The notes beneath the pieces are model-generated. The model was not told where the DNA came from, did not search any database, and saw only the letters and a list, made by a program, of their open reading frames with translations. From Thermoplasmata archaeon (GTDB lineage Archaea > Thermoplasmatota > Thermoplasmata > Lutacidiplasmatales > UBA184): DNA of 50,611 nt. Both the position numbers and the translations under genes were made by a program. The stretch lies in the NCBI GenBank assembly GCA_027315455.1, contig DAHUXZ010000017.1, positions 1-50,611 of the forward strand, read 5' to 3'. Within the stretch, counting starts at the first letter, position 1, and each line of letters starts with the position of its first letter. Shown here piece after piece: positions 1 through 50,611 of this stretch.

Positions 1-986
1 GCGGCCGGGGTCGGCGGCGCCGCGGCGAGCTCCTTCAACGCGGCTCGAAGCTGGCGCAGCGAGGCGCTCGCCTCCGGCAGGCGACCGCGCCGGAGGTGTC
101 GGATCGCGTCCGCGTGCAGCTCACGGGCCGCCTGGACGGGCGGGTGCTCTTCGGAGAGGCCGGCGAGGTGCTGCCCGTGCCGGCCGAGTTCGTCCGTCAG
201 CGCGTCCGGCAGCGCCTCGGTGAGCGTCATCACGGTCTGTGCCGCGATCTGCGAGGCCTCGTCGAGCGCGGCCGTCGTCACGTCCGGGCCCGCCATGAGC
301 TGGCGGATGCGGGCGACCGGCGCATCGACGTCCGGGGCGACCGCCTCCGTATCGCGGATCGCGTCGCGAAGCGCGGAGACCTGCCGCAGGAGTCCCTGGA
401 GGCCCTTCCAGTCCCCCTCGACCCGGCCGAGGCCTTGGTCGGCCTCTCTCAGCAGCGTGATCGCGTCGAGCCGTCGGCCCGCGGAGAACATCTCTCGCAT
501 CCGTCGGGTCTGGTCGTGGGCGGCCGTGACGACCCCGGCCCGGCGGAGCGTGGCGTCGCGCTCCTCGAGCTGGGCGGCCCGCTGCTGGAAGAGGTGGTTC
601 GACTGGTCCTGCACGCGGCCGAGCGCGCGCCGGAGGATGTCGAGCGCCTCCGTCATCCGTCCCTCCGCCTGGGCGAGCGCCGCCTGGCGGAGGTCGGAGC
701 CGACCTCGCGCGTGTCGCCGCCGAGCTCCTGGAGGATCCCGAGGTGGCCGTCGGTGTCGAGCGCGATCCGCTGGCAGAGCTCGCCCTGCGGGTCCGGGCC
801 CGTCGGCGGGGTCCTTCGCCGCCGGCCCGGCGGACCGTGCGCGCCCGTCGTCGCGACCGGCAACGGGTCGCCGCCGCCGAGCGCGCGCAGCGCATCGAGG
901 GCGAGCGCCGTGGGAAAGCCGCAGCTTGCGCAGCCGGCGGCCATCGGAGGCAGCGGCTGTTCACAGACCGGACAACCGGTGGCCAC
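1..986 (-). CDS. Zinc-ribbon protein with long helical domain (3' end cut by window)
   Basis: The frame is open from a GTG at 986 to the window edge (about 328 codons, no stop reached). An AGGAG at 993-997 lies 6 nt before this GTG, which decides the start; a TTG two codons upstream sits too close to it. The N-terminus holds a four-cysteine zinc ribbon (C5, C8, C19, C22), then a short Pro/Arg linker. About 250 residues of Ala/Leu/Glu/Arg-rich helix follow, probably coiled coil or TPR-like, with repeated patterns such as QAALAQAEGRM. The zinc-ribbon-plus-helix layout resembles the protein at 13541-14269. The molecular function is unknown; a scaffolding or protein-binding role is inference. Confidence 0.75.
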   Translation of the reverse strand, partial: MATGCPVCEQPLPPMAAGCASCGFPTALALDALRALGGGDPLPVATTGAHGPPGRRRRTPPTGPDPQGELCQRIALDTDGHLGILQELGGDTREVGSDLRQAALAQAEGRMTEALDILRRALGRVQDQSNHLFQQRAAQLEERDATLRRAGVVTAAHDQTRRMREMFSAGRRLDAITLLREADQGLGRVEGDWKGLQGLLRQVSALRDAIRDTEAVAPDVDAPVARIRQLMAGPDVTTAALDEASQIAAQTVMTLTEALPDALTDELGRHGQHLAGLSEEHPPVQAARELHADAIRHLRRGRLPEASASLRQLRAALKELAAAPPTPA

Positions 987-1079
987 GAGCAACTCCTGAC
1001 ACGAAGGAAGCTTCAGGGGCGTTAGCGCCGTGGGGGCGCATAACCCTTCGGGCCCCCCGACCTGTCGTAAAACCGAGGC

Positions 1080-1376
1080 TCAGCCGCCCGAGAAGGTCGG
1101 TACGACCGTGAGCCGGCAGGCGTGTTGGAGCGGCGTGTCCGACGGGAGCGGTCGGTCGCCCTCGAGCACGGCGCAGCCCTCGGGGGAGCGGCCGAGCGAC
1201 CGAAGGAGCTCGCGCACGGTGGTCCCGGGCGCGACCTCGACGGTGCGCACGGCGCCCGCGGCGCCGCGCGCGACCTCGACCTCGACGGAGAGGAGGGGGA
1301 GAGCGCTGAGGGGGAGAGTCTCCGGAGCGCGGGCCTCCCGCGCCCCCTTTGAACTCCCGCGATGCATACGCACCAC
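1080..1376 (-). CDS. ThiS/MoaD-like ubiquitin-fold protein (SAMP-like), start uncertain
   Basis: The last 70 residues have the beta-grasp pattern of ThiS/MoaD/SAMP proteins: a strand (VEVEVARG), a second strand (VRTVEVAPG), the GTTVRELLRSLG helix, and a final strand ending in FSGG before TGA. A C-terminal Gly-Gly is what these sulfur carriers or protein modifiers need for adenylation and conjugation. The start is a problem. The only in-frame ATG/GTG codons before the first strand (GTG 1376, ATG 1367) lie inside the tRNA-Ser gene on the same strand, and no ATG, GTG or TTG occurs between the tRNA 3' end (1304) and the first strand. The domain call is good; the 5' boundary is not. Confidence 0.6.
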   Translation of the reverse strand: MVRMHRGSSKGAREARAPETLPLSALPLLSVEVEVARGAAGAVRTVEVAPGTTVRELLRSLGRSPEGCAVLEGDRPLPSDTPLQHACRLTVVPTFSGG

Positions 1377-1420
1377 CAGATCTCGAATCTGGCGCCTTGG
1401 CCGAGCTAGGCTACCTCAGC
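1304..1420 (-). tRNA. tRNA-Ser(CGA) with 30-nt intron in the T-loop
   Basis: Acceptor strands GCTGAGG (1420-1414) and CCTCAGC (1311-1305) pair perfectly. The D-arm is followed by stem CCAGA / TCTGG around the loop TTCGAGA (anticodon CGA at 1385-1383). A long variable arm (GGTGC-GTAT-GCATC) and discriminator G (1304) fit tRNA-Ser; no CCA is encoded. The T-stem GGGAG / CTCCC is split: after TTCAAA a 30-nt insert (1347-1318) precedes T60. The insert folds as a 10-bp helix with an AGG loop, flanked by 3-nt bulges AAG and ACT and by GGAG facing the exon TTCA. This is an archaeal bulge-helix-bulge intron at position 59/60. Removing it leaves 87 nt and a normal 7-nt T-loop. Confidence 0.9.
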
Positions 1421-1445
1421 ACCCGCGAAGGCTGAGGAGGCGCCC

Positions 1446-1453
1446 CATATCAG
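1446..1453 (-). promoter_or_regulatory. TATA-like box of tRNA-Ser(CGA)
   Basis: On the minus strand CTGATATG is centred about 30 nt before the tRNA 5' end at 1420, the spacing also seen for the other tRNA-Ser gene in this window. Confidence 0.5.
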
Positions 1454-1526
1454 AGTTTTGTGCGGACCGGCGTCGGGAGCGGTCGGCGCCCCCGCCCGAG
1501 GCGCCGCCCCGGGCGTCGCGGTGGGG

Positions 1527-2555
1527 TCAGGCCCGGTCCACCGCGGCCTTGAGCCGGCCGATCGCTTCGACCGGGAGCGGGTCGACCCCGGCGGCCTCGG
1601 CGAGCGCGAGACTCAGATGGTCGCCGAGCGAGACCCCCATGAGCAGGGTCTCGATGCGGTCCTCCCCCTCGATCCGGACCCGGAGGGTGGGGACCCGACG
1701 GCGCTTCAGGAGCCCCTCGAGGTAGTCGACCCCCGGGGCAAGAGCGGGGTTCTGACCGGCCGCCTCAAGGAACACGACGGCCCAGCGGCGAGCCTCGGTC
1801 GGGGTCATTGCGTCCCAGCCGACGATGGCGTTGTGGAACAGCTCGGGGAAGAGGTCGAAATGGGCGAGGCGCTTGGCGTTCTCCTCGACCTGCGTCTTCC
1901 ACCGGCGGGCCAGCGAGGCGAGGGGGACGTCGGCGTAGAACTCCGGGGTCCGGGCGCCGACGCGCTTCGCGAGCTGGGCCGGCACCCCCTTGGGGCTGGC
2001 GAGGCGGCCCTGGCGGTCCGCAACGCGGGTGGCGGCGCGGGTGAGCCGACCCTCGTTCGACTCCGGGAAGAACGGGTCGAGCAGCCCGAAGAGGCCGCCG
2101 AGCATGTAGCCCACGGCGGCCCGGGGGGGGAGCCCCTGGGGAAGGTGGAGGTGCGGGATGCGCTGGCGCTCGGCGCGCCGGGCGAGCTCGCCGCCGGAGC
2201 CGACGGTCACGCGCGTCGCGCCCCGACGTCCGGCCTCATCGAACGCCGCGAGCGTCTCCCACGTGCCGCCGGAGTAGCTCATGAAGATGGTCAGTGTCGT
2301 CCCGTCGATCGCGCGGGGCAGGGACGGGCCGCGCCCCACCTCCAGGGCGACCTCGAGCTCGGGGTCGGTCACCCCGCGGACGAGGTCCGCGGCGATCGCG
2401 GAGCCTCCCATCCCGACGACGACCACCTTGCGGGTCGCTCTGGGGATCTCCGCGGCCAGCTCGCGGGCGGCGGCGAAGCCGACCCGCACGTGCCCGGGCA
2501 TCTCCACGGCGAGCGCCCGCATCCTCGCGAGCCCGTCCGGGGCCTTCGCCACCAT
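1527..2555 (-). CDS. Bifunctional phosphoglucose/phosphomannose isomerase (SIS domains)
   Basis: 342 residues, the usual size of archaeal bifunctional PGI/PMI. It would interconvert glucose-6-P or mannose-6-P with fructose-6-P in the cytosol. The first SIS domain opens with VVVVGMGGSAIAADL near residue 45, and SYSGGTWETL is the phosphosugar-binding Ser/Thr loop (SYSGNTEET in relatives). The segment VEENAKRLAHFDLFPELFHN followed by IVGWD matches the family signature around the active-site Glu and His. The ATG at 2555 is preceded by an AAAAATA box centred 26 nt upstream, so the transcript is probably leaderless. Mannose-6-P supply would suit the nearby glycosyltransferase (inference). Confidence 0.9.
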   Translation of the reverse strand: MVAKAPDGLARMRALAVEMPGHVRVGFAAARELAAEIPRATRKVVVVGMGGSAIAADLVRGVTDPELEVALEVGRGPSLPRAIDGTTLTIFMSYSGGTWETLAAFDEAGRRGATRVTVGSGGELARRAERQRIPHLHLPQGLPPRAAVGYMLGGLFGLLDPFFPESNEGRLTRAATRVADRQGRLASPKGVPAQLAKRVGARTPEFYADVPLASLARRWKTQVEENAKRLAHFDLFPELFHNAIVGWDAMTPTEARRWAVVFLEAAGQNPALAPGVDYLEGLLKRRRVPTLRVRIEGEDRIETLLMGVSLGDHLSLALAEAAGVDPLPVEAIGRLKAAVDRA

Positions 2556-2577
2556 GGACGCACGTGAGCCGGAGGGG

Positions 2578-2584
2578 TATTTTT
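2578..2584 (-). promoter_or_regulatory. TATA box of the PGI/PMI gene (leaderless)
   Basis: AAAAATA on the minus strand is centred 26 nt before the ATG at 2555, an A/T island in GC-rich DNA. Confidence 0.6.
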
Positions 2585-2697
2585 CCGTTGAGGGGGGGCC
2601 CCGGACCGCTCGTCCAGCGCCACCGAAAGAATAAGTGGTCGAGGTCACATGAAATGTAACCTGCGCACCGGAAATGTGAGGACCGGCGCGCGGAGCG

Positions 2698-4782
2698 ATG
2701 GTACCCGACCCCCCGGTCCTCGACCCTTCCCCGCGCGGAGAGACCCGCGTCCCGACCGGGTGTCCCGAGCTGGACGAGATGCTCCGGGGAGGCCTCGTCG
2801 CGCGGCGTCCGTACCTGTTGGTCGGCCCGTCGGGAACGGGCAAGACCTCCCTTGCGCTGCAGTTCCTTTGCGAGGGCGTGCGTCGCGGCGAGCGGGCCCT
2901 CATCGTCACGCTGGAGGAGCCCCCCAACGAGATGCGGGCGAACCATCGGGCCCTCGCCCCCGAGATCGACCAGGTCTACGTCTTCGACGCGATCCCGGAC
3001 GTCATGCGCTACGAGCGGACCCCCTTCAAGGACATCGCCGCGGTGCGCGCCGCGATCCCGTTCGAGCAGGTCCCGCTCATTATCCGCCAGACCCCCGAGC
3101 TCGCGAGCGTCGAGGTGACCTTCACCGCGCTCGAGCAGATGCTCAAGACCGAGGTCGCGCGGCGCGGCTACTCACGGCTCGTCATCGACTCGCTCACCGC
3201 GCTCGAGTACTTCTGCATGAAGGGGTTCGACGAGACGCTGGGCGCCCAGACGTTCCTGCGCTTCCTGTCGGACCTCCGGGTGACGACGCTGCTCACCGTG
3301 GAGGCGCCGCTCGAGGACGTGGACAGTCCCGAGCGCCTGCTCGCGCGTGGTGAGATCCGGCTGTTCCGCTGGGAGCACGAGGGCCGCACGGTCCGGGCGA
3401 TCGGGGTCGAGAAGTTCCGGGGGAGCGAGCATGACGTCCGCCTCCATCCCTACCGCATCTCCTCCCGGGGGCTCGCGATCAACCTCGGGGTGACGATCTC
3501 CCGGGATACCCGGGAAATCCTGACCGAACCCAGCCCGCTGCGACCGCCGTACCCCCCGGCCGCCGCGCCCGTCGAGGACTTCCCCACCCTGCTCTCCTCC
3601 ATCGAGGAGGACACCCACGACCTGCTCGCGCTCGGGCTCGACGTCCTCCCCGTGCGGCGGGCGATCGCGGAAGCGGTCGCCGCGACCGAGGCCGGGCAGA
3701 GCCTCGAAGCGAGCGCGCGCCTCGGCCACGCCCGGGCCGAGATCCTCGCCACGCTCCAGCGCTACCGCGAGCGGACCGGCGCCCCGCTCGAGTCGGCCGC
3801 CGCGCGCCGCCTCGCCACGCGCGCGGCCGAGGCGCGGGCCGGGCGTTCGCCGACCCCGATCCCGGACTCGGACTCCGCGCGGCCCGCCCTCGTGGGCTTC
3901 CTTCACCGGCTCGATGGGATCCTGGCGACCGGAGGGTCCACGGGCTCGCGCGAGCACCCGGTAAAGGGCGACGCGGAGCCGACCGGCGCGAGCGGGCGCG
4001 GGCCGGAGGTCGCGTCGCCGGAGGCCTTGACCCCGGAGGCTTCGACCCCGGCGCACCCCGCCGCACCGGTCGACGCCGCCGCCCCGCTCGCGGCACCCGA
4101 GTCCCCGCCGCCCAGCGCTCCCGCTTCCGCGGACCTCGCCCCCGCGGGGCCGGTCGTGGCGGAGGTCCATGTCCCCGCGTTCGACCTGGCGCCACCGGTC
4201 GAGACTCCCCCACCCCTACCCCAGGTGCTCGCGGCCACCTCCGAGCCGCCCGTCGCGCCGCCGCCGCGGCCCTTTGATCCGTCCGTTGCGGGCGGCCCTT
4301 ATTCCCCGGCCCCCACCCCCTCTGGCCCGTCGGGTCCGCCGCCCCTCCCGATGATGACCCCGCCGGCGGTGCCCGAACCCGCCGCTCCGACCGGGTCGGC
4401 CGAGGCGCCGCTGCCACCGAAACGCAAGCGGAAGGCGGCCGGCGCGACGACCTCGCGCAAGCGCGCCTCCTCCCGGACCGCGGCCGGTCCCGCCGATGCG
4501 GCCGAAGCGGCGCCGGGCAGTCCCGTGCCCGCGCCAAAGCCCAAGCGGCGGACCGCGGCGCGCCGCAAGGCTCCCCCGGTCACCGCGGCCGAGGCCGGCG
4601 CCCCGCCGCCCGAGGAGCACCGGGTCGCGCCCGCGGACACCCCGGGCCCCCCCGATGAGCCGGCCGCGTCGACCCCGCCCGCGGTGGCCCCGGTCGACCG
4701 CCCGCCCTCGCCCGAGCCCGCGGCCCCGAGCGGCTCCGCGGGAGGCGCGGATCCTGCGCCAGTCCCGGATGCGGAGGGATGA
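2698..4782 (+). CDS. KaiC/RAD55-like RecA-fold ATPase with 420-residue disordered tail
   Basis: Residues 15-275 form one KaiC-type RecA domain: Walker A GPSGTGKT (43-50), the acidic pair TLEEPP (71-76) and Walker B RLVIDS (160-165). The family couples ATP hydrolysis to signalling or assembly. From about residue 275 the protein has a short Ala/Glu/Arg-rich helical stretch (to about 400), then a long Pro/Ala-rich low-complexity tail with basic blocks (PPKRKRKAAG, KPKRRTAARRKAPP) that could bind nucleic acid or membranes (inference). Total 694 residues against about 250 for a bare domain. The ATG at 2698 precedes the conserved TGCPELDEMLRGGL start motif. Six bp separate it from the next KaiC gene, so the two are probably co-transcribed partners. 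Confidence 0.85.
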   Translation: MVPDPPVLDPSPRGETRVPTGCPELDEMLRGGLVARRPYLLVGPSGTGKTSLALQFLCEGVRRGERALIVTLEEPPNEMRANHRALAPEIDQVYVFDAIPDVMRYERTPFKDIAAVRAAIPFEQVPLIIRQTPELASVEVTFTALEQMLKTEVARRGYSRLVIDSLTALEYFCMKGFDETLGAQTFLRFLSDLRVTTLLTVEAPLEDVDSPERLLARGEIRLFRWEHEGRTVRAIGVEKFRGSEHDVRLHPYRISSRGLAINLGVTISRDTREILTEPSPLRPPYPPAAAPVEDFPTLLSSIEEDTHDLLALGLDVLPVRRAIAEAVAATEAGQSLEASARLGHARAEILATLQRYRERTGAPLESAAARRLATRAAEARAGRSPTPIPDSDSARPALVGFLHRLDGILATGGSTGSREHPVKGDAEPTGASGRGPEVASPEALTPEASTPAHPAAPVDAAAPLAAPESPPPSAPASADLAPAGPVVAEVHVPAFDLAPPVETPPPLPQVLAATSEPPVAPPPRPFDPSVAGGPYSPAPTPSGPSGPPPLPMMTPPAVPEPAAPTGSAEAPLPPKRKRKAAGATTSRKRASSRTAAGPADAAEAAPGSPVPAPKPKRRTAARRKAPPVTAAEAGAPPPEEHRVAPADTPGPPDEPAASTPPAVAPVDRPPSPEPAAPSGSAGGADPAPVPDAEG

Positions 4783-4788
4783 GCCACG

Positions 4789-5556
4789 ATGGAGGAGGGT
4801 TTCGGCCGGGTGTCGACCGGCATCCCCGGTCTCGACCGGATGCTCGGCGGCGGCCTCCTCGCCGGCCGCCCCTACCTGGTCACCGGGGCCACCGGCAGCG
4901 GCAAGACCCTCCTTTCCCTGACGTTCCTCCTCGAAGGCCTGCGACAGGGCGAGCCGGTCCTCCTGGTCGCCGTCGACGAGCCGCCGTCCGAGATCGTCGA
5001 GAACACGCGGGCGTTCGGCTGGGACCTCTCGGCGATCGGGACGCTCGACGCGAACCCCGGCACCCGGCAGATCCGACGGATGGCCGATGTGCAGGAGATC
5101 CGCGCGCTCGGCGACGTGCGCTCGATGCGCGACCTCTCCACCGAGGCCCGGAAGGCCTCGGACTCGGAGGACATCTCGATCCAGTCGATCCATCTGAAGC
5201 TGCGGCAGCAGATGATCGACCGGAAGTTCTCCCGCGTCGTCGTCGATTCGATGACCTCGATCCGTCGCTTCGCGGTGAAGTCGATGAACGACCTCCAGGC
5301 CGAGCGCACCGAGATCCAGTCGTTGCTCCGCTTCCTCAGCGAGCAGAACGTGACGACGCTCATCACCGCGACGCCGGGGAATCCCGCGCTCCTCACCCCG
5401 GAGGAGATCCTGACGCGGGGCGAGATGCTGCTCACGCGCAAGTGGATCGGGGACCGCTCGGTCCGCCAGCTCAAGATCGTCCGGGTACGGGGGTCGGCCC
5501 ACGACCCCGAGCGGCGCCCGTTCGCGATCACCGGAAAGGGGATCGTCGTCGGTTAG
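4789..5556 (+). CDS. KaiC/RAD55-like RecA-fold ATPase (single domain)
   Basis: 255 residues, one KaiC domain and nothing else. It begins with STGIPGLDRMLGGGL, then Walker A GATGSGKT (33-40), VDEPPSE (62-68) and Walker B RVVVDS (149-154). It is a clear homologue of the upstream protein, with the same order GEILTRGEMLL / KWIGDRSVRQLKIVRVRGSA near the C-terminus. The ATG lies 6 bp after the upstream stop. A tail-less ATPase beside a tailed paralogue suggests a hetero-oligomer (inference). The stop (5554-5556) overlaps the stop of the convergent glycosyltransferase gene. Confidence 0.88.
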   Translation: MEEGFGRVSTGIPGLDRMLGGGLLAGRPYLVTGATGSGKTLLSLTFLLEGLRQGEPVLLVAVDEPPSEIVENTRAFGWDLSAIGTLDANPGTRQIRRMADVQEIRALGDVRSMRDLSTEARKASDSEDISIQSIHLKLRQQMIDRKFSRVVVDSMTSIRRFAVKSMNDLQAERTEIQSLLRFLSEQNVTTLITATPGNPALLTPEEILTRGEMLLTRKWIGDRSVRQLKIVRVRGSAHDPERRPFAITGKGIVVG

Positions 5557-6575
5557 CGCGGCCGCGCGAGGCGTCGGTAGAGCGCAACGTGCGCCGCGAC
5601 GACGGCCGGCCAGGCGTAGCGGGCGAGGGCGCCGGCCCGTGCCGCGTCGCCGGCGGCCCGGCGCCGGGGGGCGTCGGCGAAGCGGCCGAGACCGTCCCGG
5701 AGGAAGCGGACGATCCCGTCCGCGTCCGACCCGGACGGCGCACCGCCCCCGGCCCCGTCGGGGATCAGGTCGGCGACGGGCTCGGCGCCGAGGACCGGGA
5801 GGCCCGCGGCGAGCGCCTGGAGGACGACCCCGGCGAGGAGCTCGACCCGGCTCGGGTGGAGGAGGACATCGCTCTCGGCGTAGGCCCGGAGGAGCCGGGG
5901 GTCGTCGACCTCGCCCAGGAGCTCGACGGGGCCGGCGCGGCGCAACCGTTCGGCGTACGCCGCGTCCGCCACGGGTCCGATGAGGCGGAGCGAGAACCCC
6001 GTCCCGGCGGCGGCCGCGACGGCGAGCTCCCAGCGCTTGAACGGGGCGATGACCCCGACGCCGAGCGCGACGGTTCCGGTGCGCCGCCCCCAGTCGGGGA
6101 CGAACCGCTCCGTGTCGACGCCGATCGGGATCACCGAGGTGCGGGCGCCGGCGGCCGGAACCCAGCGGTGGACCTCCCGCTCGAGCCGGTCGGTGAGGGC
6201 GACGGTCGCGGCCGCGCGGGCCACCGCGCGCCGCTCGAGGAAGAACCCGAAACGCTGGCGCAGGCCCGCGCGTTCGAACCAGTGACGCGAGTGCGTCGTG
6301 TAGACGAAGGGGACCCGGGCTAGGGCGAACCGGTTCGCGACCACCGGGGTGCTGACGTGCACCACGTCCGCGTCCTCGGCCAGCGCCCGCGGGCGCAGGC
6401 CGAGCGCGAAGCGGTACTCGTCGATCGAGCGTCCGCGCCCGGCCTCGTTGACGATGCGGGCGGTGTGGCCCGCGGTCTCCAGCGCCTGGGCGTACTCGGC
6501 GATCGTGCGCTCAACGCCCCCGTAGCCGCGGGGCGGGATCGGCTGGACCCCGGTGCCCATGAGGAGGACGCGCAC
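5553..6575 (-). CDS. Glycosyltransferase family 4-like (GT-B fold)
   Basis: 340 residues from GTG 6575. The N-terminal Rossmann domain starts VRVLLMGTGVQPIPPRGYGG with the Gly-rich donor-side loop, followed by VERTIAEYAQAL. The C-terminal domain has VIPIGVDTERFVP, LLHPSRVELLAGVVLQALA (the EX7E region) and GLPVLGAEP, all typical of GT4 enzymes that transfer sugars from NDP-sugars to lipids or proteins. An upstream extension is open, but GTG 6575 is chosen because a GGTTTATC box is centred 26 nt before it and the family N-terminus begins there. The acceptor is unknown. The many Asn/Ser/Thr-rich surface proteins in this window are possible targets (speculative). Confidence 0.85.
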   Translation of the reverse strand: MRVLLMGTGVQPIPPRGYGGVERTIAEYAQALETAGHTARIVNEAGRGRSIDEYRFALGLRPRALAEDADVVHVSTPVVANRFALARVPFVYTTHSRHWFERAGLRQRFGFFLERRAVARAAATVALTDRLEREVHRWVPAAGARTSVIPIGVDTERFVPDWGRRTGTVALGVGVIAPFKRWELAVAAAAGTGFSLRLIGPVADAAYAERLRRAGPVELLGEVDDPRLLRAYAESDVLLHPSRVELLAGVVLQALAAGLPVLGAEPVADLIPDGAGGGAPSGSDADGIVRFLRDGLGRFADAPRRRAAGDAARAGALARYAWPAVVAAHVALYRRLARPR

Positions 6576-6597
6576 GCCCTCGCATCCGGAACCGGGG

Positions 6598-6605
6598 GAT
6601 AAACC
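6598..6605 (-). promoter_or_regulatory. TATA box of the glycosyltransferase gene
   Basis: Minus-strand GGTTTATC is centred about 26 nt before GTG 6575 and supports that start over upstream in-frame codons. Confidence 0.55.
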
Positions 6606-6651
6606 GTTCTTGGCGCGGGAAGGGTAAGAGCGCGCGGGGCCTCGCGCCACC

Positions 6652-7275
6652 ATGGCCCGCTGGCTCGTGAAGGAGGAGCCGTCCCACTACGCCTACGCCG
6701 ACCTCGAGCGCGAAGGGGGCACGGAGTGGAACGGGGTGCACAATGCCCTCGCCCTCCGCCACCTTTGCGCGATGCGCCCCGGCGACGAGGGGCTGTTCTA
6801 CCACACCGGCGCGGTGCGGGCGATCGTCGGCATCTTCCGGGTCGATGGCGTGCCGCGGCCGGACCCGGCCGACCCCCGCGGCTCGTTTAGCGTCCGCGTG
6901 GTCCCGATGCGCCCGCTCGCGGCCCCGGTCGCGCTCGCGACGATGCGCGCCGACGCGGCGCTCGCCGGCTTTGACCTGCTTAGCCTCGGGCGCCTCTCCG
7001 TGCTGCCGGTCTCCGACGGACAGTGGGTCCGGATCCTCGAGCTCGAGGCGTCGGCGGTCAGGGAAGGCGAAGGCCCGAGCGCCCGAACCACCGCTCCGCG
7101 GCGGCGCGGTAGCGCGGAGCGACGTAGACCGAGGCCGCCCAGAGCGTCGGCGGCCGGAGGGCCAGGGCGCGCCAGACGCTCGGCGGCCGGAACGGGTGCG
7201 CCAGCCGGTCGCCCTCGAGGACGCCGACCTCGGACCAGTCGCTCCCGGCCGGCTCGCGCGCGTCGAGCCCGGTGA
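6652..7275 (+). CDS. EVE-domain protein with arginine-rich tail
   Basis: Residues 1-135 are an EVE (PUA-like) domain: MARWLVKEEPSHYAYADL, TEWNGVHNALALRHLCAMRPG and GLFYHTGAVRAIVGIFRV. EVE proteins bind modified bases in DNA or RNA. The reading frame has no stop for another 70 codons, giving an Arg/Pro/Ala-rich tail (136-207) that runs antisense through the last 218 bp of the HD phosphohydrolase gene. Since nothing ends translation earlier, the tail is either real or the result of a lost stop or frameshift. ATG 6652 has a weak GGTAAGA box about 26 nt upstream. The domain is certain; the value of the tail is doubtful. Confidence 0.85.
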   Translation: MARWLVKEEPSHYAYADLEREGGTEWNGVHNALALRHLCAMRPGDEGLFYHTGAVRAIVGIFRVDGVPRPDPADPRGSFSVRVVPMRPLAAPVALATMRADAALAGFDLLSLGRLSVLPVSDGQWVRILELEASAVREGEGPSARTTAPRRRGSAERRRPRPPRASAAGGPGRARRSAAGTGAPAGRPRGRRPRTSRSRPARARRAR

Positions 7276-8335
7276 GGTCGAGGAGGACCGTTCCCGGCGG
7301 CGCGCCGAGTCGCGCGGCAAGGGCGTCCTCCGTCTCGCGTCGCAGCGACGGCCGGAGCGCGAGGCGGCGCAGCCGGTCCCGGAGCGCTGGGCCGACGCTT
7401 CGGGCCGCATAGGCCCGTTTGTACAGGTCCCGCTCGAGGAGCATCCGCACGAGCCGTTCGGGCAGGCCGCCGCGCCGGCGCAGCTCGACGAGCAGCTCGC
7501 CATCGGTCCGGCCGAAGAGCTCCGCCGCGGCCTCCGGAAATCCCGGCCCGCGCTCGACGGCGGCCTGCGCCATCACCTCGGCCGCGCGGACCGTCTTGTG
7601 GTAGTAGACGGAGGAGTACATCAGCGCGCGGCCGACGAGGAAGCCCTCGACCGCGCTGCGACCCTTCTCCGCGAAGACGAGCCGGCCGCCGCGGGCCCGG
7701 ACCGTATCGAGGAGGCGTGCGGCGTCGATCGCCCCGTGGGCGACGCCGGTGTAGTGGGCGTCGCGCTGGAGATAGTCGATGCGGTCGGCATCGATCGCCC
7801 CGTGGAGCATCGCCCGGAGCAGCGGGCGGGGCTCCCGCCCCGGGGGCGGGTCGACCAGGTCCGCGACCGCCGCGGGCGACACGCCGTTGGCCTCGAGCAG
7901 CTCCGGGATGGAGCGGGGGCGTCGGCCGTCCGGGACCGGATCCCCGGTCCGCTCCCCGATGATCCAACTGCGGGAGACCCGTTCGTGGCCGTGACCGAGC
8001 ACCTCGCGCATCGTGGCCTCGAGGGTGTGCGAGAACGGCGGGTGCCCGAGGTCGTGGAGGAGGCCCCCGGCCCCGACGAGCGCGGCGTCCTCCGCGGAGA
8101 GGTCGAGGGTCTCGGCCATCGCCGACGCGACCGCGTAGACGCCGAGCGAGTGCTCGAGCCGGGTGTGGTTCGCCCCCGGAAAGACGAGATGCGCAAAGCC
8201 GGTCTGGCGGATCCCCCAGAGCCGCTGGAACGCCCCCTGGCCGATGAGCGCCAGCGAGAGCCCCGAGAAGCCGATCACTCCGTGGACCGGGTCGAAGATG
8301 CTCTTGCGGGGGCCGGTCCTCGCGCGCGCCAACAA
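7058..8335 (-). CDS. HD-domain phosphohydrolase (dGTPase/SAMHD1-like)
   Basis: 425 residues. DPVHGVI is followed by the metal-binding motif HTRLEHSLGV (H57-V66), the HD pair in GLLHDLGHPPFSH (H94, D95) and the second aspartate in AIDADRIDYLQRD (about 182-192). This is the layout of deoxynucleotide triphosphohydrolases and related HD proteins. The start is TTG 8335: the box at 8357-8362 is centred 25 nt upstream and no better ATG exists. Substrate is not predictable from sequence. Its 3' end overlaps the convergent EVE gene by 218 bp. Confidence 0.85.
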   Translation of the reverse strand: MLARARTGPRKSIFDPVHGVIGFSGLSLALIGQGAFQRLWGIRQTGFAHLVFPGANHTRLEHSLGVYAVASAMAETLDLSAEDAALVGAGGLLHDLGHPPFSHTLEATMREVLGHGHERVSRSWIIGERTGDPVPDGRRPRSIPELLEANGVSPAAVADLVDPPPGREPRPLLRAMLHGAIDADRIDYLQRDAHYTGVAHGAIDAARLLDTVRARGGRLVFAEKGRSAVEGFLVGRALMYSSVYYHKTVRAAEVMAQAAVERGPGFPEAAAELFGRTDGELLVELRRRGGLPERLVRMLLERDLYKRAYAARSVGPALRDRLRRLALRPSLRRETEDALAARLGAPPGTVLLDLTGLDAREPAGSDWSEVGVLEGDRLAHPFRPPSVWRALALRPPTLWAASVYVAPRYRAAAERWFGRSGLRLP

Positions 8336-8356
8336 GGGCGCGGAAGACGCGGGGCC

Positions 8357-8362
8357 GATATA
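8357..8362 (-). promoter_or_regulatory. TATA box of the HD phosphohydrolase gene
   Basis: Minus-strand CTATATCG is centred 25 nt before the TTG start at 8335. Confidence 0.6.
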
Positions 8363-8405
8363 GGGGGCTCGGGGGCCGTCGACCTCGTTCCGCGAGCGCT
8401 GAACC

Positions 8406-8412
8406 TATTTAT
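8406..8412 (+). promoter_or_regulatory. TATA box of the giant TPR gene
   Basis: TATTTAT is centred about 29 nt before ATG 8438. It stands back to back with the HD-gene promoter in the 102-bp divergent spacer. Confidence 0.55.
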
Positions 8413-8437
8413 CGGCGGCAGACGGTGACGGAATCGT

Positions 8438-11400
8438 ATGGGCGCACCGGGGCCATCGGCGTCCGCTCCGCGTCCGCCGTCCTCTCCTCCCGAGGAGGCG
8501 CGCCGGCTGTTCGCCGCGGCGCGCGAGCTCTCCGTGCACCACGACCCCGCCCGTCACGTGGAGGCGCTCAAGGCGTTCGTGGCGTTCGTCGACGGGCATC
8601 GCAAGGCGCTCGAGGACGCCCCGGCGGAGTTCGCGACCCTGCTCGACGAGGCCGGGGTCCAGCTCTACAAGCGCAGCGAGCTCGAGGTGGCGGCCCGCGC
8701 GATCGAGACCGGGCTCGCCCTCGCCCCCGGGTCGAGTTCGCTGCTGCACCACCGCGCGCTCGTCCTCCTCGCCCAGAACCGTAGCCGCGATGAGGTCCTG
8801 CCGCTTTTGGACGAGGCGCTCCAGGCGAACCCCCACGACAAGCAGATCTGGGCGACGAAGGGCGATGCCCTCAAGCTGCTCAATCGTCCCACCGAAGCCG
8901 TCGAGGCGTACCTCAAGGCCCAGCAGCTCGACGCGACGTCGATGCAGTACGTCGAGCGGGCCCTCAAGCTCGCCCCGCAGCATCCGCTCGCCCTGCGGAT
9001 GAAGCTCCAGCTTGCGAAGGCGCACGGCGGCGACCGTCAGGCCCTCGAGGCGTGCGAGGCGCTCCTCGTGGCCAACCCGGACGACGGGTCGCTGCTGGTC
9101 GCCCGCGCCGAGCTCCTGGCGGGCGTCGGCCAGATCGACGAGGCGCTGCGGGCCCTCGACCGCGCCGAGACCGCCCGGGCGGGTGACCCGAAGGTCGCGC
9201 TGCTGCGCGGTCGCTTCCTCGCCGCCACGGGCCGGGCCGCGGAGGCGCTCGCTCCCTTCCGGCAGCTCCTCGCCGCGACGACGCCGCCGGATACGACGAC
9301 CCTCGAGGAGATCGCCGAGATCGTCGAGCGGACCGGTGCCGACCCCGCGGTGGCCCTCGAGGCCCGGGAGCGCCTTCGGACCCTTTCGCCCCGCAACCTC
9401 GGCAACCTCTCGGCCCTGCGGGCCCTCGCGATCACCGCCGGTCGCACCGACCTCGCCCTCGCGACGTGCGAAGCGACCCTCGAGGTCTCCCCGCAGAACC
9501 TCGAGGCGATGCGCAGCCGCGCCGAGCTGCTCGCGTCGGCGAAGCGGACGCCCGAGGCGATGGGCGCGTACCGGGACCTCCTCGCGGCCCATCCGAAGGA
9601 GGTCGCCGAGGCCCGTCGCGCCGTGGCGTTCGCGCGGGACGCCGGCGACACGGCCGCCATCATCGAGTTCGCGCGTCTCTTGCTCGCCGCCGAGCCGGAC
9701 GACCCGGCGGCGCAGGAGGAGCTCGCCCAGGCGCTCGCCCTCACGGGCGATCGCGCCGGAGCGCTCGGGGTGTACGACCGGCTCCTCGAGGGGCACCCGG
9801 ACGCGGTCCGCTACCTCTGGGAGAAGAAGCAGCTCCTCAGTGACCTCGGCAAGACCGACGAGCTTCCGCCCGTGCTGGACGAACTGTTCCGACACGACCC
9901 GACCCGCTCGGACCTCGCCGTCGAGCGCGGCCACCTGTACCTGGCCCGCGCGTTCGACAGCCCGGAGGGCTCTCCCGAGCGGGAATCCGCCGCCCGCGAG
10001 GCGCTCGTGTCGTACGAGCGGGCGAGCCTCGACCCGACCCTCGCGGCCCGCAGCACCCTCGGCGTCGCGCGCGCCTCCCGCCTGGTCGGCGACCACGAGC
10101 GGGCGATACGGGCCTACCAGGAGTTCCTCGCGCGCCCCGGTACCCCCCCGCGGGCCGACATCGAGAAGGAGCTCGGCCACGCGCTGCGCGAGGTGGGCCG
10201 TCTGACCGAGGCCGAGGAGGCGTACGCGCGCGCCGTCGACCTGGGTCTCGAGGACCCGGACCTGTTCTGGGGCGAAAGCGAGGTCCTTTCGCTGTTGAAC
10301 CAGGAGGCGAAGGCGCTGCGGTTCGTGGACCTCCTGCTCGCCCGCGAGCCGCAGAACCCGCTGTTCCTGAGGCGGAAGGGCCAGCTCCTCCTCAAGGCCG
10401 GCCGCCGCTCCGAGGGTCTCCAGGCGCTCAAGGAGGCGGTCCGCGAGGCGCACGGCGACCCGCACGCGTTCTTCGAGGTCGCCGAGGCGCTGCGCGCGCA
10501 CGGGGCGTACGCGGACGCGATCGGCTACTACCATCAGGGGCTCGAGATCGACCCGAAGAGCCGCCCCGGCCGCCTCGCCCTCGCCGAGACCCTGGTCCTC
10601 GCCGGGCAGTACAACGAGGCGTTGCCGGTGATCGACACGCTCCTGCGCGAGGACCCGAACGAGCTGGCCGCGTGGAAGATCCGGGCCGATGCGCACCGGT
10701 CGCTGCGCCGGCCGTCGGAGCTGCTCTACTCGCTGAAGGCGATCCTCCTCCTCGACCCGCACAACGCCCCCGCCCTCCTCGAGAAGCACGCCCTCCACCT
10801 CGAAAAGGGCGAGCGGACCGAGGCGTTCGACTGCCTGAGCGCCGTCGTCGACGGCGGCGGCGCCGAGGGGAACGACCCCGCGGTCCTCCTCGCCCACGGC
10901 GACCTCGCCGCGGAGATCGGACGGACCGAGGAGGCGAACCGGTCGTACGAGCGCGCCCAGCAGCTCGACCCGGGAAAGGTGGCGTCGATCGCGGTGCGCC
11001 GGGCGCGCCTGCGGCTCACCGCCGGGCGCCCCGACCTCGCCCTCGAGGTGCTCGACCCCGTCCTCGGCCCCGCGACGGCGGGAGCCCCACGGAACGCCGA
11101 GGCGCTCGGGGTCCGCGCGGAGATCCTTGGCGCCCTCGAGCGGCCGGGGGAGGCCGAGGCGGTCTACCGCGAGGTCCTCGCGCAGGACGCGGCGTCGCCG
11201 GTGGCTCTCGCGGGCGTCGGCCGTTCGCTCCTCGACCAGGGAAAGCATGCCGAGGCGAGGGAGTTCCTCACCGGGGCGATCCCGAAGGTCGCCCCCTCGG
11301 ACGCCCTGTACCTCCTCCTCGCCGAGGCGCTCAGCGGGCTCGGCGCGATCCCGGACGCCGTCGACACCGTCCACAAGGGGGTCGAGCTAATGCCCCGGTC

Positions 11401-12934
11401 CGCTCCGTTGTGGGTCCGCCTGGGCGAGCTCGAGATCGCCCGCGAGGGCTGGCCGGAGTCGGCCGGCGCGTTCGCCCACGCGATCGCGATCGACCCCCAG
11501 AACGCGCCGCTGCACCTCCGCGCCGGGTTCGTCGCCGAGAAGCTCGGCCACCCGAACGAGGCGCTCGCCCTGTACGACCGGGCGACGCAGATCGCCCCGT
11601 CGGACAAGAACGCGTGGACGAGCCGGGGGCTGGCGCTCCTCGCGACGGGACGCCCCGACGACGCCCGGGCCAGCTTCGAGCGCGCCCTCGCCCTCGACTC
11701 CGACTTCGAGGCCGCCAAGGAGGGGAAGAAGGCGGCGACGCAGAAGACGCGCGAGGCCCAGATCGAGCGGTTCGGGCGCGAGGCGCTCCTGCTCGAGGCG
11801 AAGCTCCACCGGACGGTGACGAAGAACGACCTCTTCGTCACGCTCCATGTTCCGTTCGACCTGCTCGAACCCGTCCTCGCCGCCCTCGGGCGGAACCCCC
11901 GGGTCGCCATCGACCGCCTGAGCGAGTCCGAGATGCGCGACCTCGAGATGGCCAGCTACCATCTCATCACCACGGCGCTCCAGCGTCGTCCCGAAGGGAT
12001 CGAGCGTCGGGGCTTCACCCTCGCCGACGTCGCGGTCCTGAGCCCGGCGAACGCGACGCTCGACCAGGTCCAGCGGCTGTTCGGCTACCTCCGCAGCGTC
12101 CTCGAGCTCGACCTACGGGCCGAGAACCTCAAGCTCACCGCCGACGTCGAGGAGCTCGCCCGGCGCGCCCTCCTCCTTCCCGAGTCCCAGCGCACCCTCT
12201 TCCAGCTCGTGCGGACCCTGCGCGTCGGCGTCTACAAGGCGCGGGTCATCAAGGCGGTCGAGTCGGCCGGTGCCGCGGTCCACGCTCCGCTCCCGACGCT
12301 CGACCTCAGCCAGTTCTCCCCCGAGTTCCGGGACGGCGAGGCGCCCTCCGAGTCGCCGGCCGAGGGGTCGGCGTACTTCGCCCCGGAGAACGTCCCCGCT
12401 CCGGCCCCGGAGGCCGACGCGGGACCGGAGCCGTCCGTTCCGCCCCCCTCTTCGTCCGCCCGGTGCGTCGGGTGCGGAGGGATCGCGGCCGTCGTCCACG
12501 ACTGCGGGGCGGCGGTCTGCCAGCACTGCATCGCCCAGTTCCACACCTGCCCGAAATGCGGGCGGGCGATCTCCCCGCCCTCGACGCGGGCCTCCTCCGG
12601 ACCCCCTGCCGGGGGCGCGCACCGTGAGCCGTCCCCCGCCGGGCACGCCGGCCACCCGGCCGCCCACCCGGCGGCGGCCGCGACCCATCCGGTCGCCCAC
12701 GCGGGCGCGCACGCCGCGCCCCACCCGCCCGCCGCTTCACCTGCCGCCGCTCCGGCGGCTCGGGACCGCAGCCCCCTGCGCTCGGTCTTCGGCCGGTCGA
12801 AGGCGGGAAAGCCCGCCCCGCCGCCCGCTCCCGCACCGGTCCCTCCCGCGCCGGCGCCGGGCTCCGAGGAGACGGAGGCGCCCCCGCCGCCGCGACCCCC
12901 CCGCCCGAAGCCCGACGACGAGCCGCGGCTCTGA
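8438..12934 (+). CDS. Giant TPR-repeat protein (1498 aa) with C-terminal zinc finger
   Basis: Residues 20-1110 are a near-continuous array of 34-residue TPR units, e.g. AWTSRGLALLATGRPDDARA followed by SFERALALDSDFEAAKEG. Residues about 1115-1300 form a separate alpha-rich domain of unknown type (FVTLHVPFDLLEPVLAALGR, LFGYLRSVLELDLRAENLKL). A compact zinc finger follows, with C1343, C1346, C1356, C1361, C1364, C1371 and C1374 plus H1363/H1369, spaced like a RING or B-box. The last 120 residues are His/Ala/Pro-rich and end in Pro-rich sequence. No signal peptide or membrane segment is visible. It reads as a cytosolic scaffold. The same-strand genes downstream add more zinc ribbons and an SPFH protein, suggesting one system (inference). 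Confidence 0.88.
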   Translation: MGAPGPSASAPRPPSSPPEEARRLFAAARELSVHHDPARHVEALKAFVAFVDGHRKALEDAPAEFATLLDEAGVQLYKRSELEVAARAIETGLALAPGSSSLLHHRALVLLAQNRSRDEVLPLLDEALQANPHDKQIWATKGDALKLLNRPTEAVEAYLKAQQLDATSMQYVERALKLAPQHPLALRMKLQLAKAHGGDRQALEACEALLVANPDDGSLLVARAELLAGVGQIDEALRALDRAETARAGDPKVALLRGRFLAATGRAAEALAPFRQLLAATTPPDTTTLEEIAEIVERTGADPAVALEARERLRTLSPRNLGNLSALRALAITAGRTDLALATCEATLEVSPQNLEAMRSRAELLASAKRTPEAMGAYRDLLAAHPKEVAEARRAVAFARDAGDTAAIIEFARLLLAAEPDDPAAQEELAQALALTGDRAGALGVYDRLLEGHPDAVRYLWEKKQLLSDLGKTDELPPVLDELFRHDPTRSDLAVERGHLYLARAFDSPEGSPERESAAREALVSYERASLDPTLAARSTLGVARASRLVGDHERAIRAYQEFLARPGTPPRADIEKELGHALREVGRLTEAEEAYARAVDLGLEDPDLFWGESEVLSLLNQEAKALRFVDLLLAREPQNPLFLRRKGQLLLKAGRRSEGLQALKEAVREAHGDPHAFFEVAEALRAHGAYADAIGYYHQGLEIDPKSRPGRLALAETLVLAGQYNEALPVIDTLLREDPNELAAWKIRADAHRSLRRPSELLYSLKAILLLDPHNAPALLEKHALHLEKGERTEAFDCLSAVVDGGGAEGNDPAVLLAHGDLAAEIGRTEEANRSYERAQQLDPGKVASIAVRRARLRLTAGRPDLALEVLDPVLGPATAGAPRNAEALGVRAEILGALERPGEAEAVYREVLAQDAASPVALAGVGRSLLDQGKHAEAREFLTGAIPKVAPSDALYLLLAEALSGLGAIPDAVDTVHKGVELMPRSAPLWVRLGELEIAREGWPESAGAFAHAIAIDPQNAPLHLRAGFVAEKLGHPNEALALYDRATQIAPSDKNAWTSRGLALLATGRPDDARASFERALALDSDFEAAKEGKKAATQKTREAQIERFGREALLLEAKLHRTVTKNDLFVTLHVPFDLLEPVLAALGRNPRVAIDRLSESEMRDLEMASYHLITTALQRRPEGIERRGFTLADVAVLSPANATLDQVQRLFGYLRSVLELDLRAENLKLTADVEELARRALLLPESQRTLFQLVRTLRVGVYKARVIKAVESAGAAVHAPLPTLDLSQFSPEFRDGEAPSESPAEGSAYFAPENVPAPAPEADAGPEPSVPPPSSSARCVGCGGIAAVVHDCGAAVCQHCIAQFHTCPKCGRAISPPSTRASSGPPAGGAHREPSPAGHAGHPAAHPAAAATHPVAHAGAHAAPHPPAASPAAAPAARDRSPLRSVFGRSKAGKPAPPPAPAPVPPAPAPGSEETEAPPPPRPPRPKPDDEPRL

Positions 12935-12987
12935 GGTGGTCGGCTCGAGTTGCCTCACACCTGATATACTGGTTCCTACCATGATGG

Positions 12988-13539
12988 GTGGGTCCGACGA
13001 TGACCGTTTCCGGAGGCGCAGGGGGCCGGCGCGGGACCGTATCCGGTCTCGTCCTTGCGGTCCTCTTCCTCGCGGTCGCGGCGCTCCTCTTCGTCGCGGT
13101 CTACTACGTCCTACCCGGCCATGACCACTTCTACGGTCTGATCGCGATCGGCATCCTCAGCCTCTTCTTCGCGCTCGGCGCCTACCTCGCCGAAGCGTTC
13201 TCGACCCAGGCTCCGATCCAGCGGGCGGTCAGCTGGGCGTTCGCCGGCATGGGCTTCGCGACCCTTCTCCTCACCCTCGTCTTCGCGCCGAACTCGCCGC
13301 TGAGCTTCGTCAGCACGATCATCGGCATCCTGCTCGTCCTTCTGGTCCTGATCGTCGCGGTCGCCGGCACCCGGTGGCGCGTCGGCCAGGAGCGGGGCGT
13401 CGCCCAGCGCGAGTCGCAACGGGAGGCCTGGCGGGCCCGCCCCGCCCCCTCCGCGTTCACCTACGCGACGGCGCATCCTCCCGGTGAGGCGCCCCCTCCG
13501 TCGTCCGGCCCGGCCCCCCCGCCTCCGGGAGGGAACTAG
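12988..13539 (+). CDS. Four-helix integral membrane protein with Pro-rich tail
   Basis: 183 residues with four hydrophobic segments: GLVLAVLFLAVAALLFVAVY, GLIAIGILSLFFALGAYLAE, AVSWAFAGMGFATLLLTLVF and IIGILLVLLVLIVAVAG. A cytoplasmic basic/Pro-rich tail follows. The start is GTG 12988 or ATG 13000 in the same frame; GATATACT at 12963-12970 lies about 21 or 33 nt upstream respectively, so neither is decided. It is the first of four closely spaced genes (13541, 14283, 15483) and would be the membrane partner of the SPFH/zinc-ribbon proteins (inference). No family recognised. Confidence 0.75.
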   Translation: MGPTMTVSGGAGGRRGTVSGLVLAVLFLAVAALLFVAVYYVLPGHDHFYGLIAIGILSLFFALGAYLAEAFSTQAPIQRAVSWAFAGMGFATLLLTLVFAPNSPLSFVSTIIGILLVLLVLIVAVAGTRWRVGQERGVAQRESQREAWRARPAPSAFTYATAHPPGEAPPPSSGPAPPPPGGN

Positions 13540-13540
13540 G

Positions 13541-14269
13541 ATGGGGACGCCGGCGTCGTCGACCGCGCCCTCGTTGACCTGTCCATCGTGCCAGGCGCCG
13601 GTGGCGCCGGGGAGCCTCTACTGCAACCGGTGCGGCGCCCGCCTCACGAGCGCCACCGCCCCGGCCCCGCCGGCCGCGCCGTCCCCTTCCGCCGGCGCCC
13701 CGGCGCCCGCGCCCGCCCCCTCGGGGACGGCCGCGGCCCCCGTCGACATCCGCAGCCGCGTCGAGGCGGACCGCGGTGTCCTCAAGCGTCTCCAGCTTCT
13801 GATCCCCGGGTTCCGGGGCTACCGCCTCGACGAGGACATCCGTGCGGCGGACAACCTGCTCCGCATGCAGGTCGCCGACAAGGTCCACCGCGCGCTGACG
13901 GCGCTCGAGGACTGCCGCAGCGGTCTCGCCCAGGCCAATCAGTTCGGCGCGCTGACCGACCTCGCGAACGGGATCTCCGACCTCATGGTCCTCGAGGGGC
14001 GGATCCGCCACGCCGAGCAGGGGTACTCGGGGATCTCGGCGACGGTCCGCGTCCGCCCCAACACCCTCGACCGGCTCTACGAGTACGACTTCGGCTTCGC
14101 GCAGGCGGCCGACCAGCTCGCCGCCACCGTCGGCCCGCTCCGTTCGGCGATCGATGCGGCGAGCGCCGCGCAGATCCCATCCGCGGTGGCGACGGTCCGC
14201 GGACAGGTCCGCCAGCTCGACACGGCGTTCTCGGCCCGCATGCGGGCGATCGAAGGCATCCAGGTATAG
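13541..14269 (+). CDS. Zinc ribbon plus conserved helical domain protein
   Basis: 242 residues. An N-terminal zinc ribbon (C14, C17, C28, C31) is followed by an Ala/Pro linker (35-68) and a 170-residue all-helical domain starting VDIRSRVEADRGVLKRLQLL and containing GFRGYRLDEDIRAADNLLRM. This helical domain resembles the PspA-like or YdjG/YdjH-type partners of SPFH proteins in bacteria, but that comparison is from memory of the layout, not alignment. GGAGG sits 9 nt before ATG 13541, one base after the previous stop, so the genes are translationally coupled. Confidence 0.78.
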   Translation: MGTPASSTAPSLTCPSCQAPVAPGSLYCNRCGARLTSATAPAPPAAPSPSAGAPAPAPAPSGTAAAPVDIRSRVEADRGVLKRLQLLIPGFRGYRLDEDIRAADNLLRMQVADKVHRALTALEDCRSGLAQANQFGALTDLANGISDLMVLEGRIRHAEQGYSGISATVRVRPNTLDRLYEYDFGFAQAADQLAATVGPLRSAIDAASAAQIPSAVATVRGQVRQLDTAFSARMRAIEGIQV

Positions 14270-14282
14270 GAGCGACGACACG

Positions 14283-15434
14283 ATGGTAACGAACCAACCG
14301 ATCCCCCCGAAGGGCGGGAGCCTGATCGGCGCGACGACGGTGGCCTGGGAGGACGTCTACAAGGGCAACAACGTGATGTGGCGCGTCCCGCGCAACATCC
14401 GCTACGGCGACAACGTCGTCGTCCGCCAGGACGAGACCGCCGTCTTCTACCGCGACGGGAAGGTCCTCGCCTACCTCGACAAGCCCGACCGCTACGCGCT
14501 CACGAGCATGAGCGTCGGTGCCATCGGCAACCTCCTCCAGTCGCTCACCGGGGTCCGGCAGGAGGCGGAGGTGTACTACCTCCAGCGCCGGACGTTCGAC
14601 GGCAAGTTCGGGAGCGCCGAGCCCTACACCTTCCGCGACCCGGACTTCGGCCTTGTCAACCTGCGCGTCTTCGGCGACTATCGCTGGCGCGTGAGCGGTC
14701 CGGACCTCTTCATCAACCAGTTCGTGGGGACGTTCGGCGCGGCGACAACGGCCGACGTCGAGGGTCGGCTCCGCGACCAGATGGTCCTGCTCGTCTACAA
14801 CAGCCTGGGCCGGCTCAAGGACCAGGGGATGCGGGTGACGGACCTCGCGACGCAGCTCACGACGATCGAGCAGGCCGTCCTCGGCTTCTCCCCGCAGCAC
14901 TTCAATCCGTTCGGCATCGAGATCCAGCAGATCCAGGGCCTGTCGATCAACCTCCCCGAGGAGGTCCAGAAGGCCGTCGACACGCGGTCCACGATGGGGG
15001 TCCTCGGCGTGAACTATCTCCAGTACCAGGCCGGCCAGGCGATGACCACGGCCGCCGCGAACCCCTCCGGCGGCGCGGGCGCCCTCGCCAGCGCCGGCGT
15101 GGGGCTCGGTGCGGGGCTCGGGATCGGCTACGGCATGGCCGGCAGCATGCAGGGCGCGATGGCCGGCGGTTCGGTACCGTGCGGCAAGTGCGGGGCCCTC
15201 ATCCCTGCGGGCGTCCGGTTCTGCCCATCGTGCGGCAACCCCGTCGGCGCCGCCGCTCCTGCGGCCGGGGGGACGCCCTGCCCCAAGTGCGGCACCGTCG
15301 CAGCGCCGGGCGCGAAGTTCTGCCCGAGCTGTGGCGCGCCGATGGCGCCGCCGACCCGGGCCTGCCCGAAGTGCAGCACGACCGTGCCGGCGAGCTCGAA
15401 GTTCTGCCCGAACTGCGGGGCCACGCTGGGGTGA
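14283..15434 (+). CDS. SPFH-domain (virion-core/YdjI-like) protein with three C-terminal zinc ribbons
   Basis: 383 residues. Residues 25-250 form a Band-7/SPFH domain: WEDVYKGNNVMWRVPRNIRY, FFGDYRWRVSGPD-type core (here RVFGDYRWRVSGPDLFINQF) and FGIEIQQIQGLSINLPEEVQ. A Gly/Ala-rich hydrophobic segment (about 265-297) follows, then three CPxCG-x(8-9)-FCPxCG zinc ribbons from residues 300, 333 and 361. Bacterial relatives such as Bacillus YdjI recruit PspA to damaged membranes and sit with zinc-ribbon partners. ATG 14283 has GGAG about 9 nt upstream. It is the core of the four-gene block. Confidence 0.85.
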   Translation: MVTNQPIPPKGGSLIGATTVAWEDVYKGNNVMWRVPRNIRYGDNVVVRQDETAVFYRDGKVLAYLDKPDRYALTSMSVGAIGNLLQSLTGVRQEAEVYYLQRRTFDGKFGSAEPYTFRDPDFGLVNLRVFGDYRWRVSGPDLFINQFVGTFGAATTADVEGRLRDQMVLLVYNSLGRLKDQGMRVTDLATQLTTIEQAVLGFSPQHFNPFGIEIQQIQGLSINLPEEVQKAVDTRSTMGVLGVNYLQYQAGQAMTTAAANPSGGAGALASAGVGLGAGLGIGYGMAGSMQGAMAGGSVPCGKCGALIPAGVRFCPSCGNPVGAAAPAAGGTPCPKCGTVAAPGAKFCPSCGAPMAPPTRACPKCSTTVPASSKFCPNCGATLG

Positions 15435-15482
15435 GCCGGACCCCCTTGCGCCCCGACCGACCGAAACCTACGAGGTAGTACG

Positions 15483-16475
15483 ATGAACTGTCCCCGCTGT
15501 GGAACCCCGCTGCCCGACCAGGCCCGATTCTGCTACGCGTGCGGCGCCTCGCTCGGGGGGGGCGCCGGCGGCGCCGCTCCGGCCGCGCCGCCTCCGCCGC
15601 CTCCCCCGGCCGCGGTGACGCTCGCACCGGTCGGTGCGCAGTCGCTCACCTGCCCGAGCTGCGGAGCTCCGCTGCATCCCGTCTTCGGGGACATGGTCCT
15701 CACCTGCGAGTACTGCGGTGCCTCGGTCTCGCTCGGCGGGGCCGGGTGGAAGTCGATCGACAAGCACACGATGCTCGCGGCGAAGGTGATCGCCCGCGAC
15801 CAGGCGCTCAAGATCGTCCACGACCACATCGAGAAGGGGTTCTTCCACCGCAAGGACTTCGAGGAGTCGACGATCACGGAAGAGCGGCTCTCGTTCGTCC
15901 CGTTCTGGATCGTCCCCGCGTCGGCGACGACGAACTACACCTACCAGGACGTCGCCGTGGGGGTCGGCGGGACCGTCGCGTCGATCGCGGCGGCCGAGGT
16001 CCTCGGCGCGGCGCTCTCCGGTGGCGGGCGTCGCGGCGGATTCATGCCGTTCCCCGTCGTCACGGGCCCCCCCGTCAACCCGACCCGGCAGGACGCGATC
16101 GTCGGCACCTACGAGTACCCGGTCATCGCGGTCAAGGCGATGGCCCAGTACCAGCCGAAGGACTACGCCTTCGACCTCACCGACCGGACGATCTTCGACC
16201 GCAAGGGCGTCCCCCAGGGCGCGACGCTGCTCAACGGGGACATCGGGGAGGATGCGGCCCAGCACGCGGCGCGGGCGCATGTGATGCAGCTGCAGACGGA
16301 GCAGGCGCACAAGAAGCACATGATGGTGAGCGGCCTGCAGTGCAACGTCGAGATCTCGGACGGCGAGCTCCTCCACGTCCCGGTGTACTACTTCGTCCTG
16401 ACCCGCAAGGGCGTGAAGTCGATCATCCTCGTCGACGCCCACGGCGGGCGCGTCATGCAGGTCGTCCAGGCGTAG
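15483..16475 (+). CDS. Double zinc-ribbon protein of the SPFH cluster (YdjG-like layout)
   Basis: 330 residues. The first zinc ribbon uses C3, C6, C17 and C20; after a Pro-rich linker a TFIIB-type ribbon uses C57, C60, C75 and C78. The remainder is a beta-rich domain (SFVPFWIVPASATTNYTYQD, GELLHVPVYYFVLTRKG) ending VDAHGGRVMQVVQA. Proteins with this ribbon-plus-beta layout accompany SPFH proteins in other genomes (family recollection). A hydrophobic Gly/Ala patch at about 160-180 may touch the membrane. ATG 15483 follows GAGG by 7 nt. The 3' end overlaps the convergent zinc-ribbon gene by 23 bp. Confidence 0.8.
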   Translation: MNCPRCGTPLPDQARFCYACGASLGGGAGGAAPAAPPPPPPPAAVTLAPVGAQSLTCPSCGAPLHPVFGDMVLTCEYCGASVSLGGAGWKSIDKHTMLAAKVIARDQALKIVHDHIEKGFFHRKDFEESTITEERLSFVPFWIVPASATTNYTYQDVAVGVGGTVASIAAAEVLGAALSGGGRRGGFMPFPVVTGPPVNPTRQDAIVGTYEYPVIAVKAMAQYQPKDYAFDLTDRTIFDRKGVPQGATLLNGDIGEDAAQHAARAHVMQLQTEQAHKKHMMVSGLQCNVEISDGELLHVPVYYFVLTRKGVKSIILVDAHGGRVMQVVQA

Positions 16476-16959
16476 GCGGAGCCACGGGGCCCGGCCCCTC
16501 CTCCGGAGCGGGGACGAGGCTGCGGATGCGGAAGGTGTAGCGGACCGGCACGCGCCGCTTTAAGTGGGTCCAGTAGCCGCAGCGCGGGCAGCGGTAGCCG
16601 AGCGTGATTCGGTCGTCGAGCAGGGTCCGGTTCCGTATCGGCGTAAGCGCCCCGCCGCAGACCGGGCAGGCGGTGAGCGGCCGGCGGCTCGGACGCTCGG
16701 CGAACTCGACGGTCACGCGCACCGAGGGGATCCCGAGGAGGATGCCGCGGAGCCGTCGTCCGCCGAGCGCGAACGCGGGGTCCTCGTCCCGGAGGATTGG
16801 TGCCACGGCGCGTAGGAGCGCGCCTTGCGACGGGATCGGTCCGCGGGACCGGACGAGGACGGCTTCGGCGGCGCGGCGAACGATCTCGGGCGCCGGCCGG
16901 CGGAACGCCGGGGCGCGCCGGGGCCTACGTCGCCCCCGCGCGCCGCCCTTCCCGGGCAC
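16453..16959 (-). CDS. Small zinc-ribbon protein, translationally coupled to the AAA+ ATPase
   Basis: 168 residues from GTG 16959. GAGGAG lies 4 nt before this GTG, which decides the start and places the first 35 bp inside the end of the ATPase gene. The N-terminus is basic (RRPRRAPAFRRP). A helical/strand region precedes a zinc ribbon with C98, C101, C124 and C127 in the form CPVCGG...YRCPRCGYW. The pattern resembles RNA-binding or transcription-type ribbons, but no family is recognised. The overlap implies it is made together with the ATPase. Confidence 0.72.
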   Translation of the reverse strand: MPGKGGARGRRRPRRAPAFRRPAPEIVRRAAEAVLVRSRGPIPSQGALLRAVAPILRDEDPAFALGGRRLRGILLGIPSVRVTVEFAERPSRRPLTACPVCGGALTPIRNRTLLDDRITLGYRCPRCGYWTHLKRRVPVRYTFRIRSLVPAPEEGPGPVAPPTPGRPA

Positions 16960-18376
16960 GGATCTCCTCGGCGTAGAACCGGCGGGCGAACTCGGCCTCC
17001 TCGCGCCCGATCGGCAGGGCCGAGGCATCGTCATGGGCGAAGTAGGTGAGCAGGGCGGCGGCCGCGCCGAGCTTGACCGCGCGCGACTTGAGGCGCGGCG
17101 AGAACTTCGGGTGGGCCGTCTTCGCGAGCGCCGCCTCGCTCACCCCCCGCAGGGAGGTGTAGAGCGACGGGTCGAGGCGCACGGACCTCGCCGGGAAGCG
17201 GCCGGCGACGAGCGGGTGTCGGGACTGGATGGCGTGGACGAGGGTGAGGTGGTCGCGGATCGCCCCGGCGAGCTCGAAGGCGATCGCCCCGAGCTCGAGG
17301 CGCTCGGCGCTGGCCTCGACGGCACGGAAGCGCTCGCGCGTCATCGGATGGAACCGAAGGAGCATCCGGTCCTCGAGCGCGGCGAAGTTCGGGTCCGCGA
17401 TCGTCGTCCAGTAGTCCTGGGCGCCGGCGGTCCGCACATTGTAGTTGACGGAGAAGAACGACCGGAAGGTGTACGGGCCGATGGTCCCCAGGGTCGTCTC
17501 CCACTTCACCTCGCGCTGCTCCATCACGAGCTTGAGCGGCTCGACCATGCCGCGGTACTTGAACCAGTCATTGAACTCGGGCACGATGAAGTTGAACGTG
17601 CGGCCGGTGTAGGCCGCGCCGACCCGGAGGAACTGGACGGGGGTGATCCCGCCGCAGTAGCGGTTGCGCCCGGGGAGGCCGTGCGGAGGGACGGCGGTCC
17701 GGGGGTTCCCCCGGATCATGTCGTCGATCGAGAACGTCTTCCCGGTCCCCGGGGGGCCGAAGAGCGCGAGGTGGAAGCCCGTCGACCCCGTCGCGCGCCC
17801 CGTCGGGGCCAACAGCGGCACGTCGGCCAGCGCGTACTGCTGCAGGAGGGCGATCAGCGAGTCGAGGTAGAGCGCCTCCCCGAACAGATCGCGGAGGTAG
17901 GCGGCGAGACGGCCGACGCTGAACGTACGGCCGAAGGCGATCGTCCGCTCGAGCCGGTAGAGGAGGACCTCGCGGAGGACGTCGAGGAACTCGCCGTCCA
18001 TCGCCCGGATCTCGGCGTGCTCGTCGGGCACGGGCTGGAGCGCCGCCGGTTCGACGGTCTCGAGCCGTTGGAGCTCGCCCTGGAGGAGGCCCCTCAGCTC
18101 CGCCGGGAACGGGATCTGGTAGATGCGGTCGCCCTTGCCCTCGGGGAGGTCGGCGAGGAGCCCGCGGCGCTTGAGCCGGGCCAGAAGACGGCTCGGGTCC
18201 TCGAAGACCCGGTCCTTGAGCAGGCGCCCCCGTAGCTCCGAGAGGCGGAAGCGGGCCTGGATCGTCGCGACGCCGCGGACGAGCCGCCGCCGGTCGGCGT
18301 CGGCGACGACCTCGGCGAGGACGCGCGCGACGGGGAGCTCGGATTCGAGGATGTCGAGGCTCCCCGGGACCGCCAC
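16925..18376 (-). CDS. AAA+ ATPase with N-terminal winged-helix region (MCM/MoxR-like)
   Basis: 483 residues. Residues 15-100 look like a winged helix (LSELRGRLLKDRVFEDPSRL). The AAA+ core has Walker A GPPGTGKT (207-214), a Walker B-like strand FNFIVPEFND (261-270) with glutamate in the catalytic place, a presensor hairpin KWETTLGTIG, sensor 1 FFSVNYN (307-313) and an Arg-finger-like EDRMLLRF (335-342). The presensor hairpin suggests the MCM/MoxR/dynein branch. The start GTG 18376 has GGAG about 6 nt upstream. It is divergent from a PD-(D/E)XK nuclease gene and shares the TATA region with it, so a DNA-related role is plausible but unproven. Confidence 0.82.
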   Translation of the reverse strand: MAVPGSLDILESELPVARVLAEVVADADRRRLVRGVATIQARFRLSELRGRLLKDRVFEDPSRLLARLKRRGLLADLPEGKGDRIYQIPFPAELRGLLQGELQRLETVEPAALQPVPDEHAEIRAMDGEFLDVLREVLLYRLERTIAFGRTFSVGRLAAYLRDLFGEALYLDSLIALLQQYALADVPLLAPTGRATGSTGFHLALFGPPGTGKTFSIDDMIRGNPRTAVPPHGLPGRNRYCGGITPVQFLRVGAAYTGRTFNFIVPEFNDWFKYRGMVEPLKLVMEQREVKWETTLGTIGPYTFRSFFSVNYNVRTAGAQDYWTTIADPNFAALEDRMLLRFHPMTRERFRAVEASAERLELGAIAFELAGAIRDHLTLVHAIQSRHPLVAGRFPARSVRLDPSLYTSLRGVSEAALAKTAHPKFSPRLKSRAVKLGAAAALLTYFAHDDASALPIGREEAEFARRFYAEEIRAREGRRAGAT

Positions 18377-18403
18377 GTTCTCTCCGCCGATGGACCCGTG
18401 AAC

Positions 18404-18413
18404 GTATATCTAT
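18404..18413. promoter_or_regulatory. Divergent TATA region between AAA+ ATPase and nuclease genes
   Basis: GTATATCTAT is centred about 26 nt before GTG 18433 (plus strand, leaderless) and about 32 nt before GTG 18376 (minus strand, short leader with a ribosome binding site). The near-palindromic core could serve both directions. Confidence 0.5.
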
Positions 18414-18432
18414 TGCACCGGAGTCCACCGGC

Positions 18433-18984
18433 GTGAGCCGAAGTTCCTCCGGCTACGAGCGGGAGCTCAAGGAGCTCCTGCAGGCCGAACCGGAGACGCT
18501 CGCGCGCTACGCCCGCGCCCTCGACCCCGCGGACCGCCCGCGGATGGAGCGCATCCGCACCTCGCCGTTCCTCGTCGTCCGCGCGGCCGGTTCGCTGGGA
18601 TTCGACCTGGTCGCCCTGCGCAGCGAGTTCGCCTTCCCGCTCGAGGTGAAGGCCTCGGCGAGCGACACGATCCGCTTCTCGGCCGCGAGCGGCCGTGCGG
18701 CCGAACAGCTCGCGAGCCACCGGGCCGCCGTCGACCGGGTCGGCCTCATCGTCCTCTACGCCTTTCGGCGCGTCGGCCACCGCGGCGGGGACCCCTGGCG
18801 CCTCTACGCGGCCGCCGGCACGGGCGGGAACGGGCGGCTGAGCCTGCTGCGCCGTCGGCTGCCGCCCGTCGACGTCACCCGCAACGGCAACGCCGTCCTG
18901 CGGTGGAACGACGGGATGCCGCTCGTCCAGTTCGTCGAGCTCATCGGCGGCCTGACCGATCGGGCTTCGGGCGCGGGCCCATGA
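18433..18984 (+). CDS. PD-(D/E)XK nuclease, Hjc-like
   Basis: 183 residues from GTG 18433. The N-terminal helix GYERELKELL carries the conserved Glu. The catalytic core has AAGSLGFDLVAL (D58) and FPLEVKAS (E71, K73), the D...E-x-K signature of the archaeal Holliday-junction resolvase and related restriction-like nucleases. The later SHRAAVDRVGLIVLYAFRRV matches the helix-strand that completes the fold. True Hjc proteins are about 130 residues, so the 50-residue C-terminal part (VDVTRNGNAVLRWNDGMPLV) is extra. The stop overlaps the next start as ATGA. Confidence 0.75.
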   Translation: MSRSSSGYERELKELLQAEPETLARYARALDPADRPRMERIRTSPFLVVRAAGSLGFDLVALRSEFAFPLEVKASASDTIRFSAASGRAAEQLASHRAAVDRVGLIVLYAFRRVGHRGGDPWRLYAAAGTGGNGRLSLLRRRLPPVDVTRNGNAVLRWNDGMPLVQFVELIGGLTDRASGAGP

Positions 18985-20117
18985 CGGCCCACGTCATCGC
19001 CGTCGGCGTCGCGCCCTTCGGCAAGCGGCCCGAGCCGCTCGTCGACCTCCTTTCCGAGGCCGGTGCGGCCGCGCTCGAGGGGGTCGGCCGCAAGACGATC
19101 GACCTCCTCGTCGTCGGCAGCATGGCGGCCGGGCCGCTCGCCGGCGTCGAGAACGTCACGGCCCAGCTCGCCGACCGGCTCGGCCTCGATACGGCGGCGG
19201 GCTATCGCATCGAGGCGGCCTCGGCGAGCGGGGCGGCCGCCTTCCAGGCCGCGGCCAACGCGGTGCTCGCCGGGACCGCGGACCGGGTCCTCGTGGTCGC
19301 CGGCGAGAAGATGACCGGCCGGACGACCAGCGAGGTCGCCGAGGTGCTCGGCCGGTCGCTCGCTCCGGCCGAGCAGGCCGTCGGCGCGACGATGCCGGCG
19401 CTCGCCGGGCTCGTCGCCCAGCGCTACCTCGAGCACTACGGCTACCCCGACGCCGTCATGGACGCGGTCAGCGTCCAGGCACGCGCCAACGCCGTCCACA
19501 ACCCCTCGGCCCAGTTCCGCACGCCGGTCACGGCGGAGGAAGTGCGGTCGAGCCGGCTCATCGCCGCCCCCCTGCGTCTCCTCCATTGTGCCGCGGTGAG
19601 CGACGGGGCCGCCGCCCTCGTCCTCGAGCGGGGCCGCGGGCCGGCGACCGTCCTGGGGATGGGCCAGGGGTTCGACTCGCTGATGCTCGCCGACCGCACC
19701 GACCTCCTCGGGTTCCGCGCGACCCGGACCGCGGCCGCCCGGGCGTACGAACGCGCGCATCTCACGCGCAAGGAGGTCGCCTTCGCCGAGCTCCACGACG
19801 CCTTCGCCCCCTTCGCGTTCCTCGACCTCGAGGACATCGGCGTCTGCGGCCCGGGAGAGGCGCCGCAGTGGTTCCTCGAGGGACGGACCGCACCGGACGG
19901 CCGCTTCCCCGTGAACCCCTCCGGGGGGCTTCTCGGACGCGGCCACCCGGTGGGGGCGTCGGGCCTCGTCCAGATCGTCGAGGTCGCCCGGCAGCTTCGG
20001 GGCGAGGCGGGCGCCCGTGCCCTGCCGTCGCGCCCGGCGGTGGGCCTCGCCCAGTCGATCGGCGGTCTCGCCGCGCACAACTTCGTGGCGATCCTCGGGG
20101 AGGGCGGCCCGGCGTGA
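18981..20117 (+). CDS. Thiolase-family protein with Ser in place of the nucleophilic Cys
   Basis: 378 residues of the archaeal SCP-x/acetyl-CoA C-acetyltransferase type. ATG 18981 overlaps the previous stop. The second active-site region is intact: HDAFAPF, and NPSGGLLGRGHPVGASG with its His; LHCAAVSDGAAALVLE is also typical. The first region reads EAASASGAAAF where relatives have EAACASGxAAF, so the acyl-accepting Cys (position 81) is Ser (codon TCG). A Claisen or thiolytic reaction through Cys is therefore doubtful. The DUF35 partner follows with a GTGA overlap, the usual archaeal pairing, though HMG-CoA synthase is absent here. Confidence 0.85.
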   Translation: MTAHVIAVGVAPFGKRPEPLVDLLSEAGAAALEGVGRKTIDLLVVGSMAAGPLAGVENVTAQLADRLGLDTAAGYRIEAASASGAAAFQAAANAVLAGTADRVLVVAGEKMTGRTTSEVAEVLGRSLAPAEQAVGATMPALAGLVAQRYLEHYGYPDAVMDAVSVQARANAVHNPSAQFRTPVTAEEVRSSRLIAAPLRLLHCAAVSDGAAALVLERGRGPATVLGMGQGFDSLMLADRTDLLGFRATRTAAARAYERAHLTRKEVAFAELHDAFAPFAFLDLEDIGVCGPGEAPQWFLEGRTAPDGRFPVNPSGGLLGRGHPVGASGLVQIVEVARQLRGEAGARALPSRPAVGLAQSIGGLAAHNFVAILGEGGPA

Positions 20118-20509
20118 GCGCCTCGTCGACCCTGGAGATCTCCCGCTGCTCCTCCTGCCACGGCCGGTTCCTACCCCGGCCGGGGGCGTGTCCCCGGTGC
20201 GGTTCGGGCGACGTCACGCGGCACCGGGTGCCGGCGAAGGGCCTGGTCCTCGCGGCGACGGAGCTGACCGCACCCGCGCGCGGGTGGACCGCCCCGCACC
20301 GGCTCGCGTTGGTCGAGCTCGCCGAGGGCGTGCGGGTCCTCGTCCTCGTGGAGGGGCCGCTGCCCGGCCACGGCGCCGAGGTGACGGTCGCGCGGGACGG
20401 CGATCGCTACACCGCGCGGACGCCGGGCGGAACGACGGCGGGGGGACGCGGGGAGGGGGAATCTCCGGTGGCCGGTCGGTTCCGGCCGCCGTTTGAACCC
20501 CCGAGGTGA
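20114..20509 (+). CDS. DUF35 OB-fold protein with rubredoxin-like zinc ribbon (thiolase partner)
   Basis: 131 residues from GTG 20114, overlapping the thiolase stop (GTGA). The zinc ribbon uses C12, C15, C26 and C29 (RCSSCHGRFL...CPRCGSGDV). The OB-fold follows (GLVLAATELTAPARG, HRLALVELAEGVRVLVLVEG). In archaea DUF35 proteins bridge thiolase and HMG-CoA synthase and bind CoA. The last 20 residues are Gly/Arg/Pro-rich because the frame runs antisense through the 3' part of tRNA-Ser(GCT), overlapping it by 63 bp. Confidence 0.85.
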   Translation: MSASSTLEISRCSSCHGRFLPRPGACPRCGSGDVTRHRVPAKGLVLAATELTAPARGWTAPHRLALVELAEGVRVLVLVEGPLPGHGAEVTVARDGDRYTARTPGGTTAGGRGEGESPVAGRFRPPFEPPR

Positions 20510-20561
20510 AACCACCACTGGATTAGCAATCCAGCGCCTTACCGGGCTGGGCCATCCCCGC
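20447..20561 (-). tRNA. tRNA-Ser(GCT) with 31-nt intron in the T-loop
   Basis: Acceptor strands GCGGGGA (20561-20555) and TCCCCGC (20454-20448) pair fully; discriminator G is at 20447 and no CCA is encoded. Anticodon stem CTGGA / TCCAG encloses TTGCTAA (anticodon GCT at 20527-20525). The variable arm is GGTG-GTTT-CACC. The T-stem GGGGG / CCCCC is interrupted after TTCAAA by 31 nt (20491-20461). The insert forms a 9-pair helix with one C-A mismatch and an AACCGA loop, flanked by bulges AAC and ATT and by GGAG facing the exon TTCA. This is the same bulge-helix-bulge plan and the same position, 59/60, as in tRNA-Ser(CGA). The mature length is 84 nt. Confidence 0.9.
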
Positions 20562-20587
20562 GCGCGGGGGGCCGAGCATGGTCGCGA

Positions 20588-20597
20588 CCATAAAGGT
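20588..20597 (-). promoter_or_regulatory. TATA-like box of tRNA-Ser(GCT)
   Basis: Minus-strand CCTTTATGG lies about 31 nt before the tRNA 5' end at 20561. Confidence 0.5.
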
Positions 20598-20670
20598 TCG
20601 TCCGGAGGCCGCCCGTCGGTGGCCCGCAATTATGTAGCCCGCCGACGTCCCGCCTCGGGGGAGACGAGGG

Positions 20671-21633
20671 ATGCGGGTCGAGAAGGCCGGGGTCGTAGGG
20701 GCCGGCACGATGGGCGCCGCGATCGCCGAGGTCCTCGCGTTCAACGGGATCCCCGTCGTCCTCAAGGACGTCGATGCGGCCCTGGTCGAGCGCGGGCTCG
20801 CCCGCGTCCGCGGCTTCGTGGACGAGCTCGTCGCGTTCCACGAGGGGCGTGCCGCGAAGGAGATCGCCCGGATCGGCGAGCTCGGCGTCACGCTCACCGA
20901 GGCGCAGCAGGAGGCGGTCCGCACGCATCTCAAGCCCAAGGTCTCCCGCGCGCGCGCCGAGGAGGTCGTCGCCCGCGTGACCGGCTCGACCTCGTACGAC
21001 GACTTCGGCGACGTCGACCTCGTCGTCGAGGCGGTCTTCGAGCGGACCGAGGTGAAGCGCGGGGTGCTCGAGGCGCTCGACCATGTCCTTCCCGAGCACG
21101 CGGTCCTCGGCACGAACACCTCCTCGCTCTCCGTCAGCCGGCTCGCCCGCGGGCTCGTCCACGCCCCGTCGACGCTCGCCGTCCACTTCTTCAACCCGCC
21201 GACGACCCTGCCGCTGGTCGAGGTGGCCGGGGGAGTCGACACCCGGGAGGACGTCGTCACCGAGACCCTCGACTTCCTTCAGGGGCTGAGGAACCACCGC
21301 TATCCGCTCGTCCCGATCCGCGTGCGGGAGTCCCCCGCCTTCGTCGTGAACCGCATCCTGATCCCGGTCCTGAACGAGGCCTGTTTCGTCCGGGACGAGG
21401 GCCTCGCCTCCGCGCGCGACATCGACCTCGCCCTCAAGACCGGCGCCGGGATGCCGATGGGGCCGTTCGAGCTCGGGGACATGATCGGCCTCGACGTCGT
21501 ATTGGAAGTGGCCGAGACGCTGCAGCGCGAGACCGGCGACCCCAAGTTCCGGCCGTCGGTGTCGCTGCGCCGTCTGGTCGACGCGGGACACCTCGGCCGC
21601 AAGACCGGGCGCGGCTTCTACGACTACTCCTGA
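20671..21633 (+). CDS. 3-hydroxyacyl-CoA dehydrogenase (NAD-dependent)
   Basis: 320 residues, single-function size. The NAD-binding motif GVVGAGTMGAAIAEVLAFNG opens the Rossmann domain and LVVEAVFERTEVKRGVLEAL is the family helix. The catalytic region reads LGTNTSSLSVS (Ser) and AVHFFNPPTTLPLVEV (His and Glu), followed by VVNRILIPVLNEA (Asn). It would oxidise 3-hydroxyacyl-CoA (or reduce the ketoacyl form) in fatty-acid or hydroxybutyrate metabolism. CAATTATGTAG near 20630 and GGGGGAG 8 nt before ATG 20671 indicate a short leader with a ribosome binding site. The SCP2 gene follows 62 bp downstream. Confidence 0.92.
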   Translation: MRVEKAGVVGAGTMGAAIAEVLAFNGIPVVLKDVDAALVERGLARVRGFVDELVAFHEGRAAKEIARIGELGVTLTEAQQEAVRTHLKPKVSRARAEEVVARVTGSTSYDDFGDVDLVVEAVFERTEVKRGVLEALDHVLPEHAVLGTNTSSLSVSRLARGLVHAPSTLAVHFFNPPTTLPLVEVAGGVDTREDVVTETLDFLQGLRNHRYPLVPIRVRESPAFVVNRILIPVLNEACFVRDEGLASARDIDLALKTGAGMPMGPFELGDMIGLDVVLEVAETLQRETGDPKFRPSVSLRRLVDAGHLGRKTGRGFYDYS

Positions 21634-21695
21634 GGGCGTCGCGCCCGGCGCCGTCTTAAACCCGGGGCCGTCTCGTCCGCGCGAGGCGCGGGAAG

Positions 21696-22097
21696 GTGGC
21701 GCGGTTTCCCTCGGCGGAGTGGGCGGATCGGTTCCAGAAGGCGCTCGCGGAGAACGCGGAGTACCGCGAGGCGGCGCAGGCGTGGGAGGGTGACATCCTC
21801 CTTCTCGTCACCCCCGACGCCGACGCGCCGAACGGGAGCGGCATCCACCTCGACCTCGACCACGGGGAGTGCCGCTCGGCGACGTTCGTGGCGGACGCCG
21901 GCGCGGTAACGAGCGAGTTCGTCTTCCAGGCGAAGCGGGAGGACTGGGCCCGCCTGATCCGGCGCGAGGTCGACCCGGTGCGCGCGATCATGGACGGGAC
22001 GGTGAAGGTCCGCGGCAATCTCGCCAAGCTCATGCGGTTCACGCGCGCGGCGAAGGCGCTCGTGGAGACCGCGGGCCAGGTCCCGAGCGAAACGTAG
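21696..22097 (+). CDS. SCP2 sterol-binding-domain protein
   Basis: 133 residues from GTG 21696. The core reads GDILLLVTPDADAPNGSGIH, then a strand, then LIRREVDPVRAIMDGTVKVR and GNLAKLMRFTRAAKAL. The 'dp..aim.Gk.kvkGd...l' pattern is typical of SCP2 proteins, which bind fatty acyl chains or lipids in a hydrophobic tunnel. It follows the hydroxyacyl-CoA dehydrogenase and probably handles its substrate (inference). CTTAAAC at 21654-21660 is a possible TATA box about 40 nt upstream. Confidence 0.82.
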   Translation: MARFPSAEWADRFQKALAENAEYREAAQAWEGDILLLVTPDADAPNGSGIHLDLDHGECRSATFVADAGAVTSEFVFQAKREDWARLIRREVDPVRAIMDGTVKVRGNLAKLMRFTRAAKALVETAGQVPSET

Positions 22098-22107
22098 GGC
22101 GGGCCGC

Positions 22108-23112
22108 TCACGCGGCCGGGACCGAGGGCGCCGCCGGCGGGGCCGGGGGCGTCGGCACGGTTAAGCGGACCGGCACGGGCGGTGGCCGCGGCGGGGGCGG
22201 CATGAGGCGCTGCCGGAAGAAGGAGATCACGTCGCTCCAGGCGGACTCGGCGGCCGCGAGGTCGTAGCTTCGCATGTCCCGGGCGAGGAAGTGGTGGCGC
22301 GCCCCGGGGCGGTCGAAGAAGGTGACCGACAGGCCGTCGTGGTCCCGCGCGGATTCGAACTGGGCCCGGCTCGCGCGCGAGGCCGGATCCGCCCCCGCGT
22401 CCACGAAGGCGACGGGGGCGGTGACGAGGCGCAGGTACTCGGCGGGACGTAGGGGAGCCGGGTAGGCGACGCCGAGCGCGGCGACGTGGCGGTCCGCACC
22501 GGCGAGGATCGTCGCGAGGGTCCCGCCGTAGGAGAGCCCGAAGAGGCCGGACTTCTCCGTGTCGATCATCTCGCGCCCCCGCACGTAGGACAGCGCGTCC
22601 CGGAAGAGGTGGCGAAGGTGGTCGGTGCGCGGTGCCTCGACGCGGATCCCTCCGCGGAACCGGGCCTCGACGCGGAGCGAGAGGTGGTCGCGCGGTCCGA
22701 CGGAGCTCGTCTTGCCGACATCGGGGAGGAGGACCTCGAACCCCTCGCGAGCGAAGCGGATGGCGGCGTCCAGGACCGAGGTCGTGAGCCCGTAGACGTC
22801 GGGGGTGACCAGGAGCGCGGGATGGCGCACCTGCTTCGTCGGGACCAGGAGGACCGCCGGTGCCTTGCCCTCCCGCGTCGCCTCGGTCGGGTACCAGACC
22901 CGCTCGCTAAGGTAGGCAGGGAGGGGCGCCCCGGGCTTGGCCGCCGACTCGAGCCAGGCCTTGTTCAGGAAATCGATGACGCAGAGCTTGAACCGTTCCC
23001 GTTGCAGGACGATGACGGCCTGGCGGCGGCCGCAGACGTCGCAGACCCCGATGACGCCGCTGCCGAAGCTGGGGCTCGCGTCCGGAAGGAGTCGGTCGTC
23101 GTCGCGCGGCAT
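22108..23112 (-). CDS. Alpha/beta hydrolase, dienelactone-hydrolase-like, with N-terminal Cys motif
   Basis: 334 residues. The first 50 contain GVCDVCGRRQAVIVLQRERF with C24, C27 and C44, a probable half zinc ribbon. The hydrolase domain follows: PAVLLVTPDVYG-type oxyanion strand (here PALLVTPDVYGLTTSVLDAA), the nucleophile elbow GLFGLSYGGTLA (Ser), the acid AFVDAGADP and the His in GARHHFLARDM. Dienelactone hydrolases usually carry Cys at the elbow; Ser here points to an esterase/peptidase-like subgroup. The C-terminus is a Pro/Val-rich tail. Substrate unknown. Confidence 0.8.
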   Translation of the reverse strand: MPRDDDRLLPDASPSFGSGVIGVCDVCGRRQAVIVLQRERFKLCVIDFLNKAWLESAAKPGAPLPAYLSERVWYPTEATREGKAPAVLLVPTKQVRHPALLVTPDVYGLTTSVLDAAIRFAREGFEVLLPDVGKTSSVGPRDHLSLRVEARFRGGIRVEAPRTDHLRHLFRDALSYVRGREMIDTEKSGLFGLSYGGTLATILAGADRHVAALGVAYPAPLRPAEYLRLVTAPVAFVDAGADPASRASRAQFESARDHDGLSVTFFDRPGARHHFLARDMRSYDLAAAESAWSDVISFFRQRLMPPPPRPPPVPVRLTVPTPPAPPAAPSVPAA

Positions 23113-23122
23113 CGTGCCCCCG

Positions 23123-23617
23123 CTATCGGCGGGCGAGCCGGGGACGCTTCTTAACCGTTGCCCGCGCGGCGCGCCGGCCGGGCCGTTCCCGGCTCGGCCG
23201 GGGGCTAAGGGCGCTGAGGCGGGCCCGGTCGCGCGGGGCGAGGACCGTGACGCCGGCCGTCCGCAGCCGCTCCGCCAGGGCGCGGTCCGCGGTCACGACG
23301 GCCGCGGCGCGGCCCCGGGCGAGCTCGAGGAGACCGGTGTCGCCCCGCCGTTCGGTCGGAAATTCGGGAAACCCGCCCGCGAGGGCCCGGGCGGCCCCGG
23401 CGAACGGCACCCCCCGCGCGGCGAGCCGATCGAGCTCCCCGCGGGCGCCGGTCGGGACCGCGATCGTCGCCGAGGGGTCCCAGCGCCGGATCTCGGCATC
23501 GAGGTCGATCCCCGCCGTGAACGGAAGGAACAGCGCGTTCGTGTCCAGCAGGACGAGCCGCGGCCGCGGTGGCCGGCTACGGCCGTCGGAGGACGATGCC
23601 GAGCGCCTCCCGGTCAT
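23123..23617 (-). CDS. PIN-domain ribonuclease-like protein
   Basis: 164 residues from ATG 23617. The PIN core begins LVLLDTNALFLPF (D25), with E61 in ARGELDRLA, D93 in RGDTGLLELA and D111 in VVTADRALAERL, so all four acidic metal ligands are visible. This Fcf1/VapC9-like arrangement occurs in archaeal rRNA-processing and toxin nucleases. The C-terminal 30 residues are strongly basic (RPSRERPGRRAARATVKKR), suiting RNA binding. No antitoxin gene adjoins, so a processing role is favoured (inference). Its start lies 41 bp inside the 3' end of the acyl-CoA ligase gene. Confidence 0.8.
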   Translation of the reverse strand: MTGRRSASSSDGRSRPPRPRLVLLDTNALFLPFTAGIDLDAEIRRWDPSATIAVPTGARGELDRLAARGVPFAGAARALAGGFPEFPTERRGDTGLLELARGRAAAVVTADRALAERLRTAGVTVLAPRDRARLSALSPRPSRERPGRRAARATVKKRPRLARR

Positions 23618-25169
23618 GCTCGGGGCCGCCGCGCCGCTGGCGCAGGACGTACCGTTGGGCCTTCTGGTTCGCCGTCTTCGGGATCTCGTCGATGAACTCG
23701 ATGAACCGGGGCACCATGAAGAACGGAAGCCGCTCCGCGAGGAACTCGAAGAGCGCGCGGGGTTCGACGCTCTGGCCGGGGCGCAACTGGACGAACGCCT
23801 TGACGTCCTCCTCGCCGAGGGGGGACGGGACGCCGACCACAACGGACTCGAAGACCGCGGGGTGGCGGTTGAGCGCCTGCTCGACATCGTACGGGGCGAG
23901 GTTCTCGCCGCGCCGGCGGATGACGTCCTTCTTCCGGTCGATGAAGTAGAAGTAGCCGTCGGCGTCGCGGGTGACGTAGTCGCCGGTGTGGAACCAGAGG
24001 TTCCGCCAGGCCTCGACGGTCTGCTCGGCCTTCTGGTGGTAGCCGAGGAACATCGAGAACGGCGCGCGCGGCCGGACGACGAGCTCGCCCCGGGTGCCGG
24101 TCGGAACCGGCCGGTCCTGGTCGTCGACGACCTCGGCCTCGACGAACCCGAGCGGCGTCCCGACCGACCCGACGCGGACGTGAGCGGGCGGGTTCATCAA
24201 CGTCGTGCACCCGCACTCCGTCATCCCGTAGAGCTCGATGATCGTCAGGCCGAATCGGCGTTCGAACTCGGGCCAGACCTCGCGCGTCGTGCCCGCGGTC
24301 AGCGCGACCCGGACCGAGTGGCCCTGGTCCGTCGGTCGTGCCGGCTGTTTGAACAGGACGTTGACCATCGAGATCAGGAGCGAGACGTGCGTGGCGCCGA
24401 GGCGCGAGGCCGTCTCCCAGTACGCGGAGGCGTGGAACCGCTCGTCGTAGGCCGCGGTCAGGTCGTTGAGGAGCGCCGAGAGGGTCGTCATCTCCTGCGC
24501 GTTGCAGTGGAACAGCGGGAGCGCGGTGAACAGCACCGCGTCGGGGTGGAGCCGGCTGCGGGCCGCGATCTCGGCGGCGGTGCGGAGCGGTTTGGCGTGC
24601 GGGATGATCGCGCCCTTCGGCGGCCCGGTCGTCCCGCTCGTGTAGAGGATCGCCGCGGGCTCCCAGGGCATGGGGGCCGGCACCGCGGGGACCGGGCGTT
24701 CCTCCTCGAGTTCGGCCCACGGCAAGGCATCCCCTTCGGGACCGGACGGGCGCTCGGGGGAGGGCACTACCCACTCGCGGGCGATGGGCAGTCCCGACCG
24801 GAGCGGCCGGTACGCTTCGTAGAGCCGGGCGTCGATGACCAGGCCCTTCGCGCCGGAGTCGTTCAGCTCGTAGCCGAGGAGATCGCCTTTGAGGGCCGTG
24901 TTGAGCGGGACGAACACCGCCCCGAGCTTCGCGGTCCCGAACCACAGGTCGAGGAACTCCGGGCAGTTGAACAGGAGCGCGGCGACCCGGTCGCCCCGGG
25001 CGATCCCGTGCGCCGCGAGACCGGCCGCGACCCGGTCGCTCCGCCGGTCGAGCTCGGCATAGGAGATCTCGCGGTCCGCGAATCGGAGGGCGATGCGGTC
25101 CCCGTTGCGCCGGGCCTTCTCGCGGACGAGGGTGGCGAGGTCGTGGAACCCTGGGTCCGGAACGGCCAT
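23577..25169 (-). CDS. Acyl-CoA synthetase / AMP-dependent ligase (CaiC-like)
   Basis: 530 residues of the ANL superfamily, activating a carboxylic acid with ATP and CoA. Motifs: AAILYTSGTTGPPKGAII (P-loop A3), ELYGMTECGCTTLMNP (A5), WFHTGDYVTRDADGYFYFID (A7), RKKDVIRRRGENLAPYDVE (A8 hinge) and the catalytic Lys in KTANQKAQRYVL near the end. The RRRGENLAP hinge is typical of crotonobetaine/carnitine- and medium-chain-type ligases. ATG 25169 has CTTAAG centred 26 nt upstream. With the thiolase, dehydrogenase and SCP2 genes it suggests acyl-CoA metabolism in this region. Confidence 0.92.
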   Translation of the reverse strand: MAVPDPGFHDLATLVREKARRNGDRIALRFADREISYAELDRRSDRVAAGLAAHGIARGDRVAALLFNCPEFLDLWFGTAKLGAVFVPLNTALKGDLLGYELNDSGAKGLVIDARLYEAYRPLRSGLPIAREWVVPSPERPSGPEGDALPWAELEEERPVPAVPAPMPWEPAAILYTSGTTGPPKGAIIPHAKPLRTAAEIAARSRLHPDAVLFTALPLFHCNAQEMTTLSALLNDLTAAYDERFHASAYWETASRLGATHVSLLISMVNVLFKQPARPTDQGHSVRVALTAGTTREVWPEFERRFGLTIIELYGMTECGCTTLMNPPAHVRVGSVGTPLGFVEAEVVDDQDRPVPTGTRGELVVRPRAPFSMFLGYHQKAEQTVEAWRNLWFHTGDYVTRDADGYFYFIDRKKDVIRRRGENLAPYDVEQALNRHPAVFESVVVGVPSPLGEEDVKAFVQLRPGQSVEPRALFEFLAERLPFFMVPRFIEFIDEIPKTANQKAQRYVLRQRRGGPEHDREALGIVLRRP

Positions 25170-25191
25170 CCGCTGGGCGAGCCGACCTGGC

Positions 25192-25199
25192 CCTTAAGG
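25192..25199 (-). promoter_or_regulatory. TATA-like box of the acyl-CoA ligase gene
   Basis: CCTTAAGG is centred 26 nt before ATG 25169. Confidence 0.45.
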
Positions 25200-25252
25200 G
25201 TTGGCGGGACGGCCATCCAAGGCGTCTTAGGGGATGGACCGTAGCGGTCGGC

Positions 25253-25705
25253 ATGCACCGGTTCAGCCGTCCGTTCCGGCCCGGCCGCCCGGCGATCGCG
25301 GAGATCGCGAGCGGGGCCGTCGTGACCTCCCGCCGCGACGGCCGCATCCTCCTGCTGCACCTGGCCGGCGAGGACCGCTGGTGCCTCCCCAAGGGTCACG
25401 TGGAGCCCGGCGAGTCGCTCCGCGCCGCAGCTCGCCGAGAGGTGCGCGAGGAGACCGGTCTTCGCCGGTTCGCGCTCGGTGCCGAGATCGTGGAGGTCCA
25501 CTACCGGTTCTACGACATGCGCCGGCGCGTGAACGTGGTGAAGACCGTGGTCTACTTTCGGGCCTCGACGACCGTGACGCGGGTGCGACGGGAGCCACTG
25601 TTCGACGACGACCGGTGGGTCACCCTCGCGCAGGCCCACCGCCTTGTGCCGTACGCCACGGAGCGGGCCGTCCTCCGCGCGACGGCCGCTCGGCGACGCC
25701 GCTGA
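25253..25705 (+). CDS. Nudix hydrolase
   Basis: 150 residues. The complete Nudix box GX5EX7REUXEEXGU occupies residues 48-70 (GHVEPGESLRAAARREVREE then TGL), preceded by WCLPKG. Nudix enzymes cleave nucleoside diphosphates linked to another group; DRWCLPKGHVEPGES resembles the MutT/Ap4A-hydrolase side of the family, but the substrate is not predictable. ATG 25253 has CTTAGG centred about 25 nt upstream, so it is probably leaderless. It is divergent from the acyl-CoA ligase. Confidence 0.9.
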   Translation: MHRFSRPFRPGRPAIAEIASGAVVTSRRDGRILLLHLAGEDRWCLPKGHVEPGESLRAAARREVREETGLRRFALGAEIVEVHYRFYDMRRRVNVVKTVVYFRASTTVTRVRREPLFDDDRWVTLAQAHRLVPYATERAVLRATAARRRR

Positions 25706-25796
25706 GGGGCGGCGGGATAGGTCACCGCGCTCCGCACGGCGGAAGGTGCCGGTGGCGCCCGTGGGAATCGACCAGAACTACTGGGCGGTCATGCCG

Positions 25797-25810
25797 GGAA
25801 GGGGTTGGCC
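25797..25810 (-). terminator. Hairpin plus CCAACCCCTTCC 3' element
   Basis: Downstream of the minus-strand surface-protein gene (stop 25850) the transcript would carry GGGCCGG-AACGA-CCGGCCC, then GGCCAACCCCTTCC. A closely similar CCAACCCTTTCC element follows the genes ending at 29617 and 42280. A 3'-end-forming role is inference. Confidence 0.35.
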
Positions 25811-25849
25811 GGGCCGGTCGTTCCGGCCCGGTCCCAGGTCGGGGGCGGA

Positions 25850-27271
25850 TCAGGGGCTTCGGGGCGGCGGTCGCGTCTCCGGCGCCGGGGGCGTCAGCGG
25901 CGCGGGCGGCGGCTCGTGGTACGCTCCGGCGGGCGGGACGATCGCCGGGCGGGACGCGTCGAGCCGGTTGCCCGCGCGGCGCTTCGCCCAGACACGGTAC
26001 TCGATGACGCTCACCGAACCGACGGCCGCAAGGACCACCAGCCCGATCACCGCCACGACGAACCCAACGCCGCCACCGAAGAGGCCCGCCGCGGAACCGG
26101 CCGGGCAGGCGCTCACGAGGCAGGAGGAGGCCGACTGGGCGCTCGCGACCGACTCCGGCTGGGCCTGGACGTAGGTCGGCGCAGCGGACGCCGCGGGCGC
26201 GGGTCCGGCGGTCGCGGCCGCGTCCGTCGGCAGGCTCGAGTCGTCCGAGCCGAAGTTCGAGGCGGCTGCGACGACGTGCAGGTGGTGGAAGCCGTCGATG
26301 CTGACGTCCACGTTCGAGGTGAAGTCGGTCTCCCCGCCCAGGATGTGCGAGCCGAGCAGGTGGTCGTCCCCGTTGAACAGGTCGGAGTCGTGCGGCACCA
26401 GGATGACCCCGTCATGGTCGTCGAACGGACCCGAGAGGGTGATCCCGAGCGCCGGAACGGTCTGCCCGTTGCGGAGCGTGATCGTGCCCGTGTCCTGGCC
26501 CTGGAGGCCGAGGGTCCCGTTGCCCGTGACGCTGCCGTTGGCGTTCAGCGCGCCGGTCGCGGCCGCGCCGGTGAACGGCGTGTGGCTGTAGGAGATCGCG
26601 AGGTCCCAGCCGCCCGATGCCGTGTAGGCGCTCGAGGAGTTCCACCTCGAGCCGACCGTGAGGTTGAGCGGGACGAGGCCGAGCGCCGGGGAGAGCGCGA
26701 CGGAGGCGTGGGTCGAGCCGGCGGCAAAGAAGGTCGAGGTCGCCGTGCGCGCCGCGCCGCCGAGGGGCAGGGTGAGCGCGAGGTGCTCGGAGAGGTTCGC
26801 CGCGCCCTGGACCTGGGCGTTCTCGAGCCCGATCGCCGGGACGGCCGAGCCGTTCTCGTAGACCGTCGCGAGGGCGGTGAGGTTCGCGAACCCGGCATCC
26901 TTCGACCATCCCGAGATGTTCAGGATGCCGAGGACCGTAGGGCTCGAGCAGCTCGGGGAGCAGAACCGGGAGGCGAAGGTCGCCGCCATCGTCCGCTGGG
27001 CCTCGAGCTGGACGCCGCCGAGCGTGGTGTTCGTCGCCGTGTAGATGACCTGCCAGCCGAAGAACGCCTGCGAGGAGTACGTCGCGTTCGGCAGGGTCAC
27101 GCTCACGTTCACCCACTTCTGCGCGCCGTAGGCCCACTGCTGGGGCGTCGAACTGCCCAGCGGGACCGCCGAGGCGCTGGCGGGGGACACGAGCGCGGGG
27201 GCGACCAGGAACGCGACGAGCGCGGCCCCGATCACCACGAGCGTTCCCATCGTTCGTCCGAGGTGCTGCAT
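25850..27271 (-). CDS. Exported surface protein, signal peptide and C-terminal membrane anchor
   Basis: 473 residues. A signal segment (GTLVVIGAALVAFLVAPALV, 9-28) is followed by an Asn/Ser/Thr-rich beta-type ectodomain with many N-glycosylation sequons (NVS, NAT, NTT, NLT, NSS, NGS). A single C-terminal membrane helix (GVGFVVAVIGLVVLAAVGSV) and a Pro-rich cytoplasmic tail complete it. DDHDGVILVPHDSDLFNGDD followed by HLLGSHILGG is an acidic/His stretch that could bind metal. Architecture and several motifs recall the protein at 42280-43743, so they are probably distant paralogues. AGTATATC near 27328-27336 and AAGGA before ATG 27271 suggest a leadered transcript. Function unknown. Confidence 0.8.
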   Translation of the reverse strand: MQHLGRTMGTLVVIGAALVAFLVAPALVSPASASAVPLGSSTPQQWAYGAQKWVNVSVTLPNATYSSQAFFGWQVIYTATNTTLGGVQLEAQRTMAATFASRFCSPSCSSPTVLGILNISGWSKDAGFANLTALATVYENGSAVPAIGLENAQVQGAANLSEHLALTLPLGGAARTATSTFFAAGSTHASVALSPALGLVPLNLTVGSRWNSSSAYTASGGWDLAISYSHTPFTGAAATGALNANGSVTGNGTLGLQGQDTGTITLRNGQTVPALGITLSGPFDDHDGVILVPHDSDLFNGDDHLLGSHILGGETDFTSNVDVSIDGFHHLHVVAAASNFGSDDSSLPTDAAATAGPAPAASAAPTYVQAQPESVASAQSASSCLVSACPAGSAAGLFGGGVGFVVAVIGLVVLAAVGSVSVIEYRVWAKRRAGNRLDASRPAIVPPAGAYHEPPPAPLTPPAPETRPPPRSP

Positions 27272-27405
27272 GGTGGTTGGTTCCTTCGCGGAGGCACTCC
27301 GCTGGACCCTCCGACCTCGGAAATGGGGGATATACTCCTGTTCCGTTTCAGGCGCCGCGCCTTGGACCGCTTGCTACGGTGTGACAGGGCGACGGGGCGG
27401 GGACG

Positions 27406-29076
27406 TCAGGGAGGCCCGGGAATGCGGAAGCGCGCGCCCCGCGCGATCGCGACCGACTCCGGGTAGCCCGCATCGGCGTGGCGGGCGACCCCGAGCGCGG
27501 GGTCGTTGTGGAGCGTCCGACCGAGGCGGCGGTCGGCGTCCTTCGTTCCGTCGGCGACGATGACGAGGCCCCCGTGGATCGAATTGCCGATCCCGACGCC
27601 GCCGCCGTGGTGGACCGATACCCAGGACGCTCCGCTCACGGCGTTGAGGAGGGCATTGAGGATCGGCCAGTCGGCGATCGCGTCGGAGCCGTCCCGCATC
27701 CGCTCGGTCTCGCGGTAGGGGCTCGCGACGCTCCCGGTATCGTGGTGGTCGCGGCCGATGGCGATGGGGGCCGTGACCTCGCCCGCGGCGACGAGGTCGT
27801 TGACCAGGTGGCCGAACCGTTCGCGGTCGCCGTAGCCCATGTAGCAGATGCGCGCCGGAAGGCCCTGGAAACGGACCCGCTCGCCCGCGAGGCGGATCCA
27901 TCGCGTGAGCGACGTGTTCTCCGAGAACTCCCGTAGGATCATCGCGTCGATCCGCCGGATGTCCCCGGGCTCGCCGCTTAGCGCCACCCAACGGAACGGC
28001 CCGCTCCCGACGGCGAAGAGGGGGCGGATGTAGGCGGGCACGTAGCCCGGAATGTCGAAGGCGTTCGGTACGCCGGCCTCGCGCGCCTGGGCGCGGAAGT
28101 TGTTGCCGTAGTCGAACGCCTTCGCCCCGCGCCCGATCAGATCGAGGATCGCGCGCGCCTCGGCCGCGATCGACGCGAGGACCTCGCGACGGTAGCGGGG
28201 CGGGTCCTCGGCGCGAAGCGTCGCGGCCTGCGCGAGGGTGACACCGCGCGGGATGTACCCGACGCTGAGGTCGTGCGCCGCGGTCTGGTCGGAGACGATA
28301 TCGGGGGTCACCCCCCGGCGGACGAGCTCGGGGTAGACATCGGCCGCGTTCGCCTCCAGCCCCACCGAGAGGGGCTTCCCGGCCGCCACGGCCCCGCGGA
28401 CGCGGGCGAGCGCGTCATCGAGGTCCGTCGCGGCGATATCGAGGTACTCCTTGGAGAGCCGCCGGTCGATCGCGCGACGGTCGACGTCGACGATCAGCGC
28501 GACGCCACCGAGCAAGGTCACGGCGAGCGGCTGGGCCCCGCCCATCTCGCCGAGCCCGGAGGAGAGCATCCATCGGCCGGCAAGGTCGTGCGAGGAGAAC
28601 TCGATGCGCGCGAGCGAGGCCAGGGTCTCGTAGGTGCCCTGGAGGATCCCCTGGGTGCCGATGTAGATCCAGCTTCCCGCGGTCATCTGGCCGTACATGG
28701 TGAGCCCGCGGGCCTCGAGGTCCCAGAACGTCTCGTCGGTGGCCCACCGGGGGACCAGCAGCGCGTTCGCGATGAGGACGCGCGGCGCCTCCGGGTGCGT
28801 CGGGAAGACGCCCACCGGTTTTCCCGACTGGACGACGAGCGTCTCGTCGGGGCCGAGGGTCCGCAACGTCGCCACGATGCGGTCGTACGCCCCCCAGTCC
28901 CGGGCCGCCTTCCCGCGGCCGCCATAGACGATCAGATGTTCGGGATCGCGGGCCACCTCGGGGTCCAGATTGTTCATCAGGAGCCGAAGCGCGGCTTCCT
29001 GCGACCAACCGCGGCATTCGAGCTGCGGCCCGCGCGGCGCGTGGATCGGGGGCCGCGGCGACTCCCGTTCCGGCAC
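27406..29076 (-). CDS. hutU: Urocanate hydratase
   Basis: 556 residues, the normal length, from GTG 29076. It converts urocanate to 4-imidazolone-5-propionate in histidine breakdown, using tightly bound NAD. Visible family blocks are [80 protein letters not shown] and the C-terminal [21 protein letters not shown] longer open frame exists upstream, but GTG 29076 matches the family N-terminus and has TCATACC centred 26 nt upstream. Neither histidase nor imidazolonepropionase is in the window, so the pathway partners lie elsewhere. Confidence 0.95.
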
Positions 29077-29100
29077 GCCGTCGGGGACGTCGGGACGGGG

Positions 29101-29105
29101 TATGA
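29101..29105 (-). promoter_or_regulatory. TATA-like box of hutU
   Basis: Minus-strand CTCATACC is centred 26 nt before GTG 29076 and supports that start. Confidence 0.45.
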
Positions 29106-29233
29106 GGCTTGGGGCCCGAAGCCCCCGCGAGGCGCGGCCGGCGCACCGGGCGCGACCGCGCCCGGGACCGGGAAGCGGGGCACGGGCACAAGTAGGGGAA
29201 GGCTCTCCCGGCCGCGGGGGAGGACGCCCCGTC

Positions 29234-29306
29234 GCCGCCATAGCTCAGTCGGTAGAGCGGCTGATTTGTAATCAGCAGGTCGGGAGTTCGATCCTCTCTG
29301 GCGGCT
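29234..29306 (+). tRNA. tRNA-Thr(TGT), no intron
   Basis: Acceptor GCCGCCA / TGGCGGC is fully paired, with U73 discriminator at 29306 and no CCA. The D-arm is TAGCTCAGTCGGTAGAGC, the anticodon stem GCTGA / TCAGC around TTTGTAA (anticodon TGT at 29267-29269), and the T-arm GGGAG-TTCGATC-CTCTC with one G-U pair. It is 73 nt long and, unlike the two tRNA-Ser genes, is uninterrupted. Confidence 0.95.
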
Positions 29307-29616
29307 GTCTCCGGTACGGCCCCTGGCGATGGAGACGAGGTCCGCCGGCTCCACCGAGGGTCGAGCGCCGGCGCGGCGTCGGCCCTACGCCCCCGCCTCC
29401 GGTGTCCATTCCGCCCACCGGACGCCGGCTCGCTCTCCCCTCACGTGTGCCGGAGGGGTGGATTACGCCCCCGGGGACGCGCGAGACTACCGTGCCCACG
29501 ATCCGGAAGCCGATCGTCGGGGCCCGCGGGAGCACGGCGCGGAGGGAATGCCCGTGCCCATCGTATGCGCGGAAGAAGGAGGGAGGAAAGGGTTGGCCGC
29601 CCGCCGAAGGAGACGC
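29307..29616. other. Intergenic, 310 bp, no gene recognised
   Basis: Between tRNA-Thr and the 3' end of the DUF981-like gene no coding frame with a start motif or family resemblance was found. The stretch contains the minus-strand element GCCAACCCTTTCC (29597-29585) followed by the pyrimidine run CTCCCTCCTTCTTCC, a likely 3' end of the minus-strand gene. Confidence 0.5.
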
Positions 29617-30348
29617 TTACGGCGGGCTCGCCAGGTGCGCGGGCACCGTGTTGCCGATGAAGAACATCGCGGCGATCGCCGCCCCCATCATCACGAGCGC
29701 GAAGACGAGGACGATCGCGGTCGCGTAGCGCGGGACTCCGACCGGGCCCGAGGTCTCGTCGGCGCCCGGGACGACCGGCTGGGCGGCCCGGCGGCCGAGC
29801 CGCGAGAACAGGCCCGCGGGGGCCGGGGTCGCGTCGGCCACGGAGGTCGCCCAGGCCTTCCCGAGGAGCATCCGGTCCGCGACGAGGGTCGCCGGGAAGG
29901 CGAGGATCGCGGCGAGGCCGAACGCGCCGTAGAGAAGGAACATCTCGAGCGGCTCCTTGGTCAGTCCGAGGTGGTACGCCTGGTAGCCGTAGTCGATCGT
30001 GATCGCGCCGGCGACGGCGGAGAAGATCCCCGCGTACTGCAGTCGGGCGTTCAGCAGGATCGAAACGGCCAGCGCGAGGAGGACGAGGCCGAAGACGACG
30101 TAGACATCCGAGAACAGGATGTTGTACGCGCCGGGTAGCGGCCACGCCGCTTCCCCCCACAGCCCGAGACCGAAGACCCCCGCCCCCAAGAAGGCCAGGG
30201 GGGCAGCGGTGCCCTTCAGGCTGGAGCGCAGACCTTCTGCGCCGCGACGCCGGTGTTCGACGAGTCCCATGACCGCTGCGTACGCGACCGTGGCGGCCGC
30301 GAGGAGCAGGGTCACCATCTCCAAGCTCAGCGTGTCCACAAACGCCAT
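29617..30348 (-). CDS. Multi-pass membrane protein, DUF981-like
   Basis: 243 residues with about seven hydrophobic helices, e.g. MVTLLLAAATVAYAAVMGLV, VYVVFGLVLLALAVSILLNA, FLLYGAFGLAAILAFPATLV and AIVLVFALVMMGAAIAAMFF. The middle part (PLPGAYNILFSDVYVVFGLV, IDYGYQAYHLGLTKEPLEMF) resembles archaeal DUF981 membrane proteins of unknown function. An in-frame codon exists 7 residues upstream, but ATG 30348 is preceded by AGGTGA at a good distance, and GCATATAC near 30381-30389 gives a promoter with a short leader. Confidence 0.75.
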   Translation of the reverse strand: MAFVDTLSLEMVTLLLAAATVAYAAVMGLVEHRRRGAEGLRSSLKGTAAPLAFLGAGVFGLGLWGEAAWPLPGAYNILFSDVYVVFGLVLLALAVSILLNARLQYAGIFSAVAGAITIDYGYQAYHLGLTKEPLEMFLLYGAFGLAAILAFPATLVADRMLLGKAWATSVADATPAPAGLFSRLGRRAAQPVVPGADETSGPVGVPRYATAIVLVFALVMMGAAIAAMFFIGNTVPAHLASPP

Positions 30349-30430
30349 GGGCTCACCTGGGCGGGCCATCCTGGCTCGAGGTATATGCCGCGAACGTCAA
30401 CAGCCGTTCACGCGGAGGTGTCGCACGGGT

Positions 30431-31642
30431 CTACGGCCGCGTTCCGGGCGGCGGCGCGCCGCCCTCCCGCCGGACCCAGGTCCCCCCGATCACCCACGGG
30501 GGTTCCGGACCGACCGGCTCCATCGTGTCCGACCGGAAGCGCTCGACGGCCGCCTCATCGACCTCGATCCCGAGCCCCGGTCCGACCGGGATGCGGAACT
30601 CGCCGTTCTCGAGCGCGTAGCCGCGGACGAGCGAGCGCTTCCACTCCGGCCAGCTCGCTTCGAAGCTCTCCTGCAGGAAGAACGTCGGGAGCGTCGCGTC
30701 CATCTGGAGCGTCGCCGCGGTCTGGACCGGCCCGAACGCGTTGTGGTAGGCCACGGGAGCCCCGAAACCGGCCGCCACGCCGGCGATCTCCCGCCCGAAG
30801 GTGAAGCCCCCGGAGTTGGTGATGTCCGGCTGGAGGATGTCGACGAGCCCCCGGCGCAGGAAGCTCAGGAAGTCCGCGGGGGTGAGCAGGCGCTCGCCGA
30901 GCGCGACGGGCGTGCGGACCTGCGCGCGGAACTCGGCCAAGGCGTCGGAGAGCTCCGGCTTGACCGGTTCTTCCATGAAGCGGGGGTGGAAGCGATCGAG
31001 CTCGCGCCCCGCCCGGATCGCGGCCTCGGGGAAGAACCGACCGTGGTATTCGATGAGGAGGTCCACCAGCGGCCCGACCGCCTCCCGGACCGCCTCGACC
31101 CGGCGCGAGGCCGCGGCGAGGCCCTCGGGAGAGAGGGTCCCGTACTGGTCGCCGAACGGGTCGAACTTGAGGGCCGTGAACCCGCGGCCGACCATCGCCC
31201 GCGCCTTCGCGGCGAACTCCTCGGGAGCGATGCAGTCCGAGTACCAGCCGTTCGAGTACGCCCGCACGCGGTCCCGCAGCGCGCCGCCGAGCAGGCGGTG
31301 CACGGGAGCCCCGACCTCGCGGCCGAGCAGGTCCCAGCAGGCGATGTCCACGCCGCTGAGCGCGCTCGTCGCCTCCATCGAGCGCGACTGGTAGAACGAG
31401 TAGCGTCCGAACTCCCGGAACGCGGCCCCCATCTCCGCGAGGTCCCTTCCTTCGTAGAATCGGGCGACCTCGCGCACGCTCTCGAAGACCGGCCGGGTCA
31501 TCAGGGTCGTCGGCGCCTCCCCCCAGCCGACGGCCCCGGACTGCGTGGTGACGCGGACCAGGATCACCGTCGAGCTCCACGGCGACGAGCGTTCCCCTTC
31601 GGGGGCGGCGACTTCCACCGGCTCGACCGATCGGATCTTCAT
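30431..31642 (-). CDS. Enolase-superfamily sugar-acid dehydratase (mandelate racemase/MLE type)
   Basis: 403 residues. The N-terminal capping domain (MKIRSVEPVEVAAPEGERSS) is followed by a TIM barrel. Catalytic features are LKFDPFGDQ (K-x-D base region), LLIEYHGRF and FMEEPVKPE and ALGERLL (metal ligands), ILQPDITNSGG and YHNAFGPVQTAA with its His. These fit gluconate/galactonate-type dehydratases that feed the non-phosphorylating Entner-Doudoroff route in archaea, but exact substrate cannot be read from sequence. ATG 31642 lies 64 bp after the peroxiredoxin gene on the same strand. Confidence 0.88.
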   Translation of the reverse strand: MKIRSVEPVEVAAPEGERSSPWSSTVILVRVTTQSGAVGWGEAPTTLMTRPVFESVREVARFYEGRDLAEMGAAFREFGRYSFYQSRSMEATSALSGVDIACWDLLGREVGAPVHRLLGGALRDRVRAYSNGWYSDCIAPEEFAAKARAMVGRGFTALKFDPFGDQYGTLSPEGLAAASRRVEAVREAVGPLVDLLIEYHGRFFPEAAIRAGRELDRFHPRFMEEPVKPELSDALAEFRAQVRTPVALGERLLTPADFLSFLRRGLVDILQPDITNSGGFTFGREIAGVAAGFGAPVAYHNAFGPVQTAATLQMDATLPTFFLQESFEASWPEWKRSLVRGYALENGEFRIPVGPGLGIEVDEAAVERFRSDTMEPVGPEPPWVIGGTWVRREGGAPPPGTRP

Positions 31643-31706
31643 CGTTCCCTTTGGCCCCGCCCGACCGTGGCCCGGCGCGACCGGCGGGCGAGAGCCGAGG
31701 GCGATT

Positions 31707-32207
31707 TTACGGTTCGCCCTTGGCGACGCTCGACGACGGCCCTGTCTCCGGCGATCCGGTGAGGGCCCCCTGTCGGCCCGCCCATTCGCGGGCCGCAGCC
31801 AGGTGCGGGCCGACGAGCATCGACTGGACGACCCGTTCGACACGGAGGTCCGGGTCGAGGAGGAACGTCACGCGCCGGGCGAGTCCGAAGCTTCCCAGCA
31901 CGTCGTACCGTCGCGCGATCTCGCGCCCGGCATCGGCGATCAGGGCGAACGGCACGGCGCAGCGCTCGGCGAAGGAGCGCTGGGCATCGACGGTGTCCAC
32001 GCTCACGCCGACCAGCCGGATCCCCCGGCGAGCGAACTCGTCGTGGTGGCTCGTGAACTCCCGGGCCTCCCGGGTGCAGCCGGGCGTGTTCGCCTTGGGG
32101 TAGAAGTAGAGGATGACGGGGGCGCCGCGGAGCGAGGAGAGCCGGAACGGCGCGCCGGCGGCGTCGACCCCTTCGAAGTCCGGGGCGAGCTCTCCCACGG
32201 TCGGCAT
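31707..32207 (-). CDS. Peroxiredoxin of the Bcp/PrxQ family (1-Cys)
   Basis: 166 residues. VGELAPDFEGVDAAG and VILYFYPKANTPGCTREAREF give the peroxidatic C44. The resolving Cys five residues later found in many Bcp proteins is absent (Arg49), so this is a 1-Cys type or uses another thiol. It reduces peroxides with thioredoxin-like donors in the cytosol. ATG 32207 has GAAATAGG centred 26 nt upstream, a leaderless promoter. The last 20 residues are a Ser/Gly-rich tail. Confidence 0.92.
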   Translation of the reverse strand: MPTVGELAPDFEGVDAAGAPFRLSSLRGAPVILYFYPKANTPGCTREAREFTSHHDEFARRGIRLVGVSVDTVDAQRSFAERCAVPFALIADAGREIARRYDVLGSFGLARRVTFLLDPDLRVERVVQSMLVGPHLAAAREWAGRQGALTGSPETGPSSSVAKGEP

Positions 32208-32234
32208 CGGTCCCGGTAGCCGCCCTCGCCTATT

Positions 32235-33293
32235 TCACGAAGGCGGCGATTCCCGACGCCCGACGCGGGTACCGTCGGGTCGGGCCCCGGAACGGGCAGT
32301 GCCGATCCCGGCGACCTCCTCGTTCGAGAGCGGAGCAACCGTGTCGAGGGCGGAAAGCTCGTCGATCCGCTCTCCCGAGCGGGTCTCGACGAGAACGCTC
32401 ACGACCTCGGGCCAGCCCAGCACGTACTGGACCGCTGCCTGGACCAGCGTGCGCCGGCGCCCGGTGGTGAGAGGTCCGAGGCGGGTCACCGGCCCCAATT
32501 CGCGGCGAAGGTCCGCGATCGCTGCGGGTCGTGGGGGTCCGGCCTCGAGGAGGTGTCGGGAGAGGAAGCTCCCGTCCAGGCGTCCCGAGGCGAAGGGGTC
32601 CACTGCCAAGATGGCGGTCCCGGTGCGACGGGCAAGGGGCAGGACCCGCTCGAGCGCCGTCGAATCGAGGAGATGGCACGGCACGCGGACCCAACTGGCT
32701 CCCCGTTCGAGCGGCGGCGCGAGGGCGTCGAGCGAGGGGATCCCGGGGCCGGGGACGACGCCCCAGGCCGCGATTTGTCCCCGCGCGACGAGGTCGGCGA
32801 GGTCGGCCGAATCCTTCTCCGCGCCCGCTCCGCTCACGATGAGCTCGGCGAGGAGGGACCCCGATGGGCCGGGGCGACCCGGCTCGGAGCGCAGCCCGGC
32901 GACGCTCGGCCGCTCCCGGAGCGGGGCGCCCGGGCCCATGGCCGACGGCGGGTCCGGGCGCGTCTCGGCCCCGACGACGGGGAGGATGAACGCCGCCTCG
33001 GTTGCTCCTGCGAGCTCGGCGAGGAGGCGGCGTGCCACGGCCGTCGGGGCCGTCGACCCGGTCAGGTCGAACAGGCGGACGCCCCGTTCCGCCGCGTGCC
33101 GGACGAGGGCGAGGTCGTCGGCCCCGACCGCCTCGTTGCGGCCGGTCGCGGGCCGGGGCCCGAGGGAGAGACCGACCTCGGAGAGACGGATCCCGCTTTT
33201 CGGGAGGGCTCGGTCGCGCACGGGGGGACCCACGAAGCGCTTCCCCAAAGGGATGTCTCCACTCCCCGCGGCCGCCCTTCCGCCCCGTGCCAC
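32235..33293 (-). CDS. Aldo/keto-reductase-like protein lacking catalytic residues
   Basis: 352 residues. The fold is recognisable from LPKSGIRLSEVGLSLG, GVRLFDLTGSTAP (the DTAxxYG region), LVARGQIAAWGVVPGPGIPS, LLDSTALERVLPLARRTGTA then ILAVDPFASGRLDGSFL, and AAVQYVLGWPEVVSVLVETR. Asp76 is kept, but the catalytic Tyr is Thr, the Lys is missing (AAFILPVVGAE) and no active-site His is visible. It is therefore either a non-catalytic AKR or one with altered chemistry. The start is probably GTG 33293. It lies back to back with rfcL. Confidence 0.7.
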   Translation of the reverse strand: MARGGRAAAGSGDIPLGKRFVGPPVRDRALPKSGIRLSEVGLSLGPRPATGRNEAVGADDLALVRHAAERGVRLFDLTGSTAPTAVARRLLAELAGATEAAFILPVVGAETRPDPPSAMGPGAPLRERPSVAGLRSEPGRPGPSGSLLAELIVSGAGAEKDSADLADLVARGQIAAWGVVPGPGIPSLDALAPPLERGASWVRVPCHLLDSTALERVLPLARRTGTAILAVDPFASGRLDGSFLSRHLLEAGPPRPAAIADLRRELGPVTRLGPLTTGRRRTLVQAAVQYVLGWPEVVSVLVETRSGERIDELSALDTVAPLSNEEVAGIGTARSGARPDGTRVGRRESPPS

Positions 33294-33332
33294 GCCGGCC
33301 CCGCCCGGTCGGGGGCGGCCGTCCCGGGCCCC

Positions 33333-33340
33333 TTCTTATG
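33333..33340. promoter_or_regulatory. TATA-like box of rfcL
   Basis: TTCTTATG is centred about 26 nt before GTG 33363, fixing the rfcL start far downstream of an open upstream extension of the frame. Confidence 0.5.
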
Positions 33341-33362
33341 GCCCCCGGGGCCTCGGGAGGGT

Positions 33363-35138
33363 GTGACCCTCCCCGACCGCCGACCGCTCTCGGAGCGGGC
33401 CCGTCCGACCCGGCTCCAGGAGATCGTGGGCAATGCGCGCGCGGTGCGCGAGCTCCGCTCGTGGGCCCAGGCATGGCGGACGAGCGAGCGATCCCCCCCG
33501 CGCCTGCGCGCGGCCCTCCTCGAAGGGCCCCCGGGGGTCGGGAAGACCACGGCGGCACTGGCCGTGGCCCACGACGAGGGCTGGTCGGTCGTCGAGATGA
33601 ACGCCTCCGATGCCCGCAACCAGGAGGCGATCCTGGGCGTCGCCGGGCGCGCGTCGCTCGCCCACACCCTCGGCATCGCGGGGGAGTACCGTTCCCCGGA
33701 CCGCGGAGGCCGGACGCTCATCCTGCTCGACGAGGCGGACTGCCTGACGGGCCGGGCGACCGAGGACGCGGGAGGCGGGGCGGCCTCGGTCTCGTTCCGG
33801 GAGTATCTGCGCGGGCGCTACCGGACGGTGGAGGCCCTCGCGGCGGCGTGGGGGCTCGGAAAGGCCGGGGCGCCGCCGGTCTTCGAGCGGTGGGACGCGG
33901 TGCCCGCCACGGGCGGGCGCGGCGCGTGGAGCCGGCTCGGGGCCGCGCAGCGCGACCTCGATGACTGGCGATCGTCGGTACGGCCGCGGGACCAATCCGA
34001 CCGCGGAGGCCTCGGGGCGATCGCCCGGCTCGTCCGGGAGACGCGCCAGCCGCTTCTCCTCACGGTGAACGATCCCCAGCCGCTGCTGCGCTACTCTCCG
34101 GTCTTCCGCCAGCTGACCGCTCGCATCCGCTTTTACCCGGCCGGGCCGGAGGAGGTCCGGACGCTCGTCCGCCGGCTGGTTCTCCGCGAGGGGCTCACGA
34201 TCACGACACCGGCGCTCGACGCGATCGTAGAGCGAAGCCGCGGCGACCTCCGGGCCGCGATGAACGACCTCGAGGCGATCGCTCCGCTCCCCCCGGGACC
34301 GTTGCAGGAGACCGTGCTCGCCCGTCGGGACGTCGGGGAGGACTTCTACGCGCTCGTCGGCGACGTTCTCGCCGAGCCCCGCTTCTACCGCTCGGTAGAG
34401 ATCCGCAACCGGCTGGACGCTCCTCCGGACGATCTCCTTCCGTGGTTCGAGGAGAACCTCGCCCGGGCGGCCCGGAGCCCGGCCGCGCGCTGGGACGCGT
34501 TCGAGACCGCCGGCCGTGCCGAGCTCATGCTGGCTCGCGCGCGGCGGTGGCGGGTCTACGCCCTCTGGAGCTTCGCCACCGAGCTCCTCACCGGAGGGGT
34601 CAGCCTGGCCGCCGACCACGACCCGCGCCGGGGGGCGACCGAGCTCGCCTTCCCGCAGTTCCTCGGTGAAATGGGGCGCTCCCGCGTCGCGCGCGCGACC
34701 CGTCAGGCCGTGGCGAGGAAGATCGCGGCGGCGCTCCACCTGTCCCGTCGAAAGGCGGTCCAGGGCCCGCTGCCCACCTTCGAGCAGCTCTTCTTCGTCC
34801 CGGGCCCGCGCGGCCGCGCCCCCGCCCTGGTCCGGCTCCGGCGCGAGATCGCCCGGGCGCTCGATCTCACGGCCGAGGAGGTCGCCTTCCTCATGCGGCT
34901 CGAGCCGGACCGGGAGGAGGTGCGGGCGATCGCCGCCCCGCCGGCCCTTGAGCCGGCCCCGCCCGACCCCGAGGTCACGGCCGTCGAGAGGGCCGTGCCT
35001 CCGAAGCGCCGGCGACGCGCGCCCGCGGAAGCGGCTCCCGCTGTCGCGGCGCCCCCCGCCCCGGCCGCGCCTGCGCCGACAGAGGCGACCCCGGCCGCCG
35101 CCCGCAAGAAGGTGCAGCGGCGACTCGGCGAGTTCTAG
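33363..35138 (+). CDS. rfcL: Replication factor C large subunit (clamp loader) with ~80-residue insertion
   Basis: 591 residues from GTG 33363. RfcL loads the PCNA sliding clamp. Seen: RPTRLQEIVGNARAV, Walker A EGPPGVGKTT (54-63), NASDARNQEAI, Walker B LILLDEADCL (119-128), DRGGLGAIARLVRETRQPLL then LTVNDPQP (sensor 1, 234-237) and the RGDLRAAMNDLEAI sensor 2 region. The protein ends KKVQRRLGEF, a PCNA-interacting motif, after a Lys/Ala/Pro tail. In ordinary RfcL the Walker B segment runs almost directly into DRGG; here residues about 131-212 are inserted (FREYLRGRYRTVEALAAAWG and later FERWDAV). Confidence 0.93.
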   Translation: MTLPDRRPLSERARPTRLQEIVGNARAVRELRSWAQAWRTSERSPPRLRAALLEGPPGVGKTTAALAVAHDEGWSVVEMNASDARNQEAILGVAGRASLAHTLGIAGEYRSPDRGGRTLILLDEADCLTGRATEDAGGGAASVSFREYLRGRYRTVEALAAAWGLGKAGAPPVFERWDAVPATGGRGAWSRLGAAQRDLDDWRSSVRPRDQSDRGGLGAIARLVRETRQPLLLTVNDPQPLLRYSPVFRQLTARIRFYPAGPEEVRTLVRRLVLREGLTITTPALDAIVERSRGDLRAAMNDLEAIAPLPPGPLQETVLARRDVGEDFYALVGDVLAEPRFYRSVEIRNRLDAPPDDLLPWFEENLARAARSPAARWDAFETAGRAELMLARARRWRVYALWSFATELLTGGVSLAADHDPRRGATELAFPQFLGEMGRSRVARATRQAVARKIAAALHLSRRKAVQGPLPTFEQLFFVPGPRGRAPALVRLRREIARALDLTAEEVAFLMRLEPDREEVRAIAAPPALEPAPPDPEVTAVERAVPPKRRRRAPAEAAPAVAAPPAPAAPAPTEATPAAARKKVQRRLGEF

Positions 35139-35150
35139 GAGCCCGGGAGC

Positions 35151-37355
35151 CTACTCGAAGCGCCCGATGCCGGGCGGGGCGTCCTTGGAGCTCGCCGCGT
35201 CGAACTTCGAGCCGGCGTTCTTCGACAGGGCGGCGATCTTCATCGCGACGGGACGGTTCTTGAGACCGACCCGCATGAATCCGGCCCCGAGGAAGCCGGC
35301 CGCCGTCGCCTGGATCGAGACGTTCGTGACCCCGAGGACGTTGAGCGTCGGAGTCGGAACGACCGTCGGGATCGGCGGGGCCGCGAGGATCGGTATGTCC
35401 GGAGGGACCGGGGGCGGGGGAGCGGGGGTCTCCGGTGGGGGCCCGGGGCTCGCCACTTGGACCACGATCACTTGGGCGAGGGGGAACGACTGGATCGCGA
35501 CCGACACGTTCGACGCGGGACGGTACATCGCCCAGGTGTAGAGCCCGTTGACGGGCGTCGAGTGGCCGGCGAAGCACCCCGGCGACTGGCAGGAGTCGAT
35601 CGGGATGAGTCCGTAGGGCGGGGCGGTGTCGATGACATCGAAGCTGGCGGTCCACTGGTCGCCGACGTAGAGGGCGTTGTTGGAGGCGTTCGTGCTCCAG
35701 TTCCAGCCGAGGTAGGTGAGCCCGAAGGCGTGGAGCACCGTCGGCGTCCGCTGGCAGGTCGGGAGGAATCCGCCCGGGGTGACGCACGCCGCGGCGAACT
35801 GCGGGTCGGGGGCCACCCGGATGGCCCCCTCGGGGACGAAGGTGAACATCGGCTGGCCCGTCCCGTTCGCGACCAGGGTCCGGTACTCGGGACCGAAGCC
35901 GATCCCGCGGAGGGCGTTGAAGAGGGTCGGGTTGTTCGTGTTGGGGTCCTGGAGTCCCCCGTGGGGAACGTACTGGAGCGAGCCGGCCTGGCCGTCGGGG
36001 CAGGTCCAGAACGCGGGCCCGTCCCAGGTCCCACCCGTCGCCCGGGCCATGTCGCATCCCGCGAGGATGATGTGCTCTGAGTCCTGCGTCGGGCCCGTGC
36101 CGCCGGGACCGGCCCCGGCGGTGCCCGAGGGGTAGCCGGGGTCCTGGATCCAGGCCGGGGAGAGCGGATCCGTCGGGGTGTCCCACAGGTCGACCACATC
36201 GATAGTGCAGACCTGACCGACCGACTCGGTGCACTGGTGCGCGGTGTGGGCGAGGGCCGCGATCGAGTCGTTCGGGTTGCCGTCCTGCGAGCGGATCCAC
36301 CCCTCGCAGTTGGGGCTCGCCCCGTTCGCGAACGTGTAGGAGGGCTCGCACGTCCATCCGTCCCGCTGCGACCCCGAGCAGCAGTGGTCGAACGGGCTCA
36401 CCCAGTAGTTCTCGGCGTACGAGGGGTCGCGCGGGGCGGTGGAGCCGATCCAGACGATCACGTGGTGGGTGTTCGCCGACCAGGTGAGCCCGCTTCCGGT
36501 GATCGCGCCGTACAGGGCGGTGATCACGGGCGAGTGGAGGAAGTTGTCGTCCAGGCCGAAGATGCCCGTGTACCCGCCGCCCAGGATCTGGGCCTGGAAC
36601 GTCGAGCGGACGGCGGGCCCGAACGCGCTGGGGCCGACGAAGTCGGGGATGTCGACATGGTACATGTACGAGTCCCCGCAGTCGTTCCAGTCGCCGCAGT
36701 CGGTCCCGAAGAAGTCGACGAGGGCGAACGAGACGTTCGAGTGGGGATTGGCGGCCTGGATCGAGCTCGCGATCAGGCCCGCGTTCGCCACGAAGAACGG
36801 CACGCCGTTCGATTCCTCACAGAGCGGTCCCTGCCCGCTCGTCGCCGCGGCGCAGGGGTCCTGCCCGTAGAAGGAGTTGTAGTGGTCGAAGTCGCCGTCG
36901 TACGCCGTCGTCTCCACGACGAACGCGACCTGAACGTTCGGCCAGAACGGAGTCGCCGCCTGCGCGGCGGTCGCGGTGAGCGTCACCCGCGCGACCCCGG
37001 TCCCGGCCGAGCAGGAGTTGTTGCCGCCGGCGCAGATCGTGGACGGCCCGGAGGCGATCTGGAGGGCGAGCGGCGGGAGCGACGACCCCGCGGGCGCGGG
37101 GACCGTCGGGGGAACCGAGAAGCCGGCGCTCGCGGCCGGTGACGGCGCGGGTGTCGCCGCGTGGGGAGCCCCGACGGCCAGGCTCCGGCTCACGACCCCC
37201 GGGGTCGACGCGGTCGTCGGCGTCGAGGTGACCACGAGGGTCAGGACCGCGACCGTGACGCCGATCAGGACCAGCGCGACGGAGACGGAGCGGGCCCGGG
37301 GCCGGCGCCCCCCTGCGGGGACGCGCCACGGACCCTCCCAGCTTCCACCGACCAT
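35151..37355 (-). CDS. Large secreted Cys-rich protein with N-terminal membrane segment
   Basis: 734 residues. A membrane/signal segment (SVSVALVLIGVTVAVLTLVV, 23-42) is followed by a Pro/Ala/Ser linker, then a big extracellular domain with many paired cysteines (CAGGNNSCSAG, GTDCGDWNDCGDS, DHCCSGSQRDGWTCEPS). NVQVAFVVETTAYDGDFDHY begins a vWA-like alternation but lacks the DxSxS metal motif. The C-terminal part has a Pro-rich spacer and ends RFE with no anchor. No family recognised. The start ATG 37355 has GGACGGAG upstream and AGTTATAG at about 37399. Confidence 0.78.
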   Translation of the reverse strand: MVGGSWEGPWRVPAGGRRPRARSVSVALVLIGVTVAVLTLVVTSTPTTASTPGVVSRSLAVGAPHAATPAPSPAASAGFSVPPTVPAPAGSSLPPLALQIASGPSTICAGGNNSCSAGTGVARVTLTATAAQAATPFWPNVQVAFVVETTAYDGDFDHYNSFYGQDPCAAATSGQGPLCEESNGVPFFVANAGLIASSIQAANPHSNVSFALVDFFGTDCGDWNDCGDSYMYHVDIPDFVGPSAFGPAVRSTFQAQILGGGYTGIFGLDDNFLHSPVITALYGAITGSGLTWSANTHHVIVWIGSTAPRDPSYAENYWVSPFDHCCSGSQRDGWTCEPSYTFANGASPNCEGWIRSQDGNPNDSIAALAHTAHQCTESVGQVCTIDVVDLWDTPTDPLSPAWIQDPGYPSGTAGAGPGGTGPTQDSEHIILAGCDMARATGGTWDGPAFWTCPDGQAGSLQYVPHGGLQDPNTNNPTLFNALRGIGFGPEYRTLVANGTGQPMFTFVPEGAIRVAPDPQFAAACVTPGGFLPTCQRTPTVLHAFGLTYLGWNWSTNASNNALYVGDQWTASFDVIDTAPPYGLIPIDSCQSPGCFAGHSTPVNGLYTWAMYRPASNVSVAIQSFPLAQVIVVQVASPGPPPETPAPPPPVPPDIPILAAPPIPTVVPTPTLNVLGVTNVSIQATAAGFLGAGFMRVGLKNRPVAMKIAALSKNAGSKFDAASSKDAPPGIGRFE

Positions 37356-37497
37356 CCGTCCGCTCCGTCCTCTGAACGAAGGAGTCCAGCCGTCGGCTAT
37401 AACTTACACCTTTGGGGCGATTCCATCCCTGTATCCAGAGTGTGCCCGCGCCACTCCGGCCGCCGGTGCACTAGCGGGCGTAAAGGTAACCGCCTTT

Positions 37498-37504
37498 CCT
37501 TTAG
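37498..37504 (+). promoter_or_regulatory. TATA-like box of the wHTH gene
   Basis: CCTTTAG is centred 25 nt before ATG 37526. Confidence 0.4.
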
Positions 37505-37525
37505 GCGGCCCGGCACTCGAGGTCC

Positions 37526-38149
37526 ATGGCCCTTGGCGCGGACGCGGCGCGGGATCGGGAAGTCCCCGACCCGCGGCTCGATGACCGCATCGTCGACCTG
37601 CTGCGACGCGCCCCCGGCGCGTTCGCCTTCAACGGCCTTCGCCGGGCGCTCGCGGCGCATCCGGAATCCCTGACCCGCGCGCTGCGCCGGCTCGAACGCC
37701 TCGGCGTCATCGCGCGCGGCGATCGCGGCTACGCCCTGCTCGCGGCCCCGCCTCCGACCGAGATGACGGGAGAGCGCGAGCCGCTGCGCGCCACCGGGTC
37801 CGTCGACCTCGCCGCCGGCATCAGCGGGTCGGACCTGATCGGGCACCTCGCGGGCCGGTGGTTCGGAGCGCTCCGGTGGGTGGGCGTACACGAGCGGCCG
37901 GGAGACCCCCTTCTGGTATGGAGCGTCGAGGGCACCGATGGCCACGTATTCCTCGGTGTCCGCCGCGGGTCGCTCCGGGTGTACGTCGACCGACCCCATC
38001 GCTCAACGGACGCCGGCCCCCTCGAGCGGGCAGCGAGGGAGCTCCTGGCCCACGCGCTCCAGCGGCTCGACGCGGCGGTTCCGGACCGGTTCAGCGCGGT
38101 CCTCGAGATGCGGCTCGATGCGGTCCGGGCCCGACCGATCGCGGGCTGA
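37526..38149 (+). CDS. Winged-helix DNA-binding protein with C-terminal partner domain
   Basis: 207 residues. Residues 15-72 form a wHTH: RLDDRIVDLLRRAPGAFAFN, GLRRALAAHPESLTRALRRL (recognition helix) and ERLGVIARGDRGYALL (wing). The second half (SGSDLIGHLAGRWFGALRWV, HVFLGVRRGSLRVYVDR) is an alpha/beta domain of unknown type, perhaps a ligand or dimer domain. It is a likely transcription regulator. ATG 37526 is probably leaderless. Confidence 0.78.
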   Translation: MALGADAARDREVPDPRLDDRIVDLLRRAPGAFAFNGLRRALAAHPESLTRALRRLERLGVIARGDRGYALLAAPPPTEMTGEREPLRATGSVDLAAGISGSDLIGHLAGRWFGALRWVGVHERPGDPLLVWSVEGTDGHVFLGVRRGSLRVYVDRPHRSTDAGPLERAARELLAHALQRLDAAVPDRFSAVLEMRLDAVRARPIAG

Positions 38150-38206
38150 CCGCGGTGTGACCGGCTGCGCCATTCCCCGCTCAATATCCCCGGCGGGGCC
38201 GTGAGC

Positions 38207-38234
38207 TCCTCCGCGGCGACACCGCCGCGGAGGA
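38207..38234 (+). promoter_or_regulatory. Perfect 12-bp hairpin covering the ribosome binding site of the 38238 gene
   Basis: TCCTCCGCGGCG (38207-38218), loop ACAC, CGCCGCGGAGGA (38223-38234). The right arm contains the ribosome binding site GGAGG (38229-38233), ending 4 nt before ATG 38238. In RNA it would hide the site; as DNA it is a palindrome suitable for a repressor. CAATATCC at 38182-38189 would place the transcript start near 38210, so whether the whole left arm is transcribed is open. Confidence 0.6.
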
Positions 38235-38237
38235 AAT

Positions 38238-38501
38238 ATGCACGAAGAGGACGCGGGATTTGGGGGAGTCGCGGCGGGTCGGACCCCGTTCGGGCCGTGG
38301 GTCTGGAGCGCCTACCGGGCGTACAACGAGCTCCTGCGCGAGAAGATCAAGAAGCGGTTCGAGGCGTCGGAGGGTCCGTGGATGGACGAGCTGGCCGGCC
38401 TCCTGGTCGATCTCGTGAACGCGCGGTGGGAAGGCGGCCGCAAGGGTGACCGGGTCGAGTCCGAGGTCCTCGCGAAGCTCGACAAGCTCCTCGAGGCGTG
38501 A
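38238..38501 (+). CDS. Small helical protein, 87 aa
   Basis: The sequence is mainly amphipathic helix: PFGPWVWSAYRAYNELLREK, then IKKRFEASEGPWMDELAGLL and VDLVNARWEGGRKGDRVESE. No cysteines, signal or membrane segment. GGAGG precedes ATG 38238 by 4 nt and lies in a hairpin. It heads a same-strand series with a 30-codon frame and the HtrA-like protease, so it may be a substrate or regulator of that protease (inference). No family recognised. Confidence 0.7.
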   Translation: MHEEDAGFGGVAAGRTPFGPWVWSAYRAYNELLREKIKKRFEASEGPWMDELAGLLVDLVNARWEGGRKGDRVESEVLAKLDKLLEA

Positions 38502-38504
38502 GCA

Positions 38505-38597
38505 ATGCGGATCCCCCTGCCGGGAGGACCGGGCTCGGGGCCATGGCCGGCCCCCGCTCCGCCGCTCCCGATGCCCGGCATGCCGAGCGCGGGCTAG
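38505..38597 (+). CDS. Possible 30-aa Pro/Gly/Met-rich peptide
   Basis: ATG 38505 starts 3 nt after the preceding stop and has GAGG 8 nt upstream. The peptide is Pro/Gly-rich (GGPGSGPWPAPAPPLPMPGM) and ends with TAG at 38597. It fills the gap between the small helical protein and the protease gene. Composition could arise by chance in GC-rich DNA, so this is tentative. Confidence 0.3.
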   Translation: MRIPLPGGPGSGPWPAPAPPLPMPGMPSAG

Positions 38598-38628
38598 ACG
38601 AGGTCGGGCCGAGGCCGCGAGGAGTCGG

Positions 38629-39576
38629 GTGGCGCTCCTGGAGATCGAGCGCGAGCTCACGCAGGCGGTGGACCGCCTGGCGCCGAGCGTCGTGCGCGTG
38701 GAGCGGGCCCGGCGCGGGCCGAAGAGCCCGCCGGACGCGATCTCCCCCGACGGGGCCGGGACCGGCGTCGTCGTCGACGCCGCCGGGCTCGTGGTGACGA
38801 ACGACCACGTCGTTCGGGGGGCCGAGGCGGTCCGCATCGTGCTTCCCGGCGGCGCCGTCGCGCCCGCGCAGGTCCTGGGCGAGGACCCGCTCACTGACCT
38901 GGCGGTCCTCCGCACCGACGTCCACCGTCTCGCTCCGGCGACGTTCGCCGACTCCGCGTCCCTTCGCCCCGGCCAGTTCGCCCTGGCCATCGGCCATTCG
39001 CTCGGGCTGCCCGGGGGACCGACGGTCTCCTTCGGGGTCGTGAGCGCCCTGGGGCGTCCGCTCCCCGGCGCCGACTTCGTCCTGGAAGGGCTGATCCAGA
39101 CCGACGCCCCGATCAACCCCGGCAACAGCGGCGGTCCGCTCGCGAACCTGTCGGGCGAGGTGATCGGTGTCACGACCGCCGTGGTGCCGTACGCGGCCGG
39201 GGTCGGCTTCGCGGTCCCGTCGAACACGGTGCGCGAGATCGCCGGCGAGATCCGGCGCGCGGGCCGGGTCGTCCGCCCGTGGCTCGGGATCTCGGTCGTG
39301 GCGCTGACGCCGACGACCGCCCGCCGGCTCGCCCGGTCGTCCGCGGTCGGCGTACTGATCGGGACCGTTGCACCCGCGTCGCCGGCCGCTCGGGCCGGTC
39401 TCCGGCCCGGGGACGTGCTACGGCGGGTCGGGTCCTACCCCGTGCGCTCGGTGCCGCAGCTCCTCGCCGCCCTCGCGCGGGTGCCGCTCGGGGGAGCGGT
39501 CGACCTGGGATTCGAGCGGGAAGGGTCCACGCTCACGACCGTGGTGCGGGTGCTCGAATCGCCGTCGCCGGCGTGA
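38629..39576 (+). CDS. HtrA/DegP-like serine protease with one PDZ domain, no signal peptide
   Basis: 315 residues from GTG 38629, chosen because AGGAG (38620-38624) precedes it by 4 nt. The trypsin-like fold has H60 in VVTNDHVVRG, D90 in DPLTDLAVLR and S167 in NPGNSGGPL, a complete triad. Residues about 225-315 are a PDZ domain (RPWLGISVVALTPTTARRLA, GVLIGTVAPASPAARAGLRP, GDVLRRVGSYPV). HtrA proteins degrade or refold damaged proteins, usually outside the membrane; here no signal or anchor is visible, so it is probably cytosolic. Confidence 0.9.
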   Translation: MALLEIERELTQAVDRLAPSVVRVERARRGPKSPPDAISPDGAGTGVVVDAAGLVVTNDHVVRGAEAVRIVLPGGAVAPAQVLGEDPLTDLAVLRTDVHRLAPATFADSASLRPGQFALAIGHSLGLPGGPTVSFGVVSALGRPLPGADFVLEGLIQTDAPINPGNSGGPLANLSGEVIGVTTAVVPYAAGVGFAVPSNTVREIAGEIRRAGRVVRPWLGISVVALTPTTARRLARSSAVGVLIGTVAPASPAARAGLRPGDVLRRVGSYPVRSVPQLLAALARVPLGGAVDLGFEREGSTLTTVVRVLESPSPA

Positions 39577-39588
39577 GGCGCCGGCGTC

Positions 39589-40029
39589 TCAGCCGAGCCG
39601 GGCGGTCACGCGGACCTCGACGTTGCCCTTGAGGGCGCGCGAGATCGGGCAGCCGACGGACGCCGACCGTGCGGCCTCCTCGAACTTCGCCGCGTCGATC
39701 CCCGGGACATGACCCACGACGGAGAGCTCCATGGTCGTGACGGAGAAACCGTCGCCGACCTTGTCGAACGTCGCCACGGCGGAGACCTCCAGCCGGCGGG
39801 GGGGCGCCTGCATCTTCGCGAGCGTGTTCGATAGCGCCATCGCAAAGCAGCTCGCGTGCGCGGCGGCGAGGAGCTCCTCGGGGGAGGTGCGGCCGCCGAA
39901 CGCGTCGGTACGGGCCGACCAGCTCACTCCCATCTCCGGCAGGGCGCCGCTCGTGCCCTTAACCCGTCCGCTCCCGTGGAACAGGTCGTTCTCCCAGACC
40001 GCCTCGGCCCGGCTTTGCTTGGCCGCCAT
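39589..40029 (-). CDS. OsmC-family peroxide reductase
   Basis: 146 residues. The two redox cysteines are C61 (HASCFAMALS) and C127 (SVGCPISRAL); FGGRTSPEELLAAAHASCF is the family signature and GNVEVRVTARL the last strand. OsmC/Ohr proteins reduce organic hydroperoxides with thiols. ATG 40029 is served by the symmetric ATTTAA box at 40052-40057, shared with the divergent gene at 40079. Convergent with the HtrA gene. Confidence 0.92.
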   Translation of the reverse strand: MAAKQSRAEAVWENDLFHGSGRVKGTSGALPEMGVSWSARTDAFGGRTSPEELLAAAHASCFAMALSNTLAKMQAPPRRLEVSAVATFDKVGDGFSVTTMELSVVGHVPGIDAAKFEEAARSASVGCPISRALKGNVEVRVTARLG

Positions 40030-40051
40030 GGCCGTCCACGCCGACCCCGCG

Positions 40052-40057
40052 ATTTAA
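40052..40057. promoter_or_regulatory. Bidirectional TATA box for osmC-like and 40079 genes
   Basis: ATTTAA is centred 25-26 nt from the OsmC ATG (40029, minus) and 24-25 nt from GTG 40079 (plus). One near-palindromic box thus sits at leaderless distance from both start codons in a 49-bp spacer. Confidence 0.6.
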
Positions 40058-40078
40058 GCTCGACCGCCGTCGGCGCTC

Positions 40079-40504
40079 GTGCGCTTCGACCGGGCAGCCT
40101 TTTTTGCGTCGGCGCCTCCCGAGGGCGTGGTCGCTGCGCTCCGGGAGCTGCCCACCTACCTCGTGCTCGAGCCGCGGGGTGGGGTCCGCCTTCCGTTCAC
40201 GCTCGATGCGACGGCCTGCGAGCTCGAGCTGCGGCTCGAGACGGAACGGCCCGGCGCGAGCTTCATCGCGATGGTGAGCCAGCGCGACGGGACCTGGGTG
40301 CAGCGGGTGCGCCTCGCGACGAGCGCCAAGATCCTCTTCGACCCCGGGACGACCGGTGACTTCGTCCTCCAGCTGACGAACCCGACCTTCGACCCCATCG
40401 TCCTGCGGCTGCGCGGGCGTTCGCTTCCCGTGCGCCCCCCCCGGCGGACGCCGACGCATCGTCGCGCCCGCCGCTCCGCCCGGGCCCGCCCCGCGCCCGA
40501 CTGA
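40079..40504 (+). CDS. Beta-sandwich-like protein of unknown function, 141 aa
   Basis: GTG 40079 begins MRFDRAAFFASAPPEGVVAA when read as Met. Residues 25-115 alternate polar and hydrophobic strands (VLEPRGGVRLPFTLDATACE, FIAMVSQRDGTWVQRVRLAT, FVLQLTNPTFDPIVLRLRG), consistent with a small beta-sandwich, possibly GOLD-like. The last 25 residues are Arg/Pro-rich (RRTPTHRRARRSARARP). No signal peptide. It shares a promoter with the OsmC gene, so a stress link is possible (inference). Family not recognised. Confidence 0.65.
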   Translation: MRFDRAAFFASAPPEGVVAALRELPTYLVLEPRGGVRLPFTLDATACELELRLETERPGASFIAMVSQRDGTWVQRVRLATSAKILFDPGTTGDFVLQLTNPTFDPIVLRLRGRSLPVRPPRRTPTHRRARRSARARPAPD

Positions 40505-40557
40505 CGGCGGCTCGCGCCCCGGACCGTTCCCCGGCGCGGCGGGAGCCGTCTGGAGGT

Positions 40558-40565
40558 CTATATAC
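40558..40565 (+). promoter_or_regulatory. TATA box of the tryptophanase-family gene
   Basis: CTATATAC is centred 26 nt before ATG 40588; one of the clearest TATA boxes in the window. Confidence 0.65.
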
Positions 40566-40587
40566 GGGGATTCGGTCGACCCGCCGG

Positions 40588-41973
40588 ATGGGCCGCTCGT
40601 CGGACCCAGGCTCTCTGCCACTGGAACCGTTCCGCATCAAGGTCGTCGAGGCCATCGCCTGCCCGACCCGGGAGGAGCGGGAGGCCGCGCTCGCGTCCGC
40701 GGGTTTCAACCTGTTCAATCTCACGTCGGAACAGGTGTACATCGACCTTCTCACCGACTCGGGGACCTCGGCGATGAGCGATCGCCAGTGGGCGGCGCTC
40801 ATGGTCGGTGACGAGACCTACGCGGGCAGCCGCAACTTCGCCCATTTCCTCGAGGTCGTGCGCGACCTCACCGGCTTTCCCCACGTGATCCCGGCGCATC
40901 AGGGCCGGGCCGCAGAGAACCTGCTGTTCTCGACGCTCGCCCGCCCGGGGATGATCGTCCCGAACAACATGCATTTCGACACGACCCGTGCCCACGTGCT
41001 GCGGAACGGCGCGGAGGCGGTCAATCTCGCCATCCGCGAGGCCTACGACCCCGAGAGCGCCCACCCGTTCAAGGGCAACATGGACGTCGGGAAGCTCGAC
41101 GCGCTGCTGGGATCATCGGCGGGCAAGGTACCGCTCGTCATGATGACGCTCACGAACAACACCGGCGGCGGTCAACCGGTCTCCCTGTCGAACCTCCGGG
41201 CGGTCTCCGAGAGCTGCCGGCGCCACGGGGTGCCGCTCTACCTGGACATGTGCCGCTGGGCGGAGAACGCCTTCTTCGTGCGGGAACGCGAGGAGGGCCA
41301 GGCCGGCCGTTCGATACGGGAGATCGGCCGGGACCTCTTCGCGCTCGCCGACGGCGCGACGATGAGCGCGAAGAAGGACGGGCTCGTGAACATCGGTGGG
41401 TTCGTCGCGACGCGGGACGCCGCGCTCGCCGAGCGGCTCAAGGAGGCCCTGATCGTCTTCGAGGGATTCCCGACCTACGGCGGTCTCGCCCGACGCGATC
41501 TGGAGGCGATGGCCGTGGGGCTCCTCGAGGCGACGGACCTCGACTACCTCGCGCACCGGATCGCGCAGGTCCGATTCGTCGCCGAGCGGCTGGACGCCGC
41601 AGGGGTCCCGTTCCTCAAACCGGTCGGCGGTCACGGCATCTACCTCGACGTGCGCCGGTTCCTCTCCCACCTTCCGGTGGAGGACTTTCCCGGACAGGCC
41701 CTGGCGATCGAGATCTATCGCGAGGGGGGAGTGCGGAGCGTCGAGGTGGGGTCGGTCATGTTCGGGGATGGGGCGTCGCCCCACAACGGCGACTCGCCGC
41801 TCGAGCTCGTTCGTCTCGCGATCCCCCGCCGGGTCTACACGGTCTCCCACCTCGCGTACGCGGCCGATGCGGTGGTACGCGTGTACGAGCGGCGCGCGTC
41901 GATCCGGGGGGTCCGGATGACCCATGCGCCCGAGCACCTGCGCCATTTCACGGCCCGGTTCGCCCCGAAGTGA
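40588..41973 (+). CDS. Tryptophanase / tyrosine phenol-lyase family beta-eliminating lyase
   Basis: 461 residues, full family length. A PLP fold-type I enzyme splitting aromatic amino acids into pyruvate, ammonia and indole or phenol. Seen: DSGTSAMSDRQWAALMVGDE, IPAHQGRAAENLLFS, NNTGGGQPVS, LYLDMCRWAENAFF and SAKKDGLVNIGG with the Schiff-base Lys (262/263). The end matches as well (IPRRVYTVSHLAYAADAVVR, LRHFTARF). The substrate side is ambiguous: VNIGG and PRRVYT look like tyrosine phenol-lyase, while SVEVGSVMFG lacks the Arg that recognises the tyrosine ring there, which favours tryptophan. The gene is monocistronic. Confidence 0.92.
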   Translation: MGRSSDPGSLPLEPFRIKVVEAIACPTREEREAALASAGFNLFNLTSEQVYIDLLTDSGTSAMSDRQWAALMVGDETYAGSRNFAHFLEVVRDLTGFPHVIPAHQGRAAENLLFSTLARPGMIVPNNMHFDTTRAHVLRNGAEAVNLAIREAYDPESAHPFKGNMDVGKLDALLGSSAGKVPLVMMTLTNNTGGGQPVSLSNLRAVSESCRRHGVPLYLDMCRWAENAFFVREREEGQAGRSIREIGRDLFALADGATMSAKKDGLVNIGGFVATRDAALAERLKEALIVFEGFPTYGGLARRDLEAMAVGLLEATDLDYLAHRIAQVRFVAERLDAAGVPFLKPVGGHGIYLDVRRFLSHLPVEDFPGQALAIEIYREGGVRSVEVGSVMFGDGASPHNGDSPLELVRLAIPRRVYTVSHLAYAADAVVRVYERRASIRGVRMTHAPEHLRHFTARFAPK

Positions 41974-42279
41974 GACGCTGACCACGACCCCTCGACGGGG
42001 CAGCGCCCGGCATCGTGCGGGAGGAGCGGTGCCCCTCCTCCGGTACGGCGACAAAACCCTCCGCCGTGTCGAAGGAGCCCTACCGGTCGGTGCGATGCCG
42101 GTCGGTACGCTTAGCTCGCGTGAGCACGGACTCGCCGTCCCTGAGTCCGACCTCTCGGCTCCGGAAGTGACCTGCGGCTATCGGATCCCCCCGGGGCGGC
42201 CGGTCGCCGTGGTTCGCGCACCGCCGGGGGCAAGAGAGGCGGGGGAAAGGGTTGGGCCGAAGGCCGGCGTCGTGGCCCG
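41974..42279. other. Intergenic, 306 bp, no gene recognised
   Basis: Between the lyase stop and the convergent surface-protein gene no convincing coding frame is visible. The segment contains short direct repeats of CCGGTCGGT (about 42079-42105). At 42257-42244 on the minus strand it holds GCCCAACCCTTTCC after a GGCC-TTC-GGCC hairpin, a probable 3' end for the minus-strand gene. Confidence 0.5.
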
Positions 42280-43743
42280 CTACGGTCGGGCCGTTCGGTT
42301 CCGGACCTCCCGGTGCACGGCGAAGACCACGAGCATCGCGAACCCGACGATCAGCATCGCCGCGAGGCCGTATCCGCCGAGGGAGGCACCGCCCGGGTGC
42401 GGCGCCGCCGTCGGGCCGGGCGCCCGCAGTTCCGCGATCGCGGCGTCGGCCGTGGACGGAGCGACGGGGGCCGCCGCCACCGAGCCGCTCGGCTCGGGGG
42501 ACGAGACCTGCGAGTCCGGAAGTCCGCGCTGCGTCGAGTACAGCGAGCGGCTGACGGGCTGGTCCGACGCGGTCGTCGGCGCGCTCGCCGGGCTCGCCGG
42601 CACGGCGGCGGGGATCCCGGCCGCGTTGGTCGGGTCCGCCGCCGGGAGGACGAGGAGCCCATCGACCACGTAGACCGAGGCGTTGCCTCCCGACGGGACC
42701 GCGGAGATCTCGTAGTCGGTCTCGCTCGTCCCTCCAGGGAGGTAGACCGTGCGCGCGCCGATCACCGCGAAGGTGAGGTCGAGGCGATCGGTCGCGTTGG
42801 CGCTCACGGTGCCGGACTGGCCCCAGTGGGCCGAACCGTTGGCGGGGGTCGACGCCGTGAACTCGGCGGCGTAGGCGTCGGCTCCGACGAACGAGGCGTT
42901 CGTCGCGGCGGTCCAGTTCTTCCCCACGCGGAGGGGGCCTTCGACGAGCGGCAGGGCCGGCGCGAAGGTCGCCGCGAGGTCCTGGGCCACGTAGCCCCGG
43001 GCCGAGTACGATGCGGTGACGTAGCGGACGTGGAGGTCCCCGGCGGCGTCCCGAGTGAGGTTCGGCAGATCGCTCGCCGCGAGGCTGAGGTTGACGGCGC
43101 GCAGCGAGGCGATGTGCTCGTTGTCGAGCGCGAGCGAACCGTTCGGCCCCGTCGTGAGGTTGAGGAACGCCGACTCGGCATTGAGGACCCTTACCGAGGC
43201 GACCAGGCTCAGGTTCCGCGCGACCAGCGGCGGGAGGGTCGAGCTGTTGTAGACGCCGGCCGCGGGGAAGTCACCGGAGCCCGCCAGGGAGATCGCGAGC
43301 GCCCGGTACTCGGCGGCCGCGAGATGGAGCGAGAGGTTCCCGGGGGACGGCGACGTGGCGTTCACCACCACGTAGACCGCGTACTCGACCCCCAGCGACT
43401 CGCTGAGGGCGACGGCGGCCCCGGTGGTGGTGACGTTGCCGGCGGCGAGGGTCGACGCGTTGAAGCCGCCCTCGTACGTGGCGGCGTAGGAGAGGTTCGC
43501 CTCGGCCCCCCAGGCCCACTCGGCGGCCGCGGGGATCGCGGCGCCCATCGGCCGCACGATCCCCGGCGCGACCGGGGCCGCGGCCGCACCGCCCATCACT
43601 CCGGGGACGACGGCGGCGATCGCCGCGGCGAGCACGGCCGCGGCCACCATCGGCGCGAGCCGCAACGGTCGGCGCACGGGTCGGGGTCGGAGTTCGGGTC
43701 GGGTCGCTCTCGTTCGCGGGTCTCCCGCGTTCTTCGGCGGCAT
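42280..43743 (-). CDS. Exported surface protein with C-terminal membrane anchor
   Basis: 487 residues. A basic N-terminus precedes a signal segment (MVAAAVLAAAIAAVVPGVMG, 32-51). The ectodomain is Ala/Ser/Asn/Thr-rich with many NxS/T sequons (NLS, NAS, NVT, NAT, NSS, NGS). It carries a His-poor beta pattern including LPLVEGPLRVGKNWTAATNA, which parallels PLNLTVGSRWNSSS in the 25850-27271 protein. A C-terminal helix (GYGLAAMLIVGFAMLVVFAV) anchors it, with a short basic tail. ATG 43743 has GAGG about 6 nt upstream. Likely a glycosylated cell-surface protein; role unknown. Confidence 0.78.
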   Translation of the reverse strand: MPPKNAGDPRTRATRPELRPRPVRRPLRLAPMVAAAVLAAAIAAVVPGVMGGAAAAPVAPGIVRPMGAAIPAAAEWAWGAEANLSYAATYEGGFNASTLAAGNVTTTGAAVALSESLGVEYAVYVVVNATSPSPGNLSLHLAAAEYRALAISLAGSGDFPAAGVYNSSTLPPLVARNLSLVASVRVLNAESAFLNLTTGPNGSLALDNEHIASLRAVNLSLAASDLPNLTRDAAGDLHVRYVTASYSARGYVAQDLAATFAPALPLVEGPLRVGKNWTAATNASFVGADAYAAEFTASTPANGSAHWGQSGTVSANATDRLDLTFAVIGARTVYLPGGTSETDYEISAVPSGGNASVYVVDGLLVLPAADPTNAAGIPAAVPASPASAPTTASDQPVSRSLYSTQRGLPDSQVSSPEPSGSVAAAPVAPSTADAAIAELRAPGPTAAPHPGGASLGGYGLAAMLIVGFAMLVVFAVHREVRNRTARP

Positions 43744-43823
43744 GGGGTCCTCGACCCTCGAGAGGGCGGCGGGGGGCCATCTCGACCCGCGAAGGTATGG
43801 GACCGGCGATTCTTTCGGGGGGG

Positions 43824-43832
43824 TTTATGTAT
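43824..43832 (+). promoter_or_regulatory. TATA box of the 43853 gene
   Basis: TTTATGTAT is centred 25 nt before GTG 43853 and overrules longer upstream in-frame starts. Confidence 0.55.
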
Positions 43833-43852
43833 CCGGGCGCCGAGCGTCCGGC

Positions 43853-44662
43853 GTGCGGTCGCCGGCGGGGGTCGAGGACCCGATCTCGGCGACGTTCGAC
43901 CTCGCCGACCGGGTCGCCGAAATGGCGCCGGTCGTCCGCCGCCTCTACCGCTACACCGCGGCGATCCTCATCGCGTGGATCGCGATCATGGCGTTCGTGG
44001 CGCTCATCGGTCTGCGGGACCCGTGGCTCACGGTCCTCGCGATCCTCGGGCTGGTGGCCGGGGTCATCGCGCTCACCCTCCTGCGGCGCACCGACCGCTT
44101 CTTCCGGTCCTTCGTCCAGCGCCACCGGATGATCCACCTCGTGCGGGACGCGGACCCGGTCTCCCGCGTCCCCGAGGGCCGTACCCCCATCGAGCGGCTC
44201 GCGCGCTACCTGGCCCAGTCGAACGAGCGGGTCGAGCGGTGGCTCGCCGAGAACCCGGGGGCGCTGCAGTACCGCGTGACGCTGCCGGCGGGCGGACGCA
44301 CGGTGCCGTTCGACCTCGCGATCGTCCGGCCGGGGGGCGCCCTCTACCGCGCCGTCGGCACGGGCGACGGCGGCTTTGCCATCCTCGCGCGCGGCGGCCC
44401 CGAGGCCCCGACGCTCGAGGACCTGCGCCGCCTCGAGTCCGACGCGGCCGCGGCGGCGGCCCGCCTGCCGGGCCGGCTCGTCCGCGTGATCCTCTTGCGC
44501 GCCCGTCCCGTGCCGCTGCCCGAGGAGGTCTACGAGTACGCCGTCGGCCATCCGTTCGAGGTGCGACGCGGTCTGTCGGTCGGGCGGGTGGCCCTCCAGG
44601 TGATCACCGAGAACCCGGACGGGACCTACGAGTTCGTCCCGCACGTCCTCGGCGAACCGTAG
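43853..44662 (+). CDS. Membrane protein with two N-terminal helices and cytosolic domain
   Basis: 269 residues from GTG 43853. Two hydrophobic helices (AAILIAWIAIMAFVALIGLR and LTVLAILGLVAGVIALTLL) form a hairpin, followed by a basic segment (RRTDRFFRSFVQRHRM) and a 150-residue soluble alpha/beta domain (RYLAQSNERVERWLAENPGA, VPFDLAIVRPGGALYRAVGT, RLVRVILLRARPVPLPEEVY). The soluble part resembles nuclease-related or nucleotide-independent beta folds, but no family is recognised. It is convergent with the wHTH gene. Confidence 0.75.
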   Translation: MRSPAGVEDPISATFDLADRVAEMAPVVRRLYRYTAAILIAWIAIMAFVALIGLRDPWLTVLAILGLVAGVIALTLLRRTDRFFRSFVQRHRMIHLVRDADPVSRVPEGRTPIERLARYLAQSNERVERWLAENPGALQYRVTLPAGGRTVPFDLAIVRPGGALYRAVGTGDGGFAILARGGPEAPTLEDLRRLESDAAAAAARLPGRLVRVILLRARPVPLPEEVYEYAVGHPFEVRRGLSVGRVALQVITENPDGTYEFVPHVLGEP

Positions 44663-44674
44663 GCGGACGCGGGC

Positions 44675-45058
44675 TCACCGCATCCAGTCGGGCGGACGGA
44701 GGTAGCGGTAGTGCTCCGCGAGCTCCCGGGCGTACAGCTCCCGGTAGAGGCGGTGGAAGTCGCGCAGGTGCGCGACCCCCTTCATCGTGATGCGGACGTC
44801 GTAGCCGCGATCGTCGCGTCCGACGGTCGCGTACCCCTCCTCCGCGAGATGGGCGAGGACCTTCTCGGTCATGTGCGAGTTCGAGCGGATCGCATGGAGG
44901 ATCTCCTCCTTGGAGACCCGCCCCGGGGCGGACGGCAGTCGCTCGCCGGCGCGCGCGATCAGGTCGGGCCGGTTGAGGTCGAGGTCGAGCTCCGCGAAGA
45001 GCCGGGAGAGGGCGATGTAGGCGTAGATGCGGTATCCCTTGTAATGGCGTTCGGGCAC
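44675..45058 (-). CDS. Winged-helix transcriptional regulator, 127 aa
   Basis: Residues 45-100 form a winged helix: VSKEEILHAIRSNSHMTEKV, LAHLAEEGYATVGRDDRGYD and VRITMKGVAHL. This is flanked by helices (YKGYRIYAYIALSRLFAELD; RDFHRLYRELYARELAEHYR) that would dimerise, as in MarR/PadR-like archaeal regulators. The start is GTG 45058 with GGTATCGG centred about 22 nt upstream. It is divergent from the MarC gene, a natural candidate target (inference). Confidence 0.8.
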   Translation of the reverse strand: MPERHYKGYRIYAYIALSRLFAELDLDLNRPDLIARAGERLPSAPGRVSKEEILHAIRSNSHMTEKVLAHLAEEGYATVGRDDRGYDVRITMKGVAHLRDFHRLYRELYARELAEHYRYLRPPDWMR

Positions 45059-45170
45059 CGATGACCGGCGGTCCGATACCCCTCCCCCTACTTGGGCCTA
45101 GGTGCCGGGGGGCGCGCGCCGGCGGGAGCTTATACCGGGCCGGGTCTCCCCGTCGGCGGCGGGACCCCCG

Positions 45171-45809
45171 ATGAGCGACCTCGGATTCTTCCTCGCGGTG
45201 TTCGCCAGCATCTTCGCGATCGTCGACCCGATCGGGACGCTGCCGTTCTTCGTCGGCCTCACGCACGGGTTCGACGCGGTCGACCGGGCGGTGATCCTCC
45301 GCCGAGCGGTGATCGTCCTCGCCGCGGTCCTGAGCCTGTTCGCGCTGTTCGGTCGCTTTCTCTTCACCGCGTTCGGCTTCACCCTGCAGGCGTTCGAGAT
45401 CGCCGGGGGGATCCTGCTCTTCGTGGTCGCGTTCGACATGCTGCGCGGCGAGCTCACGGCGACGCGGCTCAGCCCCGCGGACCGGGACGAGGCGATCGCC
45501 CGGCGCGACGAGCTTTCCGTCGTCCCCCTCGGCATCCCGCTCCTCGCCGGCCCCGGGGCGATCTCCACGGTGATGATCTACGAGGGCACGGCCGGCGGCG
45601 ACCCGTTCGAGCTCCTCGCGACGTTCATCGCGATCGGGCTCGTCACGACGGCGACGTTCATCATCCTCCGCTACGGCCACGGCCTCTTCACCTACCTCGG
45701 CCGGGTCGGTGTCATGGCGGTCACCCGGGTGATGGGTCTCATCCTCGCCGCCGTCGGGGTCCAGTTCGTCCTGAACGGGATCGTGGGCTTCCTCGCCCAC
45801 CTCCCCTGA
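45171..45809 (+). CDS. MarC-family integral membrane protein
   Basis: 212 residues with six membrane helices. FASIFAIVDPIGTLPFFVGL, FEIAGGILLFVVAFDMLRGE, IPLLAGPGAISTVMIY and VMGLILAAVGVQFVLNGIVG are the conserved blocks of the MarC/UPF0056 family. Its transport function is not settled; older links to multiple antibiotic resistance were not confirmed. CTTATACC near 45129-45136 is a TATA box about 38 nt before ATG 45171. Confidence 0.92.
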   Translation: MSDLGFFLAVFASIFAIVDPIGTLPFFVGLTHGFDAVDRAVILRRAVIVLAAVLSLFALFGRFLFTAFGFTLQAFEIAGGILLFVVAFDMLRGELTATRLSPADRDEAIARRDELSVVPLGIPLLAGPGAISTVMIYEGTAGGDPFELLATFIAIGLVTTATFIILRYGHGLFTYLGRVGVMAVTRVMGLILAAVGVQFVLNGIVGFLAHLP

Positions 45810-45812
45810 CGC

Positions 45813-46124
45813 CTACGGCAGCGTGAATTCGAGCGCGTCGCCCTCGACCTTCACCGGGTAGACCGAGAGCGGGACGTTCGCGGGGCCCCGGACGACCGCA
45901 CCGGTGGCGAGGTCGAACTGCGAACCGTGCCACGGGCAGGCGATCCGACCCTCGACGAGCCGGCCGCGATGGAGCGGTCCTCCGACGTGGGGGCAGCCGG
46001 CGTCGCTCGCGCGCAGGGTCCCGTCGACATTGTAGAGCGCGAGCGCCCGTCCGGCGACCTCGAGGCGGATGGCCCGGCCCGGCTCGGGCAGGACCACGCC
46101 CTCGACCCGGACGGTGCGCACCAC
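45813..46124 (-). CDS. Rieske [2Fe-2S] ferredoxin-like protein
   Basis: 103 residues, the size of stand-alone Rieske ferredoxins. Cluster ligands are C44 and H46 (AGCPHVGGPL) and C63 and H66 (ACPWHGSQF). The surrounding strands fit (GRALALYNVDGTLRASDAGC, DLATGAVVRGP). It would carry electrons to an oxygenase or reductase in the cytosol; no such partner is adjacent. GGAGGG lies 6 nt before GTG 46124. A second GTG follows immediately. Confidence 0.92.
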   Translation of the reverse strand: MVRTVRVEGVVLPEPGRAIRLEVAGRALALYNVDGTLRASDAGCPHVGGPLHRGRLVEGRIACPWHGSQFDLATGAVVRGPANVPLSVYPVKVEGDALEFTLP

Positions 46125-46147
46125 GATGCCCTCCGTGGGGGGACCGG

Positions 46148-46825
46148 TCAGCGCTTCTTAGCCGTGGCGCGCCGGCGCGCGCCCGAACGGGGCCGGGCCG
46201 TGGACGTCCGGGCGGCCCGGGCCCGCGGGGGGGCCGCCGGGGCCCGCGTAAGCCGGATCGCGAGGACCGCGCTCGACGGGGTGCGCGGGTTGCGCGCCGC
46301 CGACCAGACCTTCTCGCCGGCGCGGACGGCGACGGGAAGGTCGTTCTCCGCCGGGGGGAAGCCGCACTCGAAGGCGTCGGTGTAGGCGCAGTACGGGTTG
46401 AACGCCCGGTTGAAGTCGAGGTCGTAGACGTCCTCCTCGTTGAGGTCGAGCGTGAGGTAGCGGCCGGGGCCGTAGGTGTCGCGCCCGCTCGTCAGGTCGC
46501 GGAACGGGACGAAGACCGAGCCCCCGACGCCGGCTCCCGCGTGATAGACGCGCAGCCGCATCGGGCGACCCCGGAGCTCGAAGCTCAGGTCGCCGATGTG
46601 CCGCATCTCGGCCTGCCCGTCCCGGTTGGTCCGGAGGTACGCCTCCTCGGGTTCGGGCCGACGCTCGAGTCGGGCGACGACCCGGAACTCCTTCGAGAAG
46701 GGGAAGTAGCGCAGCCCCGCGAAGCCGTAGACGCGCTCCGCGACGAACGGCGACTCCGGGTGGTGGGCCATGAACTCGTCCTTCATGCGCCGCTCCGTCT
46801 CGACCTCGCGCTGGTAGTCGTCCAC
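46148..46825 (-). CDS. DUF1684-family protein with basic tail
   Basis: 225 residues from GTG 46825. The DUF1684 core is clear: RRMKDEFMAHHPESPF, GLRYFPFSKEFRVVARLE, LFVPFRDLTSGRDTYG-type strand (here VFVPFRDLTSGRDTYGPGRY) and NRAFNPYCAYTDAFECGFPP followed by AENDLPVAVRAGE. The function of the family is unknown. The last 40 residues are Arg/Ala/Pro-rich (RARAARTSTARPRSGARRRA), an extension not expected for the family. The gene sits 23 bp upstream of the Rieske gene on the same strand. Confidence 0.85.
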   Translation of the reverse strand: MDDYQREVETERRMKDEFMAHHPESPFVAERVYGFAGLRYFPFSKEFRVVARLERRPEPEEAYLRTNRDGQAEMRHIGDLSFELRGRPMRLRVYHAGAGVGGSVFVPFRDLTSGRDTYGPGRYLTLDLNEEDVYDLDFNRAFNPYCAYTDAFECGFPPAENDLPVAVRAGEKVWSAARNPRTPSSAVLAIRLTRAPAAPPRARAARTSTARPRSGARRRATAKKR

Positions 46826-46859
46826 GACGCCGCCCCGTCGGGCCGGACCACCGGCGGCC

Positions 46860-47840
46860 TTAACGTCTCGGCCCGGTGCCGAACCGCAACAGGTCGGCCG
46901 GCAGAACGACGGAGACGACGTGGTTCGGCGCGTCGACGGCCTCCGAGATACGGAGATTGCCGGCGAGGCTCGCGAGGAGATAGGCCTCCTCCGGGCGGAA
47001 CCCGTAGTCCGCGAGCAGCCCGAGGAGGTTCTCCACGGCCTCGCGGGCGGCGGTCAGCAGGTCGGGGCCGACCCCCGAGGCGGCCACGCAGGGGCCGCTG
47101 GCGGTGCGCTCCGGCCCTTCGAACCGGGGTCCGGGGATGTGCTCGCCGGGCCGAACCTCGAGGTGCAGGAGCGCGGTCGCGCTCGTCTCGATCCCCGTGC
47201 CCGATACCTCCCCGTCCCCCTGGGCCGCGTGCGGGTCCCCGACGGAGAGCAGCGCGCCCGGGCGCTGGACCGGGAGGAGCACCGTCCCGCCGACGCCGTG
47301 GAGGCGGTTGTCGAGGTTTCCCCCGAACGGTTGCGGCGGAACCATCCCGAGCTCGCCCTCGGGCGGCGCGACGCCGACCCAGCCGAGCATCGGACGCACC
47401 GGGATCTCGACCGGTCGAAGAAAGCCGTACGTCGGCCGCGCCCAGCCGTCGAGGATCTCCCAGCGGACCAGGTCGTCCGCGAAGCGGCCCTGGAGAAGGC
47501 CGAAGTTTCGGAAGATCCCCGACCATCCCCACGTGCCCGGCGTCAGCGCCCGGATCGAGACGGCAAGGGTATCGCCGGGCCGGGCCCCCCGGACCGCGAT
47601 CGGGCCGACGGCGGCGTCGACCCGGGAGAGGTCCATCCGGGCAAGGTCGTCCCGCGTCGCGCGTTCGGTGAGCTGGAACGTCGACGAGTCCGGGATGCGG
47701 ACCTCGACGAGCGCCCCGGACTCGACCTCCAGCACGGGGGGGCGCTCGGCGGTCCAGCGGTCGTGGAGGTTCGCCGGAGCGAACCCGTCGAGCACGATCG
47801 GCACCCCCGCACCGGCGGGACGGCCACCTCCGAGCGTCAC
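46860..47840 (-). CDS. Acetamidase/formamidase family hydrolase
   Basis: 326 residues. FmdA/AmdA blocks: PANLHDRWTAERPPVLEVES, GPIAVRGARPGDTLAVSIR, WGWSGIFRNFGLL, GGNLDNRLHGVGGTVLLPV and LLSVGDPHAAQGDGEVSGTG. These enzymes hydrolyse formamide or short amides to ammonia. GTG 47840 overlaps the stop of the AlaX gene (GTGA), so both come from one transcript and are translationally coupled. Confidence 0.92.
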   Translation of the reverse strand: MTLGGGRPAGAGVPIVLDGFAPANLHDRWTAERPPVLEVESGALVEVRIPDSSTFQLTERATRDDLARMDLSRVDAAVGPIAVRGARPGDTLAVSIRALTPGTWGWSGIFRNFGLLQGRFADDLVRWEILDGWARPTYGFLRPVEIPVRPMLGWVGVAPPEGELGMVPPQPFGGNLDNRLHGVGGTVLLPVQRPGALLSVGDPHAAQGDGEVSGTGIETSATALLHLEVRPGEHIPGPRFEGPERTASGPCVAASGVGPDLLTAAREAVENLLGLLADYGFRPEEAYLLASLAGNLRISEAVDAPNHVVSVVLPADLLRFGTGPRR

Positions 47841-48574
47841 GGGGTCGGCTCGGGACGCGGCGGGCCGAGGGAGATGTAGAGCCGCTTGTTGCGCGCGCCC
47901 TTGTTCTCGATGCGGTCGAGGCGGACCTCGCCGACCTCCCGGGTGTTGCGGACGTGCGTGCCGCCGTCGGCCTGGACGTCGAACCCCTCGATGTCGATCA
48001 GCCGCACCTCGGTCACGTCGGGCATCAGCGTCGCCGCGACGCGGACCAAGGTGGGGTCTCGCTCGGCCTGCGCCCGGGGGAGGAAGCGGACCGCCACCGG
48101 GCGCGCCTCTTTTACGACCCGGTTCATCTCGCCGATGAGCTCGTCGGCCAGCGGGCGTCCGAACTCCGGCAGGGAGAAGTCCATCCGGGCGCGGCCATCG
48201 TAGATCTGCCCGCCGGTGATGCCCGTGCGCCAGCGCCGATAGACGACCCCGCTCAGGATGTGCAGCGCGGTGTGGTAGCGCATGTTCGAGTAGCGCCGGT
48301 CCCAGTCGAGCCGGCCCCGCACGGCGGTCCCGGCGGCCGGCGTCGGGGCGGAGCCGCCGAGACGGTGGAGGATCCCGGCGTCGGACTTCTCCACCGCCTC
48401 GACCGGCCAGGCCGTCCCGTCGGGCCCGACCAGGCTCCCGGTGTCCGATGGTTGGCCGCCCCCGGCGGGATAGAAGATCGTCCGGTCGAGGACCGCGAGG
48501 CCGTCGGAACTCGACCGGACGACCGAGTCGAGCTCGGTGCGGTAGGCCTCCAGGAGGTAGACACCCTCGGTCAC
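47837..48574 (-). CDS. alaX: Alanyl-tRNA editing protein AlaX
   Basis: 245 residues, the medium AlaX form. It removes serine or glycine wrongly attached to tRNA-Ala. The N-terminal beta barrel has RTIFYPAGGGQPSDTGSL; the editing site has RYHTALHILSGV (H101, H105) and FDVQADGGTHVRNTREVGE (H207). The position normally holding the zinc-binding Cys just before GGTH is Asp203. GTG 48574 has GGTTAAGG centred 26 nt upstream, so it is leaderless. The downstream formamidase overlaps by 4 bp. Confidence 0.92.
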   Translation of the reverse strand: MTEGVYLLEAYRTELDSVVRSSSDGLAVLDRTIFYPAGGGQPSDTGSLVGPDGTAWPVEAVEKSDAGILHRLGGSAPTPAAGTAVRGRLDWDRRYSNMRYHTALHILSGVVYRRWRTGITGGQIYDGRARMDFSLPEFGRPLADELIGEMNRVVKEARPVAVRFLPRAQAERDPTLVRVAATLMPDVTEVRLIDIEGFDVQADGGTHVRNTREVGEVRLDRIENKGARNKRLYISLGPPRPEPTP

Positions 48575-48598
48575 GGGCGGACCGTACGGCCGGCGCCC

Positions 48599-48602
48599 TT
48601 AA
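48599..48602 (-). promoter_or_regulatory. TATA-like box of alaX
   Basis: GGTTAAGG (minus strand) is centred 26 nt before GTG 48574. Confidence 0.45.
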
Positions 48603-48685
48603 CCGTCTTCGCGGGGGCGGGCCGATCGCGGAGCCCGTCCCGGAAAGGTATTAACCCTCCGACCCGAAAAGCTTCGTCAGGCCCC

Positions 48686-50611
48686 ATGTGGACCGGTGCG
48701 CATCGACGTCGCGCGGTCGCGACCTGGCTGCTCGCGAGCGCGCTCCTCCTCGGCGGGACGCTCCTCCCCCCCGGCCTCGCGGCGGGAGCCCCCTCGACGG
48801 CGCCGGTGCCCCGGCCGACGGCACCGTCCGCCGCCGCGCCACCGGTGCGCGTCCACCCTCCCGGGACCCCCATCGCGACCGCCGCCGACACCCGAACCGC
48901 CGGTGCGGTCTGGTACACGCAGGAGGGGAGCACGCTCAGCCTCCTCAACGGTTCGACGACCCCGTCGAGCCTGGGGTCGCTCTCGGTCCGCATCCCCCTC
49001 GTGAAGAGCCCGTACCCGATCGGCTACGAGCTCAACGGCCTCTCGAACGTCGGTGACTGGTACCAGCTCGTCATCGGGGACAACTGGCCCGGCTGCTCGT
49101 CCGGGTTCGCCGAGCTGACCGAGACGTGGGCGAACTCCGGGGCCGGGAACCCGCCGGTCTGCGACACGAACCTGACCATGGCTTCCGGCGACGTCGTCCA
49201 GCTCGGCATCAACTACACGAGCGCCCACGACGTCTGCTTCGACCTCACGGACGTGACGCGCTCCGCTACCCACGTCGTCTGCACCGCCCCGCCGGACTCG
49301 GGGGGCCGCACGTTCGTCACCCAGAGCTCGAGCGCGAACGGGAACGGCTACTTCACCGGCCCCATGACCGAGATTGCCAATCTCACGGCGTCGAGCTGCC
49401 CGGATTACACCGCCATGCCGCTCGTGAACTACGAGTGGCCGAGCGGCATCTGGGTCACCGGCTACATCCCGTGGTCCGACGAGTGGGAGCTCGGCGGGAC
49501 CTCGACGTACTGCTACGGGGGCGGTGGAGGGACCACCCTCCTCTACGGGTCCGACCCCGCGACCTACTACGTCGACACGGCGGGCGGCACCAGCTACGGC
49601 CCGCACTGGGCCGCCGGCCAGAACTACTCCCAGGTGAACTCGGCGTTCGGCTGGAGGTTCCAGACGGACCCGGTGCCGGTCCAATCCCCGACCGTCCGCG
49701 CCGGCGCGTCGACCGTCGGGGTGGGGGCGACGGTCAATCTCACCGGAACGGTCCAGGGAGGCCGGTCGCCGTACTCGTTCCTGTGGTACCTGGACGGTTC
49801 CCGCCAGGCGACCACGAACCTCTCCTGGACCTGGACGGCCCAGGGCGTCGGGACCCACCGGGTCGTCGGCTACGGGGTCGATGCGCTTCTCGACGTGGGC
49901 GGCCCCTCCTCCACCGTCTCGATCACGGTCGCGGGTCCGCTCACCGTCGGGGCCGTCGCCGTCAGCACCGCCAGCGGCGGGGCCGACGTGGGCCAGGGGG
50001 TCGACCTCCGGGCGACCCCGGCCGGCGGGATCCCGCCGTTCCGGTTCGTCTGGAGCGGGCTGCCCCCGGGCTGCGCGACGGCCAATGTCTCGCTGCTCTC
50101 CTGCACCCCGTCCGTCGCGGGCACCTTCGCCGTGGTCGTGACGGTCTCCGACGCGAACGGTTCCATCGTCGCGAGCCCGGCGCTCTCCTTCCCGGTCGCC
50201 CCCGCCCTCGCCGGCGCGCTCGCCGCCTCCACGACGGCGATGGATACCGGTCAGACCGTCAACCTCTCCGTATCCGCCGGGGGCGGCCTCGCGCCGTACT
50301 CCTATGCGTGGAGCGGCCTTCCCGGCGGGTGTCCTCCCCCCGCCGGGGCGGTCGCGACGTGCGCCCCGACCGTCGCGGGCCGATTCCCGATCCTCGTGAA
50401 CCTCACGGATGCGAACGGGGCGTCGGTCGTCCTCGCGGCCCCGCTGCTCGTGGTCTACCTGGCCCCCTCGGTCACGCTGACGGCCAACCGGACGGCGATC
50501 GACGTGAACATGTCCGTCCTCCTGACCGCCCAACCCTCGCTCGGCGCCGGCGGCTTCGCCCTCGCCTGGGGCGGACTCCCCGCGAACTGCCCCACCGGCA
50601 CCCTCGCGTCG
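48686..50611 (+). CDS. Secreted protein with Ig/PKD-like repeats (3' end beyond window)
   Basis: The frame is open from ATG 48686 to the window end (642 codons). A signal peptide (RRAVATWLLASALLLGGTLL) and Pro/Ala linker lead to a 240-residue globular domain with a conserved-looking DWYQLVIGDNWPGCSSGFAE, probable Cys pairs, and GYIPWSDEWELGG. The domain alternates Trp/Tyr-rich strands like a peptidase G1 or lectin fold (uncertain). From residue 337 at least four Ig/PKD-type repeats follow. GTATTAACC at 48648-48656 is a TATA box about 34 nt upstream. Probably an extracellular enzyme or adhesin. Confidence 0.8.
   Translation, partial: MWTGAHRRRAVATWLLASALLLGGTLLPPGLAAGAPSTAPVPRPTAPSAAAPPVRVHPPGTPIATAADTRTAGAVWYTQEGSTLSLLNGSTTPSSLGSLSVRIPLVKSPYPIGYELNGLSNVGDWYQLVIGDNWPGCSSGFAELTETWANSGAGNPPVCDTNLTMASGDVVQLGINYTSAHDVCFDLTDVTRSATHVVCTAPPDSGGRTFVTQSSSANGNGYFTGPMTEIANLTASSCPDYTAMPLVNYEWPSGIWVTGYIPWSDEWELGGTSTYCYGGGGGTTLLYGSDPATYYVDTAGGTSYGPHWAAGQNYSQVNSAFGWRFQTDPVPVQSPTVRAGASTVGVGATVNLTGTVQGGRSPYSFLWYLDGSRQATTNLSWTWTAQGVGTHRVVGYGVDALLDVGGPSSTVSITVAGPLTVGAVAVSTASGGADVGQGVDLRATPAGGIPPFRFVWSGLPPGCATANVSLLSCTPSVAGTFAVVVTVSDANGSIVASPALSFPVAPALAGALAASTTAMDTGQTVNLSVSAGGGLAPYSYAWSGLPGGCPPPAGAVATCAPTVAGRFPILVNLTDANGASVVLAAPLLVVYLAPSVTLTANRTAIDVNMSVLLTAQPSLGAGGFALAWGGLPANCPTGTLAS
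49694..50611 (+). repeat. Tandem Ig/PKD-like domain repeats (protein level, ~80-85 aa)
   Basis: Repeats start near residues 337, 419, 503 and 590. Each contains a ...VGxxVxLxxxxxGGxxPYxFxWxGLPxGC... core and a TPSVAGTF / DANG ending. They are diverged copies; the fourth is cut by the window edge. Confidence 0.8.

Follow-up and report, generated by a model that had tools for sequence, protein, structure and literature searches.

Within the window (the whole 50,611-nucleotide stretch of Thermoplasmata archaeon DNA that was analysed), we read positions 12963-16475, with a probability of about 0.55, as an archaeal SPFH/zinc-ribbon membrane-associated module that is PspA-free, probably has its own promoter and would act as a scaffold with zinc-ribbon adaptors. 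The conserved core of the module is a dyad of P3 and a YdjI-type SPFH protein (PF13421) with C-terminal zinc ribbons. The five-gene "system" put forward in the sequence-only reading is not the natural unit, and the TPR giant at its upstream end is probably a separate class-wide gene and only a local neighbour of the block.

All five ORFs of that earlier proposal are present on the same strand and carry a coding signature (GC3 0.89-0.94). They are listed here with the features discussed below:

8438..12934 (+), TPR giant, 1498 aa, combining TPR repeats with a C-terminal domain, the zinc finger listed next and a low-complexity tail; adjoins the core module but probably does not belong to it
12464..12559 (+), zinc finger of the TPR protein, CxxC-x7-HxC-x4-CxxC-x6-CxxC, with eight possible ligands
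12963..12970 (+), TATA-like box (GATATACT) in the gap that separates the TPR stop from P2; candidate promoter for the P2-P5 block itself
13000..13539 (+), P2, small membrane protein with four predicted hydrophobic helices (ATG at 13000; GTG at 12988 also possible)
13541..14269 (+), P3, zinc ribbon (13580-13645) and helical-bundle domain (13745-14266); conserved SPFH partner
14283 (ATG)..15434 (+), P4, SPFH/Band_7_1 protein with its domain at 14382-15002, a Gly/Ala-rich linker and three C-terminal zinc ribbons (~15168-15431)
15483..16475 (+), P5, two zinc ribbons and an alpha/beta domain that contains a single marginal hydrophobic stretch
~16248-16469 (+), C-terminal PepSY/YpeB-like helix-sheet unit of P5, with a weak, non-significant structural match to YpeB

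P2, P3, SPFH and P5 form a tight block around the conserved core, as had been claimed, with gaps of 1 bp (P2-P3), 13 bp (P3-P4) and 48 bp (P4-P5), and 53 or 65 bp separate the TPR gene from P2. Read directly from the sequence, GGAG precedes P4 and GAGG precedes P5. The earlier count of at least seven zinc-binding sites also agrees with ours (about seven: one in the finger, one in P3, three in SPFH and two in P5). In the loci fetched from other genomes, genes were called with a simple script that takes the longest ORFs weighted by GC3 rather than with a gene finder.

P3 lies directly upstream of SPFH on the same strand in 59 of 60 loci from the class that were picked by their SPFH match, and likewise in 77 of 80 named loci (some from Methanoperedens and Methanocorpusculum) and 15 of 20 loci from elsewhere in the phylum, the latter two sets being picked by P3 match; the sets overlap, with 9 class loci and 2 phylum loci counted again among the named ones. 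The dyad is found in genomes across the phylum Thermoplasmatota as well as in some methanogens and ANME archaea, among them Methanocorpusculum parvum XII, a named strain. In 51 of 150 class genomes, many of them incomplete, SPFH gave no match at E<=1e-10, and the module may therefore be dispensable. P4 matches PF13421 (Band_7_1) at E 3.6e-33 (115.4 bits against a cut-off of 24) along with DZR and Zn_Ribbon_1, and neither it nor 131 of 133 SPFH ORFs of relatives contains a hydrophobic helix. An automatic count of CxxC motifs in SPFH returned zero in 8, 30 and 3 loci, which we ascribe in part to cut contigs or a wrongly chosen frame. The zinc ribbon of P3 scores just under the cut-off for Zn_Ribbon_1 (E 2.6e-5, 24.3 versus 25 bits), and its AlphaFold2 model is all-helical (mean pLDDT 85.7); the protein has an invariant segment, PG..GYR..ED.R. 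Searches against solved structures gave no significant match for this model (0 of 605 matches at E<=0.001); the P3 profile had 8 matches at E<=1 among solved-structure sequences (best PS1, E 0.0026; several are designed proteins by name) and SPFH had one, at E 0.1. Plasmid searches returned no match for P3 and 21 records for SPFH, all below 60% identity and all bacterial by genus tally. No description of the P3-SPFH dyad was found in the titles and abstract openings of the open-access papers that were searched.

Conserved adjacency holds for P3 and SPFH but fails for the TPR giant, which is the outcome that the sequence-only reading had named as its own refutation, and for this reason we consider it unlikely that the locus encodes one five-subunit platform in which the giant is a structural scaffold for SPFH. 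Among the 18 genomes sampled from the window's family, 14 have the TPR gene immediately before the block (hand count from coordinates), and in genome G094 (locus L190) TPR, a 182-aa ORF and P3 follow one another up to the end of the contig; moreover, in family f8 (L083-L087) a different protein with sub-threshold TPR matches and CxxC pairs lies upstream of the dyad. Across 150 class genomes, the TPR C-terminal domain and SPFH co-occur above expectation (both in 82, SPFH only in 17, TPR only in 22, neither in 29; Fisher p 1.5e-6, not corrected for phylogeny). Yet each gene is found without the other, as 17 of 99 SPFH genomes lack a TPR match and 22 of 104 TPR genomes lack an SPFH match, and in genomes holding both the two are adjacent in only 14 of 82 (hand count). 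Of the 68 genomes in which they are not neighbours, 62 have them on separate contigs, weak evidence by itself, whereas in six (G015, G026, G061, G069, G091 and G145) they share one contig and are at least 149 kb apart. Of the 60 class SPFH loci, 8 have the TPR gene, 7 offer too little upstream room to tell, and 45, each with at least 6 kb of upstream sequence, show no strong TPR match there. Conversely, in genus g2 (L187-L189) the TPR gene retains a neighbour with a Pfam HD domain and not the SPFH block. On this distribution we rejected the TPR giant as an operon member.

The TATA-like box that stands between the TPR gene and P2 argues in the same direction. It was found in 29 of 40 regions upstream of P2 in the window's kin but in 0 of 40 and 0 of 40 in two control regions, and shuffled sequences gave a mean of 1.13 and a maximum of 4 (200 shuffles); the pattern missed 11 of the 40 regions, the regions are partly dependent and the controls are largely coding sequence. 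Its conservation indicates that the block probably has its own promoter, apart from that of the TPR gene.

The giant itself has relatives throughout the class, mostly open frames of 1300-1550 aa and usually away from the SPFH block, and its C-terminal domain (~227 aa, 11750-12430) is without a Pfam match. A loose version of the finger pattern is present in 32 of 38 TPR-labelled ORFs near SPFH loci, the other six being short, cut or doubtful, and in 7 of the 20 TPR loci taken at a distance from SPFH. Visual inspection shows a variant finger in 11 of these 20, often with CxxH replacing the first CxxC, and L200 and L206 show none in the part printed. The sequence-only reading had suggested ubiquitin-like chemistry, given the finger and a GG-ended protein nearby. 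In favour of RING/E2-type conjugation, the eight possible ligands stand in RING-like order in the window and its kin, and a 98-aa ORF ending in VVPTFSGG (1080-1376, -) scores over the cut-offs for SAMP2 and ThiS. However, this ORF lies outside the block, 7 kb away and on the opposite strand, the finger falls below every Pfam cut-off shown (best RING-family score 13.8 versus 27 bits), and 13 of the 20 relatives away from SPFH miss its strict pattern. E2 (PF00179), which matched in 66 of 150 genomes across the class, gave no match in any of the 18 sampled from the window's family. On the missing E2 and the weak finger scores we rejected this chemistry, and a conjugation platform now appears extremely improbable. 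As SAMP conjugation without E2 occurs elsewhere, SAMP may nonetheless be used in the cell. SPFH and zinc-ribbon proteins are also found in some conflict systems, but we regard an anti-phage or other defence island as very unlikely, since none of the five proteins matched a PADLOC family at E<=0.01 and the dyad is widespread and mostly single-copy per genome, unlike a mobile defence island.

A likeness to the bacterial YdjFGHI membrane-stress module had been noted as well, and it stands for the SPFH protein, which belongs to the YdjI family PF13421 (detected in 4 of 14 control genomes, B. subtilis among them), and weakly for P5. As in B. subtilis pspA-ydjGHI, the SPFH protein has no predicted membrane helix and ends in a zinc-finger motif, a separate membrane protein lies within the same block, and a zinc-ribbon partner is present that may carry a YpeB-related domain; PMC11237479 gives YdjG two zinc ribbons and such a domain. 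The likeness does not extend to PspA (PF04012): of 150 class genomes none exceeded the cut-off and 6 matched at E<=0.001, with the control detected in 9 of 14 genomes, so a PspA partner at another place in the genome was not found over cut-off either. Nor does the likeness extend to the TPM (YdjH) domain, as no TPM family was hit by any of the five proteins at E<=0.1 (for the TPR protein, among the best 25 of 26 families). Further differences are that the window's P5 has only one marginal hydrophobic stretch where YdjG features a membrane helix, that P3 is an extra near-obligate partner and that the window's SPFH carries three ribbons.

Could P3 replace PspA, as a membrane-remodelling effector that SPFH recruits in a Psp-type system? 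P3 is all-helical, the class lacks PspA over cut-off, and P3 lies upstream of SPFH much as pspA does in pspA-ydjGHI (where two genes intervene). We nevertheless hold this substitution to be doubtful, because the 50 matches shown of 605 for P3, a short four-helix bundle, include no PspA or ESCRT-III structure, and because P3 and ESCRT-III are not strictly inverse in their occurrence: in family f19, P3 occurs in 32 of 77 genomes, Snf7 in 21 of 77 and both in 4 (Fisher p 0.019). A strict mutual exclusion of SPFH and Snf7, which the 150 genomes had suggested (0/99 versus 7/51, p 4e-4), was dropped on account of the 4 of 77 genomes of one family that have both. Snf7 (PF03357) itself had no match in the 18 genomes sampled from the window's family; in the class, 12 of 150 genomes matched at E<=0.001 and 7 exceeded the cut-off. 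The control for Snf7 was detected in 1 of 14 genomes only, and there below cut-off, so that a divergent ESCRT-III could escape this search. Makarova et al. 2024 (PMC10936438) portray the SPFH protein of Methanobacteriales Meth_adaptin ESCRT loci as likewise archaeal, with a zinc ribbon and in a multi-gene membrane locus, but as having a coiled coil and being accompanied by ESCRT components and adaptin-like proteins, whereas all 18 sampled genomes of the window's family are without an ESCRT-III match. A weak but consistent match of P3, over nearly the whole profile, is to the LIMLP_15305 family (NCBIfam NF047596; E 5.4e-9), which the helical domain of P3 resembles, but at 36.2 bits it falls far below the 210-bit equivalog cut-off. 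This family was matched at E<=0.001 in 36 of 97 phylum genomes, none over cut-off, and in 0 of 14 controls. Its LIMLP locus tags are those of Leptospira.

Within the preferred SPFH/zinc-ribbon module, P5-superfamily zinc-ribbon proteins, and often a small four-helix membrane protein, accompany the dyad. P2 has no Pfam family over cut-off, in keeping with the claim that the membrane subunit looks new, and profile comparison relates it to the four-helix protein that other families encode downstream of SPFH (TM17-TM36, probability 97%). By a hydropathy heuristic, a four-helix ORF adjoins the dyad in 26 of 59 class, 49 of 79 named and 5 of 16 phylum loci. A dedicated membrane anchor is not universal, as 9 of 60 loci (L044-L051 and L053) show neither a four-helix ORF by the dyad nor a hydrophobic helix in SPFH or P5. 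A P5-superfamily protein is encoded within 2.5 kb of SPFH on the same strand in 43 of 60 class, 62 of 80 named and 6 of 20 phylum loci, and profile comparison links P5 to the proteins that occupy its position in other loci (c3, 99.4%; c15, 98.6%; c4, 92.1%). One or two hydrophobic helices are present in 62 of 65 c3/c15 ORFs, and none in 52 of 57 P5-type relatives. The P5 model matched no solved structure significantly (0 of 136 matches at E<=0.001), YpeB ranking second at E 1.7.

Going by the genes, the module most likely functions as a membrane-associated scaffold. The soluble YdjI-type SPFH protein would oligomerise on the inside of the membrane, forming a ring or a cage, and be tethered there by P2; in other lineages the tether would be a different four-helix protein, likewise small, or the helices of a P5-type protein. 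The P3 helical bundle may dock directly onto SPFH as a near-obligate partner, the C-terminal ribbons of SPFH and those of P3 and P5 could serve as protein-protein adaptors, and the PepSY/YpeB-like domain of P5 might bind or sense a client; the roles given to P3 and P5 are guesses, since neither model significantly matches any solved structure. The assembly would organise or protect the membrane, or hold damaged membrane proteins, like SPFH proteins elsewhere. The TPR giant would be a separate ancient protein, set beside the block in one lineage, where it may assist but would not be required. A bolder and quite tentative version, which we think possible if improbable on balance, is that P3-SPFH is an ancient PspA/ESCRT-III-independent membrane-repair or organising machine in which P3 represents a new effector family assembled by a zinc-ribbon SPFH cage, and that lineages swap the anchor (two four-helix proteins without detectable relation, or P5-type helices) and add accessories such as the TPR giant.

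The SPFH-zinc-ribbon part of the bacterial module thus exists without PspA. In a class with PspA over cut-off in none and ESCRT-III in 7 of 150 genomes, the P3-SPFH core is a testable candidate for membrane guarding, and its presence in Methanocorpusculum parvum XII makes study possible outside metagenomes.

The whole contig (G000:C8, from a genome of 1.98 Mb) carries at 8438-16475 all five same-strand genes that the sequence-only reading had claimed. Pfam searches detected TPR repeats in the first ORF (the 1498-aa TPR giant), no family over cut-off in the small four-helix membrane protein (P2), a single zinc ribbon slightly under cut-off in the helical-bundle protein directly upstream of the SPFH gene (P3), an SPFH domain (PF13421) with three ribbons in the fourth and two ribbons in the fifth (P5). 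NF047596 (NCBIfam) weakly matched the P3 helical domain (E 5.4e-9; 36.2 bits versus a cut-off of 210).

An SPFH region (E<=1e-10) was found in 99 of the 150 sampled Thermoplasmata genomes (the class), and we fetched 60 of these places, one per genome, by contig room and family spread. The gene just before SPFH, in the same orientation, was P3 at 59 of the 60, the lone exception being L082, where P3 was not found. Named genomes were then scanned with a P3 alignment, which gave 169 confirmed places; among the best 80 of these the pair was adjacent in 77, two misses (L165, L168) lying beyond the distance rule and one (L171) stopping at the contig end. Candidatus Methanoperedens BLZ2 (L137), an ANME-2 archaeon (L127) and Methanocorpusculum parvum XII (L161) are among these loci; in M. 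parvum the genes run c3-c3-c4-four-helix-P3-SPFH, where c3 and c4 are ORF groups filling the P5 slot. NF047596 matched in 36 genomes of the phylum Thermoplasmatota, from which 20 further loci were fetched: 15 had the pair adjacent, one had a P5-like gene intervening, and four were without an SPFH match (E<=1e-3), though an ORF of 378-408 aa comes after P3. The three sets overlap, 9 class and 2 phylum loci being also among the 80 named ones.

The genes around this dyad vary. At 43/60 class, 62/80 named and 6/20 phylum loci a P5-superfamily protein was encoded on the SPFH strand no more than 2.5 kb away, and profile comparison related P5 to the other occupants of its slot (c3, 99.4%; c15, 98.6%; c4, 92.1%). 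A small four-helix ORF adjoined the dyad at 26/59, 49/79 and 5/16 loci, respectively, by a hydropathy heuristic that undercounts such ORFs (L035 and L079 scored negative yet have one). Profile comparison links P2 to the four-helix protein encoded after SPFH elsewhere (97.0%) but gives no detectable relation to a second four-helix type (0.2%). Of 123 called P3 ORFs, 37 include a zinc ribbon, within the class set only in the window's family (L033-L036, L038-L040, L042); outside those P3 is mostly a helical protein of ~176 aa. Hydrophobic helices numbered zero in 131/133 SPFH ORFs, zero in 52 and one in 5 of 57 P5-type ORFs, and one or two in 62/65 c3/c15-type ORFs; the window's P5 has a single marginal hydrophobic stretch. 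At L132, L133, L148, L155, L164 and L168 the block is followed, after SPFH or P5, by a large ORF (~990-1466 aa with 0-5 membrane helices predicted), some of these maybe being artefacts of a simple ORF picker in GC-rich DNA. In family f8 (L083-L087), c25 (a sub-threshold TPR match plus CxxC pairs) and the zinc-ribbon-like c26 stand upstream of P3-SPFH, possibly a second, independent TPR/zinc companion.

Inspection of the SPFH loci does not support the proposal that the five genes form one system. The TPR gene was present at 8 of the 60 class loci, 45 had at least 6 kb upstream without a strong TPR match, and 7 offered too little room. This direct view is stronger evidence than contig placement. 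The C-terminal part of the TPR giant was found in 104/150 class genomes (E<=1e-4), its relatives outside the window's family being mostly 21-35% identical, with open frames mostly of 1300-1550 aa. SPFH and TPR were both present in 82 genomes, SPFH alone in 17, TPR alone in 22 and neither in 29. The two adjoined each other in 14 of these 82 genomes, every one from the window's family (genus g1, 11; g3, 2; g4, 1; hand count); in the remaining 68 they lay on separate contigs in 62, which is little proof in fragmented assemblies, and at least 149 kb apart on a shared contig in 6. An HD-domain gene (Pfam HD, HD_assoc_2) flanks the window's TPR gene, and still does so in three g2 genomes with TPR and SPFH on different contigs (L187-L189). 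G094 has TPR, a 182-aa ORF and P3 (L190), and its lack of SPFH is probably an assembly gap because the contig stops there. A TATA-like box precedes P2 at 29/40 loci (shuffles: mean 1.13, maximum 4 of 200) versus 0/40 in the 100 nt preceding the first aligned residue of P3, and likewise 0/40 for SPFH, these control regions being largely coding and some of the loci near-duplicates. On the basis of this distribution and the box, we conclude that the natural unit is probably P2-P3-SPFH-P5, the TPR gene having been put before it in one lineage. A functional SPFH-TPR link is nonetheless possible, as the two co-occur above expectation (p 1.5e-6 over the 150 genomes, by a test that ignores phylogeny). 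The TPR C-terminal domain (~227 aa) is itself class-wide with neighbours that vary by family: for the window's family the HD gene and, in 4/20 fetched loci each, k2 (a short, divergent ORF) and a gene k3. In the window this 227-aa domain ahead of the finger (11750-12430) had no Pfam match at E<=1.

Ubiquitin-like chemistry, suggested earlier from the finger and a nearby GG-ended protein, is unsupported in its RING/E2 form. The finger pattern occurred in 32/38 TPR-labelled ORFs near SPFH loci versus 7/20 TPR relatives fetched elsewhere; 11 more of these 20 had a variant by eye, often CxxH first and B-box-like, and L200 and L206 showed none in the stretch inspected. Its best Pfam matches were all far under cut-off (Zn_ribbon_SprT, E 0.046; Prok-RING_4, E 0.057; zf-C3HC4_3, E 0.081). 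E2 (UQ_con, PF00179) exceeded the Pfam cut-off in 66/150 class genomes (e.g. G015:C1:1628513-1628959) and in 0/14 control genomes, with no match at all in the 18 sampled genomes of the window's family. Among the open-access papers listed by a search, none dealt with E2 of this class in its title or abstract opening. The cell may employ a SAMP elsewhere, and the GG-ended ORF is by sequence a SAMP2/ThiS-family protein:

1080-1376, (-) strand: ORF of 98 aa ending VVPTFSGG; SAMP2 31.8 versus 27 bits, ThiS 31.8 versus 22.5 bits

Structure prediction gave a confident P3 model (mean pLDDT 85.7, pTM 0.82), with a short N-terminal segment that holds the invariant PG..GYR..ED.R residues and then four longer helices packed as a bundle; of 605 Foldseek matches, none reached E<=0.001. 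The P5 model (mean pLDDT 80.3) ends C-terminally in a helix and four strands. Bacteroides proteins that we take to be PepSY/BLIP-like ranked 1, 4 and 17 among its matches and the YpeB C-terminal domain (5boi) second (E 1.7), so that the predicted likeness to YpeB/PepSY is suggestive only.

In B. subtilis, passages of PMC8581546 describe YdjI as an SPFH protein, predicted soluble, with a zinc-finger motif near its C-terminus, which reaches the membrane only with the membrane proteins YdjG and YdjH and is required for PspA placement there; passages of PMC11237479 give YdjG two zinc ribbons and a YpeB-related domain and make YdjH a TPM protein. The resemblance to YdjFGHI drawn earlier extends to the SPFH type and, perhaps, to that of YdjG, but not to PspA, which exceeded cut-off in 0/150 class genomes, nor to a TPM domain, of which none was among the Pfam matches of the five proteins. 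The block therefore does not belong to the PspA-YdjGHI system, though it may function in a similar way. Meth_adaptin ESCRT loci, too, contain an SPFH protein (PMC10936438) but are distinct from the block, as Snf7 matched 0 of the 18 sampled genomes of the window's family. In the 2009 prokaryotic SPFH classification 'zinc' and 'YdjI' are both absent from the main text (PMC2636767), and one passage of a Leptospira paper mentions LIMLP_15305, after which NF047596 is named, solely as an entry in a table listing non-coding RNAs with their neighbours (PMC7567364).

Beyond the observed gene order, conservation, upstream box, domains and absences above cut-off, we infer a membrane scaffold of SPFH, P2, P3 and P5, to which as a whole we give a probability of about 0.55. 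SPFH would assemble into a membrane-bound ring or cage anchored by P2 or, elsewhere, by its replacements; P3 would dock on SPFH as a partner, the zinc ribbons would act as adaptors and P5 would sense clients. The whole assembly would serve in membrane protection or membrane-protein holding. It is rather unlikely that P3 instead takes the place of PspA as effector: mutual exclusion with ESCRT-III on the SPFH side hinted at this, but it weakened in the larger sample of family f19, where P3 occurred in 32 of 77 genomes and ESCRT-III (Snf7) in 21. Just 4 genomes had both, a pattern that is loosely inverse.
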